Of a DNA stretch of 58,928 bases, positions 1 to 58,928 are shown piece by piece (position 1 is the stretch's first letter; every line of letters starts with the position of its first letter). The position numbers were made by a program, and so were the translations under genes. Below the pieces are notes generated by a model. The model was not told where the DNA came from and made no database searches. It worked only from the letters and a program-made list of their open reading frames with translations. This DNA comes from an uncultured Clostridia bacterium (lineage in GTDB: Bacteria; Bacillota; Clostridia; UBA1381), in the NCBI GenBank assembly GCA_947624165.1, contig CANQJC010000012.1:1-58928 (forward strand), read 5' to 3'.

Positions 1-630
1 CTTGCGGAGATATGCCGCATGGCGAACAGACAGCCGCTCGACCTGTTCGTGTCGATACACTTTAACAGCGGCGGCGGCAAGGGCACTGAGGTGTTTACAT
101 ACGGCGGTCAGCGTCATGCTGAAGCGGTCGCGGCGTGTAATAAACTCTGCGAATTGGGGTTTACGAACAGGGGCGTAAAGGACGGCTCAACTTTGTACGT
201 TATACGCCACACCGACGCAAAGGCTATGCTCGTCGAGGTATGCTTTGTGGACAGCGCGTCGGACGTAGACCTGTATCACAAGCTCGGCGCGGAAGCTGTC
301 GCGGCGGCGATAGCGGAAGCGATCACGGGACAGGCGGCAACAAATACGAAAACGGAAACGGAGGGATTGACAATGGCACAGTATGAGGAATTGACGGAGA
401 GAATCAACTCGCTTGAGAACAAGGTAGGCAAGCCGAGCGAGAAGTACAATTATGTCGACAAGAATTTGCCCGAATGGGCGAAGGACGACGTACAGTGGAT
501 GCTTGAACGCAACATCATTGTCGGCAACGACAAGGGCGAGCTCGAGCTTTCGCCCATTAAATTGTGGGTGATTGCGATCGTGGCGCGCACGGCGCGGTAT
601 ATCGCAAAGCTGATAGGTGTTAAGATGTAA
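1..630 (+). CDS. N-acetylmuramoyl-L-alanine amidase (endolysin-like), 5' truncated by window edge
   Basis: The reading frame is open from base 1, so the true start lies left of the window and 209 residues are visible. The segment RMANRQ...LFVSIHFNS carries the amidase_3 zinc-ligand histidine, and LVEVCFVD carries the conserved glutamate, so it should cut the amide bond between muramic acid and L-alanine in peptidoglycan. After a linker with a short heptad-like stretch (EELTERINSLENKV) comes LPEWAKDDVQWMLERNIIVG, which resembles an S-layer-homology or phage-lysin tail repeat. This two-part layout is common in Clostridia prophage endolysins and in host cell-wall hydrolases. No holin or tail gene is visible, so phage origin is an inference. 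A terminator follows. Confidence 0.8.
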   Translation, partial: LAEICRMANRQPLDLFVSIHFNSGGGKGTEVFTYGGQRHAEAVAACNKLCELGFTNRGVKDGSTLYVIRHTDAKAMLVEVCFVDSASDVDLYHKLGAEAVAAAIAEAITGQAATNTKTETEGLTMAQYEELTERINSLENKVGKPSEKYNYVDKNLPEWAKDDVQWMLERNIIVGNDKGELELSPIKLWVIAIVARTARYIAKLIGVKM

Positions 631-772
631 GGTATGGAAAGTAGATTTTAACAATGAAAGATAAATTTTATAGTGTGGATGACTGGTTATCAACGCGCTA
701 ATAGAAGATACTCAAAACAACATTGAGGATTAAAAAGAACCCCACATAAGCAGGGTTCGGAAGCAATTAAGC

Positions 773-813
773 GAACGGCGGGACTTGCCCCCGCTGTTCG
801 TTTTTATTATAAC
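773..813 (+). terminator. Rho-independent terminator after the amidase
   Basis: The arms cgaacggcggg and cccgctgttcg form an 11-bp stem with one G-U pair and a short acttgc loop, followed directly by a T-rich tract (tttttatt). It ends transcription of the amidase. Confidence 0.8.
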
Positions 814-839
814 ATAAAATTTTCAGTTTTGCAAGAGAA

Positions 840-868
840 AAGCCGCCGAATTGAACGGCGGCTTAATA
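840..868 (-). terminator. Terminator for tRNA-Asp (minus strand)
   Basis: The arms agccgcc and ggcggct enclose an AT-rich loop. Read on the minus strand the hairpin is followed by ttttct, about 70 nt beyond the 3' end of tRNA-Asp. Confidence 0.65.
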
Positions 869-935
869 TTTATATTTGAGCTACGTATAACAAAAGATGT
901 CCGGCTAAATATAAATGTTCGTTTATTAAATAAAT

Positions 936-1012
936 TGGCGACCCGGATGAGGCTCGAACTCACGACCTCCAGCGTGACAGGCTGGCGTTCTAACCAACTG
1001 AACTACCGGGCC
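936..1012 (-). tRNA. tRNA-Asp (anticodon GTC)
   Basis: On the minus strand a 77-nt cloverleaf can be drawn. The acceptor stem is GGCCCGG with CCGGGTC (one G-U pair). The D arm contains TTCAGTTGGTTAGAA. The anticodon stem CCAGC/GCTGG encloses CTGTCAC, giving anticodon GTC. The T arm contains GTTCGAGCC and the gene encodes its own 3' CCA. It stands alone, not in a tRNA cluster, with its own promoter (1031-1059) and terminator. Confidence 0.97.
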
Positions 1013-1030
1013 GAATTTAACCGCTTTAAT

Positions 1031-1059
1031 ATTGTACAGTAAAACGCGCGAATTGTCAA
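1031..1059 (-). promoter_or_regulatory. Sigma-A promoter of tRNA-Asp
   Basis: On the minus strand TTGACA (1054-1059) and TACAAT (1031-1036) are separated by exactly 17 bp, about 18 bp before the mature tRNA 5' end. Confidence 0.85.
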
Positions 1060-1121
1060 TAGAAATTTTTAAAAAAATATTTTGAACGGTAAAATTTACA
1101 TAAAAATCTGCGCGTAACAAA

Positions 1122-1150
1122 TTGACACATCGGTAAAATAAGGGTATACT
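1122..1150 (+). promoter_or_regulatory. Sigma-A promoter of mgtE
   Basis: TTGACA (1122-1127) and TATACT (1145-1150) have a 17-bp spacer. The predicted leader is only about 35 nt, too short for an M-box Mg2+ riboswitch, so mgtE is not visibly riboswitch-controlled here. Confidence 0.85.
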
Positions 1151-1192
1151 ATATATTAAGAAACTGCGTTAAAGGAAAGGGGGGCGCGCGCC

Positions 1193-2536
1193 GTGAACGA
1201 AGTAATGACGGACAAGATAGAAACAATGCTCGGCAATAAGGAATACGCGTCCGTGCGCGACATTCTTTCTTCGATGAACGAAGCGGATATCGCCGCGCTT
1301 TTTCTTGACGTTCCGCCGGACAGCATACCGCTTTTATTCCGTCTGCTCCCGAAGGATTTGGCTGCGGACACGTTCGCGCTCATGGAAACGGATAATCAGG
1401 AGATGCTCATACGCGGATTCTCGGACAGCGAGCTTAAAGCCGTTTTCGATGAGCTTTACGTGGACGACGCCGCCGACATTGTCGAGGAGATGCCCGCGAA
1501 CGTCGTGAAGCGCATACTGAAAAACACAGACCCCGAAATGCGCGCGCAGATAAACGAAATACTGCATTATCCCGAGGACAGCGCAGGCTCCCTCATGACG
1601 ACCGATTATATAAGCCTTCGTCCCGAAATGACCGTAAGCGAAGCGATAAAGCGTATACGCCGTACCATAAGCGAGGCGGAGACGGCGTACATATGCTACG
1701 TGACGGACGACAACCGCAGACTTCTCGGAAGCTTGTCGGTAAAAAATCTGCTGCTTGCCGAGCCTGACGCGGTGATAAGCGATATTATGGACAAAACGAT
1801 AATATCCGTACACACGCATACCGACAGGGAGGACGTGGCAAAGGATATGAACAAGTACGATTTCGCGGCGATGCCTGTCGCGGACGACGAGGGCAGGCTG
1901 GTCGGCATCGTCACGTTTGACGATGCTATCGACGTTATCCAGGAGGAGACGACGGAGGATATCGAGCGTATGGCGGCGATAAATCCGACCGAGGAATCCT
2001 ACTTCAGAACGTCCGATCTGCGCCATGCGCGAAACAGGATACTTTGGCTTCTCATACTCATGGTCTCCGCTGTGATAACGGGGGGTATATTAAAAAAGTA
2101 CGAAGATGCTTACGCGTCGAACACTATCCTTGTTTCGTTTATACCGATGCTAATGAGCACCGGCGGTAACTGCGGTTCGCAAAGCTCGACAATGATAATA
2201 AGATGCATGAGCCTTGACGAAATACGATTGAGGGATTTCTTCAAGGTCGTGTTCACCGAAGGGCGTATCGCGCTCATTCTCAGTGCGGTCCTTGCCGCGG
2301 CGGTAAGCCTGTGGATATATCTGACGGTCGGCGACGGACAGATCGCCCTTATCATAAGTCTGTCCATCGTCGGTATCGTTATCATATCGCAGCTCATAGG
2401 CTGCACGCTGCCGATGCTGGCGAAACGCTGTTCGCTCGACCCCGCCGCCATGGCTTCGCCGCTTATTACAACTATCGTGGACGCGGCGTCGGTGCTTATA
2501 TATTTCTTCGTGGCGTCGAAAATCCTTATGCTTTGA
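1193..2536 (+). CDS. mgtE: MgtE-family magnesium transporter
   Basis: 447 residues. The order is typical of MgtE: an N-terminal helical MgtE_N domain (about 1-125), two CBS domains (about 135-250; SAGSLMTTDYISL opens the first) that act as the cytoplasmic Mg2+ sensor, then about five membrane helices from residue 280. The membrane motif STGGNCGSQSST corresponds to the conserved pore segment of the family (GGNxGxQ). It imports Mg2+ by channel-like transport gated by internal Mg2+. The start is GTG at 1193, preceded by AAAGGAAAGGGGGG; an in-frame ATG at 1205 is a weaker alternative. It is monocistronic behind its own strong promoter. Confidence 0.95.
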   Translation: MNEVMTDKIETMLGNKEYASVRDILSSMNEADIAALFLDVPPDSIPLLFRLLPKDLAADTFALMETDNQEMLIRGFSDSELKAVFDELYVDDAADIVEEMPANVVKRILKNTDPEMRAQINEILHYPEDSAGSLMTTDYISLRPEMTVSEAIKRIRRTISEAETAYICYVTDDNRRLLGSLSVKNLLLAEPDAVISDIMDKTIISVHTHTDREDVAKDMNKYDFAAMPVADDEGRLVGIVTFDDAIDVIQEETTEDIERMAAINPTEESYFRTSDLRHARNRILWLLILMVSAVITGGILKKYEDAYASNTILVSFIPMLMSTGGNCGSQSSTMIIRCMSLDEIRLRDFFKVVFTEGRIALILSAVLAAAVSLWIYLTVGDGQIALIISLSIVGIVIISQLIGCTLPMLAKRCSLDPAAMASPLITTIVDAASVLIYFFVASKILML

Positions 2537-2629
2537 TTTAACTGTAAAAATATTACATTAAAAGTGTACGAAATCGGTTGTGAAAAATTATGCAAATAGT
2601 AAATTTTTTGCAAAACGTGTACAAGGTTA

Positions 2630-2658
2630 TTGAAAAAAAATACATTAAGTGATATAAT
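2630..2658 (+). promoter_or_regulatory. Sigma-A promoter of the alcohol dehydrogenase gene
   Basis: TTGAAA (2630-2635), 17-bp spacer, TATAAT (2653-2658). The predicted start near 2665 is immediately followed by a Rex-type operator. Confidence 0.8.
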
Positions 2659-2670
2659 ATAGCTGTTGAA

Positions 2671-2688
2671 TTGTTAATAATTTAACAG
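2671..2688 (+). promoter_or_regulatory. Rex operator (NADH/NAD+ redox repressor site)
   Basis: The 18-mer TTGTTAATAATTTAACAG matches the Rex consensus TTGTTAANNNNTTAACAA at 13 of the 14 defined positions (only the last base differs). It lies just downstream of the predicted transcription start, where a bound repressor would block RNA polymerase. Rex leaves DNA when NADH rises, which fits an NADH-consuming alcohol dehydrogenase. The rex gene is not in the window. Confidence 0.75.
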
Positions 2689-2727
2689 CTGTATTTTTTA
2701 TGATTTTATGACAGGAGGTATTTACCA

Positions 2728-3909
2728 ATGGGAAGATTTACGTTGCCCAGAGACCTTTATTACGGTAAAGGCTCTTTGGAGAATCTGAAAAACCTTGAGG
2801 GAAAGAAGGCGATCGTTGTTACGGGCGGCAGCTCGATGAGAAAGGCCGGTATTCTCGATAAGGCTGAGGCATACCTGAAGGAAGCGGGTATGGAGGTTAA
2901 ATTTTTTGAAGGAGTAGAGCCTGACCCGTCGGTTGAGACGGTAATGAAGGGTGCTTCGGTCATGGCTGAGTTCCAGCCGGACTGGATAGTTTCGATAGGC
3001 GGCGGTTCGCCGATCGACGCTGCGAAGGCTATGTGGGCGTTCTACGAGTATCCCGATACGACGTTTGAGGAGCTTTGTATTCCGTTCAATTTCCCGAAGC
3101 TTCGCCAGAAGGCTAAGTTCTGCGCGATCCCGTCGACGTCGGGTACGGCGACGGAGGTGACTGCGTTCTCGGTTATCACCGACTATTCTAAGGGCGTTAA
3201 ATATCCTCTTGCGGATTTTGAGATCACGCCCGACGTTGCGATAGTAGATCCCGACCTTGTTGCATCGCTCCCGACAACGCAGGTTGCTTACACGGGTATG
3301 GACGCTTTGACGCACGCTATCGAAGCGTTTGTTTCGACGCTCAATTCACCCTTTACCGATCCGCTTGCTATCAAGGCGATAGAGATGGTATTTGATTATC
3401 TGCCCCAGTCGTATCTGTGCGATATGGACGCGAGAGAGCAGATGCACTACGCTCAGTGTCTTGCCGGTCAGGCGTTTTCAAACGCGCTTTTGGGTATCGT
3501 TCACTCTATGGCTCACAAGACGGGCGCGGCGTTCTCTACGGGACACATTCCTCACGGCTGCGCGAACGCGATTTATCTGCCTTACGTTATCAAGTACAAT
3601 TCTCATGAGCCGGAGGCTATGAGAAGATACGCCGATATCGCGCGCAGAGTAGGTCTGGGCGGTACGTCGGAGAAGGCTCAGGTCAACGCGCTTATCGCGA
3701 AGATAGAGGAGTTCAACAGAGCTATGAACATTCCTAAGACGCTCAAGGAATTCGGCGTAAACGAGGACGAGTTCAAGCAGAAGGTAAAGAAGATAGCCGA
3801 ATTGGCGGTAGGCGACGCCTGCACGGGTTCCAATCCGCGCCAGATCACTCCCGAACAGATGGAAAAGCTGTTCGTATGCACGTATTACGGCACGGAAGTC
3901 GATTTCTAA
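2728..3909 (+). CDS. Iron-containing alcohol dehydrogenase
   Basis: 393 residues, the normal length for a stand-alone group III Fe-ADH, equivalent to the ADH half of AdhE. The N-terminal Rossmann-like part has the nucleotide motif SIGGGSPIDAAKAM (about residues 90-103). The metal-site region shows the family histidines in MDALTHAIEAF, GIVHSMAHKTGAAF and IPHGCANA. It should reduce acetaldehyde or butyraldehyde to the alcohol with NAD(P)H at the end of fermentation; the substrate cannot be told from sequence. The RBS CAGGAGG precedes the ATG. Codon choice looks biased compared with neighbours, suggesting high expression. It is monocistronic, with a promoter, a Rex operator and a perfect terminator. 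Confidence 0.93.
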   Translation: MGRFTLPRDLYYGKGSLENLKNLEGKKAIVVTGGSSMRKAGILDKAEAYLKEAGMEVKFFEGVEPDPSVETVMKGASVMAEFQPDWIVSIGGGSPIDAAKAMWAFYEYPDTTFEELCIPFNFPKLRQKAKFCAIPSTSGTATEVTAFSVITDYSKGVKYPLADFEITPDVAIVDPDLVASLPTTQVAYTGMDALTHAIEAFVSTLNSPFTDPLAIKAIEMVFDYLPQSYLCDMDAREQMHYAQCLAGQAFSNALLGIVHSMAHKTGAAFSTGHIPHGCANAIYLPYVIKYNSHEPEAMRRYADIARRVGLGGTSEKAQVNALIAKIEEFNRAMNIPKTLKEFGVNEDEFKQKVKKIAELAVGDACTGSNPRQITPEQMEKLFVCTYYGTEVDF

Positions 3910-3961
3910 AAACCTTTTGCGGTTTGCGCGAAATTAAAAAAAGGACGTTTAAACAAAATCA

Positions 3962-3999
3962 CCCCGGTTTGTGCTTTTATCACAAACCGGGGCTTTTTT
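3962..3999 (+). terminator. Rho-independent terminator of the Fe-ADH gene
   Basis: Perfect 12-bp stem (CCCCGGTTTGTG with CACAAACCGGGG), a 7-nt loop and the tail cttttttc. It separates the convergent SDR gene. Confidence 0.93.
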
Positions 4000-4021
4000 C
4001 AAAAAACGTTTCTTTTTTTAT

Positions 4022-4867
4022 TTATACTCCGAAGTACGCCTGAAAACCGCCGTCGACGGGTATCATCGCGCCCGTGACAAAGCCGGAGAGCGTTTCGTCG
4101 GCGAGGTACAGCATCGTGCCGACCAAATCCTCAGGCACGCCGAAGCGATCCATGGGCGTATGCGCTATAACTTTTTTGGAACGATCCGTCAGAGAACCGT
4201 CCTCGTTCGTAAGCAGCGTTTTGTTCTGCGCCGTTATAAACCAGCCCGGCGCGATCGCGTTTACGCGCACGCCGTTTCGGGCAAAGTGGACCGCAAGCCA
4301 TTCCGTGAAGTTCGCGATCGCCGCTTTCGCCGCGCTGTACGCGCTTACCTTTGTAAGCGGGTGGTACGAGCCCATAGACGCGACGTTTATTACAGAAACG
4401 CCTTTTCTGCCGAGCATGTCGGGCATGAATACCTGCGTGGGTATAAGCGTTCCGACGATATTCAAATCAAATACGTAATTGAAATTTTCTTTTTCAAGGT
4501 CAAAGAAAGAAACAACATCGGGGTTTTCGATATCGCCGTCCTCGAAAAATTCCTTGGTCGTGTTTCCGCGCGGATGATTGCCGCCCGCGCCGTTTACAAG
4601 AATGTCGACCTTTCCGAACGCTTCGTTCACGGCTTTTTTCGCGTTTACGACGCTTTCCTTATCCACAACGTCGCATACGACCGCAAGCCCCTTGCCCCCA
4701 AGCTCGTTGATTTTATCGCGCACGGCTTCGAGCTTTGACATGGTGCGTCCGAGTACGGCTACGTTCATTCCCTGCTCGGCGTAGGCGTAAGCGAATGCGG
4801 AACACAGCACGCCGCTGCCGCCGGTGATGACTACGGTTTTTCCTTTTAAACTGCTGAATTTGTCCAT
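4022..4867 (-). CDS. SDR-family oxidoreductase, D-mannonate oxidoreductase (fructuronate reductase)-like
   Basis: 281 residues. It is a classical short-chain dehydrogenase: cofactor motif TGGSGVLCSA (about 15-24), NGAGG (about 94), the catalytic Ser in VASMGS and YSAAK for the Tyr-x-x-x-Lys pair. The insertion after NGAGGNHPRG is typical of the YjmF/UxuB-like SDR subgroup that interconverts D-fructuronate and D-mannonate in hexuronate breakdown, so that is the best guess; gluconate or other sugar-acid dehydrogenases are alternatives. No other uronate gene is beside it. RBS AAAGGAGG stands before the ATG. Its downstream end faces adh. Confidence 0.8.
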   Translation of the reverse strand: MDKFSSLKGKTVVITGGSGVLCSAFAYAYAEQGMNVAVLGRTMSKLEAVRDKINELGGKGLAVVCDVVDKESVVNAKKAVNEAFGKVDILVNGAGGNHPRGNTTKEFFEDGDIENPDVVSFFDLEKENFNYVFDLNIVGTLIPTQVFMPDMLGRKGVSVINVASMGSYHPLTKVSAYSAAKAAIANFTEWLAVHFARNGVRVNAIAPGWFITAQNKTLLTNEDGSLTDRSKKVIAHTPMDRFGVPEDLVGTMLYLADETLSGFVTGAMIPVDGGFQAYFGV

Positions 4868-4916
4868 GTTTTTTCCTCCTTTTTTCGATAGGGCGCGCCG
4901 CGCCGTCGTTTTAAAT

Positions 4917-5987
4917 TTATTCTTCGCTTCCGGCGAGCTTTGCCGCCTGGTCGGCGGTTATCAGCGCGTCGATTATTTCGTCGAGCGAGCCGTTCAGTAT
5001 TTGTTCAAGCTTATACAGCGTGAGGTTTATCCTGTGGTCGGTGACGCGGCTTTGCGGGTAATTGTACGTTCGTATGCGCTCGCTTCTGTCGCCCGAACCG
5101 ACCTGCGACTTTCTCTCGTCCGCTATCTCTCGGTTGCGCTCCTCTTCCATTACCTCGTATATCCTCGAACGGAGTATTTTCATCGCTTTGTCTTTATTCT
5201 TATGCTGAGACTTTTCGTCCTGACACGAAACGACTATACCTGTGGGAATATGCGTTATACGCACCGCCGAATCGGTGGTGTTTACGCACTGTCCTCCTGG
5301 ACCGCCCGCGCGGAACACGTCTATCCTCAGGTCGTTTTGATTGATCTCCACCTCTACGTCCTCGACCTCGGGAAGAACCGCCACAGTGACCGCCGACGTG
5401 TGTATCCTGCCGCCGGATTCCGTTTCGGGTACGCGCTGTACGCGGTGTACTCCGCTTTCGAATTTCAAACGGCTGTAAGCACCCTGTCCCTCTATACTGA
5501 AGCTTACCTCCTTATACCCGCCTATATCGGTGGGGTTGGAGTTGAGTATGTCTATTTTCCAGTTCTTATCCTCGGCGTACATTGAGTACATTCTCATCAA
5601 ATCGGCTGCGAAAAGCGCGGCTTCGTCGCCGCCGGTGCCGCCGCGTATTTCCATGATCACGTTTTTGTCGTCGTTGGGATCCTTCGGCAGGAGAAGGATC
5701 TTCAGCTCCTCGCTTACCTTTTGCAGCGTCTCCTCCGCCTCGGACATCTCAAGGCGTATCATTTCCTCAAATTCCTTGTCCTGTGCGCCCTCGAGCATTT
5801 CCTTGTCGTCGTCTATGGTTTTGCGCGCGTTTTTCAATTCTCTGTATTTCTCTATGATAGGCGTAAGGTCTGAATGTTCCTTACAATACTTGCGCCAGCT
5901 TTCGATATCCGATATGACGTTCGGATCGCTTATTTTTTCCGACAGGAACGCGAACCGTTCCTCCAGAGCTTCAAGCTTATCAAACAT
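4917..5987 (-). CDS. prfA: Peptide chain release factor 1
   Basis: 356 residues, normal for RF1. The catalytic GGQ motif is in [11 protein letters not shown] (about residues 230-240), and the tripeptide region [13 protein letters not shown] is of the RF1 type (P-x-T), so it should read UAA and UAG and release finished peptides on the ribosome. The start ATG follows AAGGAGAA. It lies 49 nt upstream of the SDR gene on the same strand and may be co-transcribed; no prmC follows, unlike in many Bacilli. Confidence 0.97.
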
Positions 5988-6115
5988 ATCCGAAATTCTC
6001 CTTGTGCAGCATTATCGTGATTTTATACTGATATTTTATAATATTTTCCTGTTGATGTCAATGAGTTTCTGAAATATCGTGAAATATTGGTCATAAAAAA
6101 TTAACAATTTAGACA

Positions 6116-6144
6116 TAGACAATTAAGGATAGTTTTGTTATAAT
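6116..6144 (+). promoter_or_regulatory. Promoter of the NlpC/P60 secreted protein gene
   Basis: TAGACA (6116-6121), 17-bp spacer, TATAAT (6139-6144), followed by a short AT-rich leader. Confidence 0.65.
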
Positions 6145-6180
6145 ATAAAATGAATATGTATATGTTCAGAGGTGATGTAC

Positions 6181-8673
6181 TTGAAGTTTTTCAAAAAAGC
6201 GGCATTATGCCTGCTCTGCGCGGCGGTAATGTTTTTTTCGGGTACATACAAAATAAATTTTTCGGTTTTCGCCACCTCGCCGATACCGTGCTCCGAAGCC
6301 CTTTCCGACGCGGTAGAGCTTTATGAGACTATGAGCGGGACCGAGGTCGAAATACCCGACGGACTTGATTCGTTCGGACAGGACGACGATATGATAAAGT
6401 CGGTCATTCTCGGATACGTGAATCTTGAGGATACGGAGGATCAGCTTGACCAAAGTACGATAAGCAAGCAGGATTTCATGACTGTGCTGTACAAGACCGT
6501 TATCACGCTCGACCCAAGCTACGAGATATACGGGGACGAAGCGGACGCGATTTTGAACGAGTGCTATGACAACGCGTACATAAACGACGAAAACAGGATC
6601 GCCTATGCTTTTATGATGAAGCACGGGCTTATAAAGGAAAAATTCGGCACCGAGCCGGACGCGCCGCTCACGAACGAGGAGTGCGGCGAATTTATAAACG
6701 GAATATACGACCGCTTTTACGGCGGCGTTACCGTCACGATAGCCGGACGCGACGTTACGGAGGGTACGAATATTTCATCCGTGATAGATTTGTTCGGGCA
6801 GCCGAACCGTATAGATAAAACGGAATACGGCTTCGAGTGGTACGTTTACAACGCCGATTACGCGTCGTTCTGTATGATAGGCGCGGACGCCGGCAGAGTG
6901 TGCGCGGTGTTCACAAACTGTCCGTCGTTCACGTTCGACGGCATAAGCTCCGGCGATGATTTTTCGCGTACCGCCGACTACATAGACAACGACAGTTTCA
7001 GATTCTACGCCGCGCCGGACGGTACGGTCGACAGTATACTTTACAACCCGCGTCAGCGCGGCATGGACGATACGGCGTCGGTCAAGCGTTCGAAGTCGAT
7101 GATACTTCTTGACATGATAAACGCGAACCGCGCCAAGCACGCGCGTCCCATCTACGCGGAGGACTCCGACATGAGCGCGCAGACATGGCTGTCGTCGATA
7201 GGCTCGGAGCATGAGAAAAACTTTGATTCCGAAATAATAACCCAAACGGGTTACGACGTGTTCTCGGTATATCGCCAGCTTCTCGAATCCGACAACGAGA
7301 TACTGTCGCAGGATACGCAGTACGTAACTCCCGTCGGACTGAATTCGGTGACCGATATGGCGGGGGGCGTGTGTGCGAGTATTATGACCGACACGGAGTC
7401 GATCGCCTCCGCGCCCGAGGAAAGCGTGGCGACGATAGAGGAGAAGGAGTATTCCGTCAACGAGGTCGACGAGGTAACGTATCCCGTGCTGCTTTCGCCG
7501 CGTACCGAGGACGAGTACAACGGCGGCGACGATATTGTAATAGAGCTTGAGGAACAGGCGTCGTCGAAATATCATATAGAGATGTTTGACGTGGAAAACG
7601 ATGAATATGCCGTAAACGAATACATAACTACGGATAAAACGGAAATAACGCTTCCGTCGGAGCTTTTCAGAGAAGGAAGCGATTATATGCTTAAGGTAAG
7701 CTCCGTAACGCCGGAGGGAAATTCCCTGAGCGCGGACGAGGTGCTTATAAGCTACGGCAGCGCGTACGATACGGGCGTGGAGATACTGACGCCGTATAAC
7801 GACGGACTTTTGGACGGCGACTATGTGGAGATAACGTGGGCGTCGGAGAAATATCATGATTTCTATGTCGACCTCTACAAGGAAGGCGAGGGACTTATAG
7901 CGAGCAAAATCGTCGAGGACGACAACGACGCAGTCATTCACGGCATAGAACCGGGAAGATACTTCCTTTACATAACCGCGCTTCGCCGCGGCACAAAGGT
8001 GGAAAAGGCTCAGGACTGCGTATGCTTTGAGGCTAAGCAGCCCGAAGCGGTAATAAACGAAATAATCCTTGACAGGGACGAAACATATTATTATGTGTAT
8101 GAGGACGAGGAGCTTGGACTTCTGTATTTCTATGACGAGGAGCTTGTCGAGACCGAGGAGGACGGCGAGACCGTCACAAAGAAGAAGATAATACAGAAGC
8201 AGGTCAAGGCGACGGAGGGGTACAGACAGCTTGCCCGTCACCGCTCGACGCCGGAGTACACGACGGGCGACCCGACGGTCACTCAGCATGATCTCGTATA
8301 TGACGGTGCCGCGGGAAGCGCGATAGTCGCCGAAGCGTCGAAGTATCTCGGAGTTCCTTACGTATGGGGCGGAACGACGCCGAACGGCTTCGATTGCAGC
8401 GGTCTTGTGCAGTATGTATGCGCTTCGCTCGGTATAAACGTAAGCCGAGTTGCCGAAGATCAGTTCTTAAACGGTGTGAGTGTGAGCAAAGACGAGCTTC
8501 AGCCCGGCGACCTGGTATTCTTCGAACAAAACGGTTATATTCATCATGTCGGCATATATGCCGGAGATAATATGATGATACACGCTCCGCATACGGGCGA
8601 CGTGGTCAAGTACCAGTCAATGGACACGGATTATTACCGCAGCGAATATGCGGGCGCGAGACGCGTTTATTAA
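6181..8673 (+). CDS. Secreted cell-wall hydrolase: CAP-associated domain, CAP-like region, two Ig/FN3-like domains, NlpC/P60
   Basis: About 830 residues. The start is taken as TTG 6181 because the Shine-Dalgarno AGAGGTGAT (6168-6176) overlaps the upstream GTG 6172 and ATG 6175. The N-terminal signal is FKKAALCLLCAAVMFFSG. Residues about 186-290 (GRDVTEGTNISSVIDLFGQP, then YGFEWYVYNADY) resemble the CAP-associated N-terminal domain; about 305-405 (MILLDMINANRAKHARPI) resemble a degenerate CAP/SCP domain; about 430-625 form two beta-rich modules. The C-terminal 115 residues are an NlpC/P60 endopeptidase with catalytic Cys in GFDCSGLV and His in YIHHVGIY, expected to cut peptidoglycan stem peptides outside the cell. 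The next gene follows after 20 nt. Confidence 0.85.
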   Translation: MKFFKKAALCLLCAAVMFFSGTYKINFSVFATSPIPCSEALSDAVELYETMSGTEVEIPDGLDSFGQDDDMIKSVILGYVNLEDTEDQLDQSTISKQDFMTVLYKTVITLDPSYEIYGDEADAILNECYDNAYINDENRIAYAFMMKHGLIKEKFGTEPDAPLTNEECGEFINGIYDRFYGGVTVTIAGRDVTEGTNISSVIDLFGQPNRIDKTEYGFEWYVYNADYASFCMIGADAGRVCAVFTNCPSFTFDGISSGDDFSRTADYIDNDSFRFYAAPDGTVDSILYNPRQRGMDDTASVKRSKSMILLDMINANRAKHARPIYAEDSDMSAQTWLSSIGSEHEKNFDSEIITQTGYDVFSVYRQLLESDNEILSQDTQYVTPVGLNSVTDMAGGVCASIMTDTESIASAPEESVATIEEKEYSVNEVDEVTYPVLLSPRTEDEYNGGDDIVIELEEQASSKYHIEMFDVENDEYAVNEYITTDKTEITLPSELFREGSDYMLKVSSVTPEGNSLSADEVLISYGSAYDTGVEILTPYNDGLLDGDYVEITWASEKYHDFYVDLYKEGEGLIASKIVEDDNDAVIHGIEPGRYFLYITALRRGTKVEKAQDCVCFEAKQPEAVINEIILDRDETYYYVYEDEELGLLYFYDEELVETEEDGETVTKKKIIQKQVKATEGYRQLARHRSTPEYTTGDPTVTQHDLVYDGAAGSAIVAEASKYLGVPYVWGGTTPNGFDCSGLVQYVCASLGINVSRVAEDQFLNGVSVSKDELQPGDLVFFEQNGYIHHVGIYAGDNMMIHAPHTGDVVKYQSMDTDYYRSEYAGARRVY

Positions 8674-8693
8674 AGAAACAGGGGGGTTTTAAA

Positions 8694-9347
8694 ATGGCTT
8701 CAGAGATAAAAGCTTGCACAGCCGCGTCGTACCGACGCAAAAACACGGTTATAATCACATTTATTACGCTGCTTTCATGCTTCGCGCTCGTGATGATAGT
8801 TTATAACCTGATAAAGGGGAATTATCTTTTCTCCGCGGCATGGTTGATAGCCGCTATCCTTGCGGGAACGTATGTGCTGATAAGAATAAATACCGTTTAC
8901 GCGACATACATTTCCTCGGACAGGTCGAATCTTTACATGAAAAACTGGTCGAACGACTTCCTGCCCTACGACTATGAAAATAAAGTAAAGATTTTGAGCG
9001 AATTCATTCCGGCGAAAACAAAGCTGGTCGAAATTCCCGTGAACGAAATACGCGGCGTGCTTATCGGTACGAAGAATTTCATAAAAAGAAATATCGACAG
9101 CGACATGGAGTTTACGAAAAACGTCGGAAGGCTTGAGAAAACCAAGGATTTTTACAGAAAACGCACGATCTCGAGCATGGACATATTTTATATCGAGACG
9201 TATGACGACGAATGTTATTACATGCCGATAGCGGATTTCGATACGAAAAACGTAATAAAAATCGTGCAGGCGGTACAGCGCGCAAATCCCGATATATTCT
9301 TCAAGTCGAGCAACAAGGCGTACCGCTCGCTGATGATGAGAAAATAA
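8694..9347 (+). CDS. Conserved hypothetical membrane protein
   Basis: 217 residues, family not recognised. Two hydrophobic helices at about 17-40 and 45-64 (TVIITFITLLSCFALVMIVY; AAWLIAAILAGTYVLI) are followed by a cytoplasmic domain of about 150 residues rich in beta-prone and charged segments, looking like a PH-like or membrane-edge domain (this is inference). RBS CAGGGGGG precedes the ATG. It sits 20 nt after the NlpC/P60 gene and before a terminator, so the two probably form one operon and may share a cell-envelope role. Confidence 0.75.
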   Translation: MASEIKACTAASYRRKNTVIITFITLLSCFALVMIVYNLIKGNYLFSAAWLIAAILAGTYVLIRINTVYATYISSDRSNLYMKNWSNDFLPYDYENKVKILSEFIPAKTKLVEIPVNEIRGVLIGTKNFIKRNIDSDMEFTKNVGRLEKTKDFYRKRTISSMDIFYIETYDDECYYMPIADFDTKNVIKIVQAVQRANPDIFFKSSNKAYRSLMMRK

Positions 9348-9362
9348 AACCGAATAAAAAAG

Positions 9363-9393
9363 GACGCGGCATATTGAAGCCGCGTCTTTTATT
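9363..9393. terminator. Bidirectional terminator between the membrane-protein gene and rlmH
   Basis: Perfect 8-bp stem GACGCGGC/GCCGCGTC (9363-9370, 9379-9386) with TTTTATTT on the plus side and aataaaaaa on the other, giving a T tract for the minus strand too. It overlaps the extreme 3' end of rlmH. Confidence 0.85.
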
Positions 9394-9865
9394 TATGATA
9401 CGTTTCGTTATTGTTTATTTTGAACGCGCGGTATATTTGTTCCAGCAATACGACGCGCATAAGCTGATGAGGAAGCGTGACGGGACCGAAGCTCAGACGA
9501 AGCGCGGACCGCGCCTTTACCGCGTCCGACAGACCGAGCGAGCCGCCTATTATAAACGTGATATCGGACGTTATCATGGACGTTTCCGATATTTTTTTCG
9601 CCAACGCTTCGGAGGAAAGCTCTCTGCCTTCTATACAGAGCGCGATCACAAACGAGTTCGGATCGAGTTTTTGCAAAATCCTTTCTCCTTCGGCGTTCTT
9701 TATTTTCTCTGTTTCTTTTTCCGACGCGCCCGACGGTATTCTTTCGTCCGATATCTCCACTACGCTGACGCGCGCAAAACGCGACAAACGCTTTTTGTAT
9801 TCGTTCACCGCGTCCGTAAAATATTTTTCTTTGATTTTTCCTACGGCGATTATATTTATGTTCAT
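9389..9865 (-). CDS. rlmH: 23S rRNA (pseudouridine-1915-N3)-methyltransferase RlmH
   Basis: 158 residues, normal RlmH length. The SPOUT-fold C-terminus is clear: IIGGSLGLSDAV (SAM-binding knot), FGPVTLPHQLMRVVLLEQIYRA, and the typical ending with NNETYHK. It methylates pseudouridine 1915 in helix 69 of 23S rRNA on the assembled 70S ribosome. The RBS is GGAGAAAATC before the ATG. It starts 12 nt after yycJ, a pairing also seen near the walRK region of many Firmicutes, although walRK is not here. Confidence 0.97.
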   Translation of the reverse strand: MNINIIAVGKIKEKYFTDAVNEYKKRLSRFARVSVVEISDERIPSGASEKETEKIKNAEGERILQKLDPNSFVIALCIEGRELSSEALAKKISETSMITSDITFIIGGSLGLSDAVKARSALRLSFGPVTLPHQLMRVVLLEQIYRAFKINNNETYHK

Positions 9866-9877
9866 GATTTTCTCCGT

Positions 9878-10648
9878 TTAAAAAGACGTGGGCTTGTAAC
9901 GGTCGGCGACCTGAAGCGTCATGTCCTTTCCGACGTTTACTCCCGCCGCGCTCAGAAGATTATACGTTTCGAGAACGGCTATTTCGGGACGGTTATTTTC
10001 TTTGCTCAAATGACCGAGCATAATATGCTCCGTGCCGTTTCGGACGAGGTGCAAAGCGGTCTTTGCCGCCGTCTCGTTCGAGAGATGTCCCAATTCTCCC
10101 ATGATACGGCGTTTGAGAGGGAACGGGTACGAACCGAGCTTTAGCATTTCCAAATCGTGGTTGGATTCGAGTATTATTTTTTTGCTGCCCGTGATGCTGT
10201 CAAGCGCGGTCCTTGTCATAACGCCCATGTCGGTCGCCACGGCGTACTTTTCGCCGCGTGCCGTCAGCGTGAAGCCCACCGGCTCGGCGGCGTCGTGCGG
10301 TATTTCAAACGGACGCACCTCTATATCGCCTATTTCAAACGCGTCCGACACGATTTTAATGTTGGACTCGTCGATTTTTCCCGCGTCCAGCGCGGAATGT
10401 GTGCCTTGAGTGGCGTATACGGGTATGCCGTACCGACGCGAAACAACTCCCGCGCCGCGCACATGGTCTATATGCTCGTGTGTGAGCAGAAGCGCGTCTA
10501 TGTCCTCCGGCGTTTCGCCTATCGCCGCGAGCGATTCCTTAAGCTTGACGCCGGACATTCCACAGTCTATAAGCAGTTTGGTGGTGCCGTCTGAGAAAAA
10601 CGAGGCGTTTCCCGACGAGCCGCTGATAAGTGATATAAATGTAATCAT
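9878..10648 (-). CDS. yycJ: MBL-fold metallo-hydrolase, YycJ/WalJ type
   Basis: The start ATG at 10648 gives 256 residues beginning ITFISLISGSSGNA; an upstream TTG extension would run through non-conserved sequence, and GGAAGGACGGAAA precedes the ATG. The metallo-beta-lactamase ligand motif THEHIDHV is at about residue 60, with further metal ligands in IPHDAAEP, DMG, and LGHLS near the C-terminus. WalJ/YycJ proteins act as 5'-3' DNA exonucleases and have been linked to coordination of cell division with replication; here only the fold is certain. It lies between murA and rlmH on the same strand, with a terminator upstream after murA. Confidence 0.9.
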   Translation of the reverse strand: MITFISLISGSSGNASFFSDGTTKLLIDCGMSGVKLKESLAAIGETPEDIDALLLTHEHIDHVRGAGVVSRRYGIPVYATQGTHSALDAGKIDESNIKIVSDAFEIGDIEVRPFEIPHDAAEPVGFTLTARGEKYAVATDMGVMTRTALDSITGSKKIILESNHDLEMLKLGSYPFPLKRRIMGELGHLSNETAAKTALHLVRNGTEHIMLGHLSKENNRPEIAVLETYNLLSAAGVNVGKDMTLQVADRYKPTSF

Positions 10649-10699
10649 TTTCCGTCCTTCCGTGTATCGGAACGAACCGCGTCCGCGCCGCTCCAAAAT

Positions 10700-10729
10700 T
10701 AAAGCCCGTCGTTTTTTGACAGGCTTTTT
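10700..10729 (-). terminator. Terminator of murA (minus strand)
   Basis: On the minus strand AAAGCCTGTC and GACGGGCTTT pair fully with one G-U, followed by taatttt. On the plus strand the same pair is a mismatch, so it functions better for murA. Confidence 0.65.
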
Positions 10730-10737
10730 TATTTGTT

Positions 10738-12018
10738 TTATTCTCCCGAATCGTCCACTACCTGGACCCTCTGAATATTTCCGCCGATTTTCACGAATTT
10801 CTCTTCGAAATTCTCGTAACCTCTGTCGATGTGATATATATCGGTTATTTCGGTGGTGCCCTCCGCCATCAATCCGGCGATTATCATAGCCGCGCCTGCA
10901 CGCAGATCGGTCGCTTTGACGTGCGCTCCCATGAGAGTTTTTACGCCGTCGATAATTGCGAGCTTGCCTTCTACGCGTATATTCGCGCCCATACGCTTAA
11001 GCTCGTTTACATAGCGGAAACGGTTCTCCCACACGCCCTCGCGCGCGGTGCTTGTCCCTTCTATCGTCGTGAGGAAAGTGACGAGCTGCGGCTGCATATC
11101 GGTCGGGAAGCCGGGGTAGGGCATCGCGCTGAAGTTGATGCGTCTGAACACCGTGCCGTCCTCGACCCATACTCTTACGCTGTCCTCGCCCTCGCTGACC
11201 TTTACGCCGGTCTCGATAAGCTTCGTGCTTATGATTTCAAGGTGACGCGGGATCACGTTCCTGAGAACGACGTCGCCGCGCGTCGCAGCCGCCGCGATCA
11301 TAAAAGTACCCGCCTCTATCTGGTCGGGAATGATCGGATACGTGCCGCCGTGGAGATTCTTTGTTCCCTTTATTTTTATGGTATCGGTACCCGCGCCGCG
11401 TATATTCGCGCCCATATTGTTGAGGAAGTTCGCCAAATCAACGATATGCGGTTCCTTCGCGGCGTTTTCGATGACGGTCATACCGTCCGCGCAGGCGGCG
11501 GCAAGCATGGCGTTGACCGTCGCGCCGACGGTGACAACGTCGAAGAATATATGCCCGCCCTTGAGATGCTCGGCTTTGCCGTTAATGATCCCGCGCGACG
11601 TGTCGACGTCCGTTCCGAGTGCTTCAAAAGCCTTTATGTGCTGGTCGATCGGACGCGTACCGAAGTCGCAGCCGCCCGGAGGATCCACACTGAAACATGA
11701 AAACCGTCCCAGCAGCGCGCCCATAAGGTAGCTTGAACCGCGCATTCTGCGCGTCAGGTCGCCGCGGGGGACGTATGAGCTTACATTTGTACAGTTTATC
11801 TCAACGGTGTTTTTGTCAATGTATCTTACTTCGGCGTTGAGCTCTTCGAGAATTTTAAGATAAAGCTTAACGTCTTTTATATCGGGCAGGTTTTCTATCC
11901 TGCATACGTCGTTTACGAGCAGGCACGCCGGCAGTATCGCGACCGCGGCGTTCTTTGCTCCGCTTACGGTCACTTCGCCGCAAAGTCTGTTTCCCCCCTT
12001 GATTAAGAGCTTCTCCAA
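10738..12018 (-). CDS. murA: UDP-N-acetylglucosamine 1-carboxyvinyltransferase
   Basis: 426 residues, family-normal. The first committed enzyme of peptidoglycan synthesis moves enolpyruvate from PEP to UDP-GlcNAc. The catalytic cysteine is C117 in PPGGCDFGTRPID, meaning it should be fosfomycin-sensitive (Cys, not Asp, at this place). The KNAAVAILPACLL start and FPTDMQPQ are further MurA signatures. RBS AAGGGGTG is upstream. This copy stands apart from the murB cluster at 13.5 kb and is followed by its own terminator. Some Clostridia have a second murA, which cannot be checked here. Confidence 0.97.
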   Translation of the reverse strand: MEKLLIKGGNRLCGEVTVSGAKNAAVAILPACLLVNDVCRIENLPDIKDVKLYLKILEELNAEVRYIDKNTVEINCTNVSSYVPRGDLTRRMRGSSYLMGALLGRFSCFSVDPPGGCDFGTRPIDQHIKAFEALGTDVDTSRGIINGKAEHLKGGHIFFDVVTVGATVNAMLAAACADGMTVIENAAKEPHIVDLANFLNNMGANIRGAGTDTIKIKGTKNLHGGTYPIIPDQIEAGTFMIAAAATRGDVVLRNVIPRHLEIISTKLIETGVKVSEGEDSVRVWVEDGTVFRRINFSAMPYPGFPTDMQPQLVTFLTTIEGTSTAREGVWENRFRYVNELKRMGANIRVEGKLAIIDGVKTLMGAHVKATDLRAGAAMIIAGLMAEGTTEITDIYHIDRGYENFEEKFVKIGGNIQRVQVVDDSGE

Positions 12019-12137
12019 TCGTTACACCCCTTCAAAAATCTAATCTAAACATGTATATATTTTATTTTACCATAAAAAGCAATAAAAAGCAAATTAAATT
12101 GCAAAAAATATACGAAAAATTATTTTTGCCGACATAA

Positions 12138-12168
12138 GAAAAAACAGCCTGCAAAAAAGCAAGCTGTC
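12138..12168 (-). terminator. Terminator of rpmB (minus strand)
   Basis: On the minus strand gacagcttgc pairs with gcaggctgtt (one G-U), followed by ttttttctt. It lies 16 nt past the rpmB stop. Confidence 0.8.
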
Positions 12169-12183
12169 TCTGTTCAAAAACAA

Positions 12184-12372
12184 TTAAACAGCACGTTCCA
12201 CCTTTCCGCTGCGCAGGCAGCGAGTACAAACGTGTATTGATTTGACCGAGCCGTCCACAACCGCTCTTACCTTTCTTACGTTGGGCTTCCATGTTCTGTT
12301 CGATCTTCTGTGAGAGTGGCTGACTTTGATCCCGAAAGAAACACCCTTTCCGCATACGTCGCATTTTGCCAT
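12184..12372 (-). CDS. rpmB: 50S ribosomal protein L28 (zinc-ribbon form)
   Basis: 62 residues from ATG 12372 (MAKCDVCGKGVSFG), the usual bacterial L28 length. An ATG two codons upstream (12378) and longer in-frame extensions are less likely, since AGGAGGTG lies 10 nt before ATG 12372. Paired motifs CDVCG and CTRCL show the Zn-binding C+ form rather than the Cys-free paralogue used under zinc limitation. Basic core SHRRSNRTWKPN contacts 23S rRNA. It is a single-gene unit with its own terminator. Confidence 0.95.
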   Translation of the reverse strand: MAKCDVCGKGVSFGIKVSHSHRRSNRTWKPNVRKVRAVVDGSVKSIHVCTRCLRSGKVERAV

Positions 12373-12536
12373 TTTCATTACACCTCCTGACACGTCTATT
12401 AAAACATCAAGCAGTATTTTAACACAAATTTTTACGGATTGCAAGTGTTTTATTGCTTTTTTGTGAAATTTTTTTATTTTTGACCTTCCGTGAGATAATA
12501 TTAGGTAAATATCATATAAAAGTTACGCATTTTTTG

Positions 12537-12572
12537 TTGAAAAAATTTTTTCTATAATGTATAATGTATAAT
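12537..12572 (+). promoter_or_regulatory. Promoter of the hprK cluster, with tandem TATAATG heptads
   Basis: TTGAAA (12537-12542), 17-bp spacer, TATAAT (12560-12565). The -10 region is a direct repeat: TATAAT occurs at 12553, 12560 and 12567, spaced exactly 7 bp. The middle copy has the best spacing. Confidence 0.7.
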
Positions 12573-12612
12573 AGAATATTATGAATTTTGTCACGAAAGG
12601 CGGATCAGGCTC

Positions 12613-13557
12613 ATGAGTAATGACGTATACAAAATCCCACTTACCGAAATAATAGAGGAATTTGACCTTGAAAAAATTTATGAAACGCCCGATATAGAGA
12701 GCGTAATGGTGGAACGAAGCGACGTGAACAGACCCGGACTTCAGATGGCGGGCTTTTTCGATTATTTTGACTGCGGACGTCTCCAAATCATGGGCAAGGT
12801 GGAATTTACGTTTCTTGAGCAATGCGTCACGGACGAACGCAGGGCGAAGATAGAGCGTCTGTTTGCTCAGCGCATACCCGCGCTTATAATAACGCGCGGA
12901 CTTCAGATTTTTCCGGAAATGATGGAGCTTGCGGAAAAATACAACGTGCCGCTTTTAAGGACCGAGAGCGCGACGTCGGGATTCATGAGCGCGCTGATAG
13001 CGTATCTGAACGTACAGCTCGCGCCAAGACGCACGCGTCACGGCGTTCTTGTCGAGGTATACGGCGAGGGGATATTGATCCTGGGAGAAAGCGGCGTGGG
13101 AAAGAGCGAAACGGCGATCGAGCTTGTAAAACGCGGACACAGACTTGTCGCGGACGACGCCGTTGAGATCAAGCGCGTTTCGGACAATACGCTCGTCGGC
13201 TCGTCGCCGGAGATAATACGTCATTTTGTGGAGCTGCGCGGCATAGGAATTATCGATGTAAAAGAGATATTCGGTATGGGCGCGGTCAAGGATACGGAAA
13301 GTATAGACATGATCATACATCTTGAACCTTGGGAGGACGGAAAACAATATGACCGTCTCGGTATGGTCGACGAATATACAAATATAATGGGAATAAACGT
13401 TCCGTCGCTCACGATACCTGTAAAGCTCGGACGTAACCTCGCGGTGATCGTCGAGGTTGCGGCTATGAACAACCGCCAGAAGCGCATGGGTTACAATGCG
13501 GCTGTGGAGCTTAACAACAGGCTTATGACGCAGATGGAGGAACAGCTCAACATTTAA
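12613..13557 (+). CDS. hprK: HPr kinase/phosphorylase
   Basis: 314 residues, family-normal. The P-loop GESGVGKSETAIEL is at about residues 156-170, and the HprK signature LRGIGIIDVKEIFG at about 208-222; RNNRQKRMGYN lies near the C-terminal helix. It phosphorylates or dephosphorylates Ser46 of HPr in answer to fructose-1,6-bisphosphate and phosphate, controlling catabolite repression and PTS uptake. First gene of the run hprK-murB-rapZ-yvcK-whiA-dnaE, with gaps of 20-30 nt between most genes, typical for Clostridia. ptsH itself is not in the window. Confidence 0.98.
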   Translation: MSNDVYKIPLTEIIEEFDLEKIYETPDIESVMVERSDVNRPGLQMAGFFDYFDCGRLQIMGKVEFTFLEQCVTDERRAKIERLFAQRIPALIITRGLQIFPEMMELAEKYNVPLLRTESATSGFMSALIAYLNVQLAPRRTRHGVLVEVYGEGILILGESGVGKSETAIELVKRGHRLVADDAVEIKRVSDNTLVGSSPEIIRHFVELRGIGIIDVKEIFGMGAVKDTESIDMIIHLEPWEDGKQYDRLGMVDEYTNIMGINVPSLTIPVKLGRNLAVIVEVAAMNNRQKRMGYNAAVELNNRLMTQMEEQLNI

Positions 13558-13578
13558 CGCGCATTACGGAGGGTATTT

Positions 13579-14478
13579 ATGATAGACAAAAAAGGCTTGC
13601 TGTCCGTGACGGACAACGTACTGTTTGACGAACCGATGGCGACCCGCACGACGTTCCGCATAGGCGGCGCGGCGGACGCGTTCGTGAACGCGTCGGACGA
13701 AGGGGAAGCGGCGCGAGTGATTCGTTACTGCGCCGATACGAAAACTCCCTGTCTTGTAATGGGCAACGGCTCCAATATGCTTGTCGGGGACCGCGGCATA
13801 CGGGGTGTTGTGCTGCATATAGGCGGCGATATGTCCGAATGCAGCATAGACGGGTGCGGGGTTTACGCTCAGGCGGGAATACTGATGAGCGCGCTCGCGA
13901 AAAAAATTCTTGCCGCGTCTCTTACGGGTTTTGAATTTGCCGCAGGGATCCCGGGTACGCTCGGCGGCGGTATATACATGAACGCCGGCGCATACGGCGG
14001 CGAATTAAAGGATATTATAGAAAGCGTAACGTTTATCGCGCCGGACGGCGAAATACGTACCGAAACAGCCGACAAGCTCGGATTCGCGTACAGACGCAGT
14101 ATGTTTTCGGACGGAGGGTACGTTATCCTTTCCTGTCGTCTGAAGCTTCAAAAGGGCGACGCCGAAGAAATCAAGTCGAAAATGACAGAACTGAACAAAC
14201 GCCGCGCCGAGAAGCAGCCGCTTACGGAGCCGTCGGCGGGCAGTACCTTTAAACGTCCCGACGGGTATTTTGCCGGAAAGCTTATACAGGACGCGGGACT
14301 TATGGGATATCGCATAGGCGGCGCGGCGGTGAGCGAAAAGCACGCCGGCTTCGTCGTAAACAAGGGCGGCGCAACGGCGGGAGACGTACTCTCGCTGATA
14401 GAGCATATACAAAAAACCGTCAAGGATAAATTCGGCGTGGAACTGGAGCCGGAAGTGCGGTTTGTTGGCGAGATGTAA
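13579..14478 (+). CDS. murB: UDP-N-acetylmuramate dehydrogenase
   Basis: 299 residues, type II MurB size. FAD-binding motifs are clear: TRTTFRIGGAAD near 21, VMGNGSNMLV near 58, and GIPGTLGGGIYMNAGAYGGE near 120-139. SAGSTFKRP holds the catalytic Ser that protonates the enolpyruvyl group, and the C-terminal PEVRFVGE holds the conserved Glu. It reduces UDP-GlcNAc-enolpyruvate to UDP-MurNAc with NADPH. Starts 21 nt after hprK behind ACGGAGGG. Confidence 0.98.
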   Translation: MIDKKGLLSVTDNVLFDEPMATRTTFRIGGAADAFVNASDEGEAARVIRYCADTKTPCLVMGNGSNMLVGDRGIRGVVLHIGGDMSECSIDGCGVYAQAGILMSALAKKILAASLTGFEFAAGIPGTLGGGIYMNAGAYGGELKDIIESVTFIAPDGEIRTETADKLGFAYRRSMFSDGGYVILSCRLKLQKGDAEEIKSKMTELNKRRAEKQPLTEPSAGSTFKRPDGYFAGKLIQDAGLMGYRIGGAAVSEKHAGFVVNKGGATAGDVLSLIEHIQKTVKDKFGVELEPEVRFVGEM

Positions 14479-14507
14479 GAACGCCGCGTAAATCGGAAGG
14501 AGCAATT

Positions 14508-15365
14508 ATGCAATACACAATAGTAACCGGAATGTCAGGAAGCGGAAAAACGAAGGTTATCCGATACTTGGAGGATATGGGGTATTTTTGTATCGACAAT
14601 ATGCCCCCCGTTCTCATACCGAAATTTTCGGAAATGCTGTCGTCCGTCAACGGAAATTTCAATAATGTCGCGCTTGTCATAGACATACGCGTGGGAGATA
14701 TGATAAACGAGCTTCTCGCGCAGATAAACGACCTCAAGCGCAAGGGCTACGACTGTAAGCTGCTTTATCTTGACGCGGACGACGAAACGCTCGTCAAGCG
14801 TTACAAGGAGATCCGCCGTCAGCACCCGCTCGACAACGCGAACGGTCTGCTTGCGTCGATCAAGCAGGAGCGTAAAATGCTGTCCGCGCTTTATAACGCC
14901 GCCGACCATGTTATAGACACGTCGAATCTGAGCGTGCAGGATCTTTTGCAAAAGCTGAAAAGTATTTACGCGTCGCAGGGCTCGCAGCGCGGGCTTGAGA
15001 TAAACGTGACGGCGTTCGGCTTTAAGTACGGTATGCCGCTCGACGCGGATCTTGTGTTCGACGTAAGGTGTTTCCCGAACCCGTTTTATATAGACGAGCT
15101 GAAGCACCGTACAGGTAACGACAGGGAGGTTCAGGATTATGTCATGAGCTTTCCGACCGCGATGAAATTTATGGAAAAGCTCCAGGATATGATGTCGTTC
15201 ATGATACCGCTTTACATCGAAGAAGGTAAGGTATCGCTGAGTATCGCCATAGGCTGTACGGGAGGAAAGCACAGGAGCGTCACCATGACAAACAAGCTTG
15301 CCGATTATCTTAAATCGAAAGGATATTCGGTCAACGTAACGTACAGAGATATGGGCAAGGAATAA
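14508..15365 (+). CDS. rapZ: RNase adapter / nucleotide-binding protein RapZ (YvcJ)
   Basis: 285 residues. N-terminal P-loop GMSGSGKTKVIRYLEDMGYF (from residue 7) and FCIDNMPP are RapZ signatures; the C-terminal part carries FGFKYGMPLDADLVFDVR, NPF and GCTGGKHRSV, the phosphosugar-sensing half. In E. coli RapZ directs RNase E to GlmZ and reports GlcN6P; in Firmicutes the homologue YvcJ binds GTP and its target is unclear, which applies here. Sits between murB and yvcK, as in most Firmicutes. Confidence 0.97.
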   Translation: MQYTIVTGMSGSGKTKVIRYLEDMGYFCIDNMPPVLIPKFSEMLSSVNGNFNNVALVIDIRVGDMINELLAQINDLKRKGYDCKLLYLDADDETLVKRYKEIRRQHPLDNANGLLASIKQERKMLSALYNAADHVIDTSNLSVQDLLQKLKSIYASQGSQRGLEINVTAFGFKYGMPLDADLVFDVRCFPNPFYIDELKHRTGNDREVQDYVMSFPTAMKFMEKLQDMMSFMIPLYIEEGKVSLSIAIGCTGGKHRSVTMTNKLADYLKSKGYSVNVTYRDMGKE

Positions 15366-15391
15366 GAAATTTAAAATAAGAGGGGCTTATT

Positions 15392-16372
15392 ATGATTTCT
15401 GATACAAGAGTTGTGGCGATTGGCGGAGGTACGGGACTTTCCACCATGCTGAAGGGGCTTAAGCTCCATACGCACAACATAACCGCGGTAGTCACCGTCG
15501 CGGACGACGGAGGGTCGTCGGGTATGCTTCGTTCCGACTTCGGAATGCTCGCGCCGGGCGATATACGAAACTGCGTAAGCGCGCTTGCCGAGGTCGATCC
15601 CGTAATGGGCGAGCTTTTGAATTTCAGATTCCATGACGGACAGCTTAAAGGACACAGCCTTGGGAATTTGTTCCTTGCCGCGCTTAACGAAACATCGTCG
15701 AGTTTCGACGAAGCCGTAATGAAATTCTGCCGTCTTGCCGGAGTTGTGGGGACGGTGTATCCGGTCACAAACGACGCCGTCACCATAAGCGCGCTTATGG
15801 CTGACGGAACCGTAATAGACGGCGAATCCAACATCGGCGTTCACCATGACGGAGCGGTAAACGCGATCGAACGGCTGATGATAAATCCCGAAAATCCGCG
15901 TCCTGTCGAGGGCGTGATACGCGCAATCGAAAAAGCGGATATAATCGTTCTCGGACCGGGAAGCCTTTACACGAGCATAATACCGAATCTGCTCGTGGAC
16001 GGCGTGTCGGACGCTATCAAGCGTTCCGGCGCGGTAAAGATATATGTGTGCAATATAATGAGCCAGGCGGGGGAGACGGAAAATTACACGGCGAGCGACC
16101 ACCTCGCGGCGATAGAACGCCATTCTTACGAGGGTATAGCCGATATAGTGATCGCCAACAACGCCATAATCCCCGAGGGACTGCGTGAACGCTATGCCGC
16201 AGAACACGCTTACGAGGTGGAAATAGACGCGAATAAAATACTTAAACGCTCAAAGCTTGTGCAGGGCAATCTCCTGCTTATACGGAACGACAGAATACGG
16301 CATAATTTCAGCCGTCTCGCGCGCACTATAATGCGTCTCGGCGGCGACGTGAATTATTTTGAAAATAAATGA
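15392..16372 (+). CDS. yvcK: YvcK-family gluconeogenesis / cell-wall regulatory protein
   Basis: 326 residues with the CofD-like fold: VVAIGGGTGLSTMLKGLK at residue 8, VTVADDGGSSGMLR, GDIRNC and LGPGSLYTSIIPNLL. YvcK/GlmR proteins bind UDP-GlcNAc and are needed for growth on gluconeogenic carbon sources and for correct wall synthesis, consistent with the neighbours murB and rapZ. RBS AGAGGGG before the ATG. Confidence 0.97.
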   Translation: MISDTRVVAIGGGTGLSTMLKGLKLHTHNITAVVTVADDGGSSGMLRSDFGMLAPGDIRNCVSALAEVDPVMGELLNFRFHDGQLKGHSLGNLFLAALNETSSSFDEAVMKFCRLAGVVGTVYPVTNDAVTISALMADGTVIDGESNIGVHHDGAVNAIERLMINPENPRPVEGVIRAIEKADIIVLGPGSLYTSIIPNLLVDGVSDAIKRSGAVKIYVCNIMSQAGETENYTASDHLAAIERHSYEGIADIVIANNAIIPEGLRERYAAEHAYEVEIDANKILKRSKLVQGNLLLIRNDRIRHNFSRLARTIMRLGGDVNYFENK

Positions 16373-16434
16373 GCCTTCCCTGCGTCACGCGGGGAGTGCG
16401 GTTTAAATTTATCGTAACGAAGGGATTGTTTTTT

Positions 16435-17292
16435 ATGTCCTTTTCATCCGACATAAAGGAAAAGCTGTGTAAGGCGCGGTACGAATGCGCCGCCTGCGCG
16501 CTGTGGGAAACGGCGGGCGCGCTTCTTTTCGGCGGCTCTGCGACGGATAAAAGCGTGCGCTTTTCAACGGAAAATCGAATCGTCGCGCAGAGAGTAAAAG
16601 ACGACCTCAGCGCGTCCTTCGGCTTTGATTTTGAGATCAAAGCCGGTACGAAAACGTACCGTATCGAAACGGACGACGTTTACGCCTGTGAAAATATATG
16701 CGGCGGTATATTGCTCGACGGCGGTATACCTTTTTCGTGCTGCCGCGAATCGTTCGCGCGCGGCGCGTTTCTGGGCGGCGGCAGCGCGACCGATCCCGTC
16801 AAAGGCTATCACCTCGAATTTGACACAAAGAACAGAGACGCCGCAGTATTTTTGCGCGACATGCTCAGCGGCGACGATTTTTCCCCGAAGCTTACGGAAC
16901 GCAAGGGATATAATATAGTATATATAAAAGACAGCTCCAGGATAGCTGATCTGCTCGGTTACATAGGCGCGCCGCAGAGCGCGCTGGAGCTTTTCACGGT
17001 GCAGGTCGAAAGAGAAATGAGAAACAACGTCAACCGCCGCGTCAACTGTGAAAACGCGAATACGAACAAAGCGGCGAAAGCGTCGTCGAAGCATTTGTAC
17101 GCGATAAAAAAACTGATGAATAACGGAAAATGGGACAAGCTCTCGGACACGCTGAAGGAAATCGCGCGGCTCCGAGTTCAATATCCCGAAGACAGCTTAA
17201 AGGAATTGGGAGAAAAAACCGACCCGCCGATAGGAAAGTCGGGCGTAAATCACAGATTAAACAGGATTTTGGATTTCGCGAATGATTTGTAG
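16435..17292 (+). CDS. whiA: Sporulation/cell-division regulator WhiA
   Basis: Start ATG 16435 gives 285 residues beginning MSFSSDIKEKLC, the usual WhiA start; the upstream extension overlapping yvcK lacks conservation. Homing-endonuclease-like N-terminal half (AFLGGGSATDPVKGYHLEF) and a C-terminal helix-turn-helix (YPEDSLKELGEKTDPPIGKS, HRLNRI). WhiA binds DNA and affects chromosome segregation and division in Firmicutes. The stop codon TAG belongs to a palindromic intergenic repeat (17289-17312). Confidence 0.96.
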   Translation: MSFSSDIKEKLCKARYECAACALWETAGALLFGGSATDKSVRFSTENRIVAQRVKDDLSASFGFDFEIKAGTKTYRIETDDVYACENICGGILLDGGIPFSCCRESFARGAFLGGGSATDPVKGYHLEFDTKNRDAAVFLRDMLSGDDFSPKLTERKGYNIVYIKDSSRIADLLGYIGAPQSALELFTVQVEREMRNNVNRRVNCENANTNKAAKASSKHLYAIKKLMNNGKWDKLSDTLKEIARLRVQYPEDSLKELGEKTDPPIGKSGVNHRLNRILDFANDL

Positions 17293-17377
17293 GGACGGAT
17301 ATTATCCGCCCGCATTTGCGGCGCGCCGCTGCCGTAGAGGCGAACCGTGTTCGCCCGTCGGACTTCCCTGTCAAAGG
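17289..17377. repeat. Two palindromic intergenic repeat units between whiA and dnaE
   Basis: Two units of the pattern GTAGRGRCGRAY...RTYCGCCCG: the first runs from 17289 (gtagggacggat, attatccgcccg), the second from about 17335 (gtagaggcgaac, gttcgcccg). Each can fold as a hairpin. GTAG of unit one supplies the whiA stop. Similar GTAGGGGCG-type palindromes occur in many Clostridia intergenic regions, as far as I recall. No T tract follows, so it is not a classic terminator. Confidence 0.6.
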
Positions 17378-17411
17378 GAGACTTTTAACTCGAAAAAAGG
17401 AGGAATACGCC

Positions 17412-20400
17412 GTGCAATTCTGTCATCTTCACACACATACCGAATACAGTCTGCTCGACGGCGAAGCGAGTATCAAAAAGCTCGTGTCGCGCGTCAAGGA
17501 ACTCGGAATGACCTCGTGCGCCATAACCGACCACGGCTCGATGTACGGCGTAGTCGATTTTTACCGCGAAGCGAAAGCGCAGGGTATACACCCCGTGATA
17601 GGCTGCGAGGTGTATATGGCTCCGCGAAGCCGTTTTGACAAGGTGCATGACATAGATAACAAGACGAGCCACCTTATACTTCTCGCGGAAAATCAGACGG
17701 GCTACAAAAACCTTATAAAGCTTGTTTCGAGCGGATATACGGAGGGATTTTATTATAAACCGAGAATTGACTTTGAACTTTTAAAGGAGAATTGCGAGGG
17801 TATAATCGCGCTGTCCGCGTGTCTTGCCGGAGAGGTGCCGAAGGCCCTTCTGCGCGGCAGCTACGACGAAGCGAAGAAAATAGTCGAGCGTTACGTGTCC
17901 GCGCTCGGTAAAGACAATTATTTCCTCGAGATCCAGGATCACGGACTGAGCGACCAGCGTCGCATCATTCCCGAAATAATACGTCTTTCCTCCGAAACGG
18001 GCGTGCGGCTCGTCGCGACGAACGACATTCATTATCTGAAAAAAGAGGACGCGAAATATCAGGACGTTCTCATGTGCATACAAATGGAAAAAACCGTGGA
18101 CGATCCCGACAGAATGAAGTTTGAAACGGAAGAATTTTACATCAAGTCTCCGCAGGAGATGGAAGAACTTTTCGAGTATATTCCCGAAGCGTTGGAGAAC
18201 ACTGAGAAGATAGCGCGGCGGTGCAACGTTGAATTTGATTTCAACACGCGTCACCTGCCGTCGTTTGACGTGCCTGACGGACGCGACGCGTTTGAATATC
18301 TCAGGGAACTTTGCTATGACGGACTTTCCAAACGTTACGATCCCGTGACGGAAGAGATCAAGGCTCAGCTCGAATATGAGCTGGGAGTTATAAAGAACAT
18401 GGGATTTGTGGATTATTTCCTCATAGTTTGGGATTTTATACATTTTGCGAAAAACAACGGCGTAATGGTAGGACCCGGACGCGGCAGCGCGGCGGGAAGC
18501 ATAGTTTCCTACTGTCTCGGCATAACCACTGTCGACCCGCTGAAGTACGGGCTGTTTTTCGAGCGTTTCTTAAATCCCGAACGCGTGAGTATGCCGGATA
18601 TAGATATCGACTTCGCGCCGGAGGGGAGACAGAAGGTTATCGAATACGTCGTAAAGAAATACGGCGAAGGACAAGTCGCGCAGATAATCACTTTCGGAAC
18701 GATGAAAGCGAAGCTTGCCATACGCGACGTGGGACGCGCTCTCAATATTCCTTACGCGGAGGTCGACCGCGTCGCAAAGCTCGTCCCGTTTGATTTGAAG
18801 ATGACTATCGCCAAGGCTCTCGACATAAGCTCGGAACTGCGCGGACTGTATGAGGGCGACGCGAAGATACGGGAGCTTCTCGACACGTCCATGGCTCTCG
18901 AGGGATTGCCGCGCCACGCGTCCACGCACGCGGCGGGTGTCGTTATAACGAGCGAACCGATGGTAAATTACGTCCCGCTTCAGCTTAACGCCGATAATTT
19001 TATAACGACGCAGTTTACAAAGGATACGGTCGAAAGTCTCGGACTTCTGAAAATGGATTTTCTGGGGCTGAGGAATCTGACGGTCATATCGAACGCCGTC
19101 AAGATAATAAAGGATACGCGCGGCGTCTGCGTCAATATGGACGATATAGATTACGGCAAAGCCGAGGTATACGAGCTTATCTCGTCGGGCAATACCGACG
19201 GAGTGTTCCAGCTTGAAAGCGCGGGTATGAAGTCTTTCATGCAGGAAATGCGTCCGACGTGCTTCGAGGATATTATAGCGGGCATATCGCTGTACCGACC
19301 CGGACCCATGGAGCAGATACCGAGATATATAAGCAATAAACAAAATCCCGAAAAGGTGACGTACAGACACCCTCTGCTTGAGAAAATCCTGAACACGACT
19401 TACGGCTGCATGGTATATCAGGAGCAGGTGCTTGAAATAGTCAGGACGCTCGCGGGATATTCGCTCGGCAAAGCGGACATAATGCGCCGCGTTATAAGCA
19501 AGAAAAAAGAAGAACAGATGGAGATAGAGCGTAAAAACTTCATCTACGGCAGCGATGACGGCGAGATCCCGGGCTGCATCAAAAACGGAATAGACGAAGC
19601 CACCGCGAAGGCGATTTTTGACGAAATAAGCGATTTCGCGAATTACGGCTTTAACAAGTCTCACGCCGCGGCGTATGCGGTGGTCGCGTATCAGACCGCG
19701 TATTTAAAGACGTTTTATCCCGTCGAGTATATGGCGGCTCTCATATCGAGTATAGACGATCTTGACAAGATAAATCATTATATAGCTAACTGCCGCGAAA
19801 TGGGCATAGACCGTCTGCCGCCCGACGTAAACAAGAGCGCGGACGCGTTCACCGTCGAGGGCAGCGGCATACGCTTCGGTTTGTCGGCGGTAAAAAATGT
19901 GGGACGCGCGATGATAATAAATCTCGTCAATGAGCGCGATAATAACGGTGAATTCAAGAGCTTTTCGGATTTTGTGGACCGTATGACGGGACGCGACATA
20001 AATAAGCGCGCCGTCGAAGGTCTTATAGAGTGCGGCGCGTTCGATTCCATGGGAATTAAGCGTTCGCAGCTTCTCGCCGTGTACGAGCGCGCGATAGACG
20101 GCGCGGCGCGTTCCGCGCGCGACAATGTGGCGGGACAGCTTTCGCTTTTTGATTCCGACGACGAACAGTCGGAAATGGAATTTCCCGATATTCCCGAGCT
20201 TGACAAAAAGAAGCTGCTCAGGCTCGAAAAGCAGTCGACGGGAATGTATTTTTCGGGACACCCGATGGAGGAATATACGGAAAGGATAAAGAAACTTACA
20301 AGATACAACATAAGCGACGTGCTGACGAGCGTCCATAAGGACGACGACGGTAATTATCACAGCGTCGAAGGCGGCATACAGGACGGCGACATGATAGTGA

Positions 20401-20879
20401 TATGCGCGGCGATAGCTTCGCGCAAAAACAAAACGACGCGCGCGAACTCACAGATGGCTTTCCTCACGCTCGAGGACGTTTACGGCAGCGTCGAGTGTCT
20501 CGTGTTCCCGAAGGTACTTTCCGAGTTTTCGCAGTTGCTTCAGGAGGACGAGCTGCTGGCGTTCACGTGCCGTCTCTCGATACGCGAGGACGAGGAACCG
20601 AAGCTTTTGATGCAGTCCGCGCTCCCGATAGAAGAAGCACTTTCGGGCGCGAAAGACGAAAAGCGGCTTTATATCAAGCTTAAAAGCCGCAGCGAGGAAG
20701 CACTCAGGCAGGTGAGCGAAAGTCTCGCGCCGTACCGCGGCGACATGGAGGTCAGACTTTTCTTCGAGGACACGAAAAAAACCGTCAAAGCCCCGCGCAG
20801 ACTGTATTTTAACGGTACCGCCGGAGCGGTCGAGGATATTAAGAGCATATTCGGCGCGGACAATGTAAAAATAAAATAG
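17412..20879 (+). CDS. dnaE: DNA polymerase III alpha subunit, DnaE type
   Basis: The GTG at 17412 gives 1155 residues, the usual DnaE length; AAAGGAGG lies 8 nt before it, whereas the longer frame starts inside the repeat region. N-terminal PHP domain (HLHTHTEYSLLDG, ITDHGSMYG). The polymerase active-site aspartates are in MPDIDIDFAPEGR (about residue 395) and GPGRGSAAGS precedes it. Fingers/HhH region contains MVYQEQVLEI, C-terminal OB fold GDMIVICAAIASRKNKTT. Firmicutes usually also have PolC as main polymerase; DnaE then extends primers on the lagging strand. Confidence 0.98.
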   Translation: MQFCHLHTHTEYSLLDGEASIKKLVSRVKELGMTSCAITDHGSMYGVVDFYREAKAQGIHPVIGCEVYMAPRSRFDKVHDIDNKTSHLILLAENQTGYKNLIKLVSSGYTEGFYYKPRIDFELLKENCEGIIALSACLAGEVPKALLRGSYDEAKKIVERYVSALGKDNYFLEIQDHGLSDQRRIIPEIIRLSSETGVRLVATNDIHYLKKEDAKYQDVLMCIQMEKTVDDPDRMKFETEEFYIKSPQEMEELFEYIPEALENTEKIARRCNVEFDFNTRHLPSFDVPDGRDAFEYLRELCYDGLSKRYDPVTEEIKAQLEYELGVIKNMGFVDYFLIVWDFIHFAKNNGVMVGPGRGSAAGSIVSYCLGITTVDPLKYGLFFERFLNPERVSMPDIDIDFAPEGRQKVIEYVVKKYGEGQVAQIITFGTMKAKLAIRDVGRALNIPYAEVDRVAKLVPFDLKMTIAKALDISSELRGLYEGDAKIRELLDTSMALEGLPRHASTHAAGVVITSEPMVNYVPLQLNADNFITTQFTKDTVESLGLLKMDFLGLRNLTVISNAVKIIKDTRGVCVNMDDIDYGKAEVYELISSGNTDGVFQLESAGMKSFMQEMRPTCFEDIIAGISLYRPGPMEQIPRYISNKQNPEKVTYRHPLLEKILNTTYGCMVYQEQVLEIVRTLAGYSLGKADIMRRVISKKKEEQMEIERKNFIYGSDDGEIPGCIKNGIDEATAKAIFDEISDFANYGFNKSHAAAYAVVAYQTAYLKTFYPVEYMAALISSIDDLDKINHYIANCREMGIDRLPPDVNKSADAFTVEGSGIRFGLSAVKNVGRAMIINLVNERDNNGEFKSFSDFVDRMTGRDINKRAVEGLIECGAFDSMGIKRSQLLAVYERAIDGAARSARDNVAGQLSLFDSDDEQSEMEFPDIPELDKKKLLRLEKQSTGMYFSGHPMEEYTERIKKLTRYNISDVLTSVHKDDDGNYHSVEGGIQDGDMIVICAAIASRKNKTTRANSQMAFLTLEDVYGSVECLVFPKVLSEFSQLLQEDELLAFTCRLSIREDEEPKLLMQSALPIEEALSGAKDEKRLYIKLKSRSEEALRQVSESLAPYRGDMEVRLFFEDTKKTVKAPRRLYFNGTAGAVEDIKSIFGADNVKIK

Positions 20880-20933
20880 TAAAAATAACCAAAACATATA
20901 AAAGCGTCACAATAAATTTTACTGTATTTGCTC

Positions 20934-20962
20934 TTGAAAATTTTGCGCAAATGCTATATTAT
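20934..20962 (+). promoter_or_regulatory. Promoter of mtrB
   Basis: TTGAAA (20934-20939), 17-bp spacer, TATTAT (20957-20962). A second perfect TATAAT at 20962-20967 has a poor 22-bp spacing. The leader is about 40 nt. Confidence 0.6.
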
Positions 20963-21007
20963 ATAATATGAGACGTGATTTTTCAGATTAGACGAGGTAG
21001 AGAAGAT

Positions 21008-21220
21008 ATGGACGATTATGTTGTTGTAAAGGCGTTGGAAAACGGCGTTAATATTATAGGACTTACAAGGGGTCCCGATACGAAGTTTCATCACACCGAA
21101 AAGCTTGACAAGGGCGAGGTCTATATTGCGCAGTTTACCGAGATAACATCGGCGATAAAAATAAACGGCGCGGCTGAAATATATACCAAGCACGGCAAAG
21201 TGATATCGGACGCGAGATAG
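21008..21220 (+). CDS. mtrB: trp RNA-binding attenuation protein (TRAP)
   Basis: 70 residues from ATG 21008. The whole chain lines up with Bacillus [24 protein letters not shown] and [17 protein letters not shown] are near-identical. TRAP forms an 11-subunit ring that binds tryptophan between subunits and then wraps (G/U)AG-repeat RNA. The threonines of the Trp pocket (T20, T25) and RNA-binding K32 and K51 are present, but the third residue of the KKR motif (Arg58 in B. subtilis numbering) is Asn here (N53). It lies between dnaE and pfkA with no trp gene in view. Confidence 0.93.
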
Positions 21221-21252
21221 AAACTTTTCATATCTCTTTGGGAGGTTAATGT

Positions 21253-21450
21253 ATGTGGACGGTAGTTTATGTGTCACAATCAATGGAAACATCGGAAAAG
21301 CTTGTCGATATGCTTTCTGAAAACAGCGTTATTTCCAAATTGAGACGCGCCGGAAAGGATGAAAAAGAGAATTGCTGTTATGAGGTTCTCGTACCCGGTA
21401 CGGAGCTTGAAGCGGCGCAGGACTTGATTATCGAAAACGGTCTGTTCTAA
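21253..21450 (+). CDS. Small conserved protein (DUF2007-like / GlnB-fold candidate)
   Basis: 65 residues beginning MWTVVYVSQSMETSEKLVDM, ending YEVLVPGTELEAAQDLIIEN. The beta-alpha-beta pattern recalls the small ferredoxin-like signal-transducing family (DUF2007 and the short proteins often misnamed glutamate decarboxylase in Peptococcaceae). That is inference; no biochemical role is known to me. It sits in the conserved Clostridia gap between dnaE and pfkA, with RBS TGGGAGG, and probably shares the mtrB-pfkA transcript. Confidence 0.75.
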   Translation: MWTVVYVSQSMETSEKLVDMLSENSVISKLRRAGKDEKENCCYEVLVPGTELEAAQDLIIENGLF

Positions 21451-21473
21451 ATTTTGTGGGAGGGTAAACAATT

Positions 21474-22451
21474 ATGGAAAATAAAAATGTACGAACGATA
21501 GGCGTACTCACGAGCGGCGGCGATGCGCCCGGCATGAACGCGGCGATACGCGCCGTTGTCAGAGTGGGCTCGTATTACGGCTTGAAAGTATTCGGAGTAA
21601 GACGCGGATATAACGGTCTTTTGAACGGCGACCTTGTTGAGATGAACGCGCGAAGCGTTTCCGAAACTCTCCAGAGGGGCGGTACTATCCTTCAGACCGC
21701 ACGCTGCCTTGAATTTAAAGAGGAAGCGGGAGTAAAGAAGGCTGTGGAGATCGCCAAGGTGTTCGGTCTCGACGGACTTATCGTAATCGGCGGAGACGGC
21801 TCGTTCCGCGGCGCGCGCGACCTGTGCCGTCACGGTCTGCCTACGATAGCCATGCCGGGTACGATAGATAACGACATAAGCTGCAGCGAATACACCGTCG
21901 GTTACGACACTTGCCTTAATACGGTCAAGGACGCGGTGGACAAGATAAGAGACACGGCGCAGAGCCACGAGCGGTGCTCCATTATAGAGGTTATGGGCAG
22001 AGCCGCCGGATATATAGCGATACAAGCGGGTATCGCTTGCGGCGCGGAGGTCGTTCTTGTGCCGGAAAGAGAATGGAATTTCGACGAGGACGTGCTTCGT
22101 CCTATCCTTGAGGGCAAGTCCAGAGGAAGAAAACATTCAATTATCATCGTTGCCGAGGGTATCGGCGGCGTTATCGAAATGGCTAAAGAGATAGAGGACA
22201 AAACGGGTATCGAATCGAGAGCGACCATTTTGGGACACGTTCAGCGCGGCGGCAGCCCGACGGTACGCGACAGAGTCGTTGCGAGCGAAATGGGCGGTAT
22301 GGCGGTCGAGCTTCTTCTCGAAGGCAAGCAGAACAGAATCGTCTGCATGAGAGACCATAACATAACGGACGTTGACATCGAGGAGGGTCTCGCGATGAAA
22401 AAGACGCTTCCGCAGCAGCTCATGGATCTGGCGAAAAAGTTGTCTGTATAA
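21474..22451 (+). CDS. pfkA: ATP-dependent 6-phosphofructokinase
   Basis: 325 residues, normal bacterial PfkA. Motifs: GVLTSGGDAPGMNAAIRAVVR (ATP site), GGDGSFRGA (Gly, not Asp, at the ATP/PPi discriminating site), MPGTIDNDI (Gly rather than Lys, again ATP type), MGRAAGY and LGHVQRGGSP. It commits fructose-6-phosphate to glycolysis. Starts 23 nt after the small protein; terminator follows; pyk comes next, giving the classic pfkA-pyk glycolytic pair whose product also feeds the HprK signal upstream. Confidence 0.98.
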   Translation: MENKNVRTIGVLTSGGDAPGMNAAIRAVVRVGSYYGLKVFGVRRGYNGLLNGDLVEMNARSVSETLQRGGTILQTARCLEFKEEAGVKKAVEIAKVFGLDGLIVIGGDGSFRGARDLCRHGLPTIAMPGTIDNDISCSEYTVGYDTCLNTVKDAVDKIRDTAQSHERCSIIEVMGRAAGYIAIQAGIACGAEVVLVPEREWNFDEDVLRPILEGKSRGRKHSIIIVAEGIGGVIEMAKEIEDKTGIESRATILGHVQRGGSPTVRDRVVASEMGGMAVELLLEGKQNRIVCMRDHNITDVDIEEGLAMKKTLPQQLMDLAKKLSV

Positions 22452-22460
22452 GATACGGAG

Positions 22461-22495
22461 GGTGGATAATGTTTACGTTGTCCGCCCTTTATTTG
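22461..22495 (+). terminator. Terminator after pfkA
   Basis: GGGTGGATAA (22461-22470) pairs with TTGTCCGCCC (22479-22488) with two G-U pairs, followed by tttattt. It may lower pyk expression relative to pfkA by partial termination, since no clear separate pyk promoter is visible. Confidence 0.75.
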
Positions 22496-22534
22496 CCTTA
22501 TAAATAAAATAATAAAAAGGAACGGAGGGTCAAT

Positions 22535-24289
22535 ATGAGAAAAACGAAAATTATCTGCACAATGGGTCCGGCGACGGACAGCGAAGAAGTGCTCCGCGAT
22601 TTAATGCTTGCCGGTATGGACGTCGCGCGTCTCAATTTTTCGCACGGCACGCACGAGGAAGCACTGGTAAGAATGAACCGTATCAAAAAGGTACGCGAGG
22701 AGCTTGACATCCCCGTGGCTATCCTTCTTGACACGAAGGGACCGGAGATCCGTATAAAGGATTTCCGCGACGGTAAAGTAACGCTCACGGAGGGACAGAA
22801 ATTCACGCTTTGCACGGAGGACGTGGAGGGTGATGAAAACCAGGTTTCAATTACATATCCCGACCTTCCCAAGGATATAAAAAAGGGTACGCGCATACTT
22901 ATTGACGACGGTCTTATCGAAATGGAAGCGGTAAGCATAAAAAGCACGAAGATCGTTTGCGAGGTCAAGAACGGCGGAGTTATATCGAACAAAAAAGGCG
23001 TGAACGTTCCGAACGTGTCGCTTTCCATGCCGTATATGAGCAAGAAGGACGTTGACGACATACTCTTCGGCATAGAGCAGGACGTTGATTTTATAGCCGC
23101 GTCCTTTGTACGCAGCGCGAACGACGTGCTTGAAGTGCGTCACCTGCTCGAAAAGAACGGCGGTTCGGACATAAATATAATCGCGAAAATAGAGAACGCG
23201 GAAGGCGTGGAAAACATAGATTCGATCATACGCGCGTCGAACGGTATAATGGTGGCGCGCGGCGATATGGGCGTTGAAATAGATATGCAGGACTTACCTG
23301 TAATACAGAAGCAGCTTATAAAGCAAACGTACCGCGCCGGCAAGGTGGTAATAACGGCGACGCAGATGCTCGATTCCATGATACGAAACCCGCGTCCCAC
23401 GCGGGCGGAAACGACGGACGTTGCGAACGCGATATACGACGGTACGAGCGCGATAATGCTTTCCGGCGAGACCGCGATAGGCAAGTATCCCGTCGAAACG
23501 GTCAAAACGATGGCTATGATAGCCGAAAGAACGGAAAGAGAGATAAATTACGTAAAGCGTCTTGAAAATATGGAATTTGATTCGCGTATGGACGTGTCGA
23601 ACGCGATAAGCCACGCGACCTGTACGACCGCGCACGACCTGCGCGCCGCCGCCGTGATCGCGCTCACATATTCGGGAGGAACAGCCATGCAGCTTTCGCG
23701 TTTCCGTCCCGCGTGTCCGATCATCGCTCCGACGCTGAGCGTCAAGGCGAGGAGACAGCTTAACTTGTCGTGGGGCATAATCCCGATAATGAGCGAAGCG
23801 CGCAGCAATACAGACGAGCTTTTCGACCACGCCGTTGAGTGCGCGCAGACGACGGGACTTGTGAAGGACGGCGACCTTGTCGTTATCACGGGCGGCGCGC
23901 CGATGGGTATCTCCGGCACGACGAACATCATGAAGGTCCACCTTGTCGGACATATCCTCGTGAGCGGCAAGGGTATGACGAAGCTCCATAAAACGGCTAA
24001 CGTATGCGTCGCAACGGACGCTTCCATGCTGTCCAAAACGTTTAACGAGGGCGATATACTCGTAACGAACGAAGTGACGATGGACATGATCCCTATCCTC
24101 AAGAAAGCGTCGGGAATCGTATCGGAGGAGAGGGGAGAATCAAGCAACGCCGTAATTCTCGCCATGGCTCTCGATATACCCGTAATAACGGAGGCACTCG
24201 GCGCGACAAAAATATTGAAAAGCGGAACGACCATTACGATAGACGGCGGTCACGGATTGGTATATTCGGGAACGGAAAATCTGCTCTGA
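22535..24289 (+). CDS. pyk: Pyruvate kinase with C-terminal PEP-utilising-type extension
   Basis: 584 residues, longer than the about 475 of the basic enzyme. The catalytic core runs to about residue 470: TKIICTMGPATDS, NFSHGTHEE, DTKGPEIR, VARGDMGVEIDMQDL and TRAETTDVANAI. The last about 100 residues (GIVSEERGESSNAVILAMAL, TTITIDGGHGLVYSG) form the phosphohistidine-swivel-like extra domain found in Bacillus and many Clostridia pyruvate kinases. It transfers phosphate from PEP to ADP. RBS ACGGAGGG before ATG. Confidence 0.98.
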   Translation: MRKTKIICTMGPATDSEEVLRDLMLAGMDVARLNFSHGTHEEALVRMNRIKKVREELDIPVAILLDTKGPEIRIKDFRDGKVTLTEGQKFTLCTEDVEGDENQVSITYPDLPKDIKKGTRILIDDGLIEMEAVSIKSTKIVCEVKNGGVISNKKGVNVPNVSLSMPYMSKKDVDDILFGIEQDVDFIAASFVRSANDVLEVRHLLEKNGGSDINIIAKIENAEGVENIDSIIRASNGIMVARGDMGVEIDMQDLPVIQKQLIKQTYRAGKVVITATQMLDSMIRNPRPTRAETTDVANAIYDGTSAIMLSGETAIGKYPVETVKTMAMIAERTEREINYVKRLENMEFDSRMDVSNAISHATCTTAHDLRAAAVIALTYSGGTAMQLSRFRPACPIIAPTLSVKARRQLNLSWGIIPIMSEARSNTDELFDHAVECAQTTGLVKDGDLVVITGGAPMGISGTTNIMKVHLVGHILVSGKGMTKLHKTANVCVATDASMLSKTFNEGDILVTNEVTMDMIPILKKASGIVSEERGESSNAVILAMALDIPVITEALGATKILKSGTTITIDGGHGLVYSGTENLL

Positions 24290-24357
24290 CGCGTCGTAAC
24301 TGTCCGTTTTGGACAGCCTGACAGGTCGATTTTGAATTTGCGAAAGGCGGTCAATAT

Positions 24358-24774
24358 ATGTCATATACAAGCGAAACATTCCTGACGGTACGATATGCTG
24401 AAACCGACATGATGGGCATAGTTCATCATTCGCGTTATTATCCCTGGTTCGAGCAGGCGCGCACCGATTTCATAAAGAAAATAGGAACGACATACACCGA
24501 AATGGAAAAAATGGGCATACTGCTGCCGCTTACCGAAACGGCGGCGAAGTATTATTACGGTCTCAGATACGAGGACGAGGTTCTTGTGAAATGTACGCTC
24601 AGCAAGCTTACCGTCGCGAGATGCGAATTTTTGTACGAGGTGTATAAGCTACCCGAAATGAAGCTGATGACTGCGGGTAAAACGTGCCACGGCTTTGTCG
24701 GCCGCGATTTCGCGCCGATAAATCTGAAAAAAACTCATCCCGACATATGGGAAAAACTCAACGCTCTTTTGTAA
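24358..24774 (+). CDS. Acyl-CoA thioesterase, YbgC/4HBT hot-dog family
   Basis: 138 residues, one hot-dog domain. The family motif is VRYAETDMMGIVHHSRYYPWFEQAR: Tyr/Asp/His placement as in 4-hydroxybenzoyl-CoA thioesterase-like enzymes, with the catalytic Asp in ETDMMG. It should hydrolyse a short-chain acyl-CoA or acyl-ACP. The upstream RBS is GAAAGGCGG. It is placed between pyk and a 2-hydroxyacid dehydrogenase, possibly a small fermentation-end or metabolite-clearing unit; the specific substrate is unknown. Confidence 0.9.
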   Translation: MSYTSETFLTVRYAETDMMGIVHHSRYYPWFEQARTDFIKKIGTTYTEMEKMGILLPLTETAAKYYYGLRYEDEVLVKCTLSKLTVARCEFLYEVYKLPEMKLMTAGKTCHGFVGRDFAPINLKKTHPDIWEKLNALL

Positions 24775-24802
24775 CGACGGGCGATTTTTAGGAGGTGCGC
24801 CG

Positions 24803-25768
24803 GTGAATATTGTAATACTTGACGCAAAGACTCTCGGCGATGATTTGGAATTTTCGCAGTTTGAGAAGCTGGGTGGCGTGACAGTGTATCAAACGACGTC
24901 CCCGTTTCAAGTCGAGGAGAGAATACGCGACGCGAACATAATAATAGTAAATAAAATAAAGCTCGGCGAGCACAATCTTGAAAACGCGAAAAAGCTCAAA
25001 CTGATTTGCGTTACCGCCACGGGGTACGACAACATAGACGTAAACTACTGCTGGCGGCGCGAAATAGGCGTTTGCAACGTAAAAGGATACTCCGTCGATT
25101 CCGTCGCGCAGCTTACGATATCAATGGCGTTGTCGCTCGTGACGCACCTTGAGGAATTTGACCGATACGTAAAATCCGGCAAATACACCGAAAGCGGCGT
25201 GCAAAATCACTTAAAGCCGTACTTCGGCGAAATAAGCGGTATGACGTGGGGAGTAATAGGCTTCGGGGCGATAGGCTCGCGCGTCGCGCGTATCGCACGC
25301 GCGCTCGGCTGCTCGGTTATCGTAAAGACGCACCGAAAAAAGGAGGGCGACGGCAGCGTAACGCTCGAGGAGCTTTGCGCCGGATCGGACATAATTTCCG
25401 TACACGTCCCGCTGACGTCGGAAACGCGCGGGATGATAGACAAAAAACATGTGGATATGATGAAGAAGGGCGCGGTGTTCATAAACGTGTCGCGCGGCGC
25501 GGTAGCCGATGAGGACGCGCTTGTCTGCGCGGTCGAGAGCGGCGCGATAGGAGGACTTGGTATCGACGTTTATTCCGAGGAACCCATGACGGCCGACAGC
25601 CCGTACAACAGAATACTCGGCAGGGGAAACGTAATTTTCACGCCGCATATGGCGTGGAGCGCGTATGAAGCGCGCCGCCGCTGTATGGACGAGATATACA
25701 AAAACATAGAGACATTCGTCATGGGCGGTGTGCGTAACCGCGTTGACCTAAATAAAAATACTCCCTGA
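24803..25768 (+). CDS. D-isomer-specific 2-hydroxyacid dehydrogenase
   Basis: 321 residues, GTG start behind TAGGAGGTG. NAD-binding Rossmann domain: WGVIGFGAIGSRVARIARALG. Catalytic triad in the usual order: Arg in NVSRGAVADE, Glu in DVYSEEP, His in TPHMAWSAYEARRR. It reduces a 2-keto acid (hydroxypyruvate, glyoxylate or similar) with NADH; serine-pathway phosphoglycerate dehydrogenase is unlikely as no ACT domain is present. The last codons overlap the stem of the convergent terminator at 25760-25784. Confidence 0.92.
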   Translation: MNIVILDAKTLGDDLEFSQFEKLGGVTVYQTTSPFQVEERIRDANIIIVNKIKLGEHNLENAKKLKLICVTATGYDNIDVNYCWRREIGVCNVKGYSVDSVAQLTISMALSLVTHLEEFDRYVKSGKYTESGVQNHLKPYFGEISGMTWGVIGFGAIGSRVARIARALGCSVIVKTHRKKEGDGSVTLEELCAGSDIISVHVPLTSETRGMIDKKHVDMMKKGAVFINVSRGAVADEDALVCAVESGAIGGLGIDVYSEEPMTADSPYNRILGRGNVIFTPHMAWSAYEARRRCMDEIYKNIETFVMGGVRNRVDLNKNTP

Positions 25769-25784
25769 CGGCGCGTCGGGGAGT
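25750..25784 (-). terminator. Terminator of the OLE-oapA-dxs-tlyA-ispE operon
   Basis: On the minus strand the arms ACTCCCCGACG and CGTCAGGGAGT form an 11-bp stem (one G-U pair) followed by atttttattt. On the plus strand no T tract follows, so it serves the minus-strand operon. It overlaps the last codons of the convergent dehydrogenase gene. Confidence 0.85.
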
Positions 25785-25798
25785 AAAACGGAATATGC

Positions 25799-26413
25799 TT
25801 ATTTTACAAGCTCGGTGAGCGTGACCTCCGAGCTTGTTTTGATTTTTTCTTTGTCTGACAGATTGAAGGTGTATTCATTGTTGTACGCGACGTCGAGGTT
25901 ATAGGACGCGCGTATTTTTCCGACCGACGAGGTTATGACTATGTTGCCCTTTCCCGAAGCGGCGTAGCGTCCAGAAGGTATGTCGTCGGGACAGGAATAA
26001 GTTTTGCTTTTTTCGAGCGTGTAGGTTTTGCCCGTCCGCTCGTCGCTCACTCCCGCCGACTTTTCCAGCTCGGCGCGTTCTTTGTTTATTTCCTCGTCAA
26101 GTCTCGCGGATTCCTTTTTCATGTCCGCTATTTCGTTAACGAGCGCGTCGTGGGCGTCCTTGTATTCCATATAGTAATTGTTGACGGTATCCTTCGTGCT
26201 GAGCTGCGTGTCGATATCTTCTATCTGTTTTTTGATCTCGTCTTCCTCCGCTTCAAGCTCCTCCGTGTCCTTCTTTATTTCGCCATACTCCGAAGCCAAA
26301 GAGACGCGCGCTTCGCCGCCGGCTCTCAGGTAAAACGGCACAAGAAAAAGAGCCGCCGCGCAGACGGCGGTAATAAAGGAAATCAATATAACAAAAAGCT
26401 TTTTACGCGTCAT
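25799..26413 (-). CDS. Membrane-anchored coiled-coil protein with C-terminal beta domain (paralogue B)
   Basis: 204 residues. One membrane helix at about 5-28 (FVILISFITAVCAAALFLVP), then a charged coiled coil to about residue 120 (EIKKDTEELEAEEDEIKKQI), then a beta-rich domain whose core KSKTYSCPDDIPSGRYAASG is related to the GxYxVGxDIPAGxY domain of many Firmicutes surface or envelope proteins. Its neighbour at 26432 has the same layout, so the two look like a tandem duplication. Function unknown. It is the last gene of the ispE-side transcript before the terminator. Confidence 0.75.
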   Translation of the reverse strand: MTRKKLFVILISFITAVCAAALFLVPFYLRAGGEARVSLASEYGEIKKDTEELEAEEDEIKKQIEDIDTQLSTKDTVNNYYMEYKDAHDALVNEIADMKKESARLDEEINKERAELEKSAGVSDERTGKTYTLEKSKTYSCPDDIPSGRYAASGKGNIVITSSVGKIRASYNLDVAYNNEYTFNLSDKEKIKTSSEVTLTELVK

Positions 26414-26431
26414 GCTTCACACGTCCTCTTT

Positions 26432-27139
26432 TTACTCGGGAACAAATTTTGCGTTCCCGTCTATTTGTATAATGTCTCCGTTTGTAAGAGTGAAAACGTC
26501 GCCGTCGGATTTGAGGAGCTTATTTACCGATGATTTGCCGGAGCTGCCTATCGAAATACTGCCCGTACCCGTGACGGTGTACCTGCCTTCGGCTATATTA
26601 ACGCCGACCGTGTACCTGCCCGACGACCACGTAACGGTCTTTTTTGTCTTGTCGGCGAGCGACGCCTGTATTGCCGCGAGAGCGGAACGCTTAGAAGCAA
26701 GCTCGTCCGAAAGCGCGTTCTTTTCCTGTTCGAGCGCGTCGTTCGACTCGGTTATTTTGCGCAGACTGTCCTGCGACGCGTTAAACTTATCAAGCTCGTC
26801 CTTCTTCTCCTCAAGACGCTTCGCCGCGCTGTCGCGTTCGTTCTTCGCGCTGTCGGCGTTTTGCCGCGCGTTCACGTAATCGCTGTCGGAAAGGCGCATC
26901 GACGCGAGACGATGCGACACGACCGCGTCGCTTAACGGCAGCGCGATACCGAGTATAAGCGATAACGCCGCTGCGGCGGCGCAAATCGCCGCGCCGCGTA
27001 TGACGAACCGTTTGGGCAGGTCGCCCTTGAGACGCTTAACGTAACGCCGCGCCGATATTATGGGCGGATCGGACGCGGCTTCATTTTCACGCGGCGGCTC
27101 GTCGACTATTATTTCGATTATATCCTTTTCCTTTTCCAT
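26432..27139 (-). CDS. Membrane-anchored coiled-coil protein with C-terminal beta domain (paralogue A)
   Basis: 235 residues from ATG 27139, placed behind AAGGTGA; the GTG 9 nt upstream lies inside that Shine-Dalgarno. An acidic N-terminus (about 1-40) and a basic stretch precede a membrane helix (AAICAAAAALSLILGIALPL). A long coiled coil (about 80-150, KLDKF/LEEKKDEL-like heptads) follows, and the C-terminal domain contains SSGRYTVGVNIAEGRYTVTG and ends with DIIQIDGNAKFVPE. It begins 10 nt after ispE, 18 nt before paralogue B. Function unknown. Confidence 0.75.
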   Translation of the reverse strand: MEKEKDIIEIIVDEPPRENEAASDPPIISARRYVKRLKGDLPKRFVIRGAAICAAAAALSLILGIALPLSDAVVSHRLASMRLSDSDYVNARQNADSAKNERDSAAKRLEEKKDELDKFNASQDSLRKITESNDALEQEKNALSDELASKRSALAAIQASLADKTKKTVTWSSGRYTVGVNIAEGRYTVTGTGSISIGSSGKSSVNKLLKSDGDVFTLTNGDIIQIDGNAKFVPE

Positions 27140-27149
27140 AGCCGTCACC

Positions 27150-28031
27150 TTAATTCACGGGACGCGTCAGAAACACGTCCTTAAACTGGAGCGAAAAACT
27201 GTCCGCGCTTTTCTTCGCCGAGGCAAAATCGGTAAATATACCGAAAACCGTCGGACCCGAGCCGCTCATGACCGCTCCGCGCGCGCCGTTCATAATCATC
27301 TTTTTCTTTATTCCAGCGATAATGGGATACATATTCTGAGTGACCGATTCCATAACGTTGCAGAGATTCTGCGCAACGCCGTCCGCGTCCGCGGACATAA
27401 GAGCGCGGCATACCGCGTCCGCGTCGGGACGCACTTCTATTTTTGCGCCGTCTATTTTTTCGTATACCGCCGAGGTCGAAACGTTGATCTGCGGTTTGAC
27501 GAGCAGAATATACGCGTCGCACATCGGCGGCAGGGGCATGAGAATTTCTCCTATGCCGCGCGCCATCTGCGTACCGCCGTCAAAACAGTACGGAACGTCC
27601 GCTCCGAGCGACGCGCCGATCTCTATCAGCTCGCTTTTTTTGAGCGGCTCGGAATAAAGCATATTGAGCGCGGCAAGTACGGCGGCGCAGTTGCCGCTGC
27701 CGCCCGCAAGCCCCGCAGCCACGGGGATATTTTTGTGTATCATTATTTTCGCGCCGCCTTTTATGCCTGTCCTTTCAAAGAAAGCAGCGGCGGCTTTGTA
27801 CGCGATGTTCTTTTCGTTCGTGGGGAGGTAGCGCAGATTTGTCGAGACGGATATGCCGTTTTCCGTTTTATCAGTCAAAATAAGATCGAACAGCGAAACG
27901 GTCTGCATGATCATCTCTATATCGTGATAGCCGTTTTCACGTCGCCCAAGCACGTCGAGAGTGAGATTTATTTTTGCGTATGAGCGCGAAATCGCGCGTT
28001 TGCCGGTAATTACCGTATCTTCGGCAAGCAT
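27150..28031 (-). CDS. ispE: 4-diphosphocytidyl-2-C-methyl-D-erythritol kinase
   Basis: 293 residues. GHMP-kinase family: SRSYAKINLTLDVLGRRENGYHDIE at the start, ATP loop IPVAAGLAGGSGNCAAVLAAL at about 105-125, catalytic Asp in SLGADVPYCF, and MSGSGPTVFGIF near the end. In the ATP loop the usual Ser-Ser pair is Ser-Gly, a mild departure. It phosphorylates CDP-ME in the MEP route to isoprenoids, two steps after Dxs, which is encoded 0.8 kb upstream in the same operon. RBS AAAGGAGG; it starts 4 nt after tlyA. Confidence 0.96.
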   Translation of the reverse strand: MLAEDTVITGKRAISRSYAKINLTLDVLGRRENGYHDIEMIMQTVSLFDLILTDKTENGISVSTNLRYLPTNEKNIAYKAAAAFFERTGIKGGAKIMIHKNIPVAAGLAGGSGNCAAVLAALNMLYSEPLKKSELIEIGASLGADVPYCFDGGTQMARGIGEILMPLPPMCDAYILLVKPQINVSTSAVYEKIDGAKIEVRPDADAVCRALMSADADGVAQNLCNVMESVTQNMYPIIAGIKKKMIMNGARGAVMSGSGPTVFGIFTDFASAKKSADSFSLQFKDVFLTRPVN

Positions 28032-28035
28032 GGGT

Positions 28036-28848
28036 CTACCTCCTTTCGAGAGCCTCGTGGGAACGCTCGGTCACGGCGCGTATCATATCGTCCGTCACAT
28101 TGTCGCAGTCCGCACCGTTTATGAGATACGCGAGATACTCTATGTTTCCCTCGGGTCCTTTTACGGGCGAATACGTAAGCCCCGCCGCGCAAAGCCCAAT
28201 ACTCCGCGCGAACGTCAGAACTTTTTCTATGACCTCGTAGTGTATCTTTATGTCCCTTACAACGCCCTTTTTGCCTACCTGTCCGCGTCCCGCTTCAAAC
28301 TGCGGCTTGATCAGCGCGGCGATCGCGCCGTTTTGACGCAGCAGCCTTTTTGCCACGGGCAGTACGAGCGTGAGCGAGATAAACGAAACGTCTATCGACG
28401 CGAAATCTATTTCCTCGCCTATATCCTCGGGCGTCACGTAGCGTATATTTGTACGTTCCATATTCACGACTCTCTCGTCGCTGCGAAGCTTCCATGCGAA
28501 TTGTCCGTACCCCACGTCGACGGCGTACACCTTCTTCGCGCCGTTTTGCAGCATACAGTCCGTGAAGCCGCCCGTGGACGCGCCTATATCCATGGCGGTC
28601 ACGCCCTTGAGAGATATATCGAATTCGTCTATCGCTTTTTCAAGCTTAAGACCGCCTCGGCTCACGTATTTAAGCGTCTCGCCGCGTATTTCGGGTTTTG
28701 CGGCATCCTCGTCCACCATTTGCCCAGCCTTGTCGCATTTTTGATTATCTATATATACCTGTCCCGCCATTATGACGGCTTTCGCTCTCTCGCGGCTTTC
28801 GATAAGACCTTTTTTGACAAGCAGCGAGTCAAGTCTGATTTTAGCCAT
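28036..28848 (-). CDS. tlyA: TlyA/YqxC-family rRNA methyltransferase (S4 plus FtsJ-like)
   Basis: 270 residues from ATG 28848 (MAKIRLDSLLVKKGLIESRE), a typical S4 RNA-binding start. Then a FtsJ/RrmJ-type SAM domain: DIGASTGGFTDCMLQNGA, DVGYGQFAWKLR and DVSFISL. Mycobacterial TlyA 2'-O-methylates 16S and 23S rRNA and gives capreomycin sensitivity; in Firmicutes the gene (yqxC) lies downstream of dxs, as here. The ATG overlaps the dxs stop by 8 nt (ATGGCTAA), implying translational coupling. Confidence 0.95.
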   Translation of the reverse strand: MAKIRLDSLLVKKGLIESRERAKAVIMAGQVYIDNQKCDKAGQMVDEDAAKPEIRGETLKYVSRGGLKLEKAIDEFDISLKGVTAMDIGASTGGFTDCMLQNGAKKVYAVDVGYGQFAWKLRSDERVVNMERTNIRYVTPEDIGEEIDFASIDVSFISLTLVLPVAKRLLRQNGAIAALIKPQFEAGRGQVGKKGVVRDIKIHYEVIEKVLTFARSIGLCAAGLTYSPVKGPEGNIEYLAYLINGADCDNVTDDMIRAVTERSHEALERR

Positions 28849-30694
28849 TTGTCTGTAACTCCTGTATTTGTGATACGACCGAAACCGCGTCGAGACCGCA
28901 CATTGCGTCAAGCTCGTCTACGGAGCCGTGAGTGATCGGAACGTCGGGAACGGCGAGTATCTTGAACGCGCAGTCTATACGCGCTTCTTCGAACAGCGAC
29001 GCGATCATGCCGCCCATACCGCCCGTTCTGACGTTGTCCTCTATTGTTATCACGCGCCGCGTCTTTTTTGCCGACGCGATTATTGCTTGTTCGTCGAGAG
29101 GCTTGACGGTGGGGAGCGCGATTATCTCAACCGACATTCCCGCAAGCGCGGCGGCTTCCTGCGCCCTCTTTACCATTCTGCCGGTCGCTATTATCGTAAC
29201 GTCCGAGCCCTCCTTTATAAGCTGCGCCTTTCCGAACGTGAAACCGTCCGGCACGTCCGACGCTTCGGCTCCTCCGCGCGGATAGCGTATAGCCACGGGC
29301 GCGTTGAAGCGGTTCACCGCGAAATCAAGCATTTCTTCGAGCTGCTTAAAGGTGGCGGGGGACAGTATCGTCATATTCGGCATGTGCGACAAATATGAAA
29401 TATCATAAATTCCCTGATGCGTTTCGCCGTCCGCGCCCACTATTCCGGCACGGTCGATGGGAAACACAACATGAAGATTTTGCAGACATACATCGTGAAG
29501 CGTCTGGTCGTATGCGCGCTGAAGAAAAGACGAATACAGTGGTATTACGGGTATATAACCGCCCGCCGCAAGTCCCGCGGCGAACGTTACGCCGTGCTGC
29601 TCCGCTATTCCTACGTCGAAAAAGCGGTTTTTGAATCGTTTTTGAAATTCCTCAAGTCCCGTTCCGCTTGGCATCGCGCCTGTTATCGCGATGATCCTGT
29701 CGTTTTTCTCCGCGAGCTTTACAAGCGCGGAGCCGAAGCGCGAGCTGTATGTTTCACCCTCGTTTTTCGTCTCGCCCGTTTCCTTGTCAAACGGGGATAT
29801 ACCGTGGAATTTGCGCGGATTTGCTTCGGCGGGAGCGTAGCCCTTGCCCTTTTTCGTCTGTACGTGTATGAACACCGGCTTCTTCTCGCCCTTGACGTAT
29901 TCGAAGCACTGTATCATTGATTTGATGTCGTGACCGTCCACGGGTCCCATATAAGTGAATCCCATATCGTCGAAAAGCGTTGTGGGAATAACAAGACGAC
30001 GGAAAAAGCGTTTTACTTTTTTTATGACGCTCACGATCGCGCCGCCCGCCAGAGGTATGCGCTTGAGGAAATTCTCCACGGCGACCTTCGAACGGAAATA
30101 AATGGGAGACATTCTGAGCTTTCTCAAATGCGCCGAGACCGCGCCGACGTTGCGCGATATCGACATCGCGTTATCGTTCAAAATAAGAATGAGCGGCGTT
30201 TTCGTGTGCCCGGCGTCGTTCATCGCCTCGTACATCATGCCGCCCGTAAGCGCGCCGTCGCCGAAAACGGCGATGATATTCGAATCGCCGCCGTCAAGAT
30301 CGCGCGCGCGCGCAAGCCCCAAAGCCGCCGAAACGGACGTCGAGCTGTGTCCCGTGTTAAACACGTCGCACTCGCTTTCGCTCCTTTTTGGGAATCCCGA
30401 GATACCGCCGAATTGACGCAGCGTACCGAAGCTGTCCTTCCTGCCCGTGAGGATTTTGTGGACGTAGGACTGATGTCCCACGTCAAAAATGATTTTATCG
30501 TCGGGAACGTTAAAGACGGCGTGCAAAGCGACGGTCAGCTCGACGACTCCGAGATTGGACGCGAGGTGACCGCCCGTTTTTGAAACGTTGTCAATCAGGA
30601 AAGCGCGTATCTCGGCGCACAGTTCCGTAAGCTCGTCGGTATTCAGTTTTTTCAAATCTTCGGGTGAGGTTATATTGTCTAAGAGTTTATTCAT
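28841..30694 (-). CDS. dxs: 1-deoxy-D-xylulose-5-phosphate synthase
   Basis: 617 residues from ATG 30694 (a TTG two codons earlier is less likely). Thiamin-diphosphate enzyme: VGHQSYVHKILTGR (catalytic His), GDGALTGGMMYEAMNDAG and NDNAMSIS (ThDP/Mg site), then the transketolase-like middle domain GIAEQHGVTFAAGLA and C-terminal VITIEDNVRTGGMGG. It joins pyruvate with glyceraldehyde-3-phosphate in the first step of MEP isoprenoid synthesis. It is 23 nt downstream of oapA, the same order as in the Bacillus halodurans OLE region and its relatives, as I recall it. Confidence 0.97.
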   Translation of the reverse strand: MNKLLDNITSPEDLKKLNTDELTELCAEIRAFLIDNVSKTGGHLASNLGVVELTVALHAVFNVPDDKIIFDVGHQSYVHKILTGRKDSFGTLRQFGGISGFPKRSESECDVFNTGHSSTSVSAALGLARARDLDGGDSNIIAVFGDGALTGGMMYEAMNDAGHTKTPLILILNDNAMSISRNVGAVSAHLRKLRMSPIYFRSKVAVENFLKRIPLAGGAIVSVIKKVKRFFRRLVIPTTLFDDMGFTYMGPVDGHDIKSMIQCFEYVKGEKKPVFIHVQTKKGKGYAPAEANPRKFHGISPFDKETGETKNEGETYSSRFGSALVKLAEKNDRIIAITGAMPSGTGLEEFQKRFKNRFFDVGIAEQHGVTFAAGLAAGGYIPVIPLYSSFLQRAYDQTLHDVCLQNLHVVFPIDRAGIVGADGETHQGIYDISYLSHMPNMTILSPATFKQLEEMLDFAVNRFNAPVAIRYPRGGAEASDVPDGFTFGKAQLIKEGSDVTIIATGRMVKRAQEAAALAGMSVEIIALPTVKPLDEQAIIASAKKTRRVITIEDNVRTGGMGGMIASLFEEARIDCAFKILAVPDVPITHGSVDELDAMCGLDAVSVVSQIQELQTNG

Positions 30695-30717
30695 AACCAA
30701 AGCCTCGTATATTTTGT

Positions 30718-31308
30718 TCAGTGCTTCCTTAAATGCTTAAAGAAGTACATTATTTTTCCTACGATAAATACTATCGAATTACCGTTCTGCATGGAGATAC
30801 CCTTGGACATCGCCTTGCCGCCTATCGTGAGCGCGCCGACAAGTCCCGTCAGGATCAAGCTCGGCAGCATACCCTTAAGCTCGAACATAGACACAAGCTC
30901 TGTCACTATCAACGCGGTCGTCGCACCCGATATAATACCCGCGATGTCGCCTATCACGTCGCAGCACATATTCGCAAGCTGCGGCGCGTGCCGTATGACG
31001 GAAATGCTTTCTTTCGCGCCCGCGACCCGTCTGGACGCGAGTGAGTGGAACGGTTTTTCCTCCGCGGACTGCACCGCCGTACCTATCATGTCGAACAGAA
31101 TGTTTACCGCTATGATAACAAGCAGAAGCACAAACGCGAAAAACACCGTAATGGATTTCATTGCCGCAGACGTTATGAAGCTGAAAAAGACAGACAGCAC
31201 AAACGACAGCGCAAGAACGATTATCGTCCACTTATATGAAGCGGATACGTTTGAATCGGGGTGCGGAAGCTTGAATTTTTTTCGTTTCGGTATGTCCGAT
31301 TTGTCCAA
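30718..31308 (-). CDS. oapA: OapA-like OLE RNA-associated membrane protein
   Basis: 196 residues. Start taken as TTG 31308, because AAAGGAGAG lies 7 nt upstream and any longer frame would translate the OLE RNA. The N-terminus is basic (KSDIPKRKKFKLPHP). Four membrane helices can be drawn: about 25-50, 53-78, 120-140 and 148-170. Between helices 2 and 3 lies a polar loop with FHSLASRRVAGAKESISVIR. OapA proteins have this size and topology, dimerise, bind OLE RNA and hold it at the membrane. The call depends on size, topology and position directly after the OLE RNA and before dxs; I could not align it to a reference. Confidence 0.82.
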   Translation of the reverse strand: MDKSDIPKRKKFKLPHPDSNVSASYKWTIIVLALSFVLSVFFSFITSAAMKSITVFFAFVLLLVIIAVNILFDMIGTAVQSAEEKPFHSLASRRVAGAKESISVIRHAPQLANMCCDVIGDIAGIISGATTALIVTELVSMFELKGMLPSLILTGLVGALTIGGKAMSKGISMQNGNSIVFIVGKIMYFFKHLRKH

Positions 31309-31379
31309 GTAAATTCTCTCCTTTAAAATATAAAATGAACGAAACGCGCTGCGTTTACGATTCCATACATTGTAAATAG

Positions 31380-32001
31380 GGTAATGAACAGAGTAAAGTT
31401 TGCGGCTTAGGTCCGGAAGGCTTTCCCGCGCTCCTGCACCCTCGTCGCCGAGGGAGCGGTTTCCCTTTAAAGGCGCGCACCTTTTTGAGGTTGCCGGACT
31501 GCCACTGAGTCCGCACTGCAATCCTCTGTTCATCCGTATTTCAGACAGCCTAGAGGTTTTCCCAAACAGCCATAGCTCTCCGTATCCTCTTTTGCAGACA
31601 TGGTTTCAACACGCGATACCCGCTCGCAACGATGCGCAATGATGCGTTCGGGTTTTGTTCATGTATCCGCCATATCCACTCAAGGCTGGCTACGCTGCCC
31701 ACAGCATTCATACCGCTGCCCTTGTGAGGCTGCGGACTACTAACCGCGAAACAGGTTTTCCCCTGCGCCGTAACGACTTGCTCCCTTAGGGGGTCTAGGC
31801 CGCCACAGTCACAGGCCTCCACGGAAAAGGGGGAAAGGTAACCATGCCGTTGGAAACCGCCCCTAAACCTTAACTCCCAGCATCAGCCCCGAACTGGGCG
31901 TTCAAAGCAAAACACCAGAAACTTCATCGATGTGCCATTTGGCGGATTTTTAGGCCCGCTTTCCGAAGAACCGTACCGACTAGGATACTGCACCGCTATT
32001 G
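31380..32001 (-). ncRNA. ole: OLE RNA (ornate large extremophilic RNA)
   Basis: About 620 nt without a plausible gene, between a strong minus-strand promoter and oapA. It is much more GC-rich and ordered than the flanking AT-rich intergenic DNA. Stems seen on the plus-strand text: CCCTCG/CGAGGG (31439-31454), CGGACT/AGTCCG (31495-31513), and a perfect 10-bp long-range helix between 31384-31393 and 31524-31533. The length matches the about 610 nt of B. halodurans OLE RNA, and the downstream genes oapA-dxs-tlyA match the OLE locus. OLE RNA forms a membrane RNP tied to cold, alcohol and metal stress. The 3' boundary is approximate. Confidence 0.85.
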
Positions 32002-32007
32002 GCGTAT

Positions 32008-32036
32008 AGTATATCATATTTCACATCAAAAGTCAA
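32008..32036 (-). promoter_or_regulatory. Sigma-A promoter of OLE RNA
   Basis: On the minus strand TTGACT (32031-32036) and TATACT (32008-32013) are separated by 17 bp. This near-consensus promoter predicts a start close to 32001 and abundant transcription of OLE RNA and the oapA-dxs operon. Confidence 0.88.
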
Positions 32037-32085
32037 TGTGCGCGGCAAATAGTTTACAAATGCGTAATAAATTGCCGTGAAGCTA

Positions 32086-32114
32086 TTTACAAAAAGATTG
32101 TTCGGGTATATAAT
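32086..32114 (+). promoter_or_regulatory. Promoter of proBA, divergent from OLE
   Basis: TTTACA (32086-32091), 17-bp spacer, TATAAT (32109-32114), with RBS GGAGGAAG 24 nt downstream. It is about 70 bp from the OLE promoter, pointing away. Confidence 0.78.
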
Positions 32115-32149
32115 TAGAAACGACCAATAATTGATTTCGGAGGAAGAAA

Positions 32150-32968
32150 ATGGACGATATATTAAATGATGTGGCGTCGGCGCAAAGGATAGTCGTTAAA
32201 GTCGGAACATCGACGCTTACATATGAGCGCGGAACGATGAATCTGAAGCTTATCGACCGTCTCGCCATGGTACTTTCCGATTTGAGGAACCAAGGCAAGG
32301 AGATAATACTTGTGTCGTCGGGTGCGATAGGGATCGCGCTCGGCAAGCTCGGTTTGGAGGAAAGACCGAAGGACACAAAGGGAAAACAGGCTGTCGCCGC
32401 GGTCGGTCAGTGCGAGCTGATGTATCTTTACGACAAGGTATTCGGCGAATATAACAATACCGTCGCGCAGGTCCTCGTGACGCGCGACGACATAGCGATA
32501 CCGAAAAGAAAAAGAAATATTCAAAATACCGTAACAACGCTTCTCGAAATGGGTATAATACCTATCGTGAACGAAAACGACACCGTCAGCTTTGACGAGA
32601 TCGAGATAGGCGACAACGACACGCTGTCCGCCGTCGTCGCGGAGCTTGTGAACGCTGACCTGCTCGTTCTTTTTTCGGATATAGACGGACTTTACGACGA
32701 CGACCCGCACAGGAACAAAAACGCCAGACTTCTCCCAGTCGTGTACGACGTGGAGGAGGTAAAGTATACGGCGCACGGCGCGGGTACGAGCCGCGGCACG
32801 GGCGGTATGGTAACGAAACTCGAAGCCGCCGAACGCGCCGTAAACGCGGGTATTCATATGATAATTGCGAACGGAAACAACGTTGACGCCATGTACGATA
32901 TATTAAACGGCGAAAACGTCGGAACCCTGTTCGTATCCAAAAATTTTGAAAGGAAAAATGACGTATGA
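32150..32968 (+). CDS. proB: Glutamate 5-kinase (short form without PUA domain)
   Basis: 272 residues, an amino-acid kinase domain only; many ProB proteins carry an extra C-terminal PUA domain of about 100 residues that is missing here, as in several Clostridia. Motifs: IVVKVGTSTLT, LVSSGAIGIALGKLGL, PIVNENDTVSFDEIEIGDND and SDIDGLYDDDP. It phosphorylates glutamate for proline synthesis and is normally inhibited by proline. The stop overlaps the proA start (ATGA). Confidence 0.96.
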   Translation: MDDILNDVASAQRIVVKVGTSTLTYERGTMNLKLIDRLAMVLSDLRNQGKEIILVSSGAIGIALGKLGLEERPKDTKGKQAVAAVGQCELMYLYDKVFGEYNNTVAQVLVTRDDIAIPKRKRNIQNTVTTLLEMGIIPIVNENDTVSFDEIEIGDNDTLSAVVAELVNADLLVLFSDIDGLYDDDPHRNKNARLLPVVYDVEEVKYTAHGAGTSRGTGGMVTKLEAAERAVNAGIHMIIANGNNVDAMYDILNGENVGTLFVSKNFERKNDV

Positions 32969-34215
32969 CGACGGAGCTTTTACAAAAATGCACTCTCGCG
33001 CGCAGCGCGTCGTACAGCACGGCGGCTTTGAGCACGGTCGTGAAGGACAACGCGCTCGAGGCGATAGCCGCCGCCTTGCGGGAGTCGAAGGACGAGATAA
33101 TCGCGGCGAACAGACAGGATATAGAAAACGCGGAGAAAAACGGTATGCGTCCCGCTATGATCGACCGCCTGACGCTTACGGAGGAAAGAATAGACGCAGC
33201 CGCGCAGGGCGTTATGCAGATACGCTCTCTCGGCGACCCGATAGGTGAGATAACGTATATGCGCAAGCGTCCCAACGGGCTGATGATAGGGTGCAAGCGC
33301 GTGCCTATGGGCGTTGTCGCGATAATTTACGAAGCGCGTCCAAACGTGACCGTCGACGCCGCGGCGTTATGTCTGAAAACGTCAAACGCGTGTATACTGC
33401 GCGGCGGCAGCGAAGCGATAAACACGAACAAGACGCTCATGAAGATCATGCAGCGCGCGGCTTACGGCGCGGGCGTATGCGAGGGAGCTTTGAATATCAT
33501 AGAGGATACGTCGCGCGAAACGGCGACGGATCTCATGAAAATGAACGGGTATATCGATATGCTTATCCCGCGCGGCGGCAAGGGCTTGATACGTTCCGTG
33601 GTCGAAAACGCGACCGTTCCCGTTGTGGAGACGGCTGCGGGAAACTGTCACGTTTACGTTGACGGCGGCGCGGACATGGATATGGCTCTTAATATCGTTC
33701 TCAACGCAAAGGTTCAGCGTCCGTCGGTATGCAACGCCGCCGAGACGCTGCTTGTGGACGCGGCTGCCGCAGATGAATTTATTCCCGTCGTGTTCGACGT
33801 GCTCAAGGAAAACAACGTTGAGATACGCGCGGACGAGAGAGCGAGGGAAATTTATCCCGACGTGTCCTCGGCAAGCGAGGAGGACTATTACACCGAGTAT
33901 AACGATTACATTATCGCGGTTAAAATCGTCGATGGAGTGGGCGAAGCGATAGACCATATAAACAAATACAACACGAAACATTCCGAAGCTATCGTGACAA
34001 ATAATTACGCGCACGCTCAGCGTTTCCTGAACGAAGTCGACGCAGCCGCCGTATACGTGAACGCGTCGACGCGGTTTACCGACGGGTTTGAGTTCGGCTT
34101 CGGCGCGGAAATAGGAATAAGCACGCAGAAGATGCACGCGCGCGGACCTATGGGACTTGAGTCGCTCACATCTGTAAAATATGTAATATACGGCGACGGT
34201 CAAATCAGAAAATAA
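32965..34215 (+). CDS. proA: Gamma-glutamyl phosphate reductase
   Basis: 416 residues, family-normal. Aldehyde-dehydrogenase fold: KRVPMGVVAIIYEARPNVTV near 110, CILRGGSEA, the catalytic Cys in PSVCNAAETLLVD (about 255-260), and FGAEIGISTQKMHARGPMGLE near the C-terminus. It reduces glutamyl-5-phosphate to the semialdehyde with NADPH. Translationally coupled to proB by the ATGA overlap. proC, the last step, is not in the window. Confidence 0.97.
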   Translation: MTTELLQKCTLARSASYSTAALSTVVKDNALEAIAAALRESKDEIIAANRQDIENAEKNGMRPAMIDRLTLTEERIDAAAQGVMQIRSLGDPIGEITYMRKRPNGLMIGCKRVPMGVVAIIYEARPNVTVDAAALCLKTSNACILRGGSEAINTNKTLMKIMQRAAYGAGVCEGALNIIEDTSRETATDLMKMNGYIDMLIPRGGKGLIRSVVENATVPVVETAAGNCHVYVDGGADMDMALNIVLNAKVQRPSVCNAAETLLVDAAAADEFIPVVFDVLKENNVEIRADERAREIYPDVSSASEEDYYTEYNDYIIAVKIVDGVGEAIDHINKYNTKHSEAIVTNNYAHAQRFLNEVDAAAVYVNASTRFTDGFEFGFGAEIGISTQKMHARGPMGLESLTSVKYVIYGDGQIRK

Positions 34216-34232
34216 TTGTATATAATTTATTA

Positions 34233-34261
34233 TTGACGCAAATACTTACTTGCAGTAAAAT
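34233..34261 (+). promoter_or_regulatory. Promoter of the L,D-transpeptidase gene
   Basis: TTGACG (34233-34238), 17-bp spacer, TAAAAT (34256-34261). An inverted repeat AAATTTA...TAAATTT follows in the leader (34262-34293). Confidence 0.7.
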
Positions 34262-34360
34262 AAATTTAGCGTCGCTTTCGGCGCGCGTAAATTTAATGAA
34301 AATACTTTTAAGTTCATATACTGCTTATGGAAGGAATTTAACGGAAGGAAGTAATATAAC

Positions 34361-36034
34361 ATGGGGGACAACAATATGGAGCCGCCGGCGAGCGAAGCCG
34401 GAAACGAACCAAACGAAAACAACGTAAACGAGGATATTTCTTCTTCTGACGGAAAAGGGGGAACCGAAGCGCGGACGGACGAAAACGCGGCTGAAGAAAC
34501 GACGGAAACCGACGCTGAGGAAACGACAGGATCGGATAATGCGGCGGAGGAAACGACAGGGTCGGATAACGGCGGCGAAAACGCCGATGAAAACGAGACC
34601 GAGACGACGGCAAGCGAAGCCGCCGAAGAAACGAATAACGATGAAAATGCAGATACAAAGAAAAAACGCGCGATCCCGCGAAAGAAAATATTGATTTCGA
34701 TTGCCGCCGCCGTTGCGGTGCTTGCCGCGTCGTATGCCGGAGGAGCCGCGTTTTATTTGAAGCATTTCTTCTTCAATACGGAAATAGGCGGCGTGGATTG
34801 CTCCAATCTTACAGCCGAAGCGGCGAAAGCAAAAATCGAAAACGAAATAGATAACTACACGTTCACGTTTTATGAGAAGGACGGCTCGGAGGAGGTAATA
34901 ACGGGCGACGAGATCAACCTTACGCATACGCCGGTCGAGGGCATGGAACAGCTCTTAACGCAGCAGAACGCTTTTCTTTGGCTTACGTCCCAGAAGGCGC
35001 GCGAGCTGCCGCTCAACACCGAAGTAAACTATAATAACGACGCTCTTTACAATCGAATCACTCAAATGAATTTTTCGGCGCAGACGCGGAAAAACATGGA
35101 GGGAAGCGTAAAAAACATATATTATGAAAACGGTGTGTACGGCATACATGACGACGGCGGTAAGGATATCGTAAGCGTGAACGATATGTACGCGAAGGTC
35201 AAGCCGAAAATAAAAGAGCTTTATAGGGGCATGTCCATGGAAAAGGAGGACTGCTACAAGGGTCTTGCGGACGACGATATGATGAAGGGCGTGCTGAATC
35301 TCCTGAACAAATACGTTTCCGCAAAGATAACTTACAAGCGCGGAGAGGAAAGCACAGTTCTCGATAAAGAAACGATAAACAAATGGCTGAGCGTCGGCGA
35401 CGATTACTCGGTCAAAATCGACGCGGAGAAGGCAAGGGCTTATGTAGACGAGCTTGCCAAATCCTACGATACCTACGGCAAGGACCGCAAATTTACCACC
35501 ACGGGCGGCGAGGTCGTGACGGTAAGCGGAGGTAATTACGGCTGGCTCGTGGATAATCAAAAGGAGACCGAAGAGCTTTGCAATATAATCAGATCGGGCG
35601 AAACGGTCGATCGCGAGCCTGTCTATAAGCGTACCGCGGCGGCACACGGACCGAATAACGATTTGGCGAACACCTATGTAGAGATAAGCATCGGCGGTCA
35701 GCATTTATGGTACTATAAAAACGGGGAATTGATAGTCTCCACCGACATTGTGTCGGGAAATACCGCGAAGGGCAACGGTACGCCTTCGGGAACGTACTAT
35801 ATAGCGTACAAGGATAAAAACGTTGTGTTAAAGGGCGAGGATTACGAAACGCCCGTGACGTTCTGGATGCCGTTCAACGGGGGAATAGGTCTGCACGACG
35901 CGACGTGGCGCGGAAGCTTCGGAGGAAGCATATACCGCGGCGGCGGCTCGCACGGCTGTGTGAATCTGCCTTACAGCGCGGCGCAGCAAATATACACGTC
36001 CATTTCTCCGGGTGACCCCGTGGTAGTATATTAA
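34361..36034 (+). CDS. Membrane-anchored L,D-transpeptidase (YkuD) with acidic N-terminal repeats
   Basis: 557 residues. The first about 105 residues are cytoplasmic, Glu/Thr/Asn-rich with short repeats (EETTGSDNAAE, EETTGSDNGGE). One membrane helix follows a basic stop (PRKKILISIAAAVAVLAASY, about 109-131). Residues about 150-430 look like two peptidoglycan-binding_4 (VanW-type) modules. The YkuD domain starts near 440 (VEISIGGQHLWYYKNGEL), with the catalytic motif SHGCVNLP at about 530. It should make 3-3 cross-links in the wall or anchor proteins. Such fused PG_binding_4-YkuD enzymes are common in Clostridia. RBS GGAAGGAAG. Confidence 0.9.
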   Translation: MGDNNMEPPASEAGNEPNENNVNEDISSSDGKGGTEARTDENAAEETTETDAEETTGSDNAAEETTGSDNGGENADENETETTASEAAEETNNDENADTKKKRAIPRKKILISIAAAVAVLAASYAGGAAFYLKHFFFNTEIGGVDCSNLTAEAAKAKIENEIDNYTFTFYEKDGSEEVITGDEINLTHTPVEGMEQLLTQQNAFLWLTSQKARELPLNTEVNYNNDALYNRITQMNFSAQTRKNMEGSVKNIYYENGVYGIHDDGGKDIVSVNDMYAKVKPKIKELYRGMSMEKEDCYKGLADDDMMKGVLNLLNKYVSAKITYKRGEESTVLDKETINKWLSVGDDYSVKIDAEKARAYVDELAKSYDTYGKDRKFTTTGGEVVTVSGGNYGWLVDNQKETEELCNIIRSGETVDREPVYKRTAAAHGPNNDLANTYVEISIGGQHLWYYKNGELIVSTDIVSGNTAKGNGTPSGTYYIAYKDKNVVLKGEDYETPVTFWMPFNGGIGLHDATWRGSFGGSIYRGGGSHGCVNLPYSAAQQIYTSISPGDPVVVY

Positions 36035-36039
36035 ATCTC

Positions 36040-36122
36040 GGGGACGCTAAACCATATTTAAATGGGGACACTAAAATAATATAAAAAAATAATATTGGGG
36101 ACACTAAAATTTTAGTGTCCCC
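36040..36122. repeat. Array of GGGGACRCTAAA units ending in a perfect palindrome
   Basis: Direct copies start at 36040 (GGGGACGCTAAA), 36064 and 36097 (GGGGACACTAAA); the last is joined to its inverted copy, giving the 26-bp palindrome from 36097 to 36122. AT-rich spacers separate the units. Confidence 0.8.
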
Positions 36123-36132
36123 AATGTTTTTT
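36097..36132. terminator. Bidirectional terminator between the L,D-transpeptidase gene and htpG
   Basis: A self-complementary 26-bp palindrome (GGGGACACTAAAA and TTTTAGTGTCCCC) followed by aatgttttttg on the plus strand, with AT-rich sequence on the other side. Confidence 0.75.
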
Positions 36133-36134
36133 GT

Positions 36135-37991
36135 TTAAAACAATTTTTCGAGAAGCTTGTTCGAACGCTCGATAAATTTTGTCATTTGATCGGGGCTGAG
36201 CGGGCTGTGGCTTATTTTCGCGAGATCGTAAATGTGATCTATAACCGTGGCTTCCGTTTCGCCGTCGAGCGCGGAGAGCTTTGAAATGAGCGGATTGGAC
36301 GAATTCAGAACAAGCGTGAATTCGTCCTTAAACATATCCGCCATACCCGCCATCTGCTGACCGTATGCGCGGTACATTTCTCTCATTCGCCGCGACTGCT
36401 CTCCCAGAAGAATGACCGCCGGAACGGATTCGTCCTTGAGAGACTGTACTTCGATTTTCAGATTTTCGTCGCCGATTTGTTTCTTGAATTTTTCAATAAG
36501 CTTTTCGTCGCGCTCCTTTGTCTCGTCCGTTTCTTCGGAGCTTTCCGAAATGTCGTTGAGTGCGGAGTCGATACGCTTAAATTTTATTTCGGGCTGTTTC
36601 ATTTCGATAAAGGATATGAAATGCGTGTCCATCATGCTTGGAAGCACGAGAGCGTTCAGTCCCTGCTTTTTGAACATATTTACGTACTGCGACTGAAGCT
36701 CGGTATCGGAAACGTAATACACGTCCTTGTCGTCCTTACCCTCGAGATACGCGTCGAGCGTGATATATTTACCGTCGAGATCCTTATATATTATTGCGTC
36801 CTTGACCTTGTCGTAAAATTTTTCGTCGCGCAGACAGCCGTATTTTATGAATATGTTTATATCGTCCCAATATTTTTCATAGTTTTCGCGTTCGTTGGCG
36901 TACATTCCAGTAAGCTTGTCCGCAACCTTTTTTGTTATGTGATTCGATATCTTTTTTACATAACCGTCGTTTTGGAGGAAGCTTCTTGACACGTTGAGCG
37001 GCAAATCGGGACAATCGACAACGCCTTTCAAAAGCATGAGGAAATCGGGTATCACTTCTTTTACGTTGTCCGCGACGAACACCTGATTGTTATAGAGCTT
37101 GATTTCGCCCTCCTGTCCCGCAAATTCGTGATTTATTTTCGGGAAGTAGAGTATGCCCTTTAGATTGAAGGGATAATCCACATTCAGATGTATATAGAAA
37201 AGCGGTTCGTTAAAGTCGAGAAACACGTCGCGGTAGAACGTCTTATATTCCTCGTCCGTACATTCGGACGGCTTTTTCATCCATAACGGGTGCGTGTCGT
37301 TGATAGGCTTTTCGTCCTTGTCCTCGCCGTCCTTATCCTCATCGCTCTTGTCTTTGTCGTTTTCGGGAGTTTCGACATAAACCTCTATCGGCAGGAAGGA
37401 GCAGTATTTATGCAGTATGGAGCGTATAGTGCTTTCCTCGAGAAAGTTTTCGCTGTCCTCGGATATGTTGAGGGTCACGGTCGTGCCGCGCTCCGTTCTT
37501 TCGCCCTTTTCAAGCTCAAATTCCATGCTTCCGTCGCACGTCCACTTTGCCGCCTCCGCGCCGTCGGCATACGAGAGCGAGTCTATTTCGACGCTGTCCG
37601 CGACCATAAACGCGCTGTAAAATCCCAAACCGAAGTGACCGATTATCTGCGCGCCGTCGTCCTCCTCTTCCTTATACTTTTCAAGAAAATCGCTCGCGCC
37701 GGAAAATGCGATTTGATTTATGTACTTGTCGATCTCCTCCGCGGTCATACCGATACCGTTGTCGCTTATTACGAGCTTCTTCGCGTTCTTGAAAATCGAA
37801 ACGGTCACCTTGAATTTTTCGTCCTCGCCGAGCGTTGCTTCTCCTATGCCCGCGAGCTTTTGAAGCTTCGTTATCGCGTCGCAGCCATTCGAAACAAGCT
37901 CCCGCAGAAATATGTCCTTGTCGGAATAAAGCCATTTCTTGATTATCGGGAACAGGTTTTCGCTGTCGACCGAAATGTTACCCTTTGCCAT
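36135..37991 (-). CDS. htpG: Chaperone HtpG (Hsp90)
   Basis: 618 residues. N-terminal GHKL ATPase domain: LRELVSNGCDAITKLQ (the Glu and Asn of the ATP site), DNGIGMTAEEI, GHFGLGFYSAFMVAD. A charged linker rich in Asp/Lys (KDKSDEDKDGEDKDEK region) separates the middle domain, which has NVSRSFLQ; the C-terminal part provides dimerisation. It is a stress chaperone. A perfect CIRCE box upstream places it under HrcA, the heat-shock repressor, not a usual arrangement in B. subtilis, where htpG is class III. Confidence 0.98.
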   Translation of the reverse strand: MAKGNISVDSENLFPIIKKWLYSDKDIFLRELVSNGCDAITKLQKLAGIGEATLGEDEKFKVTVSIFKNAKKLVISDNGIGMTAEEIDKYINQIAFSGASDFLEKYKEEEDDGAQIIGHFGLGFYSAFMVADSVEIDSLSYADGAEAAKWTCDGSMEFELEKGERTERGTTVTLNISEDSENFLEESTIRSILHKYCSFLPIEVYVETPENDKDKSDEDKDGEDKDEKPINDTHPLWMKKPSECTDEEYKTFYRDVFLDFNEPLFYIHLNVDYPFNLKGILYFPKINHEFAGQEGEIKLYNNQVFVADNVKEVIPDFLMLLKGVVDCPDLPLNVSRSFLQNDGYVKKISNHITKKVADKLTGMYANERENYEKYWDDINIFIKYGCLRDEKFYDKVKDAIIYKDLDGKYITLDAYLEGKDDKDVYYVSDTELQSQYVNMFKKQGLNALVLPSMMDTHFISFIEMKQPEIKFKRIDSALNDISESSEETDETKERDEKLIEKFKKQIGDENLKIEVQSLKDESVPAVILLGEQSRRMREMYRAYGQQMAGMADMFKDEFTLVLNSSNPLISKLSALDGETEATVIDHIYDLAKISHSPLSPDQMTKFIERSNKLLEKLF

Positions 37992-38054
37992 TGTTAATCA
38001 TTTCCTTTCTTTTTATGTAAATATGTTTGTACGCTTTTTAACAGCTCAAATAAT

Positions 38055-38083
38055 ATAATAATACCGATTTGTGAAAATGTCAA
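38055..38083 (-). promoter_or_regulatory. Sigma-A promoter of htpG
   Basis: On the minus strand TTGACA (38078-38083) and TATTAT (38055-38060) have a 17-bp spacer; the CIRCE element ends 7 bp upstream of the -35. Confidence 0.8.
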
Positions 38084-38090
38084 TACGAAA

Positions 38091-38117
38091 TTAGCACTCT
38101 TAGTGCGAGAGTGCTAA
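38091..38117 (-). promoter_or_regulatory. CIRCE operator (HrcA site) of htpG
   Basis: TTAGCACTC, a 9-bp spacer, GAGTGCTAA: an exact match to the CIRCE consensus. It sits just upstream of the -35 element of htpG. Confidence 0.96.
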
Positions 38118-38163
38118 CCGTTCATGAGCGGGCGCGTAAATTCCGCCCGCGCGGCGGTCTGTG

Positions 38164-39126
38164 TTAAGCGTAGCCGTAGATACCTCTTACGGACACGTCG
38201 CCGGAATTTACGCGTATAACGCCGTCGTCGGTACACACGCTTAAAACGCCGTATTCGTCCACATCTGTCGCCGTTCCGACGACGGTTTTGTTTTTGAAGA
38301 TTACGCTTACTTCGCGTCCGAGCGTGACGCAGTTCGATCGGTATTCGTCAAGGATAGGAGCGAGACCTCCGTCGGAGAATTGTTTATACACGCGTTCAAG
38401 CTCGTTGAGTATCTGCGCGGCGACGTCGCTGCGGCGGTATTTCACGCCGCTTTCGATATACATGGACGTCGCTTTGTTTTCCAATTCGCCGCCGAATGAT
38501 TCGTCGTTTACGTTAACGCCTATTCCACACGCGATATAATTTACCGTGTCCGCTTCCGAGGACATTTCCGTAAGTATGCCGCAGACCTTTTTCGAACCGA
38601 TAACGATATCGTTGGGCCACTTGATCTGCGCGCCGTGACCTATCGCGCGGCATACGGCGAGACCCGCCGCAAGCGTCGCCTGCGCCGCCTGTGACGGCGG
38701 CAGGTCGGGCTTTAGCAAAACCGTGAGATATATCCCGTTTCCGCGCGGGGAGGACCATGCGCGTCCCCGGCTGCCCTTGCCGCCGTACTGCGTTTCCGCG
38801 ATAAACACGCTCCCGTCCGGCGATGAGGAATTTTCTTTCGCGCGGTTGTTCGTTGTGTCCGTCTCGTCGTAGAGAAATATATTTCTGCCGATAAATTCCG
38901 TTTTGAGCCCTTTTGCTATCCCTTCCGCGCTTAGCGTATCGGGGGAATATTCGAGACGGTATCCTCTGTTCGTTGAGGAGCTTATTACATAACCCGCGCT
39001 CCGAAGGCTTTTAATATGTTTCCATACCGCCGCGCGCGAAATGTCGAGCGCGCGGCTTATTTCCTCGCCGGAGACGTAGCCCTCGGAGCTTTCGAGTATA
39101 CTGAGAATTTTATCTTTCACCTTCAT
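38164..39126 (-). CDS. birA: Bifunctional biotin-protein ligase / biotin operon repressor
   Basis: 320 residues from ATG 39126. An N-terminal winged-helix domain (SGEEISRALDISRAAVWKHI) makes it the repressor-type BirA. The ligase core has the biotinyl-AMP loop GGKGSRGRAWSSPRGNGIY (consensus GRGRxGR, here modified), KWPNDIVIG and the C-terminal SH3-like domain. It attaches biotin to carboxylase carriers. Its start overlaps the clpC end by 17 nt, so it is translated from the ctsR stress operon; that is unusual for birA. Confidence 0.95.
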   Translation of the reverse strand: MKVKDKILSILESSEGYVSGEEISRALDISRAAVWKHIKSLRSAGYVISSSTNRGYRLEYSPDTLSAEGIAKGLKTEFIGRNIFLYDETDTTNNRAKENSSSPDGSVFIAETQYGGKGSRGRAWSSPRGNGIYLTVLLKPDLPPSQAAQATLAAGLAVCRAIGHGAQIKWPNDIVIGSKKVCGILTEMSSEADTVNYIACGIGVNVNDESFGGELENKATSMYIESGVKYRRSDVAAQILNELERVYKQFSDGGLAPILDEYRSNCVTLGREVSVIFKNKTVVGTATDVDEYGVLSVCTDDGVIRVNSGDVSVRGIYGYA

Positions 39127-41590
39127 CACCCTTGGGCTTTTCCTCCGTTTTCACGGTAAAGCCGTTTTCGTCGGCGTCGACGACGATCGCGCCGCCTTTA
39201 ACTATTTCTCCGTCTATGATCTTTTCTGAGAGCATATCCTCGATCTCGTTCTGAATGGCGCGTCTGAGCGGTCTTGCACCGTATGTCGGATCGAAGCCCG
39301 CTTTGGCTATTTTCTCGACCGCCGCGTCCGTGAACGTTACCGAAATTTCGTTTGACTTGAGACGCTCCTCGAGCGACGCAAGCATGAGCCGAGCGATATC
39401 CTTTATATTTTCCTCGCTGAGCCTGTCGAATACGATTATGTCGTCTATCCTGTTCAAAAATTCCGGCTTGAACGCACGCTTTACCTCGTCCATGACCTTA
39501 TTCTTGATTTTTTCGTGCTCGCTGAGATTCTTGTCGTCCGACGCGCCCGCGAAACCGAGCTTGGACGATACGCTGCCGATTATTTCTTTCGCGCCGAGAT
39601 TTGAAGTCATTATGATGACCGTGTTTTTAAAATCGACTTTTCTGCCCTGCGCGTCGGTCAGGATACCGTCGTCGAGAATTTGCAGCATTATATTGAACAC
39701 GTCGGGGTGAGCCTTTTCTATTTCGTCAAACAGGATCACGGAATACGGGTTCTTGCGTATTTTTTCCGTAAGCTGACCGCCTTCCTCGAAGCCGACATAT
39801 CCCGGGGGCGAGCCGATAAACTTCGATACGGCGTGCTTTTCCATATATTCCGACATATCTACTCGGATAAGCGCGTTTTCGCTGCCGAACATGGCTTCCG
39901 CAAGCGTTTTTGAAAGCTCCGTTTTACCGACGCCGGTCGGACCGAGGAAGAGGAACGAGCCGATCGGGCGTTTGGGGTCCTTAAGCCCCGCTCTGCCGCG
40001 CTTTATTGCTTTTGCGACCGCGCTCACCGCTTCGTTCTGACCGATAACGCGCGCGTGCAGCGTGTCTTCGAGGTTTCTGAGCTTTTCCATTTCCTCCTCT
40101 TTAAGTCTTGAAGCGGGGATATGCGTCCAATCCGCGAGAATTTCCGCTATGTCGTCTTCGTCCACAACGAGCTTTGACGACGAGCCGGTACCCTTCCAGT
40201 CGGATTTGAGCTTTTCGACCTCCTCCTTGAGGACGACCTCCTCGTCGCGTATCTTTGCCGCCTTTTCAAATTCCTGAGCGGTGATAGCTTCCTGCTTCTC
40301 GGAGATAAGCTTTTCGAGACGCTTTTCCTTTTCCTTCAAATCCGCAGGCTCCGTCTGAGAACCGAGACGTTTTTTTGACGCCGCTTCGTCGACGAGGTCG
40401 ATAGCTTTGTCGGGAAGGAAACGGTCGGTGATATAACGAGACGAAAGCTTCGCCGCGGCATTGAGCGCGCCGTCGGTTATCGTCACGCTGTGATGCGCTT
40501 CGTACTTGTCGCGTATACCCTTGAGTATTTCCACGGTTTCCTCGACGGTCGGTTCGCCGACAGTCACGGGCTGGAAACGTCTTTCGAGCGCGGCGTCCTT
40601 TTCGATATATTTTTTGTATTCCTTGAGCGTCGTCGCGCCGATAAGCTGAAGCTCGCCGCGCGCGAGGAAGGGCTTTAATATATTCGACGCGTCCATACTG
40701 CCTTCCGCGCTTCCCGCGCCGACGATGGTATGAAATTCGTCGATAAAGAGTATGACGTTTTTCGCTTCAAGCACCTCGTTTATCGCTTTCTTGAGACGTT
40801 CCTCAAACTCGCCGCGGTACTTCGCGCCCGCGACCATGCTCGACAAATCGACCGAAACGAGCCTTTTTGTTTTGAGCGGCTCGGGAACGTCGCCCGACGC
40901 TATCCTCTGGGCGAGACCTTCTATAACGGCTGTTTTGCCGACGCCCGGCTCGCCGATGAGACAGGGGTTGTTTTTGGTGCGTCTCGAAAGGATCTGCGTC
41001 ACGCGTTCGATCTCGTTTGTGCGTCCGATAACGGGGTCAAATTTGCCCTCTTTGGCTATCGCGGTGAAGTCGCGTCCGAATTGATCGAGCGTGGGCGTTT
41101 TTGAGTTTGACGCGCCGCCGCTGTAATCGCTGTGATGCTCGACATCCAAATCGCCTTCGATAGACCGCGCCGTTTCGGTGTAAAAAGCGGGCATATTCGC
41201 GCCGGTGGATTCGAGTATCTTGAATCCTACGCCGTCGCCGTCGCGTATAATAGCCATAAGAATGTGTTCGGTACCGATATATCTGTGGTTAAATCTGCGT
41301 GCTTCGAGCGCGCTGATCTCAAGCAGACGCTTCGAGCGCGGCGTGAGCGGCAGCTCCGTCTGCTTCGGCAGGGGATTGCCCGTACCGATATACTCCTCTA
41401 TCTTTTTAATTACCTGTTCTTCCGTCAGTCCTATTTTTTCGATAGACTTCGCAGCCACTCCGCTGCCTTCGCGGATAAGACCCAATAAAAGGTGTTCGCT
41501 GCCAATATAGTTGTGTCCCATTTCAGTCGCCGCGTCATGCGCTTCGCTGATGGCAATTCTTGCTTTTTCCGTAAAATTTGAAAATAACAT
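39110..41590 (-). CDS. clpC: ATP-dependent Clp protease ATPase subunit ClpC
   Basis: 826 residues from ATG 41590 (MLFSNFTEKARIAIS); an ATG three codons earlier sits on the Shine-Dalgarno AAGGAGATG. Domains: N-domain with two repeats (1-145), AAA1 with Walker A GEPGVGKTAVIEG and Walker B VILFIDEFHT, the UVR-type M-domain (LISEKQEAITAQEFEKAAKI) used for MecA/McsB binding, and AAA2 with GPTGVGKTELSK and VILFDEIEKAHPD. It unfolds proteins, including those tagged by phospho-arginine from McsB, for ClpP. Fourth gene of the ctsR operon. Confidence 0.98.
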   Translation of the reverse strand: MLFSNFTEKARIAISEAHDAATEMGHNYIGSEHLLLGLIREGSGVAAKSIEKIGLTEEQVIKKIEEYIGTGNPLPKQTELPLTPRSKRLLEISALEARRFNHRYIGTEHILMAIIRDGDGVGFKILESTGANMPAFYTETARSIEGDLDVEHHSDYSGGASNSKTPTLDQFGRDFTAIAKEGKFDPVIGRTNEIERVTQILSRRTKNNPCLIGEPGVGKTAVIEGLAQRIASGDVPEPLKTKRLVSVDLSSMVAGAKYRGEFEERLKKAINEVLEAKNVILFIDEFHTIVGAGSAEGSMDASNILKPFLARGELQLIGATTLKEYKKYIEKDAALERRFQPVTVGEPTVEETVEILKGIRDKYEAHHSVTITDGALNAAAKLSSRYITDRFLPDKAIDLVDEAASKKRLGSQTEPADLKEKEKRLEKLISEKQEAITAQEFEKAAKIRDEEVVLKEEVEKLKSDWKGTGSSSKLVVDEDDIAEILADWTHIPASRLKEEEMEKLRNLEDTLHARVIGQNEAVSAVAKAIKRGRAGLKDPKRPIGSFLFLGPTGVGKTELSKTLAEAMFGSENALIRVDMSEYMEKHAVSKFIGSPPGYVGFEEGGQLTEKIRKNPYSVILFDEIEKAHPDVFNIMLQILDDGILTDAQGRKVDFKNTVIIMTSNLGAKEIIGSVSSKLGFAGASDDKNLSEHEKIKNKVMDEVKRAFKPEFLNRIDDIIVFDRLSEENIKDIARLMLASLEERLKSNEISVTFTDAAVEKIAKAGFDPTYGARPLRRAIQNEIEDMLSEKIIDGEIVKGGAIVVDADENGFTVKTEEKPKGDEGER

Positions 41591-41637
41591 GGGAATCATC
41601 TCCTTTTCGATATGGCGGCCGCTGCGCCGCCGTTCGT

Positions 41638-42636
41638 TTAAATGTTTTTCCTTATAAATTCCGCGCGCTTTTTATCGCGTTCCGCGCTCGGAAGCTCTTT
41701 ACCGCCGCATATGAGCGCGGGCTCGGACAAGATCATACATTCGAGCGGATCTATTTTGCCGTCTTTGGGAAGTATACCCATATTTTGACCGAGCATTACG
41801 TCCGAAAGCAGCGACTTCGCTTCCGCGCTCGACATGACGACCGCGTATTTAAGAGTGCCATAAGAGCGGAACAGTCTGTCGCGAAGCGCGTCCGCATTGT
41901 CCTTTTCAAGCGCGGCGCGCGCTTTCTTTTCCATTTCGACCATTTGACCGACGATGTTTTTGAGCTTCTCTATCGTCTGTTCCTCGGAGATGCCGAGCGT
42001 CGCGCGGTTTGAGATTTGATAGAGCGAGCCGTAGGCTTTCGTGCCTTCGCCGTACAGTCCGCGCACCTCTATCCCGAGACTTCCCGCCGATGAGATCAGC
42101 TTTGAAATGTTGTCGCTCATCGTCAGCGCGGGAAGATGGAGCATAAGCGACGCGCGCATACCTGTGCCGGTGTTTGTGGGACACGCCGTCAGATAACCGA
42201 AGTCGGGGTCGAACGCGTATGTGAGACGCTCCTCTATCACGTCGTCGACCTTGCTTGCGAGAGAGTACGCTTCGTCGGGACAGCAGCCGCTTTTTATAAT
42301 CTGCAAGCGTATGTGATCCTCCTCCATAAGCATTATGCTCATGGTTTTGTCTTTGTTTATAAGCACGCTTTTACCCGTGCCGGAGCACATGTCGGGGCTT
42401 ATCAGATGTTCCTCCGCCATGGCGCGTTTTTCGGGCGCGCTCATCGAATCCAAATCAATAAAATCGAAATCCTTGGCGAGCGTCGAGTTGCCGTTGAGTA
42501 TTGCGTCCTTGATTTTTTCGCTCACCGCCTTCTTGTCGCCCAGGGCGTTCGGGAAGGGGGTGTTGTCGAGGTTTCTCGCAAGTCTTATACGCGTCGAAAC
42601 GACTATGTCGGAATTATTGTCTTTATACCAAATCAT
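41638..42636 (-). CDS. mcsB: Protein-arginine kinase McsB
   Basis: 332 residues, phosphagen-kinase fold without its N-terminal domain. Key motifs: VVSTRIRLARNL (ATP-binding arginines), EEDHIRLQ (catalytic acidic pair), TACPTNTGTGMRASLMLHLPAL (substrate loop). It phosphorylates arginines of misfolded proteins and of CtsR, delivering them to ClpCP. The start overlaps the mcsA stop (ATGA), and clpC follows 47 nt later. Confidence 0.97.
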   Translation of the reverse strand: MIWYKDNNSDIVVSTRIRLARNLDNTPFPNALGDKKAVSEKIKDAILNGNSTLAKDFDFIDLDSMSAPEKRAMAEEHLISPDMCSGTGKSVLINKDKTMSIMLMEEDHIRLQIIKSGCCPDEAYSLASKVDDVIEERLTYAFDPDFGYLTACPTNTGTGMRASLMLHLPALTMSDNISKLISSAGSLGIEVRGLYGEGTKAYGSLYQISNRATLGISEEQTIEKLKNIVGQMVEMEKKARAALEKDNADALRDRLFRSYGTLKYAVVMSSAEAKSLLSDVMLGQNMGILPKDGKIDPLECMILSEPALICGGKELPSAERDKKRAEFIRKNI

Positions 42637-43004
42637 GATTTTTTCACCTCGTTTTCCATTTCACGCACACGTTTGTGAAGCTTCGCCGCCGTCTCGTAAT
42701 CCTCGTTTCTGACGGCTTCCGCAAGCTGCTTTTTCAGATTTTCGTATTCGCGTTTTTTTCTCAGCTCCTCGCCCGACTTTGACGGTATCTTGCCGGTATG
42801 TGACGCGGACGGCTGTACCTGTCGGAGCGTCGCCGCGATCTGCGGACGGAACACCTTGTAGCAGCTCGAACAGCCTATCTTGCCGGTGCGTCTGAAGTCG
42901 GAATAGGTGTGCGAGCATACGGGACACCGTTTTTCCTCCTTTGCGGCGGCATTCTGCATAAAAATGTCGAATCCGTCAAAAAAATCCGAAAATAAATCAT
43001 ACAT
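42633..43004 (-). CDS. mcsA: McsA, activator of McsB, lacking the first zinc finger
   Basis: 123 residues from ATG 43004 (RBS AAGGTGA). It carries one Cys pair motif, KRCPVCSHTYSDF and IGCSSCYKVF, and a C-terminal UVR domain (YENLKKQLAEAVRNEDYETA). B. subtilis McsA (about 185 aa) has an additional N-terminal CxxC...CxxC zinc finger; here that is replaced by an acidic-aromatic stretch (YDLFSDFFDGFDIFMQN). It probably still stimulates McsB. A short McsA of this kind may be common in Clostridia. Confidence 0.93.
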   Translation of the reverse strand: MYDLFSDFFDGFDIFMQNAAAKEEKRCPVCSHTYSDFRRTGKIGCSSCYKVFRPQIAATLRQVQPSASHTGKIPSKSGEELRKKREYENLKKQLAEAVRNEDYETAAKLHKRVREMENEVKKS

Positions 43005-43067
43005 AATAATCACCTTGACCTTTCTTTTTTAACCTTGCCCCAAAACGAGGCTCGAACTGTTCCTTTT

Positions 43068-43523
43068 CTAATCTTGGCTCTGCGCCGCCGTGAGCATACT
43101 TTTGAATATGCCCGCTCTTATTTTGTCGCGCCGCTCCGGCTCCGTGTCGAGCACGGCGTCCGACAGCGCGCTTGCCATAAGCACGGCGGTTTTTTTGTCG
43201 GTCGCTCCGCTGCGGACGAGATTCGTCAGATACGCCTTTGCCGTCTTTTCGTCGAGCCTGTCGCCCGCGGCGCGTATCGTCTCGGCTATAAGACCGTTTT
43301 CGTACTTCACCTTCTTGATTTTCAAATATCCGCCGCCGCCGCGCTTCGATTCGACAACGTAGCCGTGTTCGGGATTGAAGCGCGTCGATATGACGTAATT
43401 TATCTGAGAGGGTACGCAGCCGAAAACGCCCGCAAGCTCGTTGCGTCTTATTTCGAGCCATTCGTCCGTTTCGTTTTTGAGAAGCTCGTTTATGAAAGCT
43501 TCTATTCTGTCGCTTATACCCAT
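43068..43523 (-). CDS. ctsR: Transcriptional repressor CtsR
   Basis: 151 residues. N-terminal winged helix: IRRNELAGVFGCVPSQINYVISTRF; the RGGGGYLKI wing contains the glycine-rich turn that acts as thermosensor in CtsR. The C-terminal dimerisation part follows (LDEKTAKAYLTNLV). It represses its own operon through the heptad repeat upstream and is inactivated by heat and McsB. First gene of ctsR-mcsA-mcsB-clpC-birA. Confidence 0.97.
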   Translation of the reverse strand: MGISDRIEAFINELLKNETDEWLEIRRNELAGVFGCVPSQINYVISTRFNPEHGYVVESKRGGGGYLKIKKVKYENGLIAETIRAAGDRLDEKTAKAYLTNLVRSGATDKKTAVLMASALSDAVLDTEPERRDKIRAGIFKSMLTAAQSQD

Positions 43524-43535
43524 TCAAATCACCTC

Positions 43536-43558
43536 TTTGACTTTGACTATCTTTGACC
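43536..43558 (-). promoter_or_regulatory. CtsR operator, with an additional half site
   Basis: On the minus strand GGTCAAA GAT AGTCAAA (43542-43558) matches the consensus RGTCAAANANRGTCAAA. A further GTCAAA half site (43536-43541) continues downstream. It lies between the predicted transcription start and the ctsR RBS. Confidence 0.92.
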
Positions 43559-43568
43559 TTCAAATATT

Positions 43569-43596
43569 ATTATACTCATTTTTTAAATTTTGTCAA
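43569..43596 (-). promoter_or_regulatory. Sigma-A promoter of the ctsR operon
   Basis: On the minus strand TTGACA (43591-43596), 16-bp spacer, TATAAT (43569-43574). The predicted start near 43562 lies directly before the CtsR box. Confidence 0.85.
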
Positions 43597-43640
43597 TGAA
43601 CATAATGTTAACAATTTGTGAACATGGAACGGGGTGCGTC

Positions 43641-43668
43641 AAAAAAAGCCGCAGCGCGCGCTACGACT
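43641..43668 (-). terminator. Terminator of the small membrane protein gene
   Basis: On the minus strand AGTCGTAGCG and CGCTGCGGCT form a 10-bp stem with two G-U pairs and a 2-nt loop as written (wider in practice), followed by ttttttt. It includes the TAG stop of the 40-aa gene. Confidence 0.8.
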
Positions 43669-43783
43669 CCTTTTTACCGTTGTTTTGTTCTCTTTTTTTA
43701 ATGATTTTTCTTCTGCCGTCTATGGCGACGAGCAAAATAAATATCACCGTCAGCACGACGAGCGCGATTGCTTTTCCGCTCAT
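43661..43783 (-). CDS. Small single-pass membrane protein, 40 residues
   Basis: An ATG at 43783 with RBS GGCGGAG 7 nt upstream opens a 40-residue frame, MSGKAIALVVLTVIFILLVA followed by the basic tail IDGRRKIIKKREQNNGKKES. One membrane helix spans residues about 5-21, and the charged tail should be cytoplasmic. The stop lies in a strong terminator. It lies 58 nt after sleB on the same strand, so it might be co-transcribed. It resembles no family I can name; a role as a small regulatory or scaffolding peptide is only a guess. Confidence 0.6.
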   Translation of the reverse strand: MSGKAIALVVLTVIFILLVAIDGRRKIIKKREQNNGKKES

Positions 43784-43841
43784 AATATCTCCGCCTTTCC
43801 GCACGTTCCGATCGGGAAAGCGCGCCGCCGTGCGCCGCGCC

Positions 43842-44492
43842 CTAAATGCAGAATACGTGCTTGCCTATTGTTTTTATAATTTTTCTTGTGCGTATCCACT
43901 GGTTTGTGGCTGTTTCGGGATTGTAATAATATATCGCTCCTCCGCTCGGATCCCAGCCGTTCAAAGCGTCGCGCGCCGCGCTGTAACACGAATCCTGAAC
44001 GGTGTAATATATCTGACCGTCGTCCACGGCGGTGAACGCGCCCGGCTGGTATATAACTCCGGCGATAGTATTCGGGAAGGACGCGTGCTTCACGCGGTTC
44101 AGAATGACCGCTCCGACAGCCACCTGTCCTTCGTAGCTTTCTCCGCGCGCTTCGCCGTTAATCGCCATAGCGAGAAGCGTGACGTTGTTGGAATTGGAAG
44201 ACGTACCCGTGGGCAGACCTATTTTTTCGAGAGTTGCCGGACCCGCGATACCGTCCGGCGTCAGCCCGTTGCTGCGCTGAAAAGATTTTACGGAATCGGT
44301 AGTTTTCAGACCGTACACGCCGTCGACGCTGCCGTTGTAATAGCCCCAGCTTTTGAGACGCGTTTGGATATTGACGACTTCGCTTCCCTTCGAGCCGGGG
44401 CGCGAAAGCGCGGAAGCGTCTCTTTCGCAGAACGCGGTGCAAACGACGCATGAAAGTATTACGGCAAATATTCGTTTAGATATATTTTTCAT
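43842..44492 (-). CDS. sleB: SleB-like spore-cortex-lytic / cell-wall hydrolase
   Basis: 216 residues. Signal peptide (RIFAVILSCVVCTAFC), then a PG_binding_1 domain (GSEVVNIQTRLKSWGYYNGS ... DGIAGPATLEKIG, about 35-90), then the Hydrolase_2 (SleB/CwlJ) domain with the catalytic Glu in AINGEARGESYEGQVAVGAV and the typical PGAFTAVDDGQI region. SleB cleaves muramic-delta-lactam cortex during spore germination, so the gene hints at sporulation; the ypeB partner is not adjacent, and vegetative paralogues exist. Confidence 0.9.
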   Translation of the reverse strand: MKNISKRIFAVILSCVVCTAFCERDASALSRPGSKGSEVVNIQTRLKSWGYYNGSVDGVYGLKTTDSVKSFQRSNGLTPDGIAGPATLEKIGLPTGTSSNSNNVTLLAMAINGEARGESYEGQVAVGAVILNRVKHASFPNTIAGVIYQPGAFTAVDDGQIYYTVQDSCYSAARDALNGWDPSGGAIYYYNPETATNQWIRTRKIIKTIGKHVFCI

Positions 44493-44553
44493 AAAAACAA
44501 TTCCTTTCAGAGATGTTTGTAATATATATCTATTTTTAACTCATATTTGCATT

Positions 44554-45222
44554 TTAATACATAATTTCGGGCAAATTGTCCCGAGCATGGATAGCGAGCG
44601 TCAGCGCGCATATCTTCTTCGCTCCGCGCGCGGCGAGAGCGTCGGCGCAGAAACGGAGCGTCGCTCCAGTCGTGCATATATCGTCAAAAAGCAGGATACG
44701 CTTGTTCTCCGCCATACCCGTACACGCGAAAGCGTCTTTCACATTCATGGCGCGCTGCGTTCCGCGAAGCTCGCTTTGCCGTTTTGTCGCGCGCGTCCTC
44801 ACAAGCATATCGGGACGCAGCTCAACGCCGTTGGCGCGGGCAACGTGACGCGCGATAAGCTCGGATTGATTGTAGCCGCGTTCCCTCATACGGGAAGGGT
44901 GCAAGGGTACGGGCGCGATACAGTCGAACTCCGACGCAAGAGAGCCGTAGGACGATATATAGCTCTGCATCATCGATGCGAAAAGCGGCGCGTACGCGCT
45001 GCACGAGCGGAATTTAAACTCCAGTATCGCTGAACGCATTTTCCCCGTGTATTCAAACGGAGACATTATATAAGAAAGATTGCGGTCCCCGCGGTAGGGA
45101 AGGGCGGGCGGTGATTTGGGTATCGAGTCGTAGCAGTCCGTGCATATGCCGATCCTTCCGACCGTTATGTGCGCGCCGCCGCTTTTACGTTCGCCGCAGA
45201 ACACGCATATGTATTTATCCAT
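44554..45222 (-). CDS. comF: ComF-family phosphoribosyltransferase-like protein
   Basis: 222 residues from ATG 45222 (MDKYICVFCGERK). An N-terminal zinc ribbon (CVFC...CTDC), then a PRTase fold: CIAPVPLHPSRMRERGYNQSELIA and the PRPP-loop-like ILLFDDICTTGATL. ComF helps pull single-stranded DNA inward during natural transformation (with ComFA); GntX-like housekeeping roles are also possible. It starts 5 nt after the Cys-rich protein gene; no comFA is nearby. Confidence 0.92.
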   Translation of the reverse strand: MDKYICVFCGERKSGGAHITVGRIGICTDCYDSIPKSPPALPYRGDRNLSYIMSPFEYTGKMRSAILEFKFRSCSAYAPLFASMMQSYISSYGSLASEFDCIAPVPLHPSRMRERGYNQSELIARHVARANGVELRPDMLVRTRATKRQSELRGTQRAMNVKDAFACTGMAENKRILLFDDICTTGATLRFCADALAARGAKKICALTLAIHARDNLPEIMY

Positions 45223-45226
45223 ATCT

Positions 45227-45475
45227 TCACCACTTTTTCTTCGGACATTTGCCGTCTTGCAGACGCGCTCTGACCTGCATAACGCAGCCGCACACGGCGC
45301 AGGTGGAGGAGTAGATAAAGCTGTCACATTCGGCGCATATGTCTATCCTTTTCATATATTCGTCCTCCCGAGCGAGCCTTACGCCCTTCATCGACATTAC
45401 CTCGTTCACCATTTTTTCTATATCGTCTTGCGTGAGAACGGTCTTCAGCCCGCATCGTTTACATTTTTTCGTCAT
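45227..45475 (-). CDS. Small Cys-rich (zinc-ribbon-like) protein
   Basis: 82 residues starting [14 protein letters not shown], with later [15 protein letters not shown] and a final Cys (GKCPKKKW). Eight Cys in paired CxxC motifs suggest two zinc sites, as in the DUF6171-type proteins of Clostridia phages and chromosomes. Function unknown. The ATG overlaps the stop of the GH51 gene (ATGA) and comF follows after 4 nt, so the three are one transcript. Confidence 0.75.
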
Positions 45476-46932
45476 GACAGCGTGATCACCGCCACACTCA
45501 TTCTCGGCAGCGTAAGCTTTACGGAGTTTCCCTCCGTGACGAGCGTGAGACTTGACGGAACGACTGTTTCGGGCGACGAGAATGTGTTCGTATCGGTCGC
45601 GGAACGCGCTGTCATCAGCTCGCATTTTGCGTCCGAAAATACGCGGTCGCATACTATCTCCGTTTCTTCGTCGCTGTCAAGACTTAAATTGCACAGTGAA
45701 ACGGTGACCGCCCCTCCGCGCTCTGACGCGCTGACGCTTACCTTCGGAAGCTTCTTTCCTCTGTGGTTTATTTCGCCGCAGTCACAGCTTACGCCGAGCT
45801 TTTCGCCGTCCATGTGTCCCTTCATCATTTTAAACAGGTGATACGTGGGTGTGAGCAGCATTTTTTCGCCGTCGGTCAGTATCATAGCCTGGAGGACGTT
45901 TACCATCTGCGCTATATTCGCCATATAGACGCGGTCACAGTGTTTATGGAATATATGCAGAGTAAGCATCGCGCTCAGCGCGTCGCGCATGGTATTCTGC
46001 TGATAGAGAAATCCGGGATTCGTTCCGGCTTCCACGTCGAACCAGTTTCCCCATTCGTCGACGATAAGCCCGATTTTTCTTTCGGGGTCGAAACGGTCCA
46101 TTATTTCCTTGTGAAGGCTTATCACGCCGTCCATTTTGAGCGCGTTGGAAATGAGATCGTAATATCCGTCCTCGTCGAACTGCGCCGCCTTGCCCTTGTT
46201 TTTCCAGTCGTCCTCATACGTGTAGTTGTGGAGCGAAATGCCCGCCGCCTTGTCGCCGACGCGCTCCATGAGCGTTTCCATCCAGTGCGCGTCGTCCTCG
46301 TTGGGACCTCCGGCGATTTTATATATCGGCTCGTCGCCGTAATCGCGTATGAAAGACGCGTATCGACGGTATTCGTCGGCGTAATATTCGGCGCGCATAT
46401 TACCGCCGCAGCCCCAGTTTTCATTACCCACGCCGAAAAATTTGAGCTTCCACGGCTTTTCACGGCCGTTTTCGCGCCGTTCGCACGCGAGCGGAGAGTC
46501 GCCGTCGAACGTCATGTATTCGACCCAATCGCGCATTTCCCGAACGGTGCCGCTGCCGACGTTGCCGCATATGTAAGGCTCGCATCCGAGCTGGTCGCAC
46601 AGCTCGAAAAATTCGTGAGTGCCGAAGTGATTGTTCTCCACAACGCCGCCCCAGTTTGTATTCACCATATACGGACGCTTCGATTTGTCGCCTATGCCGT
46701 CGCGCCAGTGATAATCGTCGGCGAAACAGCCGCCGGGCCAGCGCAGGACGGGAATTTCAAGCTCCTTTAAAGCGTCCACGACGTCACAGCGCATGCCGTT
46801 TATGGTTTTAACGGAACCGTCCTCGACGTAAATTCCTTCATATATACATCGTCCGAGATGTTCGGCGAACTGTCCGTAAATATATTTGCTTATTTTCCCT
46901 TGTTTTTTTGATGTGTCCAAATTGATTTTCAT
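45472..46932 (-). CDS. Alpha-N-arabinofuranosidase, GH51
   Basis: 486 residues, no signal peptide, so probably intracellular. GH51 motifs: [15 protein letters not shown] near 23, [18 protein letters not shown] near 84, acid/base Glu in [12 protein letters not shown] and nucleophile Glu in [14 protein letters not shown]-terminal beta-sandwich follows the TIM barrel. It removes terminal L-arabinofuranose from arabino-oligosaccharides, pointing to plant-cell-wall feeding. RBS GGAAG before the ATG. No transporter or other arabinose gene is beside it. Confidence 0.95.
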
Positions 46933-47075
46933 ATAAGTATTCCTTCCGATTTAACGTGTAAAACACGAAGATTTTAATGATGAAATTATTATACTATCGC
47001 GGCGTTGTTTTTGCAATATAAAATAAAAAATTTATTGTGAAACCGCTCGGACGGAAACTATTTTTCAAAAGAGTA

Positions 47076-47104
47076 TTGCAAAATCCGCACGGGCGGTATA
47101 TAAT
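47076..47104 (+). promoter_or_regulatory. Promoter of the THF riboswitch-folT unit
   Basis: TTGCAA (47076-47081), 17-bp spacer, TATAAT (47099-47104). The start near 47111 is about 12 nt before the riboswitch. Confidence 0.78.
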
Positions 47105-47122
47105 ATCTGTACAATCGAACAT

Positions 47123-47219
47123 CAGAGTAGATTTGCGCGCGTAAAGTGCGGAGCGGACGGGGAGTTGCCGCTTTGACGAAAAGCCATGCGGCTTGCGGTG
47201 CGCGGATCGCATCCCGCTG
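47123..47219 (+). promoter_or_regulatory. Tetrahydrofolate (THF) riboswitch
   Basis: The leader of folT contains the conserved THF-I blocks in order: AGAGTAGA, GCGCGTAAAGTG, GGGGAGTTGCCGC, GACGAAAA, GCGGTGCGC and the closing GCATCCCGCT, with the short P1 formed by CAG and CTG at the ends. THF riboswitches bind reduced folates and in Clostridia usually precede folT. Downstream are a weak hairpin (TTGGCAA...TTGCCGAA, about 47243-47264) and the RBS GGAGGTG; control is probably at translation initiation. Confidence 0.92.
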
Positions 47220-47290
47220 AAAAAACAGTTAACATCTCTTTTTTTGGCAAATGTTTGATTGCCGAAAAATTTAACGGAGGTGTTTTTTTC

Positions 47291-47896
47291 ATGCAAAAAA
47301 AACTGCCAAATCCCGCGGGGGATCTGTTTAAAAGGATCGTAAGATCCGCGGGAAATCTTACCGATGTGCGCGGGCTTGTACTGTCTGGCGTACTGCTCGG
47401 TCTGCACGCGGTGCTCGGAGGACTTAAAATTCCGTTCGCGCTCGACAACAGAATAACATTGACGTTTGCCGTAAACGCTGCGGTCGGAATAATACTCGGT
47501 CCCGTTCCCGCCGCCGTAGTGGGCGGAGCGGGGGATGTTCTCGGTTATTTGATAAACCCCGGGGGCGGACCGTATTTTCCGGGCTTTACGCTGTCGGGAA
47601 TGCTCGGCGGCTTTATATACGGGCTGTTCCTTTACGGGATAACTCTTTCGCCCGACAGGAAAAAAGCGACGGCAAAAAGCGCGCTTCTCGTCATACTTTC
47701 CTGCGCCGTCGTGACGTTCTTCGTCAATATCGTTCTGAACACGTATTGGCTCTCGGTATTGTACAAGAAGGCGTTCGCGATTTTCTCGGCCGCGAGGATA
47801 ATTAAAAATCTCGTGGTGTATCCCCTGCACGCCGTCGTCGTTTTCGCGCTGTTCACGCTTACGGAACGAACGGGGATACGAAAAAAGTATCTATAA
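47291..47896 (+). CDS. folT: Folate-specific ECF transporter S component (FolT)
   Basis: 201 residues from ATG 47291, preceded by GGAGGTG; the longer frame translates riboswitch sequence. Five to six membrane helices: RGLVLSGVLLGLHAVLG, LTFAVNAAVGIILGPVPAAV, FTLSGMLGGFIYGLFLYG, LLVILSCAVVTFFVNI and VVYPLHAVVVFALFTL. The pattern (small S component with GxxxGG-like helix contacts) and the THF riboswitch fix the substrate as folate. It works with the shared EcfA/A'/T module, encoded elsewhere. Confidence 0.9.
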   Translation: MQKKLPNPAGDLFKRIVRSAGNLTDVRGLVLSGVLLGLHAVLGGLKIPFALDNRITLTFAVNAAVGIILGPVPAAVVGGAGDVLGYLINPGGGPYFPGFTLSGMLGGFIYGLFLYGITLSPDRKKATAKSALLVILSCAVVTFFVNIVLNTYWLSVLYKKAFAIFSAARIIKNLVVYPLHAVVVFALFTLTERTGIRKKYL

Positions 47897-47945
47897 TCAA
47901 CAAAAAAATTGTCTGAAATTCTTCAAAATAATTGGAATATGTCAC

Positions 47946-47974
47946 TTGCAAAATACAGTAATATGTGATATATT
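47946..47974 (+). promoter_or_regulatory. Promoter of prs
   Basis: TTGCAA (47946-47951), 17-bp spacer, TATATT (47969-47974). Confidence 0.6.
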
Positions 47975-48076
47975 TGTAATGTAAATGTAAATTTTTTTTA
48001 AAAACGGCGAAAACGTCCATAAGACGCCGATCGCCGTGTGCGGCAATACACTTCCGTCAGATTAAGGAGAATTACC

Positions 48077-49210
48077 ATGACAAACAACTTTATAAACGAC
48101 GAAACTCCAATCGTGGGTAAGCTCAGCATCATAAGCATGAAGGGCTGCGAAAAGATTACCGAGCGCGTTGACGAGTACCTCAAGGCGTTCCGCGAATACG
48201 AGAACGCGGAAACGTATGTGACGCACGTCAATTGTCCGCGTTTCGGCACAGGCGAAGGAAAATGCGTTATCGACGAAACCGTAAGAGGACATGACGTGTA
48301 TATTATATGCGACGTGTTTAACTACGGCGTAACGTACAAGATGTACGGCATTGAAAACCACATGAGCCCCGACGACCATTATCAGGACCTTAAGCGAATT
48401 ATCGCCGCGATGGGAGGTAAGGCGCGACGTGTGACCGTGGTAATGCCGATGTTATACGAAGGAAGGCAGCACAGAAGAAGCGGAAGAGAATCTCTTGACG
48501 CCGCTCTGATGCTTCAGGAGCTTGTCAATATGGGCGTTGCGAATATTCTTACGTTCGACGCTCACGACCCGAGAATTTCGAACGCGATCCCGCTTTCGGG
48601 CTTCGACGATATACAGGCGACGTATCAGATGATAAAGGCGTTGACGAGAGCCGTTCCCGATATCTCGCTCAATAAGTTCGACACGATCGTCATTTCTCCC
48701 GACGAGGGCGGTATGTCGAGATGTATGTATTATTCGTCAGTGTTAAAGCTCGATCTCGGTATGTTCTACAAGAGACGCGACTATACAAGGATAGTAAACG
48801 GCAAGAACCCGATAGAAGCGCACGAGTACCTGGGACGCGACGTGACCGACAAGGACGTTATCATCGTGGACGATATGATATCCTCCGGCGAATCAGTAAT
48901 AGACGTTGCGCGCAATCTTAAAAATCAGGGCGCGAAGCGTATATTCGTATTCGCGTCGTTCGGTCTTTTCTGCAACGGTCTGGAGTGCTTCGACGAAGCG
49001 TTCAAAAACGGATTTATAGACAAGATATTCACAACGAACCTCATTTACAGAAATCCCGATCTTGCTTCAAGAGAGTGGTACTGCGAGGTCGATATGTCGA
49101 AATATCTTTCTCTGCTTATCGACACGCTTAATCATGACGAGACGATATCGAGCCTGCTCAACCCCGTGAACAAAATCAAGGCTCTTGTGGAAAGGCTTGA
49201 GAATAAATAA
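48077..49210 (+). CDS. prs: Ribose-phosphate pyrophosphokinase (PRPP synthase), long class
   Basis: 377 residues from ATG 48077 (AAGGAG 7 nt upstream), longer than the usual about 315. It resembles the extended Prs group of Clostridia with extra N-terminal residues (NNFINDETPIVGKLSI) and a C-terminal tail. Conserved: FDAHDPRISNAIP (ATP/metal site) and the PRPP loop VIIVDDMISSGESVIDVARN. VVMPMLYEGRQHRRSGRES replaces the canonical PYLPYARQDR...GE flexible loop. It makes PRPP for nucleotides, His and Trp. A nucleotidyltransferase follows 13 nt later. Confidence 0.9.
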   Translation: MTNNFINDETPIVGKLSIISMKGCEKITERVDEYLKAFREYENAETYVTHVNCPRFGTGEGKCVIDETVRGHDVYIICDVFNYGVTYKMYGIENHMSPDDHYQDLKRIIAAMGGKARRVTVVMPMLYEGRQHRRSGRESLDAALMLQELVNMGVANILTFDAHDPRISNAIPLSGFDDIQATYQMIKALTRAVPDISLNKFDTIVISPDEGGMSRCMYYSSVLKLDLGMFYKRRDYTRIVNGKNPIEAHEYLGRDVTDKDVIIVDDMISSGESVIDVARNLKNQGAKRIFVFASFGLFCNGLECFDEAFKNGFIDKIFTTNLIYRNPDLASREWYCEVDMSKYLSLLIDTLNHDETISSLLNPVNKIKALVERLENK

Positions 49211-49223
49211 TAGGAGAACGACT

Positions 49224-49979
49224 ATGCAGTGTGTGTTACTCGCGGCAGGCTATGCCACAAGACTTTATCCGCTCACCGAGAATATGCCCAAGGCTCTTTT
49301 GAAGCTCGGCGGCAAAACAATTCTTGAAATGGTCACAGACAAAATAGACGAAGTGGGCGAGGTCGAGAATATATACATAGTTACGAACGATAAATTCTTT
49401 CGTCAGTTCGACGAGTGGAGCGCGAACGTTTACAAGGGACCCAAGCGCGTAAAGGTTCTCAACGATCATACGACCGACAACGAGAACAGGCTCGGAGCGA
49501 TAGGCGATTTGAAATACGTGATAGACGGCGAGGGGATAGACGATGAGATCCTCGTTATGGCAAGCGATAATATTTTCGGATTTCCTTTGACCGATTTCAC
49601 GTCGGCGTACAGAGAAAAAAACAGCGACATGATTTGCGCGCATACAATAGAGAATAAGGACGACCTTCATTCCATGGGTGTGGTCGTGCTCGACGGCGAC
49701 GGAAAGGTTATAAGCTTCGAGGAGAAGCCCGAGCATCCGAAGTCGGATCTGGGAGTTCCCCCGTTCTATATGTATAAACGCGAGACGATTCCTCTTATAG
49801 ATAGGTACCTTGCCGAAGGGAACAATCCCGACGCGCCGGGACATTTTATACCGTGGCTTATAGGCAGGAAGGACGTGTACGCGCATGTGTTCGACGCGGT
49901 GCGCATAGATATAGGTACTCCCGAAAGCTATTACGACGCATGCGACAGACTTGAAAAGGGAATATTATTTTCAAAATAA
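49224..49979 (+). CDS. Sugar-phosphate nucleotidyltransferase
   Basis: 251 residues from ATG 49224 (RBS AGGAG). NTP_transferase fold: LLAAGYATRLYPLTENMPKALLKL at the N-terminus (consensus LAAGxGTRL...PK), SDNIFGF metal motif, HSMGVVVLDGDGKV, FEEKPEHPKSD. It probably forms an NDP-sugar from a sugar-1-phosphate; the exact sugar is not readable (glucose-1-P thymidylyl-like or GDP-mannose-like). Co-transcribed with prs and ended by a strong terminator. Confidence 0.88.
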   Translation: MQCVLLAAGYATRLYPLTENMPKALLKLGGKTILEMVTDKIDEVGEVENIYIVTNDKFFRQFDEWSANVYKGPKRVKVLNDHTTDNENRLGAIGDLKYVIDGEGIDDEILVMASDNIFGFPLTDFTSAYREKNSDMICAHTIENKDDLHSMGVVVLDGDGKVISFEEKPEHPKSDLGVPPFYMYKRETIPLIDRYLAEGNNPDAPGHFIPWLIGRKDVYAHVFDAVRIDIGTPESYYDACDRLEKGILFSK

Positions 49980-49980
49980 A

Positions 49981-50010
49981 AGTATGGCATTATATGCCAT
50001 ACTTTTTTTG
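49981..50010 (+). terminator. Terminator of prs-nucleotidyltransferase operon
   Basis: AGTATGGCAT/ATGCCATACT (10-bp perfect stem, 3-nt loop) plus ttttttt. Confidence 0.95.
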
Positions 50011-50087
50011 TTTCAGGTACTTTTTTTCGCGCGCCGTTTGTGTTATAATCAGTATAATCAAGAAATAAACGGGAAAGGAGTTTCCGT

Positions 50088-53000
50088 ATGGGAGTTCGTA
50101 TAATACGCGGCGCGATATGTTCGGGCAAAAGCGGAATGTGTCTCGATGAGATCGAAAAAATACATAACGAGGATCCGTCGGCTCGGTGCATAATGATAGT
50201 TCCCGACCATTATTCCTATGAAACGGAGAAAAAATTCGTTGAAAGATTCGGCGGGGTGGGACTTAATAATATCGAGGTGCTGACGCTTCGCCGTATGGCA
50301 ATAAATTTTCTGAGCTACGAAGAGCTTGATCATCTCGGCGGCGCGGGCAGACAGATGCTTATACACAGAGCCGTTACAGAGGCTTGCGCGGAGCTTGAAA
50401 ACACGGAGGGTATCGACATGAAGCTTGTCACGTCGATGCGCCGCCGCGGCTTTCTTGACGTTGCTTCGTCGCTCATAAGCGAGATGAAACACTATCTCGT
50501 AACGCCCGAGCTTCTTTCGTCGCGCGCCGAAGAGACCGCGGATAACAGAACGCTTAAAAATAAGCTCATCGCACTTTCGGCTGTTTACAAAAAGTACGAG
50601 GAGCTTGTCGCGCGCAGCGGTATGAGCGACGCGGAGGACGATCTGTACCTGCTCGCGAAGCACATAGAGGAGGACGCGCAGTTCGGAAACGACACGTATA
50701 TCTGGGTAAACCGTTTCGATAAATTTTTGCCGCAGCAGCTTCGCGTGCTTGAGTCGCTCTTGAAGAACGGCGTAAATATGACGATAAGCGTTTGCTGTCC
50801 GCAAGCGGAGGACGAAACGGAGCGATTGCTTTACGTACAGACCGAAGGCACTCTCGCCGCCGTTCGCCGTCTCGCGGAGCAGTACGGCTCGGACGGCGAG
50901 CTGAGCGCGGGAAAGGGACTTTCGCATATACAGGACAAGCCCGATCTGTATAAGCTGTTCCGTTATTGGACGGAGGATTTTATCGACGATAAGAAGCCGG
51001 AGCATATAGAGCTGTTCCAAAGCCGCGACGCATACGGGGAAGTGGAGCATATAGCGTGCGAAATAACCGACCTTGTGCGCGCGGGCGGATACCGCTACCG
51101 CGATATAGCGATTTTATGCGGTGACGAGGAGGAGTACCGTCATCTTATCGAAGCGGTGTTCGACGAATACGATATACCGTTTTTCTCCGACAGAAGGATC
51201 ATTTTGAGCGATCACCCGATAGCCATGCAGATATTGTCTCTGTTTTCTCTGATAGAGGAGGACTGGAGTTATGACGCGGCGTTCCGCTATCTGCGCGCGG
51301 GATTTATTTACAGACGTGAAACAAGGGGAGGACGCGTCGTATTTACTCCGTTGGACCAAGAGGAGACAGACGAGCTGGAAAATTTTGTCCTCAAGTACGG
51401 CATACGCGGCGCGAAACGCTGGATGGGAGAGGAAAAGTGGCTTCGCGGCGAGGATATTATAAACGCCGCGTTCGGAGACGGGGAAACCGAGCCCGAAGCG
51501 GACGAGACCATAGACGCGCTCAGACGCGAGGTCGCGCTGCCTGTCGCCGAATTTGCTAAAAAGACCTCGGGCAAAAAAACGGCGCGCGAGTTTGCAGCCG
51601 CGCTGCTCGACTATCTCGGCGCGATAAATCTGTACGAAGGACTAAAGTCGGATATCGCGTACTTTAACAAAAACGGTATGCTCAACGAAGCGGAGCAGTT
51701 CACAAAGATATGGAATCTGATCCTTGACGTACTCGACCAGGCGGTACGCGCCCTGGGCGGCGATAAAATGAAAATAGAAGAATTTGCCGAATATATAAAC
51801 GTCGGATTATCAAAGTGCGAGATACGCACCATTCCCTCGGGTATAGACCGCGTATATGTCGGAAGTACGGAACGCGCGAGCCACTCGAACGTCCGCGCGA
51901 TGTTTATAGCGGGCGCGAAGGCGGGTACCTTTCCGACCGTCGCGAAAGCGGAGGGATTTCTTTCCGATAAGGACAGAGGCACGCTCAAGGACAGCTTGGG
52001 CGTGACGCTTTCGCCCGACAGCAAGAGGAAAATAGAAGAACAGTATTTCAAAGTATACCGCGCCGTATGCGCCGTGAGCGAAAAACTGTTTTTGAGTTAT
52101 TCCGTACAGACAGAGGACGGAACGCCGCTCACCGCGTCCGGCATGATCACCGACATATACAGAAAATTTCCGAAAATGGAACCCAAGGATAATCTTGTCG
52201 AGGACAAATCGAAGGATATCATGTACATTTCCTCGCCGAAGGCGACGGCGCACAAAATGCTTGTGCGTCTTTCAAAGCGCAGTTCGGGCGCGAAACATCC
52301 GCTGTGGGATATCGTCCGCGAATGGTTCGAGGAAAACCCCGACAGACGTTCCGTGCTGTCGCTTCTCGACAGAGCGGATTATTATAACAGACGCGGCGTG
52401 ATGCTCGACAGCGATATAGCCAATATGCTCTATAACGGCAGGATCGTTTACAGCGCGAGCCGTATAAACACGTTCGCGCGCTGTCCGTTCGAGTATTTTC
52501 TCAAATACGGACTTGGCGCGAGAAAACGCGAGGAATGGGACGTTACTCCGGCGAATATGGGAAGCTACGCGCATCGTGTAATAAACGATTTCTGTCTTGC
52601 CGTGGAGGACAACGCGGCGAGCGACGCCGAAAAAATCGCGGCGTGGCGCGCTCTGACGGACGAAAGACGTACCGAGATAATAGACGGTATCATAGAAGAA
52701 ACGTGCAACAATATGCTTTCGTCGAAGATTAGGGACCGCGAGAGGACGGCGGCTATATTCAGACGTATGGGCAGAACGGTTTCGTCGGCAGCCGCGCTCG
52801 TGCAGAAAAGTCTTGCCGCCGGCAGCTTTGCGGAGAACGGAATGGAATGTGAATTTGAAATTGACATTACCGAAAATGTCGCCGTGCGCGGCTTTATAGA
52901 CCGCATAGACGTATGTCGCAGGGAGGACGGTAAGACGTATATGCGTATAGTGGATTATAAAACGGGCAGAACGGAGTTTGACGTTGTGAACATAGCCAAC

Positions 53001-53594
53001 GGTTATGATATGCAAATGGTAATATACGCGCTCGCCGCCGCTTCTCTTATGAAAGAACGCGGCGAAGAACCCGACGTCACGGGAATTTATTATACAGGAG
53101 TAAAGAGCAGATACAGACAGCTTTCCCCGACCGTGACGGAGGAGAACGTGAAGAAAAAAAACGCGGACGATATGTATCTCGACGGCGTGACGTTTGCGTC
53201 GTACGGCAAGGGAGGACGCGACAGCGTGCTTTACAGCATGGATAATGACTTCTTCAAAAACGGCAAAAGCGCGTTCACAAAAATAAAGCTCGATAAGGAC
53301 GGTAACGTGAACGGTATAGGCGACGCGGACGAAATCAACGGTCTTATGTCGTTCGCGCGGGAGGAACTGATAGAAATGGACAGCCGAGCGCGCGGCGGCG
53401 ACATAAGTCTTAATCCGTACAACAGCGGCGCGTCGGGCGGCGTGTGCGCGTACTGCGATTATGGCAGCGTGTGCCGTTTCGACGAGAATCGGCGCGTTAT
53501 GAGGAATAAGGAGGGGACAGCCGCCGAGGTCTGGGAGAAAATGCGGACGAAGGGCGCGGCGGCGAGAGGAGTGAAGGACGATGAAATGGACTGA
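50088..53594 (+). CDS. addB: AddAB helicase-nuclease, subunit AddB
   Basis: 1168 residues. N-terminal Walker-A-like RGAICSGKSGMC; inactive-helicase body; nuclease domain near the C-terminus with IVDYKTG (catalytic D/K pair). The Fe-S cysteines, one in RINTFARCPFEYFLKYGLG and the group CAYCDYGSVC at about 1132-1141, identify AddB. With AddA it processes double-strand breaks and loads RecA at Chi. Overlaps addA by 14 nt. Confidence 0.97.
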   Translation: MGVRIIRGAICSGKSGMCLDEIEKIHNEDPSARCIMIVPDHYSYETEKKFVERFGGVGLNNIEVLTLRRMAINFLSYEELDHLGGAGRQMLIHRAVTEACAELENTEGIDMKLVTSMRRRGFLDVASSLISEMKHYLVTPELLSSRAEETADNRTLKNKLIALSAVYKKYEELVARSGMSDAEDDLYLLAKHIEEDAQFGNDTYIWVNRFDKFLPQQLRVLESLLKNGVNMTISVCCPQAEDETERLLYVQTEGTLAAVRRLAEQYGSDGELSAGKGLSHIQDKPDLYKLFRYWTEDFIDDKKPEHIELFQSRDAYGEVEHIACEITDLVRAGGYRYRDIAILCGDEEEYRHLIEAVFDEYDIPFFSDRRIILSDHPIAMQILSLFSLIEEDWSYDAAFRYLRAGFIYRRETRGGRVVFTPLDQEETDELENFVLKYGIRGAKRWMGEEKWLRGEDIINAAFGDGETEPEADETIDALRREVALPVAEFAKKTSGKKTAREFAAALLDYLGAINLYEGLKSDIAYFNKNGMLNEAEQFTKIWNLILDVLDQAVRALGGDKMKIEEFAEYINVGLSKCEIRTIPSGIDRVYVGSTERASHSNVRAMFIAGAKAGTFPTVAKAEGFLSDKDRGTLKDSLGVTLSPDSKRKIEEQYFKVYRAVCAVSEKLFLSYSVQTEDGTPLTASGMITDIYRKFPKMEPKDNLVEDKSKDIMYISSPKATAHKMLVRLSKRSSGAKHPLWDIVREWFEENPDRRSVLSLLDRADYYNRRGVMLDSDIANMLYNGRIVYSASRINTFARCPFEYFLKYGLGARKREEWDVTPANMGSYAHRVINDFCLAVEDNAASDAEKIAAWRALTDERRTEIIDGIIEETCNNMLSSKIRDRERTAAIFRRMGRTVSSAAALVQKSLAAGSFAENGMECEFEIDITENVAVRGFIDRIDVCRREDGKTYMRIVDYKTGRTEFDVVNIANGYDMQMVIYALAAASLMKERGEEPDVTGIYYTGVKSRYRQLSPTVTEENVKKKNADDMYLDGVTFASYGKGGRDSVLYSMDNDFFKNGKSAFTKIKLDKDGNVNGIGDADEINGLMSFAREELIEMDSRARGGDISLNPYNSGASGGVCAYCDYGSVCRFDENRRVMRNKEGTAAEVWEKMRTKGAAARGVKDDEMD

Positions 53595-56500
53595 CGCTCA
53601 AAGAGATGCAATATACGAGCCGTCCGGCGAAGGCGCGATACTTGTAAGCGCGGGCGCGGGTTCGGGAAAAACGGCTGTGCTCGTGGAGCGAATAGCGCAG
53701 ATGATAACGCGAAAAACGGACAGAGTATCGGTTGAGGAGCTGCTCGTCGTGACCTTTACGGACGCGGCGGCTGCGGAAATGCGTGACAGGATAGCGCGGC
53801 GTATCAATGAGGAATACAAGAAAAAGCTCTCGGAGGGAGACGCCGCCGAAGCGAAGTATCTGCGCTCTCAAATGCACCTGACCGCTTCCGCGGACATAAA
53901 TACCATAGATTCCTTCTGTCTGAACGTGGTCAGGAATAATTTCCATGTGCTCGGCGTAGATCCGAATTTTACAATAATGGACGGCAACGAGTCGGATATG
54001 CTTGCGGACGACGCGCTCTCGGAGCTTTTCGCGGAGCTTTACGCGTCCGAGGATCCCGTCCGCGCGAGATTCGAATCGCTCGTCGGCATATACGCGTCCA
54101 ACCGCGACGACGAGGGCTTGAAAAAGGTCATCCGCAAGGTATACGGGTTTATACAAACGTTCCCATCGCCGTCGGACTGGCTTCGCGAAAAGGCGGATAT
54201 GTACGGCGAGGACATGACGAAAAGCGGCTGGATGAACGACGTTATTTTAAAACGGTGCAGAGAGCGTATCGTTCGCCGACACGAAGAATTTTGGCGCGGG
54301 CTGTACGACGAAATGCTCGGCATTGTGAAAAGAAAATACAAAACGGTCGCGGACGAAAACGGGGACATAAAAGAAGCGTCGGAATACTGGGGCAAAATTT
54401 GGAATAACGTCCGCAAGTGTCTCGAAGCGGTACGCGCGCTGAAGGCGGTCGACGATTATGACGGCGTATACGGCGTATATAAAAAATATATCGAAAAGAA
54501 ATCGTATCTCGGAACGGCGATAAATACGATACCGTCCGACATAAAGGCGAGCGACGAAGAATGGCGGCACTTTTACGATGAGTACAACTATATGCGCGAC
54601 GCGCTGCGCCGCGACTGTATGACGCTGCCGACGAAGGATAAGGACGAATTCAACGCTTACGTTCACGCGGACGAGCTTAAGGCGCACGCGGACGATATCG
54701 TATGGCTTACGGAGCTGTTCTCCGAACGTTTCGAGGAGAAAAAGAACAAAAAGAACGAAAAGACGTTTTCGGATATAGAACATCTCGCGTACAGGCTTTT
54801 CAGGGACAACGAAAATATACGCGGCGAGTACGCCGAGCGTTATCGGGAAATACTTATAGACGAGTATCAGGACACAAACGGGCTTCAGGACGCGATATTT
54901 TCTTCGATATCGCGCGGCGGTAAAAATATATTTATGGTAGGGGACCTTAAACAGAGCATTTACCGCTTCCGAGGCGGCGACCCGACCATTTTCAAGAACA
55001 AGAGCAGGGCTTTCGAAAACGACGGCGGGACAAAAATCACGCTTGCGGAAAACTTCCGCAGCCGCCGCGAGGTGATAGACGGCATAAATTCCGTTTTCGG
55101 CGCGGTCATGTCCGAGGACGTGGGCGAAGCCGATTACCGCGGCGAGGAGCTTCGCGGTGCGTCCGACATGACGGACGGCGTATCGGACTGCGATTATTCG
55201 CCTGAGTTTATGAACATTTCCGTATTCTCTGAGGACAGCGCGGAAATCGGAGCGGACAAAGCCGAAGCGATATGTATCGCAGAGCGTATACGCGATCTCA
55301 CGGACGGACATTTCAAGATCCGCGACGCGGAAGGGAAGTACCGCGATTTGGAATATCGCGACGTCGTTATACTTGTGCGTTCGGTAAAGGGCGGCGGCGA
55401 AATGATTCGTGAGACTCTCGAAGAAAGATCCATTCCCGTGTTTGTGCAGAAGGAGGAGTATTTTGAGCGGCGCGAAATAAAGCTTATGCTGTCGCTCATT
55501 TCGCTCATAAACAATCATTTACAGGATATTCCGCTCGCGGCGGTAATGCGTTCGCCGATAGGCGGATTCACGGAAAACGAGCTTGCCATGATAAAAACGG
55601 AATGCGGCGGCGTATCGTTTTATAAGGCGGTAAAAAAATATGCTTCTCTCACGGGAGACGGCGGCGTTAAAGAAAAACGTTTGCGCTCGAAGTGCCGCTG
55701 CTTTACGGCGAATCTCGACAGATGGCGCGGCTACGTCAAAACGAAGCCTATCGCTCAGCTCATATGGACGCTCTACGAGGAAACGGGTTTTTACGATTTT
55801 ATGGGCGCGCTTGAGGGCGGCGAGGAAGCGCAGGCGAATCTGAAGCTTTTGTACGAGCGCGCAAAACGTTACGAGGAATCGGGATTCAAGGGTATATTCA
55901 ATTTTATCCGATATATAGAGCGTATGGAAAACCGTCACGACGACATAAGCGGCGCGCGGCTCGTGAATGAAAATCATAACGTCGTGCGGATAATGACAAT
56001 ACACAAAAGCAAGGGACTTGAATTTCCCGTGGTATTTCTCGCGCGGACGGCGAAAAGGTTCAACGCGACAGTACCGGGCGAGGAAACGCGCGTGAGACTT
56101 CACAACGATTTGGGCATAGGGATCGACTATTACAATTATGAGGACATGTACTGCAAGAAGCTCATGTTCAATTCTCATATAGCCGATGAAAGCGACAGGG
56201 AACGGCGAAGCGAGGAAATGCGTCTTATGTACGTCGCAATGACGCGGGCGAAGGAAAAGCTCATCGTCACGCTGTCGAGAGCGTACCGCGACGAGGACGA
56301 TTACACAAGCAAAACGGAAGCGTTTGTGCAAAAATGCTCCTCGCGGACGCTTGTGCGCCGCGCCGCGGAGGAAGCGGTGTGCTACGGCGATTGGATATCG
56401 TCCGCGCTCGCGCTTAACGGAGGCAAATGGACGAGACTTGAAAGAACTGTCTCGCCGCAGCCGGAGGACGAAGAGGGTAAGGACGGCGCGGAGGAGATCA

Positions 56501-57255
56501 TCGTCGAAAACGAGGACGAGCTGCGCCGTCAGGTACGAACGATACTTGAATTTAATTACGCGTATCCTATGAGCGGCGCGATCCCCGCGAAGACCTCCGT
56601 CACAGCCATCAAGGAAATGCAGGACGAGGAAAATTCCCTGAGAGAAAATCCGATCTATATGGCGCGCCTGCCGGAGTTTGCGGACGGCGCGCCGAGCGGA
56701 GCGCAGATAGGTACGGCGCATCACCAGATAATGGCGTATATAGACCTTGACAAAATGAGACATACCGACGCTGCGGATTACGACGCGGTCGTGCGGGACG
56801 AAGCAAAACGTATTGCCGGCGAGGGTCAAATCGACAAGAAAATCGCCGCCGACGAGAAACTGACAGACATGATTTGCGAAAATGTGAGCGCGTTTTTCAA
56901 AAGCGATATGGGAAAGCGCGTTCTGACGGCGCGGCGCGTGTACCGTGAACGTCCGTTCGAAATCGAGATAGGCGCGCGCGAATACGACGCGAGCCTTGAC
57001 GAGGTCTACGACGGCGAGATGATAATGGTACAGGGTATAATCGACTTGTATTTCGAGGACGAAAACGGAGACGTCACGCTTGTGGATTATAAGACCGACC
57101 GATGCCGCAGCGAGGACGAGAAGGAGAAGATCGCGCGGCGTTACGAGCGTCAGATAGACCTTTACGGGCGAGCGATGGAAAAAATTTTAAAAAAATCGGT
57201 AAAAGATAAATATTTATATTTATTTTCGGCGGGAAGTGTGGTAAAATTAAATTAG
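53581..57255 (+). CDS. addA: AddAB helicase-nuclease, subunit AddA
   Basis: 1224 residues. UvrD-type helicase motifs in order: VSAGAGSGKTAVLVERI (I), VVTFTDAAAAEMRDRI (Ia), EILIDEYQDTNGLQD (II), VGDLKQSIYRFRGGDP (III), MTIHKSKGLEFPVVFL (V) and RLMYVAMTRAKEKL (VI). The C-terminal RecB-like nuclease has GIIDLYFEDENG and VDYKTDRCRS. It unwinds and degrades both strands from a break. ATG overlaps the end of addB. RBS AGGAGTGAAGG. Confidence 0.98.
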   Translation: MKWTDAQRDAIYEPSGEGAILVSAGAGSGKTAVLVERIAQMITRKTDRVSVEELLVVTFTDAAAAEMRDRIARRINEEYKKKLSEGDAAEAKYLRSQMHLTASADINTIDSFCLNVVRNNFHVLGVDPNFTIMDGNESDMLADDALSELFAELYASEDPVRARFESLVGIYASNRDDEGLKKVIRKVYGFIQTFPSPSDWLREKADMYGEDMTKSGWMNDVILKRCRERIVRRHEEFWRGLYDEMLGIVKRKYKTVADENGDIKEASEYWGKIWNNVRKCLEAVRALKAVDDYDGVYGVYKKYIEKKSYLGTAINTIPSDIKASDEEWRHFYDEYNYMRDALRRDCMTLPTKDKDEFNAYVHADELKAHADDIVWLTELFSERFEEKKNKKNEKTFSDIEHLAYRLFRDNENIRGEYAERYREILIDEYQDTNGLQDAIFSSISRGGKNIFMVGDLKQSIYRFRGGDPTIFKNKSRAFENDGGTKITLAENFRSRREVIDGINSVFGAVMSEDVGEADYRGEELRGASDMTDGVSDCDYSPEFMNISVFSEDSAEIGADKAEAICIAERIRDLTDGHFKIRDAEGKYRDLEYRDVVILVRSVKGGGEMIRETLEERSIPVFVQKEEYFERREIKLMLSLISLINNHLQDIPLAAVMRSPIGGFTENELAMIKTECGGVSFYKAVKKYASLTGDGGVKEKRLRSKCRCFTANLDRWRGYVKTKPIAQLIWTLYEETGFYDFMGALEGGEEAQANLKLLYERAKRYEESGFKGIFNFIRYIERMENRHDDISGARLVNENHNVVRIMTIHKSKGLEFPVVFLARTAKRFNATVPGEETRVRLHNDLGIGIDYYNYEDMYCKKLMFNSHIADESDRERRSEEMRLMYVAMTRAKEKLIVTLSRAYRDEDDYTSKTEAFVQKCSSRTLVRRAAEEAVCYGDWISSALALNGGKWTRLERTVSPQPEDEEGKDGAEEIIVENEDELRRQVRTILEFNYAYPMSGAIPAKTSVTAIKEMQDEENSLRENPIYMARLPEFADGAPSGAQIGTAHHQIMAYIDLDKMRHTDAADYDAVVRDEAKRIAGEGQIDKKIAADEKLTDMICENVSAFFKSDMGKRVLTARRVYRERPFEIEIGAREYDASLDEVYDGEMIMVQGIIDLYFEDENGDVTLVDYKTDRCRSEDEKEKIARRYERQIDLYGRAMEKILKKSVKDKYLYLFSAGSVVKLN

Positions 57256-57277
57256 AATAAATTAAGAGGTGAAAAAA

Positions 57278-57640
57278 ATGGCGGGTTACGGTAATCTGAA
57301 CTTGAATAAAAAACGAAAGGGTAAAAAAGTTATTGCCGCGCTGCTCATCGTCGCGCTGGCTGCCGTCGCCGTCGTCTTTTTCATCGGCATAACGGCGGGT
57401 TCGGACGGCGAAGAAATGGAAAGAGTGTCGTCGGCGGTCGAAGAAAATACAAGGCTCAAGATGCAGATAAGCGAACTTAACGACACTATCGCAAAAATGC
57501 AGGCGACGATCGACGATTTAAACGCGCAGCTCGCGGCGCGCCCCACGCCCGTGCCCACGCCTTATACCGCACCCGACACGGTCGTTCCCGAACCTTCTCC
57601 GCAGGGTAACATTTCACCGCGCGGTTCTTTAAGACAATAA
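57278..57640 (+). CDS. Small coiled-coil membrane protein, function unknown
   Basis: 120 residues from ATG 57278 (GAGGTG 7 nt upstream; GTG 57269 lies within the RBS). One membrane helix (VIAALLIVALAAVAVVFFIG, about 18-38), a leucine-heptad coil (RLKMQISELNDTIAKMQATI, about 60-88), then a Pro/Thr-rich tail (RPTPVPTPYTAP). The layout recalls DivIC/FtsL-like division proteins, but there is no specific motif, so this is a guess. It sits 22 nt after addA, before a terminator. Confidence 0.7.
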   Translation: MAGYGNLNLNKKRKGKKVIAALLIVALAAVAVVFFIGITAGSDGEEMERVSSAVEENTRLKMQISELNDTIAKMQATIDDLNAQLAARPTPVPTPYTAPDTVVPEPSPQGNISPRGSLRQ

Positions 57641-57720
57641 AAAGCGTAATTGTTTTTATGCCGTATTTCAAATGAGCGGTTTTGAACGTTTCGTCAAACC
57701 GCCGTCATGGGATTTTAACG

Positions 57721-57760
57721 AAGCCGCCCTTCCGTGAAAAGAAGGGCGGCTTGTTTTTGT
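57721..57760 (+). terminator. Terminator after the addAB unit
   Basis: AAGCCGCCCTTC/GAAGGGCGGCTT, a perfect 12-bp stem with 8-nt loop, followed by gtttttgtgttttt. It also separates the convergent peptidase gene. Confidence 0.92.
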
Positions 57761-57764
57761 GTTT

Positions 57765-58928
57765 TTATTCGTTTTTAAACGTAACGCGCACGTCAGCATA
57801 ATTGTTTTCATAGCAGTCCGCGTCCCTGCCCTGGTACTTGACCCAGGTGGTTCGCGTCGGGTCGATCGGTATATTGGGTTCGCCCCATACCCAGCCTTCG
57901 GGAAGCGGAATATCGTTGTAGGCCGCGTAATCATTCTCGACCTCCATTGTCCGCTCAGGTTTGTTCAGCGGCGCGCTTGCTTTTCTGACGGAATAGTCTA
58001 TTTTGCGCATTCCGTCGTATTCGCCCGTACCCGTAACGGTTGCGTAAAACCGTCCCAAGCCCGCGGCAGCGGGGTATTCAACGGTATAATCCTCACCCTC
58101 CGTAAGCTCCCTGCCGTCAAAGTATACGCTAAGCTCGGGATGCGGCGGCTCTTGGCTGTCATACGGCACGCTGCGGCGGTCAAAACGAATATCCGCGTAA
58201 TCGAGGGAATTACCCTTATGCGGTGTGTCGTAAAAGTTTGTCGTAAGCACCTTGATTTGAGCGACGTGCGACCCCTTCAAGCGCGTATTTGTCCAGCCGT
58301 CGCCGGAATTGGAGAAGGTCATGTCGTTTGCGGGATATTTGCCGTCGGTTTTTTCGTATTCGGTAACAAGGCGTATTTTTGCTCCGTTTGTCAGCTCCGC
58401 GACCGCGCTGAATACTTGGTTTTGCTCCAGTTCGACCGGCTCGGGGAGCCTTACCGTGTACGCTCCGGGGTACGCGAGAGTATCCGATTCCGCTTCGGCG
58501 ACAAGAGTGCCGGATTCGGGGTCGTTTTCCGCGCTGTATATATCGGTAAAATCGGCGCGGGGGTTTTTGTAAATTTTCACCTTTATTTTGTAATTGCCGC
58601 CTTCGTTCACAGCCACGTTCACGCCCGTAATACACTCGCGGCGGTCGGCAAACGCCGTTCTCGCTTCAAACATCGCCGCGGCGCGTGCGCCCGAATCGAG
58701 CGACCAGCTTGAGCTTCTTGTCACGGCGGTATCATAGTGGTAGTTGTTATCGTACTTATCGGGGGAACACATATCCAGAGCGAAGCATTTATACAGCGGA
58801 ACGTCATAGGACACGTAGTAGTAGCCGTTTAAGCCATAGCTTGTACCCCAACTGTTTTTCAAAAGCCACGCGCCGTCGCGCGTTGCGGGACACAGGGTAT
58901 TGTCGCTGTAATAGAAATGGTCTTTACT
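57765..58928 (-). CDS. Papain-family (C1) secreted peptidase, C-terminal part, truncated at right edge
   Basis: The frame is open to base 58928, so the N-terminus lies outside the window; about 387 residues are visible. The segment GAWLLKNSWGTSYGLNGYYY carries the Asn-Ser-Trp-Gly motif of C1A cysteine peptidases (catalytic Asn). The catalytic Cys and His are upstream, out of view. What follows are beta-sandwich regions (TGVNVAVNEGGNYKIKVKIY-like, VYFDGRELTEGEDYTVEY), resembling the lectin-like/Ig domains of bacterial surface proteases of this group. Probably exported and surface-bound. It could be involved in protein degradation in the gut or rumen. Confidence 0.82.
   Translation of the reverse strand, partial: SKDHFYYSDNTLCPATRDGAWLLKNSWGTSYGLNGYYYVSYDVPLYKCFALDMCSPDKYDNNYHYDTAVTRSSSWSLDSGARAAAMFEARTAFADRRECITGVNVAVNEGGNYKIKVKIYKNPRADFTDIYSAENDPESGTLVAEAESDTLAYPGAYTVRLPEPVELEQNQVFSAVAELTNGAKIRLVTEYEKTDGKYPANDMTFSNSGDGWTNTRLKGSHVAQIKVLTTNFYDTPHKGNSLDYADIRFDRRSVPYDSQEPPHPELSVYFDGRELTEGEDYTVEYPAAAGLGRFYATVTGTGEYDGMRKIDYSVRKASAPLNKPERTMEVENDYAAYNDIPLPEGWVWGEPNIPIDPTRTTWVKYQGRDADCYENNYADVRVTFKNE

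Follow-up and report, generated by a model that had tools for sequence, protein, structure and literature searches.

A complete OLE RNA gene upstream of a putative oapA gene in an uncultured Clostridia bacterium

Locus and gene arrangement

The window, i.e. the whole stretch of 58,928 nucleotides that was analysed, comes from an uncultured Clostridia bacterium whose assembly (1.76 Mb, 40 contigs) is about 82% complete. An OLE RNA gene is located at 31380..32001 on the minus strand. According to the cmscan search of the whole window, the Rfam family RF01071, which is typed as Gene, matches at 32012..31362 (-) with 415.3 bits (E 1.3e-118), as compared with a gathering score of 50. The match spans the model from end to end (1-616) and is not cut off. 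The sequence-only reading had claimed a complete OLE RNA gene here and had proposed running RF01071 on the minus strand. That search was run, and the full-length match bears the claim out. The match is wider than the gene, taking in unstructured flanks. The gene is called from the match and from covariation, with its start placed 7 nt after the -10 element and its end taken from the sequence-only reading. When the whole assembly was searched, the window copy was the sole OLE match. These results confirm that the region is a complete, ordinary copy of OLE, a known large bacterial RNA.

The GC content of the OLE RNA is 54%, that of the immediate flanks is about 36-39%, and that of the neighbouring coding stretches is mostly 46-62%. 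The RNA had been described as unusually GC-rich against AT-rich flanks. This is correct for the immediate flanks, but does not hold against the coding neighbours.

A predicted promoter is located at 32008..32036 (-), with the -35 element TTGACT, a 17-nt spacer, the -10 element TATACT and an upstream TG. It matches the consensus at 10 of 12 positions. A promoter scan of 30600-32400 gave seven sites against a shuffle mean of 1.9; thus, a single promoter match means little. Of the 15 genus members with OLE, 14 have upstream DNA, and the TTGACT-17-TA...T layout is found in all of these; G006, in which the contig ends at OLE, was left out of the comparison. Of the 26 family members with OLE, 23 were examined, and 22 of these have TTGACT or TTGACA ahead of OLE; the exception, G031, has TTTACA. 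The near-consensus promoter proposed from the sequence is upheld by this conserved layout. The predicted start also agrees with the RNA start proposed near 32001, as the -10 element ends 7 nt ahead of that position.

Downstream of the RNA, the 196-aa OLE-associated protein A (OapA) is encoded at 30718..31308 (-), with a TTG start after AAAGGAGA. The gap between OLE and oapA is about 54 nt, and both are read in the same direction. The next gene is dxs, encoding 1-deoxy-D-xylulose-5-phosphate synthase (28841..30694 (-); PF13292, PF02779 and PF02780), and dxs also follows oapA in the family loci extending that far. A tlyA-like rRNA methyltransferase gene with S4 and FtsJ domains is located at 28036..28851 (-) (PF01728 and PF01479); we take its product to be TlyA, the name also used in the sequence-only reading. 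The GHMP kinase gene downstream of it is presumably ispE. An amino-acid kinase gene and its neighbour, which we assume to be proB and proA, diverge upstream of OLE.

Other features of the window were observed in passing. Two ORFs downstream of the presumed ispE, at 25799-26413 and 26432-27148 (-), have a coiled-coil, membrane-anchored look by eye, and no Pfam match was obtained for the latter. A THF riboswitch aptamer at 47121-47221 (+) (RF01831, 87.3 bits) fronts the ORF listed at 47186-47896. We take this ORF to encode a protein like the S component of a folate ECF transporter, with the true start probably further in. The ORF at 45472-46932 (-) presumably encodes a relative of alpha-L-arabinofuranosidase, which would fit a plant-fibre fermenter.

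Secondary structure and covariation

The Rfam pairs were transferred to the window and counted over a MAFFT alignment of 40 OLE sequences. The alignment is blind to structure, and the structure itself is from Rfam, fitted to the window. The 40 sequences are from the OLE genomes with a full-length match, out of 44; the partial copies of G016, G019, G052 and G060 were left out. In the window, 132 of the 153 Rfam pairs are standard and 21 are non-standard. The proportion of paired cells is 86.3% both in the 15 genus members and in all 40 sequences, and it falls to 38-47% when the partners are slid by 1-3 bases. Compensatory changes were detected at 40 of the 153 pairs in the genus (15 sequences), against 7-17 when slid, and at 88 pairs in the 40 sequences, against 44-57 when slid. 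At 17 of these 21 non-pairing positions, a standard pair is likewise lacking in 10 or more of the 40 sequences. These results indicate that the OLE secondary structure is backed by covariation inside its own genus.

A long-range helix at 31383..31534 (-) pairs 31534-31524 with 31393-31383. In the 40 sequences, both sides have changed in 10 of its 11 pairs, and the remaining pair is invariant. The 10-bp helix pointed out earlier (31524-31533 with 31384-31393) is part of this Rfam helix and is real, since nine of its ten pairs have changed on both sides and the tenth is invariant.

Dimer contacts and protein-binding regions

The P4 hairpin (31941..31960 (-)) has the A-rich loop CCUAAAAA, and UAAAAA is present in 40 of the 40 sequences. 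A symmetric A-A dimer contact of the P4 loop is described by cryo-EM (PMC12286853). The base and flanks of the P5/P5.1 arm (31874..31921 (-)) hold the published kink-turn, which is the OapC site (PMC9723947). These flanks, GAUGAAGUUYCUGGUG and GGUGCUGG/GAUGCUGG..GUUAAGG, are nearly invariant over the 40 sequences. The loop of the P6/P6.1 arm (31823..31869 (-)) contains GGC, complementary to GCC of the P5.1 loop, and each of the two triplets is present in 40 of the 40 sequences. L5.1 and L6.1 form a kissing contact in the dimer (PMC12265935). At the level of sequence, the letters of both the L4 and the L5.1/L6.1 putative dimer contacts are conserved in 40 of 40 copies.

The P9 arm (31695..31754 (-)) has 37 nt against 6 in the Rfam model. 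By eye, an AGUA/GAA-type internal loop is found in most family members, and we take it to be a bulged-G/loop E motif; the group of G005, G007, G008, G010 and G011 deviates on the GAA side. By eye, the P9 hairpin loops of the genus, e.g. CUCACAAG or CCCAUAAG, show no self-complementarity. Structures from two Clostridium species show a symmetric P9 kissing loop (PMC12286853, PMC12265935), a contact that lies outside the Rfam OLE definition. As the P9 loop is not self-complementary, this published fourth dimer contact is not apparent in the genus of the window, with the loops judged by eye. The P13 hairpin region (31428..31478 (-)) has covarying pairs and the UUUAAAGGGAAACC segment, and GGGAAACC or near variants are present in the P13 region of the 40 sequences. 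The published OapB-binding site is located in this region (PMC12265935).

Compared with full-length OLE of RF01071, the window copy shares model positions 1-616, the promoter, the adjacent oapA, and the OapB and OapC-like genes, as well as the conserved L4, L5.1/L6.1, kink-turn and P13 regions. It differs by a longer P9 insert, by the P9 hairpin loop without self-complementarity, and by the hairpin at 31491-31479, which is shorter than that of the model. OLE variants 1 and 2 are commonest in the TANB77 and RF39 gut clades; P7-P9 is short or missing, the OapB site is missing, and OapB is largely missing (PMC11332333). The window OLE is likewise found in host-associated uncultured Bacillota. Unlike the variants, however, the window copy retains P7-P9 as well as the OapB region at P13, and OapB is encoded in the genome. 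Because P7-P9, P13 and OapB are present, the window OLE belongs to the full-length type.

OapA

No Pfam or NCBIfam match was obtained for OapA at the thresholds used. The AlphaFold model, calculated with a 15-sequence alignment, has a mean pLDDT of 78.7 and contains four long helices (25-52, 55-81, 108-141 and 148-174) and a fifth one of 20 residues. A four-helix membrane protein followed by dxs and tlyA had been proposed. The four long helices of this putative membrane protein and the Pfam matches of the downstream genes agree with this description. In the Foldseek search, the five top PDB matches of the model are all CNNM proteins (7m1t twice, 7m1u, 7cff and 7cfg; E 0.026-0.77, probability 0.96-1.00, query TM 0.45-0.53), but no match is as good as E 0.001. 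In several relatives, OapA itself matches CNNM weakly, at 19-30 bits. A resemblance of OapA to MpfA is described in PMC11332333. The 196-aa downstream protein is taken as OapA, and its predicted fold is nearest to the membrane domains of CNNM proteins such as the Mg2+ transporters MpfA/CorC. Unlike MpfA, OapA has only 196 aa, which leaves no room for CBS and CorC domains, and it accompanies an RNA.

A profile built from 15 oapA copies matches in 42 of the 61 genomes, namely 42 of 44 with OLE and none of 17 without OLE. Thus, OLE and oapA are missing together in the OLE-less genomes. In the dxs stretch of 16 OLE-less genomes, no oapA match was found; the contig of G047 carries only part of dxs. 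OLE and oapA are neighbours in 41 of the 44 OLE genomes. No oapA was found in G055 and G060, whose OLE adjoins a contig end. In G037, OLE (L007, C6:36543-37199) and oapA (C21:82542-83099) are on separate contigs, and this is the only clear separation among the 44 OLE genomes.

Occurrence of OLE in relatives

OLE is present in 44 of the 61 genomes of the genus, family and order, and in 15 of the 16 genus genomes, the genome of the window being included in both counts. The exception in the genus, G012, is probably an incomplete assembly, because OLE, oapA and a strong dxs match are all missing. In the class, 86 of 196 genomes (an even draw with a 90% completeness floor) have OLE, and the scores reach 556 bits against 415 in the window. 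The order-level and class-level searches were performed with the stricter filters of Infernal, and weak copies may escape them. In G016, G019, G052 and G060, the partial OLE match is in each case directly at a contig end or no more than about 100 nt away from one. As contig ends adjoin them, no truncation is claimed, and these four are not counted as broken OLE genes.

Most of the named records with the nearest OapA are MAGs, with labels including 'Lapin', which we read as rabbit, and 'Goat_Duodenum'; the record 'Lachnospiraceae bacterium MD329', whose oapA is 86% identical, has no MAG label. These labels indirectly support the host-associated setting suggested by the sequence-only reading, and the group of the bacterium is a gut-associated one. 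The novelty implied for this setting finds no support, since OLE is known in uncultured gut clades of Bacillota, with 2,822 Bacillota hits in GTDB (PMC11332333). The host-associated setting is thus no surprise.

OLE and MpfA-like proteins

An MpfA-like protein was defined as a CNNM match of at least 75 bits in an open frame of at least 285 aa, and was called from the CNNM match alone. CNNM proteins of at least 75 bits are present in 16 of the 17 OLE-less genomes and in 6 of the 44 OLE genomes (plain Fisher p 5e-9, which ignores relatedness). The OLE-less genome without such a protein is the probably incomplete G012. A hit below the cut-off in G055 (19 bits, 489-aa frame) was left uncounted. 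In the genome of the window (G000), no CNNM match was found in the assembly of about 82% completeness, so the absence of MpfA is weak for this genome alone.

A Dxs tree was used for 40 of the 61 genomes. These are 35 of family f1, excluding G012 and G034 (fragmented), and five OLE-less genomes of family f2. The tree holds no OLE-bearing genome of f2, f3 or f4. On this tree, OLE needs five changes, and three of them are forced by starred branches. On average, MpfA is opposed to OLE in 2.3 of the three independent pairs and does not differ in 0.7, and it goes with OLE in none. With phylogeny considered on the Dxs tree, the relation between OLE and MpfA is not significant, and significance is out of reach with only three independent pairs. 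An anticorrelation of OLE and MpfA has been published (PMC11332333). The pattern in these genomes agrees with it at a finer scale and is not proof of replacement.

In the OLE-less genome G018 (L072), a gene like htpG of the window (36135-37991) is located directly upstream of dxs. Thus, the neighbourhood differs there beyond the loss of OLE and oapA.

OapB in genomes with and without OLE

The OapB of the host genome is an 85-aa protein matching PDB entry 7k9b ('OLE-associated protein B') with E 2.4e-14, and its gene adjoins infA, after a map-like ORF. An 80-aa ORF of the L7Ae family is located directly ahead of the rpsL-like and rpsG-like ORFs. We take this slot to be the position of YbxF/OapC, and the protein is regarded as OapC-like from this position and the family. 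The genes for OapB and OapC, which are usual but not universal for OLE, thus appear to be present in the genome. The genome also encodes a Spo0A C-terminal domain.

OapB matches were found in 37 of the 44 OLE genomes and in 14 of the 17 OLE-less genomes including G012. Family members with a Dxs identity of 55-72% were compared, with G021 and G035 (no OapB found) and G034 (fragmented Dxs) left out. The identity of OapB to that of the window is 62-76% in eight OLE genomes and 38-53% in ten OLE-less genomes (Mann-Whitney p 0.0004), whereas Dxs itself gives p 0.12. TlyA shows no similar drop, with 69-77% in the eight OLE genomes and 74-76% in five OLE-less genomes with a long hit.

In the first set, drawn from the genomes of the genus, family and order, the complete motif of K/R65, K/R71 and N74 (window numbering) was found in all 37 OLE genomes with OapB and in none of 13 OLE-less genomes. 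G012, whose OapB carries the motif of the OLE genomes, was set aside from the count. For the class, 100 further genomes (60 OLE-less and 40 with OLE) were picked among the matches listed, before their sequences were seen, and 98 were used, with G218 and G184 left out (58 of the 60 OLE-less). All three residues are present in 27 of 40 OLE genomes and in 5 of 58 OLE-less genomes; the other 13 OLE genomes are without the full motif. None of the OapB counts, in either set, is corrected for relatedness. K/R71 alone is found in 32 of 40 against 19 of 58. C-terminal gaps of at least three residues were detected in none of 40 OLE genomes against 12 of 58 in the class, and in none of 37 against 6 of 13 in the first set. 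With p 0.001 to 0.04, the groups also differ at R15, K48 and K50, which lie outside the C-terminus; general divergence may therefore account for part of the effect in OapB. Six class families have both kinds of genome, and the motif is mixed in them: position 71 agrees in f27 and f9 but not in f18, and f37, f38 and f42 show no clear trend either way. In the order, D42 separates the groups, being found in 36 of 37 OLE genomes against 2 of 13 OLE-less ones, whereas the class figures are 13 of 40 and 13 of 58; D42 was dropped as an OLE marker.

At L040:1182-1436 and in its homologues, OapB of many OLE-less genomes of the Clostridia type has an eroded or shortened C-terminal segment around the K/R-V-T-N motif. 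In PMC11332333, none of the 11 places that deal with OapB mentions such C-terminal erosion, and newness is not claimed. Our tentative proposal, which we regard as plausible but on balance do not favour, is that MpfA-type transporters would occur instead after the joint loss of OLE and oapA. OapB would be kept but freed, and its C-terminal segment with K/R65, K/R71 and N74 would erode or be deleted. This segment would be the OLE-specific face, and OapB of OLE-less genomes would have a separable function as a KOW protein.

Function of the window OLE

Very probably, the window carries a full-length, functional-looking OLE gene with its own promoter upstream of oapA, dxs, tlyA and the presumed ispE. 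It would be the RNA core of a membrane-bound OLE RNP, and the OLE/OapA particle would serve Mg2+ homeostasis and stress adaptation as elsewhere. In published work, OLE is the RNA of a membrane RNP (PMC11332333). The particle with OapA, OapB and OapC helps cells under Mg2+, alcohol, cold and carbon stress, and this knowledge of the stress role and the particle is from Halalkalibacterium halodurans and from Clostridium structures (PMC11332333, PMC9723947). By analogy with published work on other species, the OLE RNA of the present host would pair with itself to form a dimer, and OapA, two per RNA, would hold it at the membrane. OapC would bind the kink-turn, and OapB would bind P12.2/P13. The host is without a detected CNNM/MpfA gene, and the OLE/OapA particle may serve Mg2+ homeostasis and stress adaptation likewise.

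OLE could instead be mainly a long 5' leader for cis control of oapA and the isoprenoid genes, not the RNA of a separate particle. The short gap to oapA in the same direction and the position of dxs after oapA in the family loci reaching that far would fit such a leader. The three terminator-like sites in 30600-32400 would fit as well, being no more than shuffles give (mean 1.9, sd 1.7). However, a weak terminator-like hairpin of six pairs is located at 31356-31342 (-) between OLE and oapA. In G037, OLE is intact with oapA on a different contig, and in the f2 relatives OLE is intact with the dxs match on another contig or far away. The Rfam type is Gene, and OLE is treated as a membrane RNP RNA in the literature (PMC11332333). 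We consider the leader improbable.

Still less probable is a decaying relic in a host to which OLE has become dispensable. The score of 415 bits is below that of many class copies, and 21 of the 153 model pairs are non-standard. Against decay, the copy is of full length, and 14 of the 15 other genus genomes have OLE, the exception being the probably incomplete G012. Compensatory changes go on within the genus (40 of 153 pairs), the promoter and oapA are conserved, and at 17 of the 21 non-pairing positions 10 or more of the 40 sequences lack a standard pair, too. The relic reading was rejected on the genus-wide presence, the continuing compensation and the conserved promoter.

The chance that the region encodes a protein is negligible: open frames there reach 90 aa in the window, but the 90-aa frame has internal stops in 11 of the 15 genus members and a length not divisible by three in 7 of 15, including two of the stop-free members, so that it is open and in frame only in G000 and G001, and the substitution pattern tracks RNA pairing. 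A coding frame was rejected on these breaks. A conserved coding frame, the result that would have spoken against the earlier claim of a non-coding structured RNA, was not found among the 15 genus members. That claim is sustained by the RF01071 match and the covariation in the 40 copies as well.

Few structured bacterial RNAs with no known biochemical function are as large as OLE. The window copy alone adds little to this subject, and the surrounding family is useful. The relatives with and without OLE form a natural comparison of what stands in the place of OLE and how its partners look without it. The OapB signature supplies named residues for testing.
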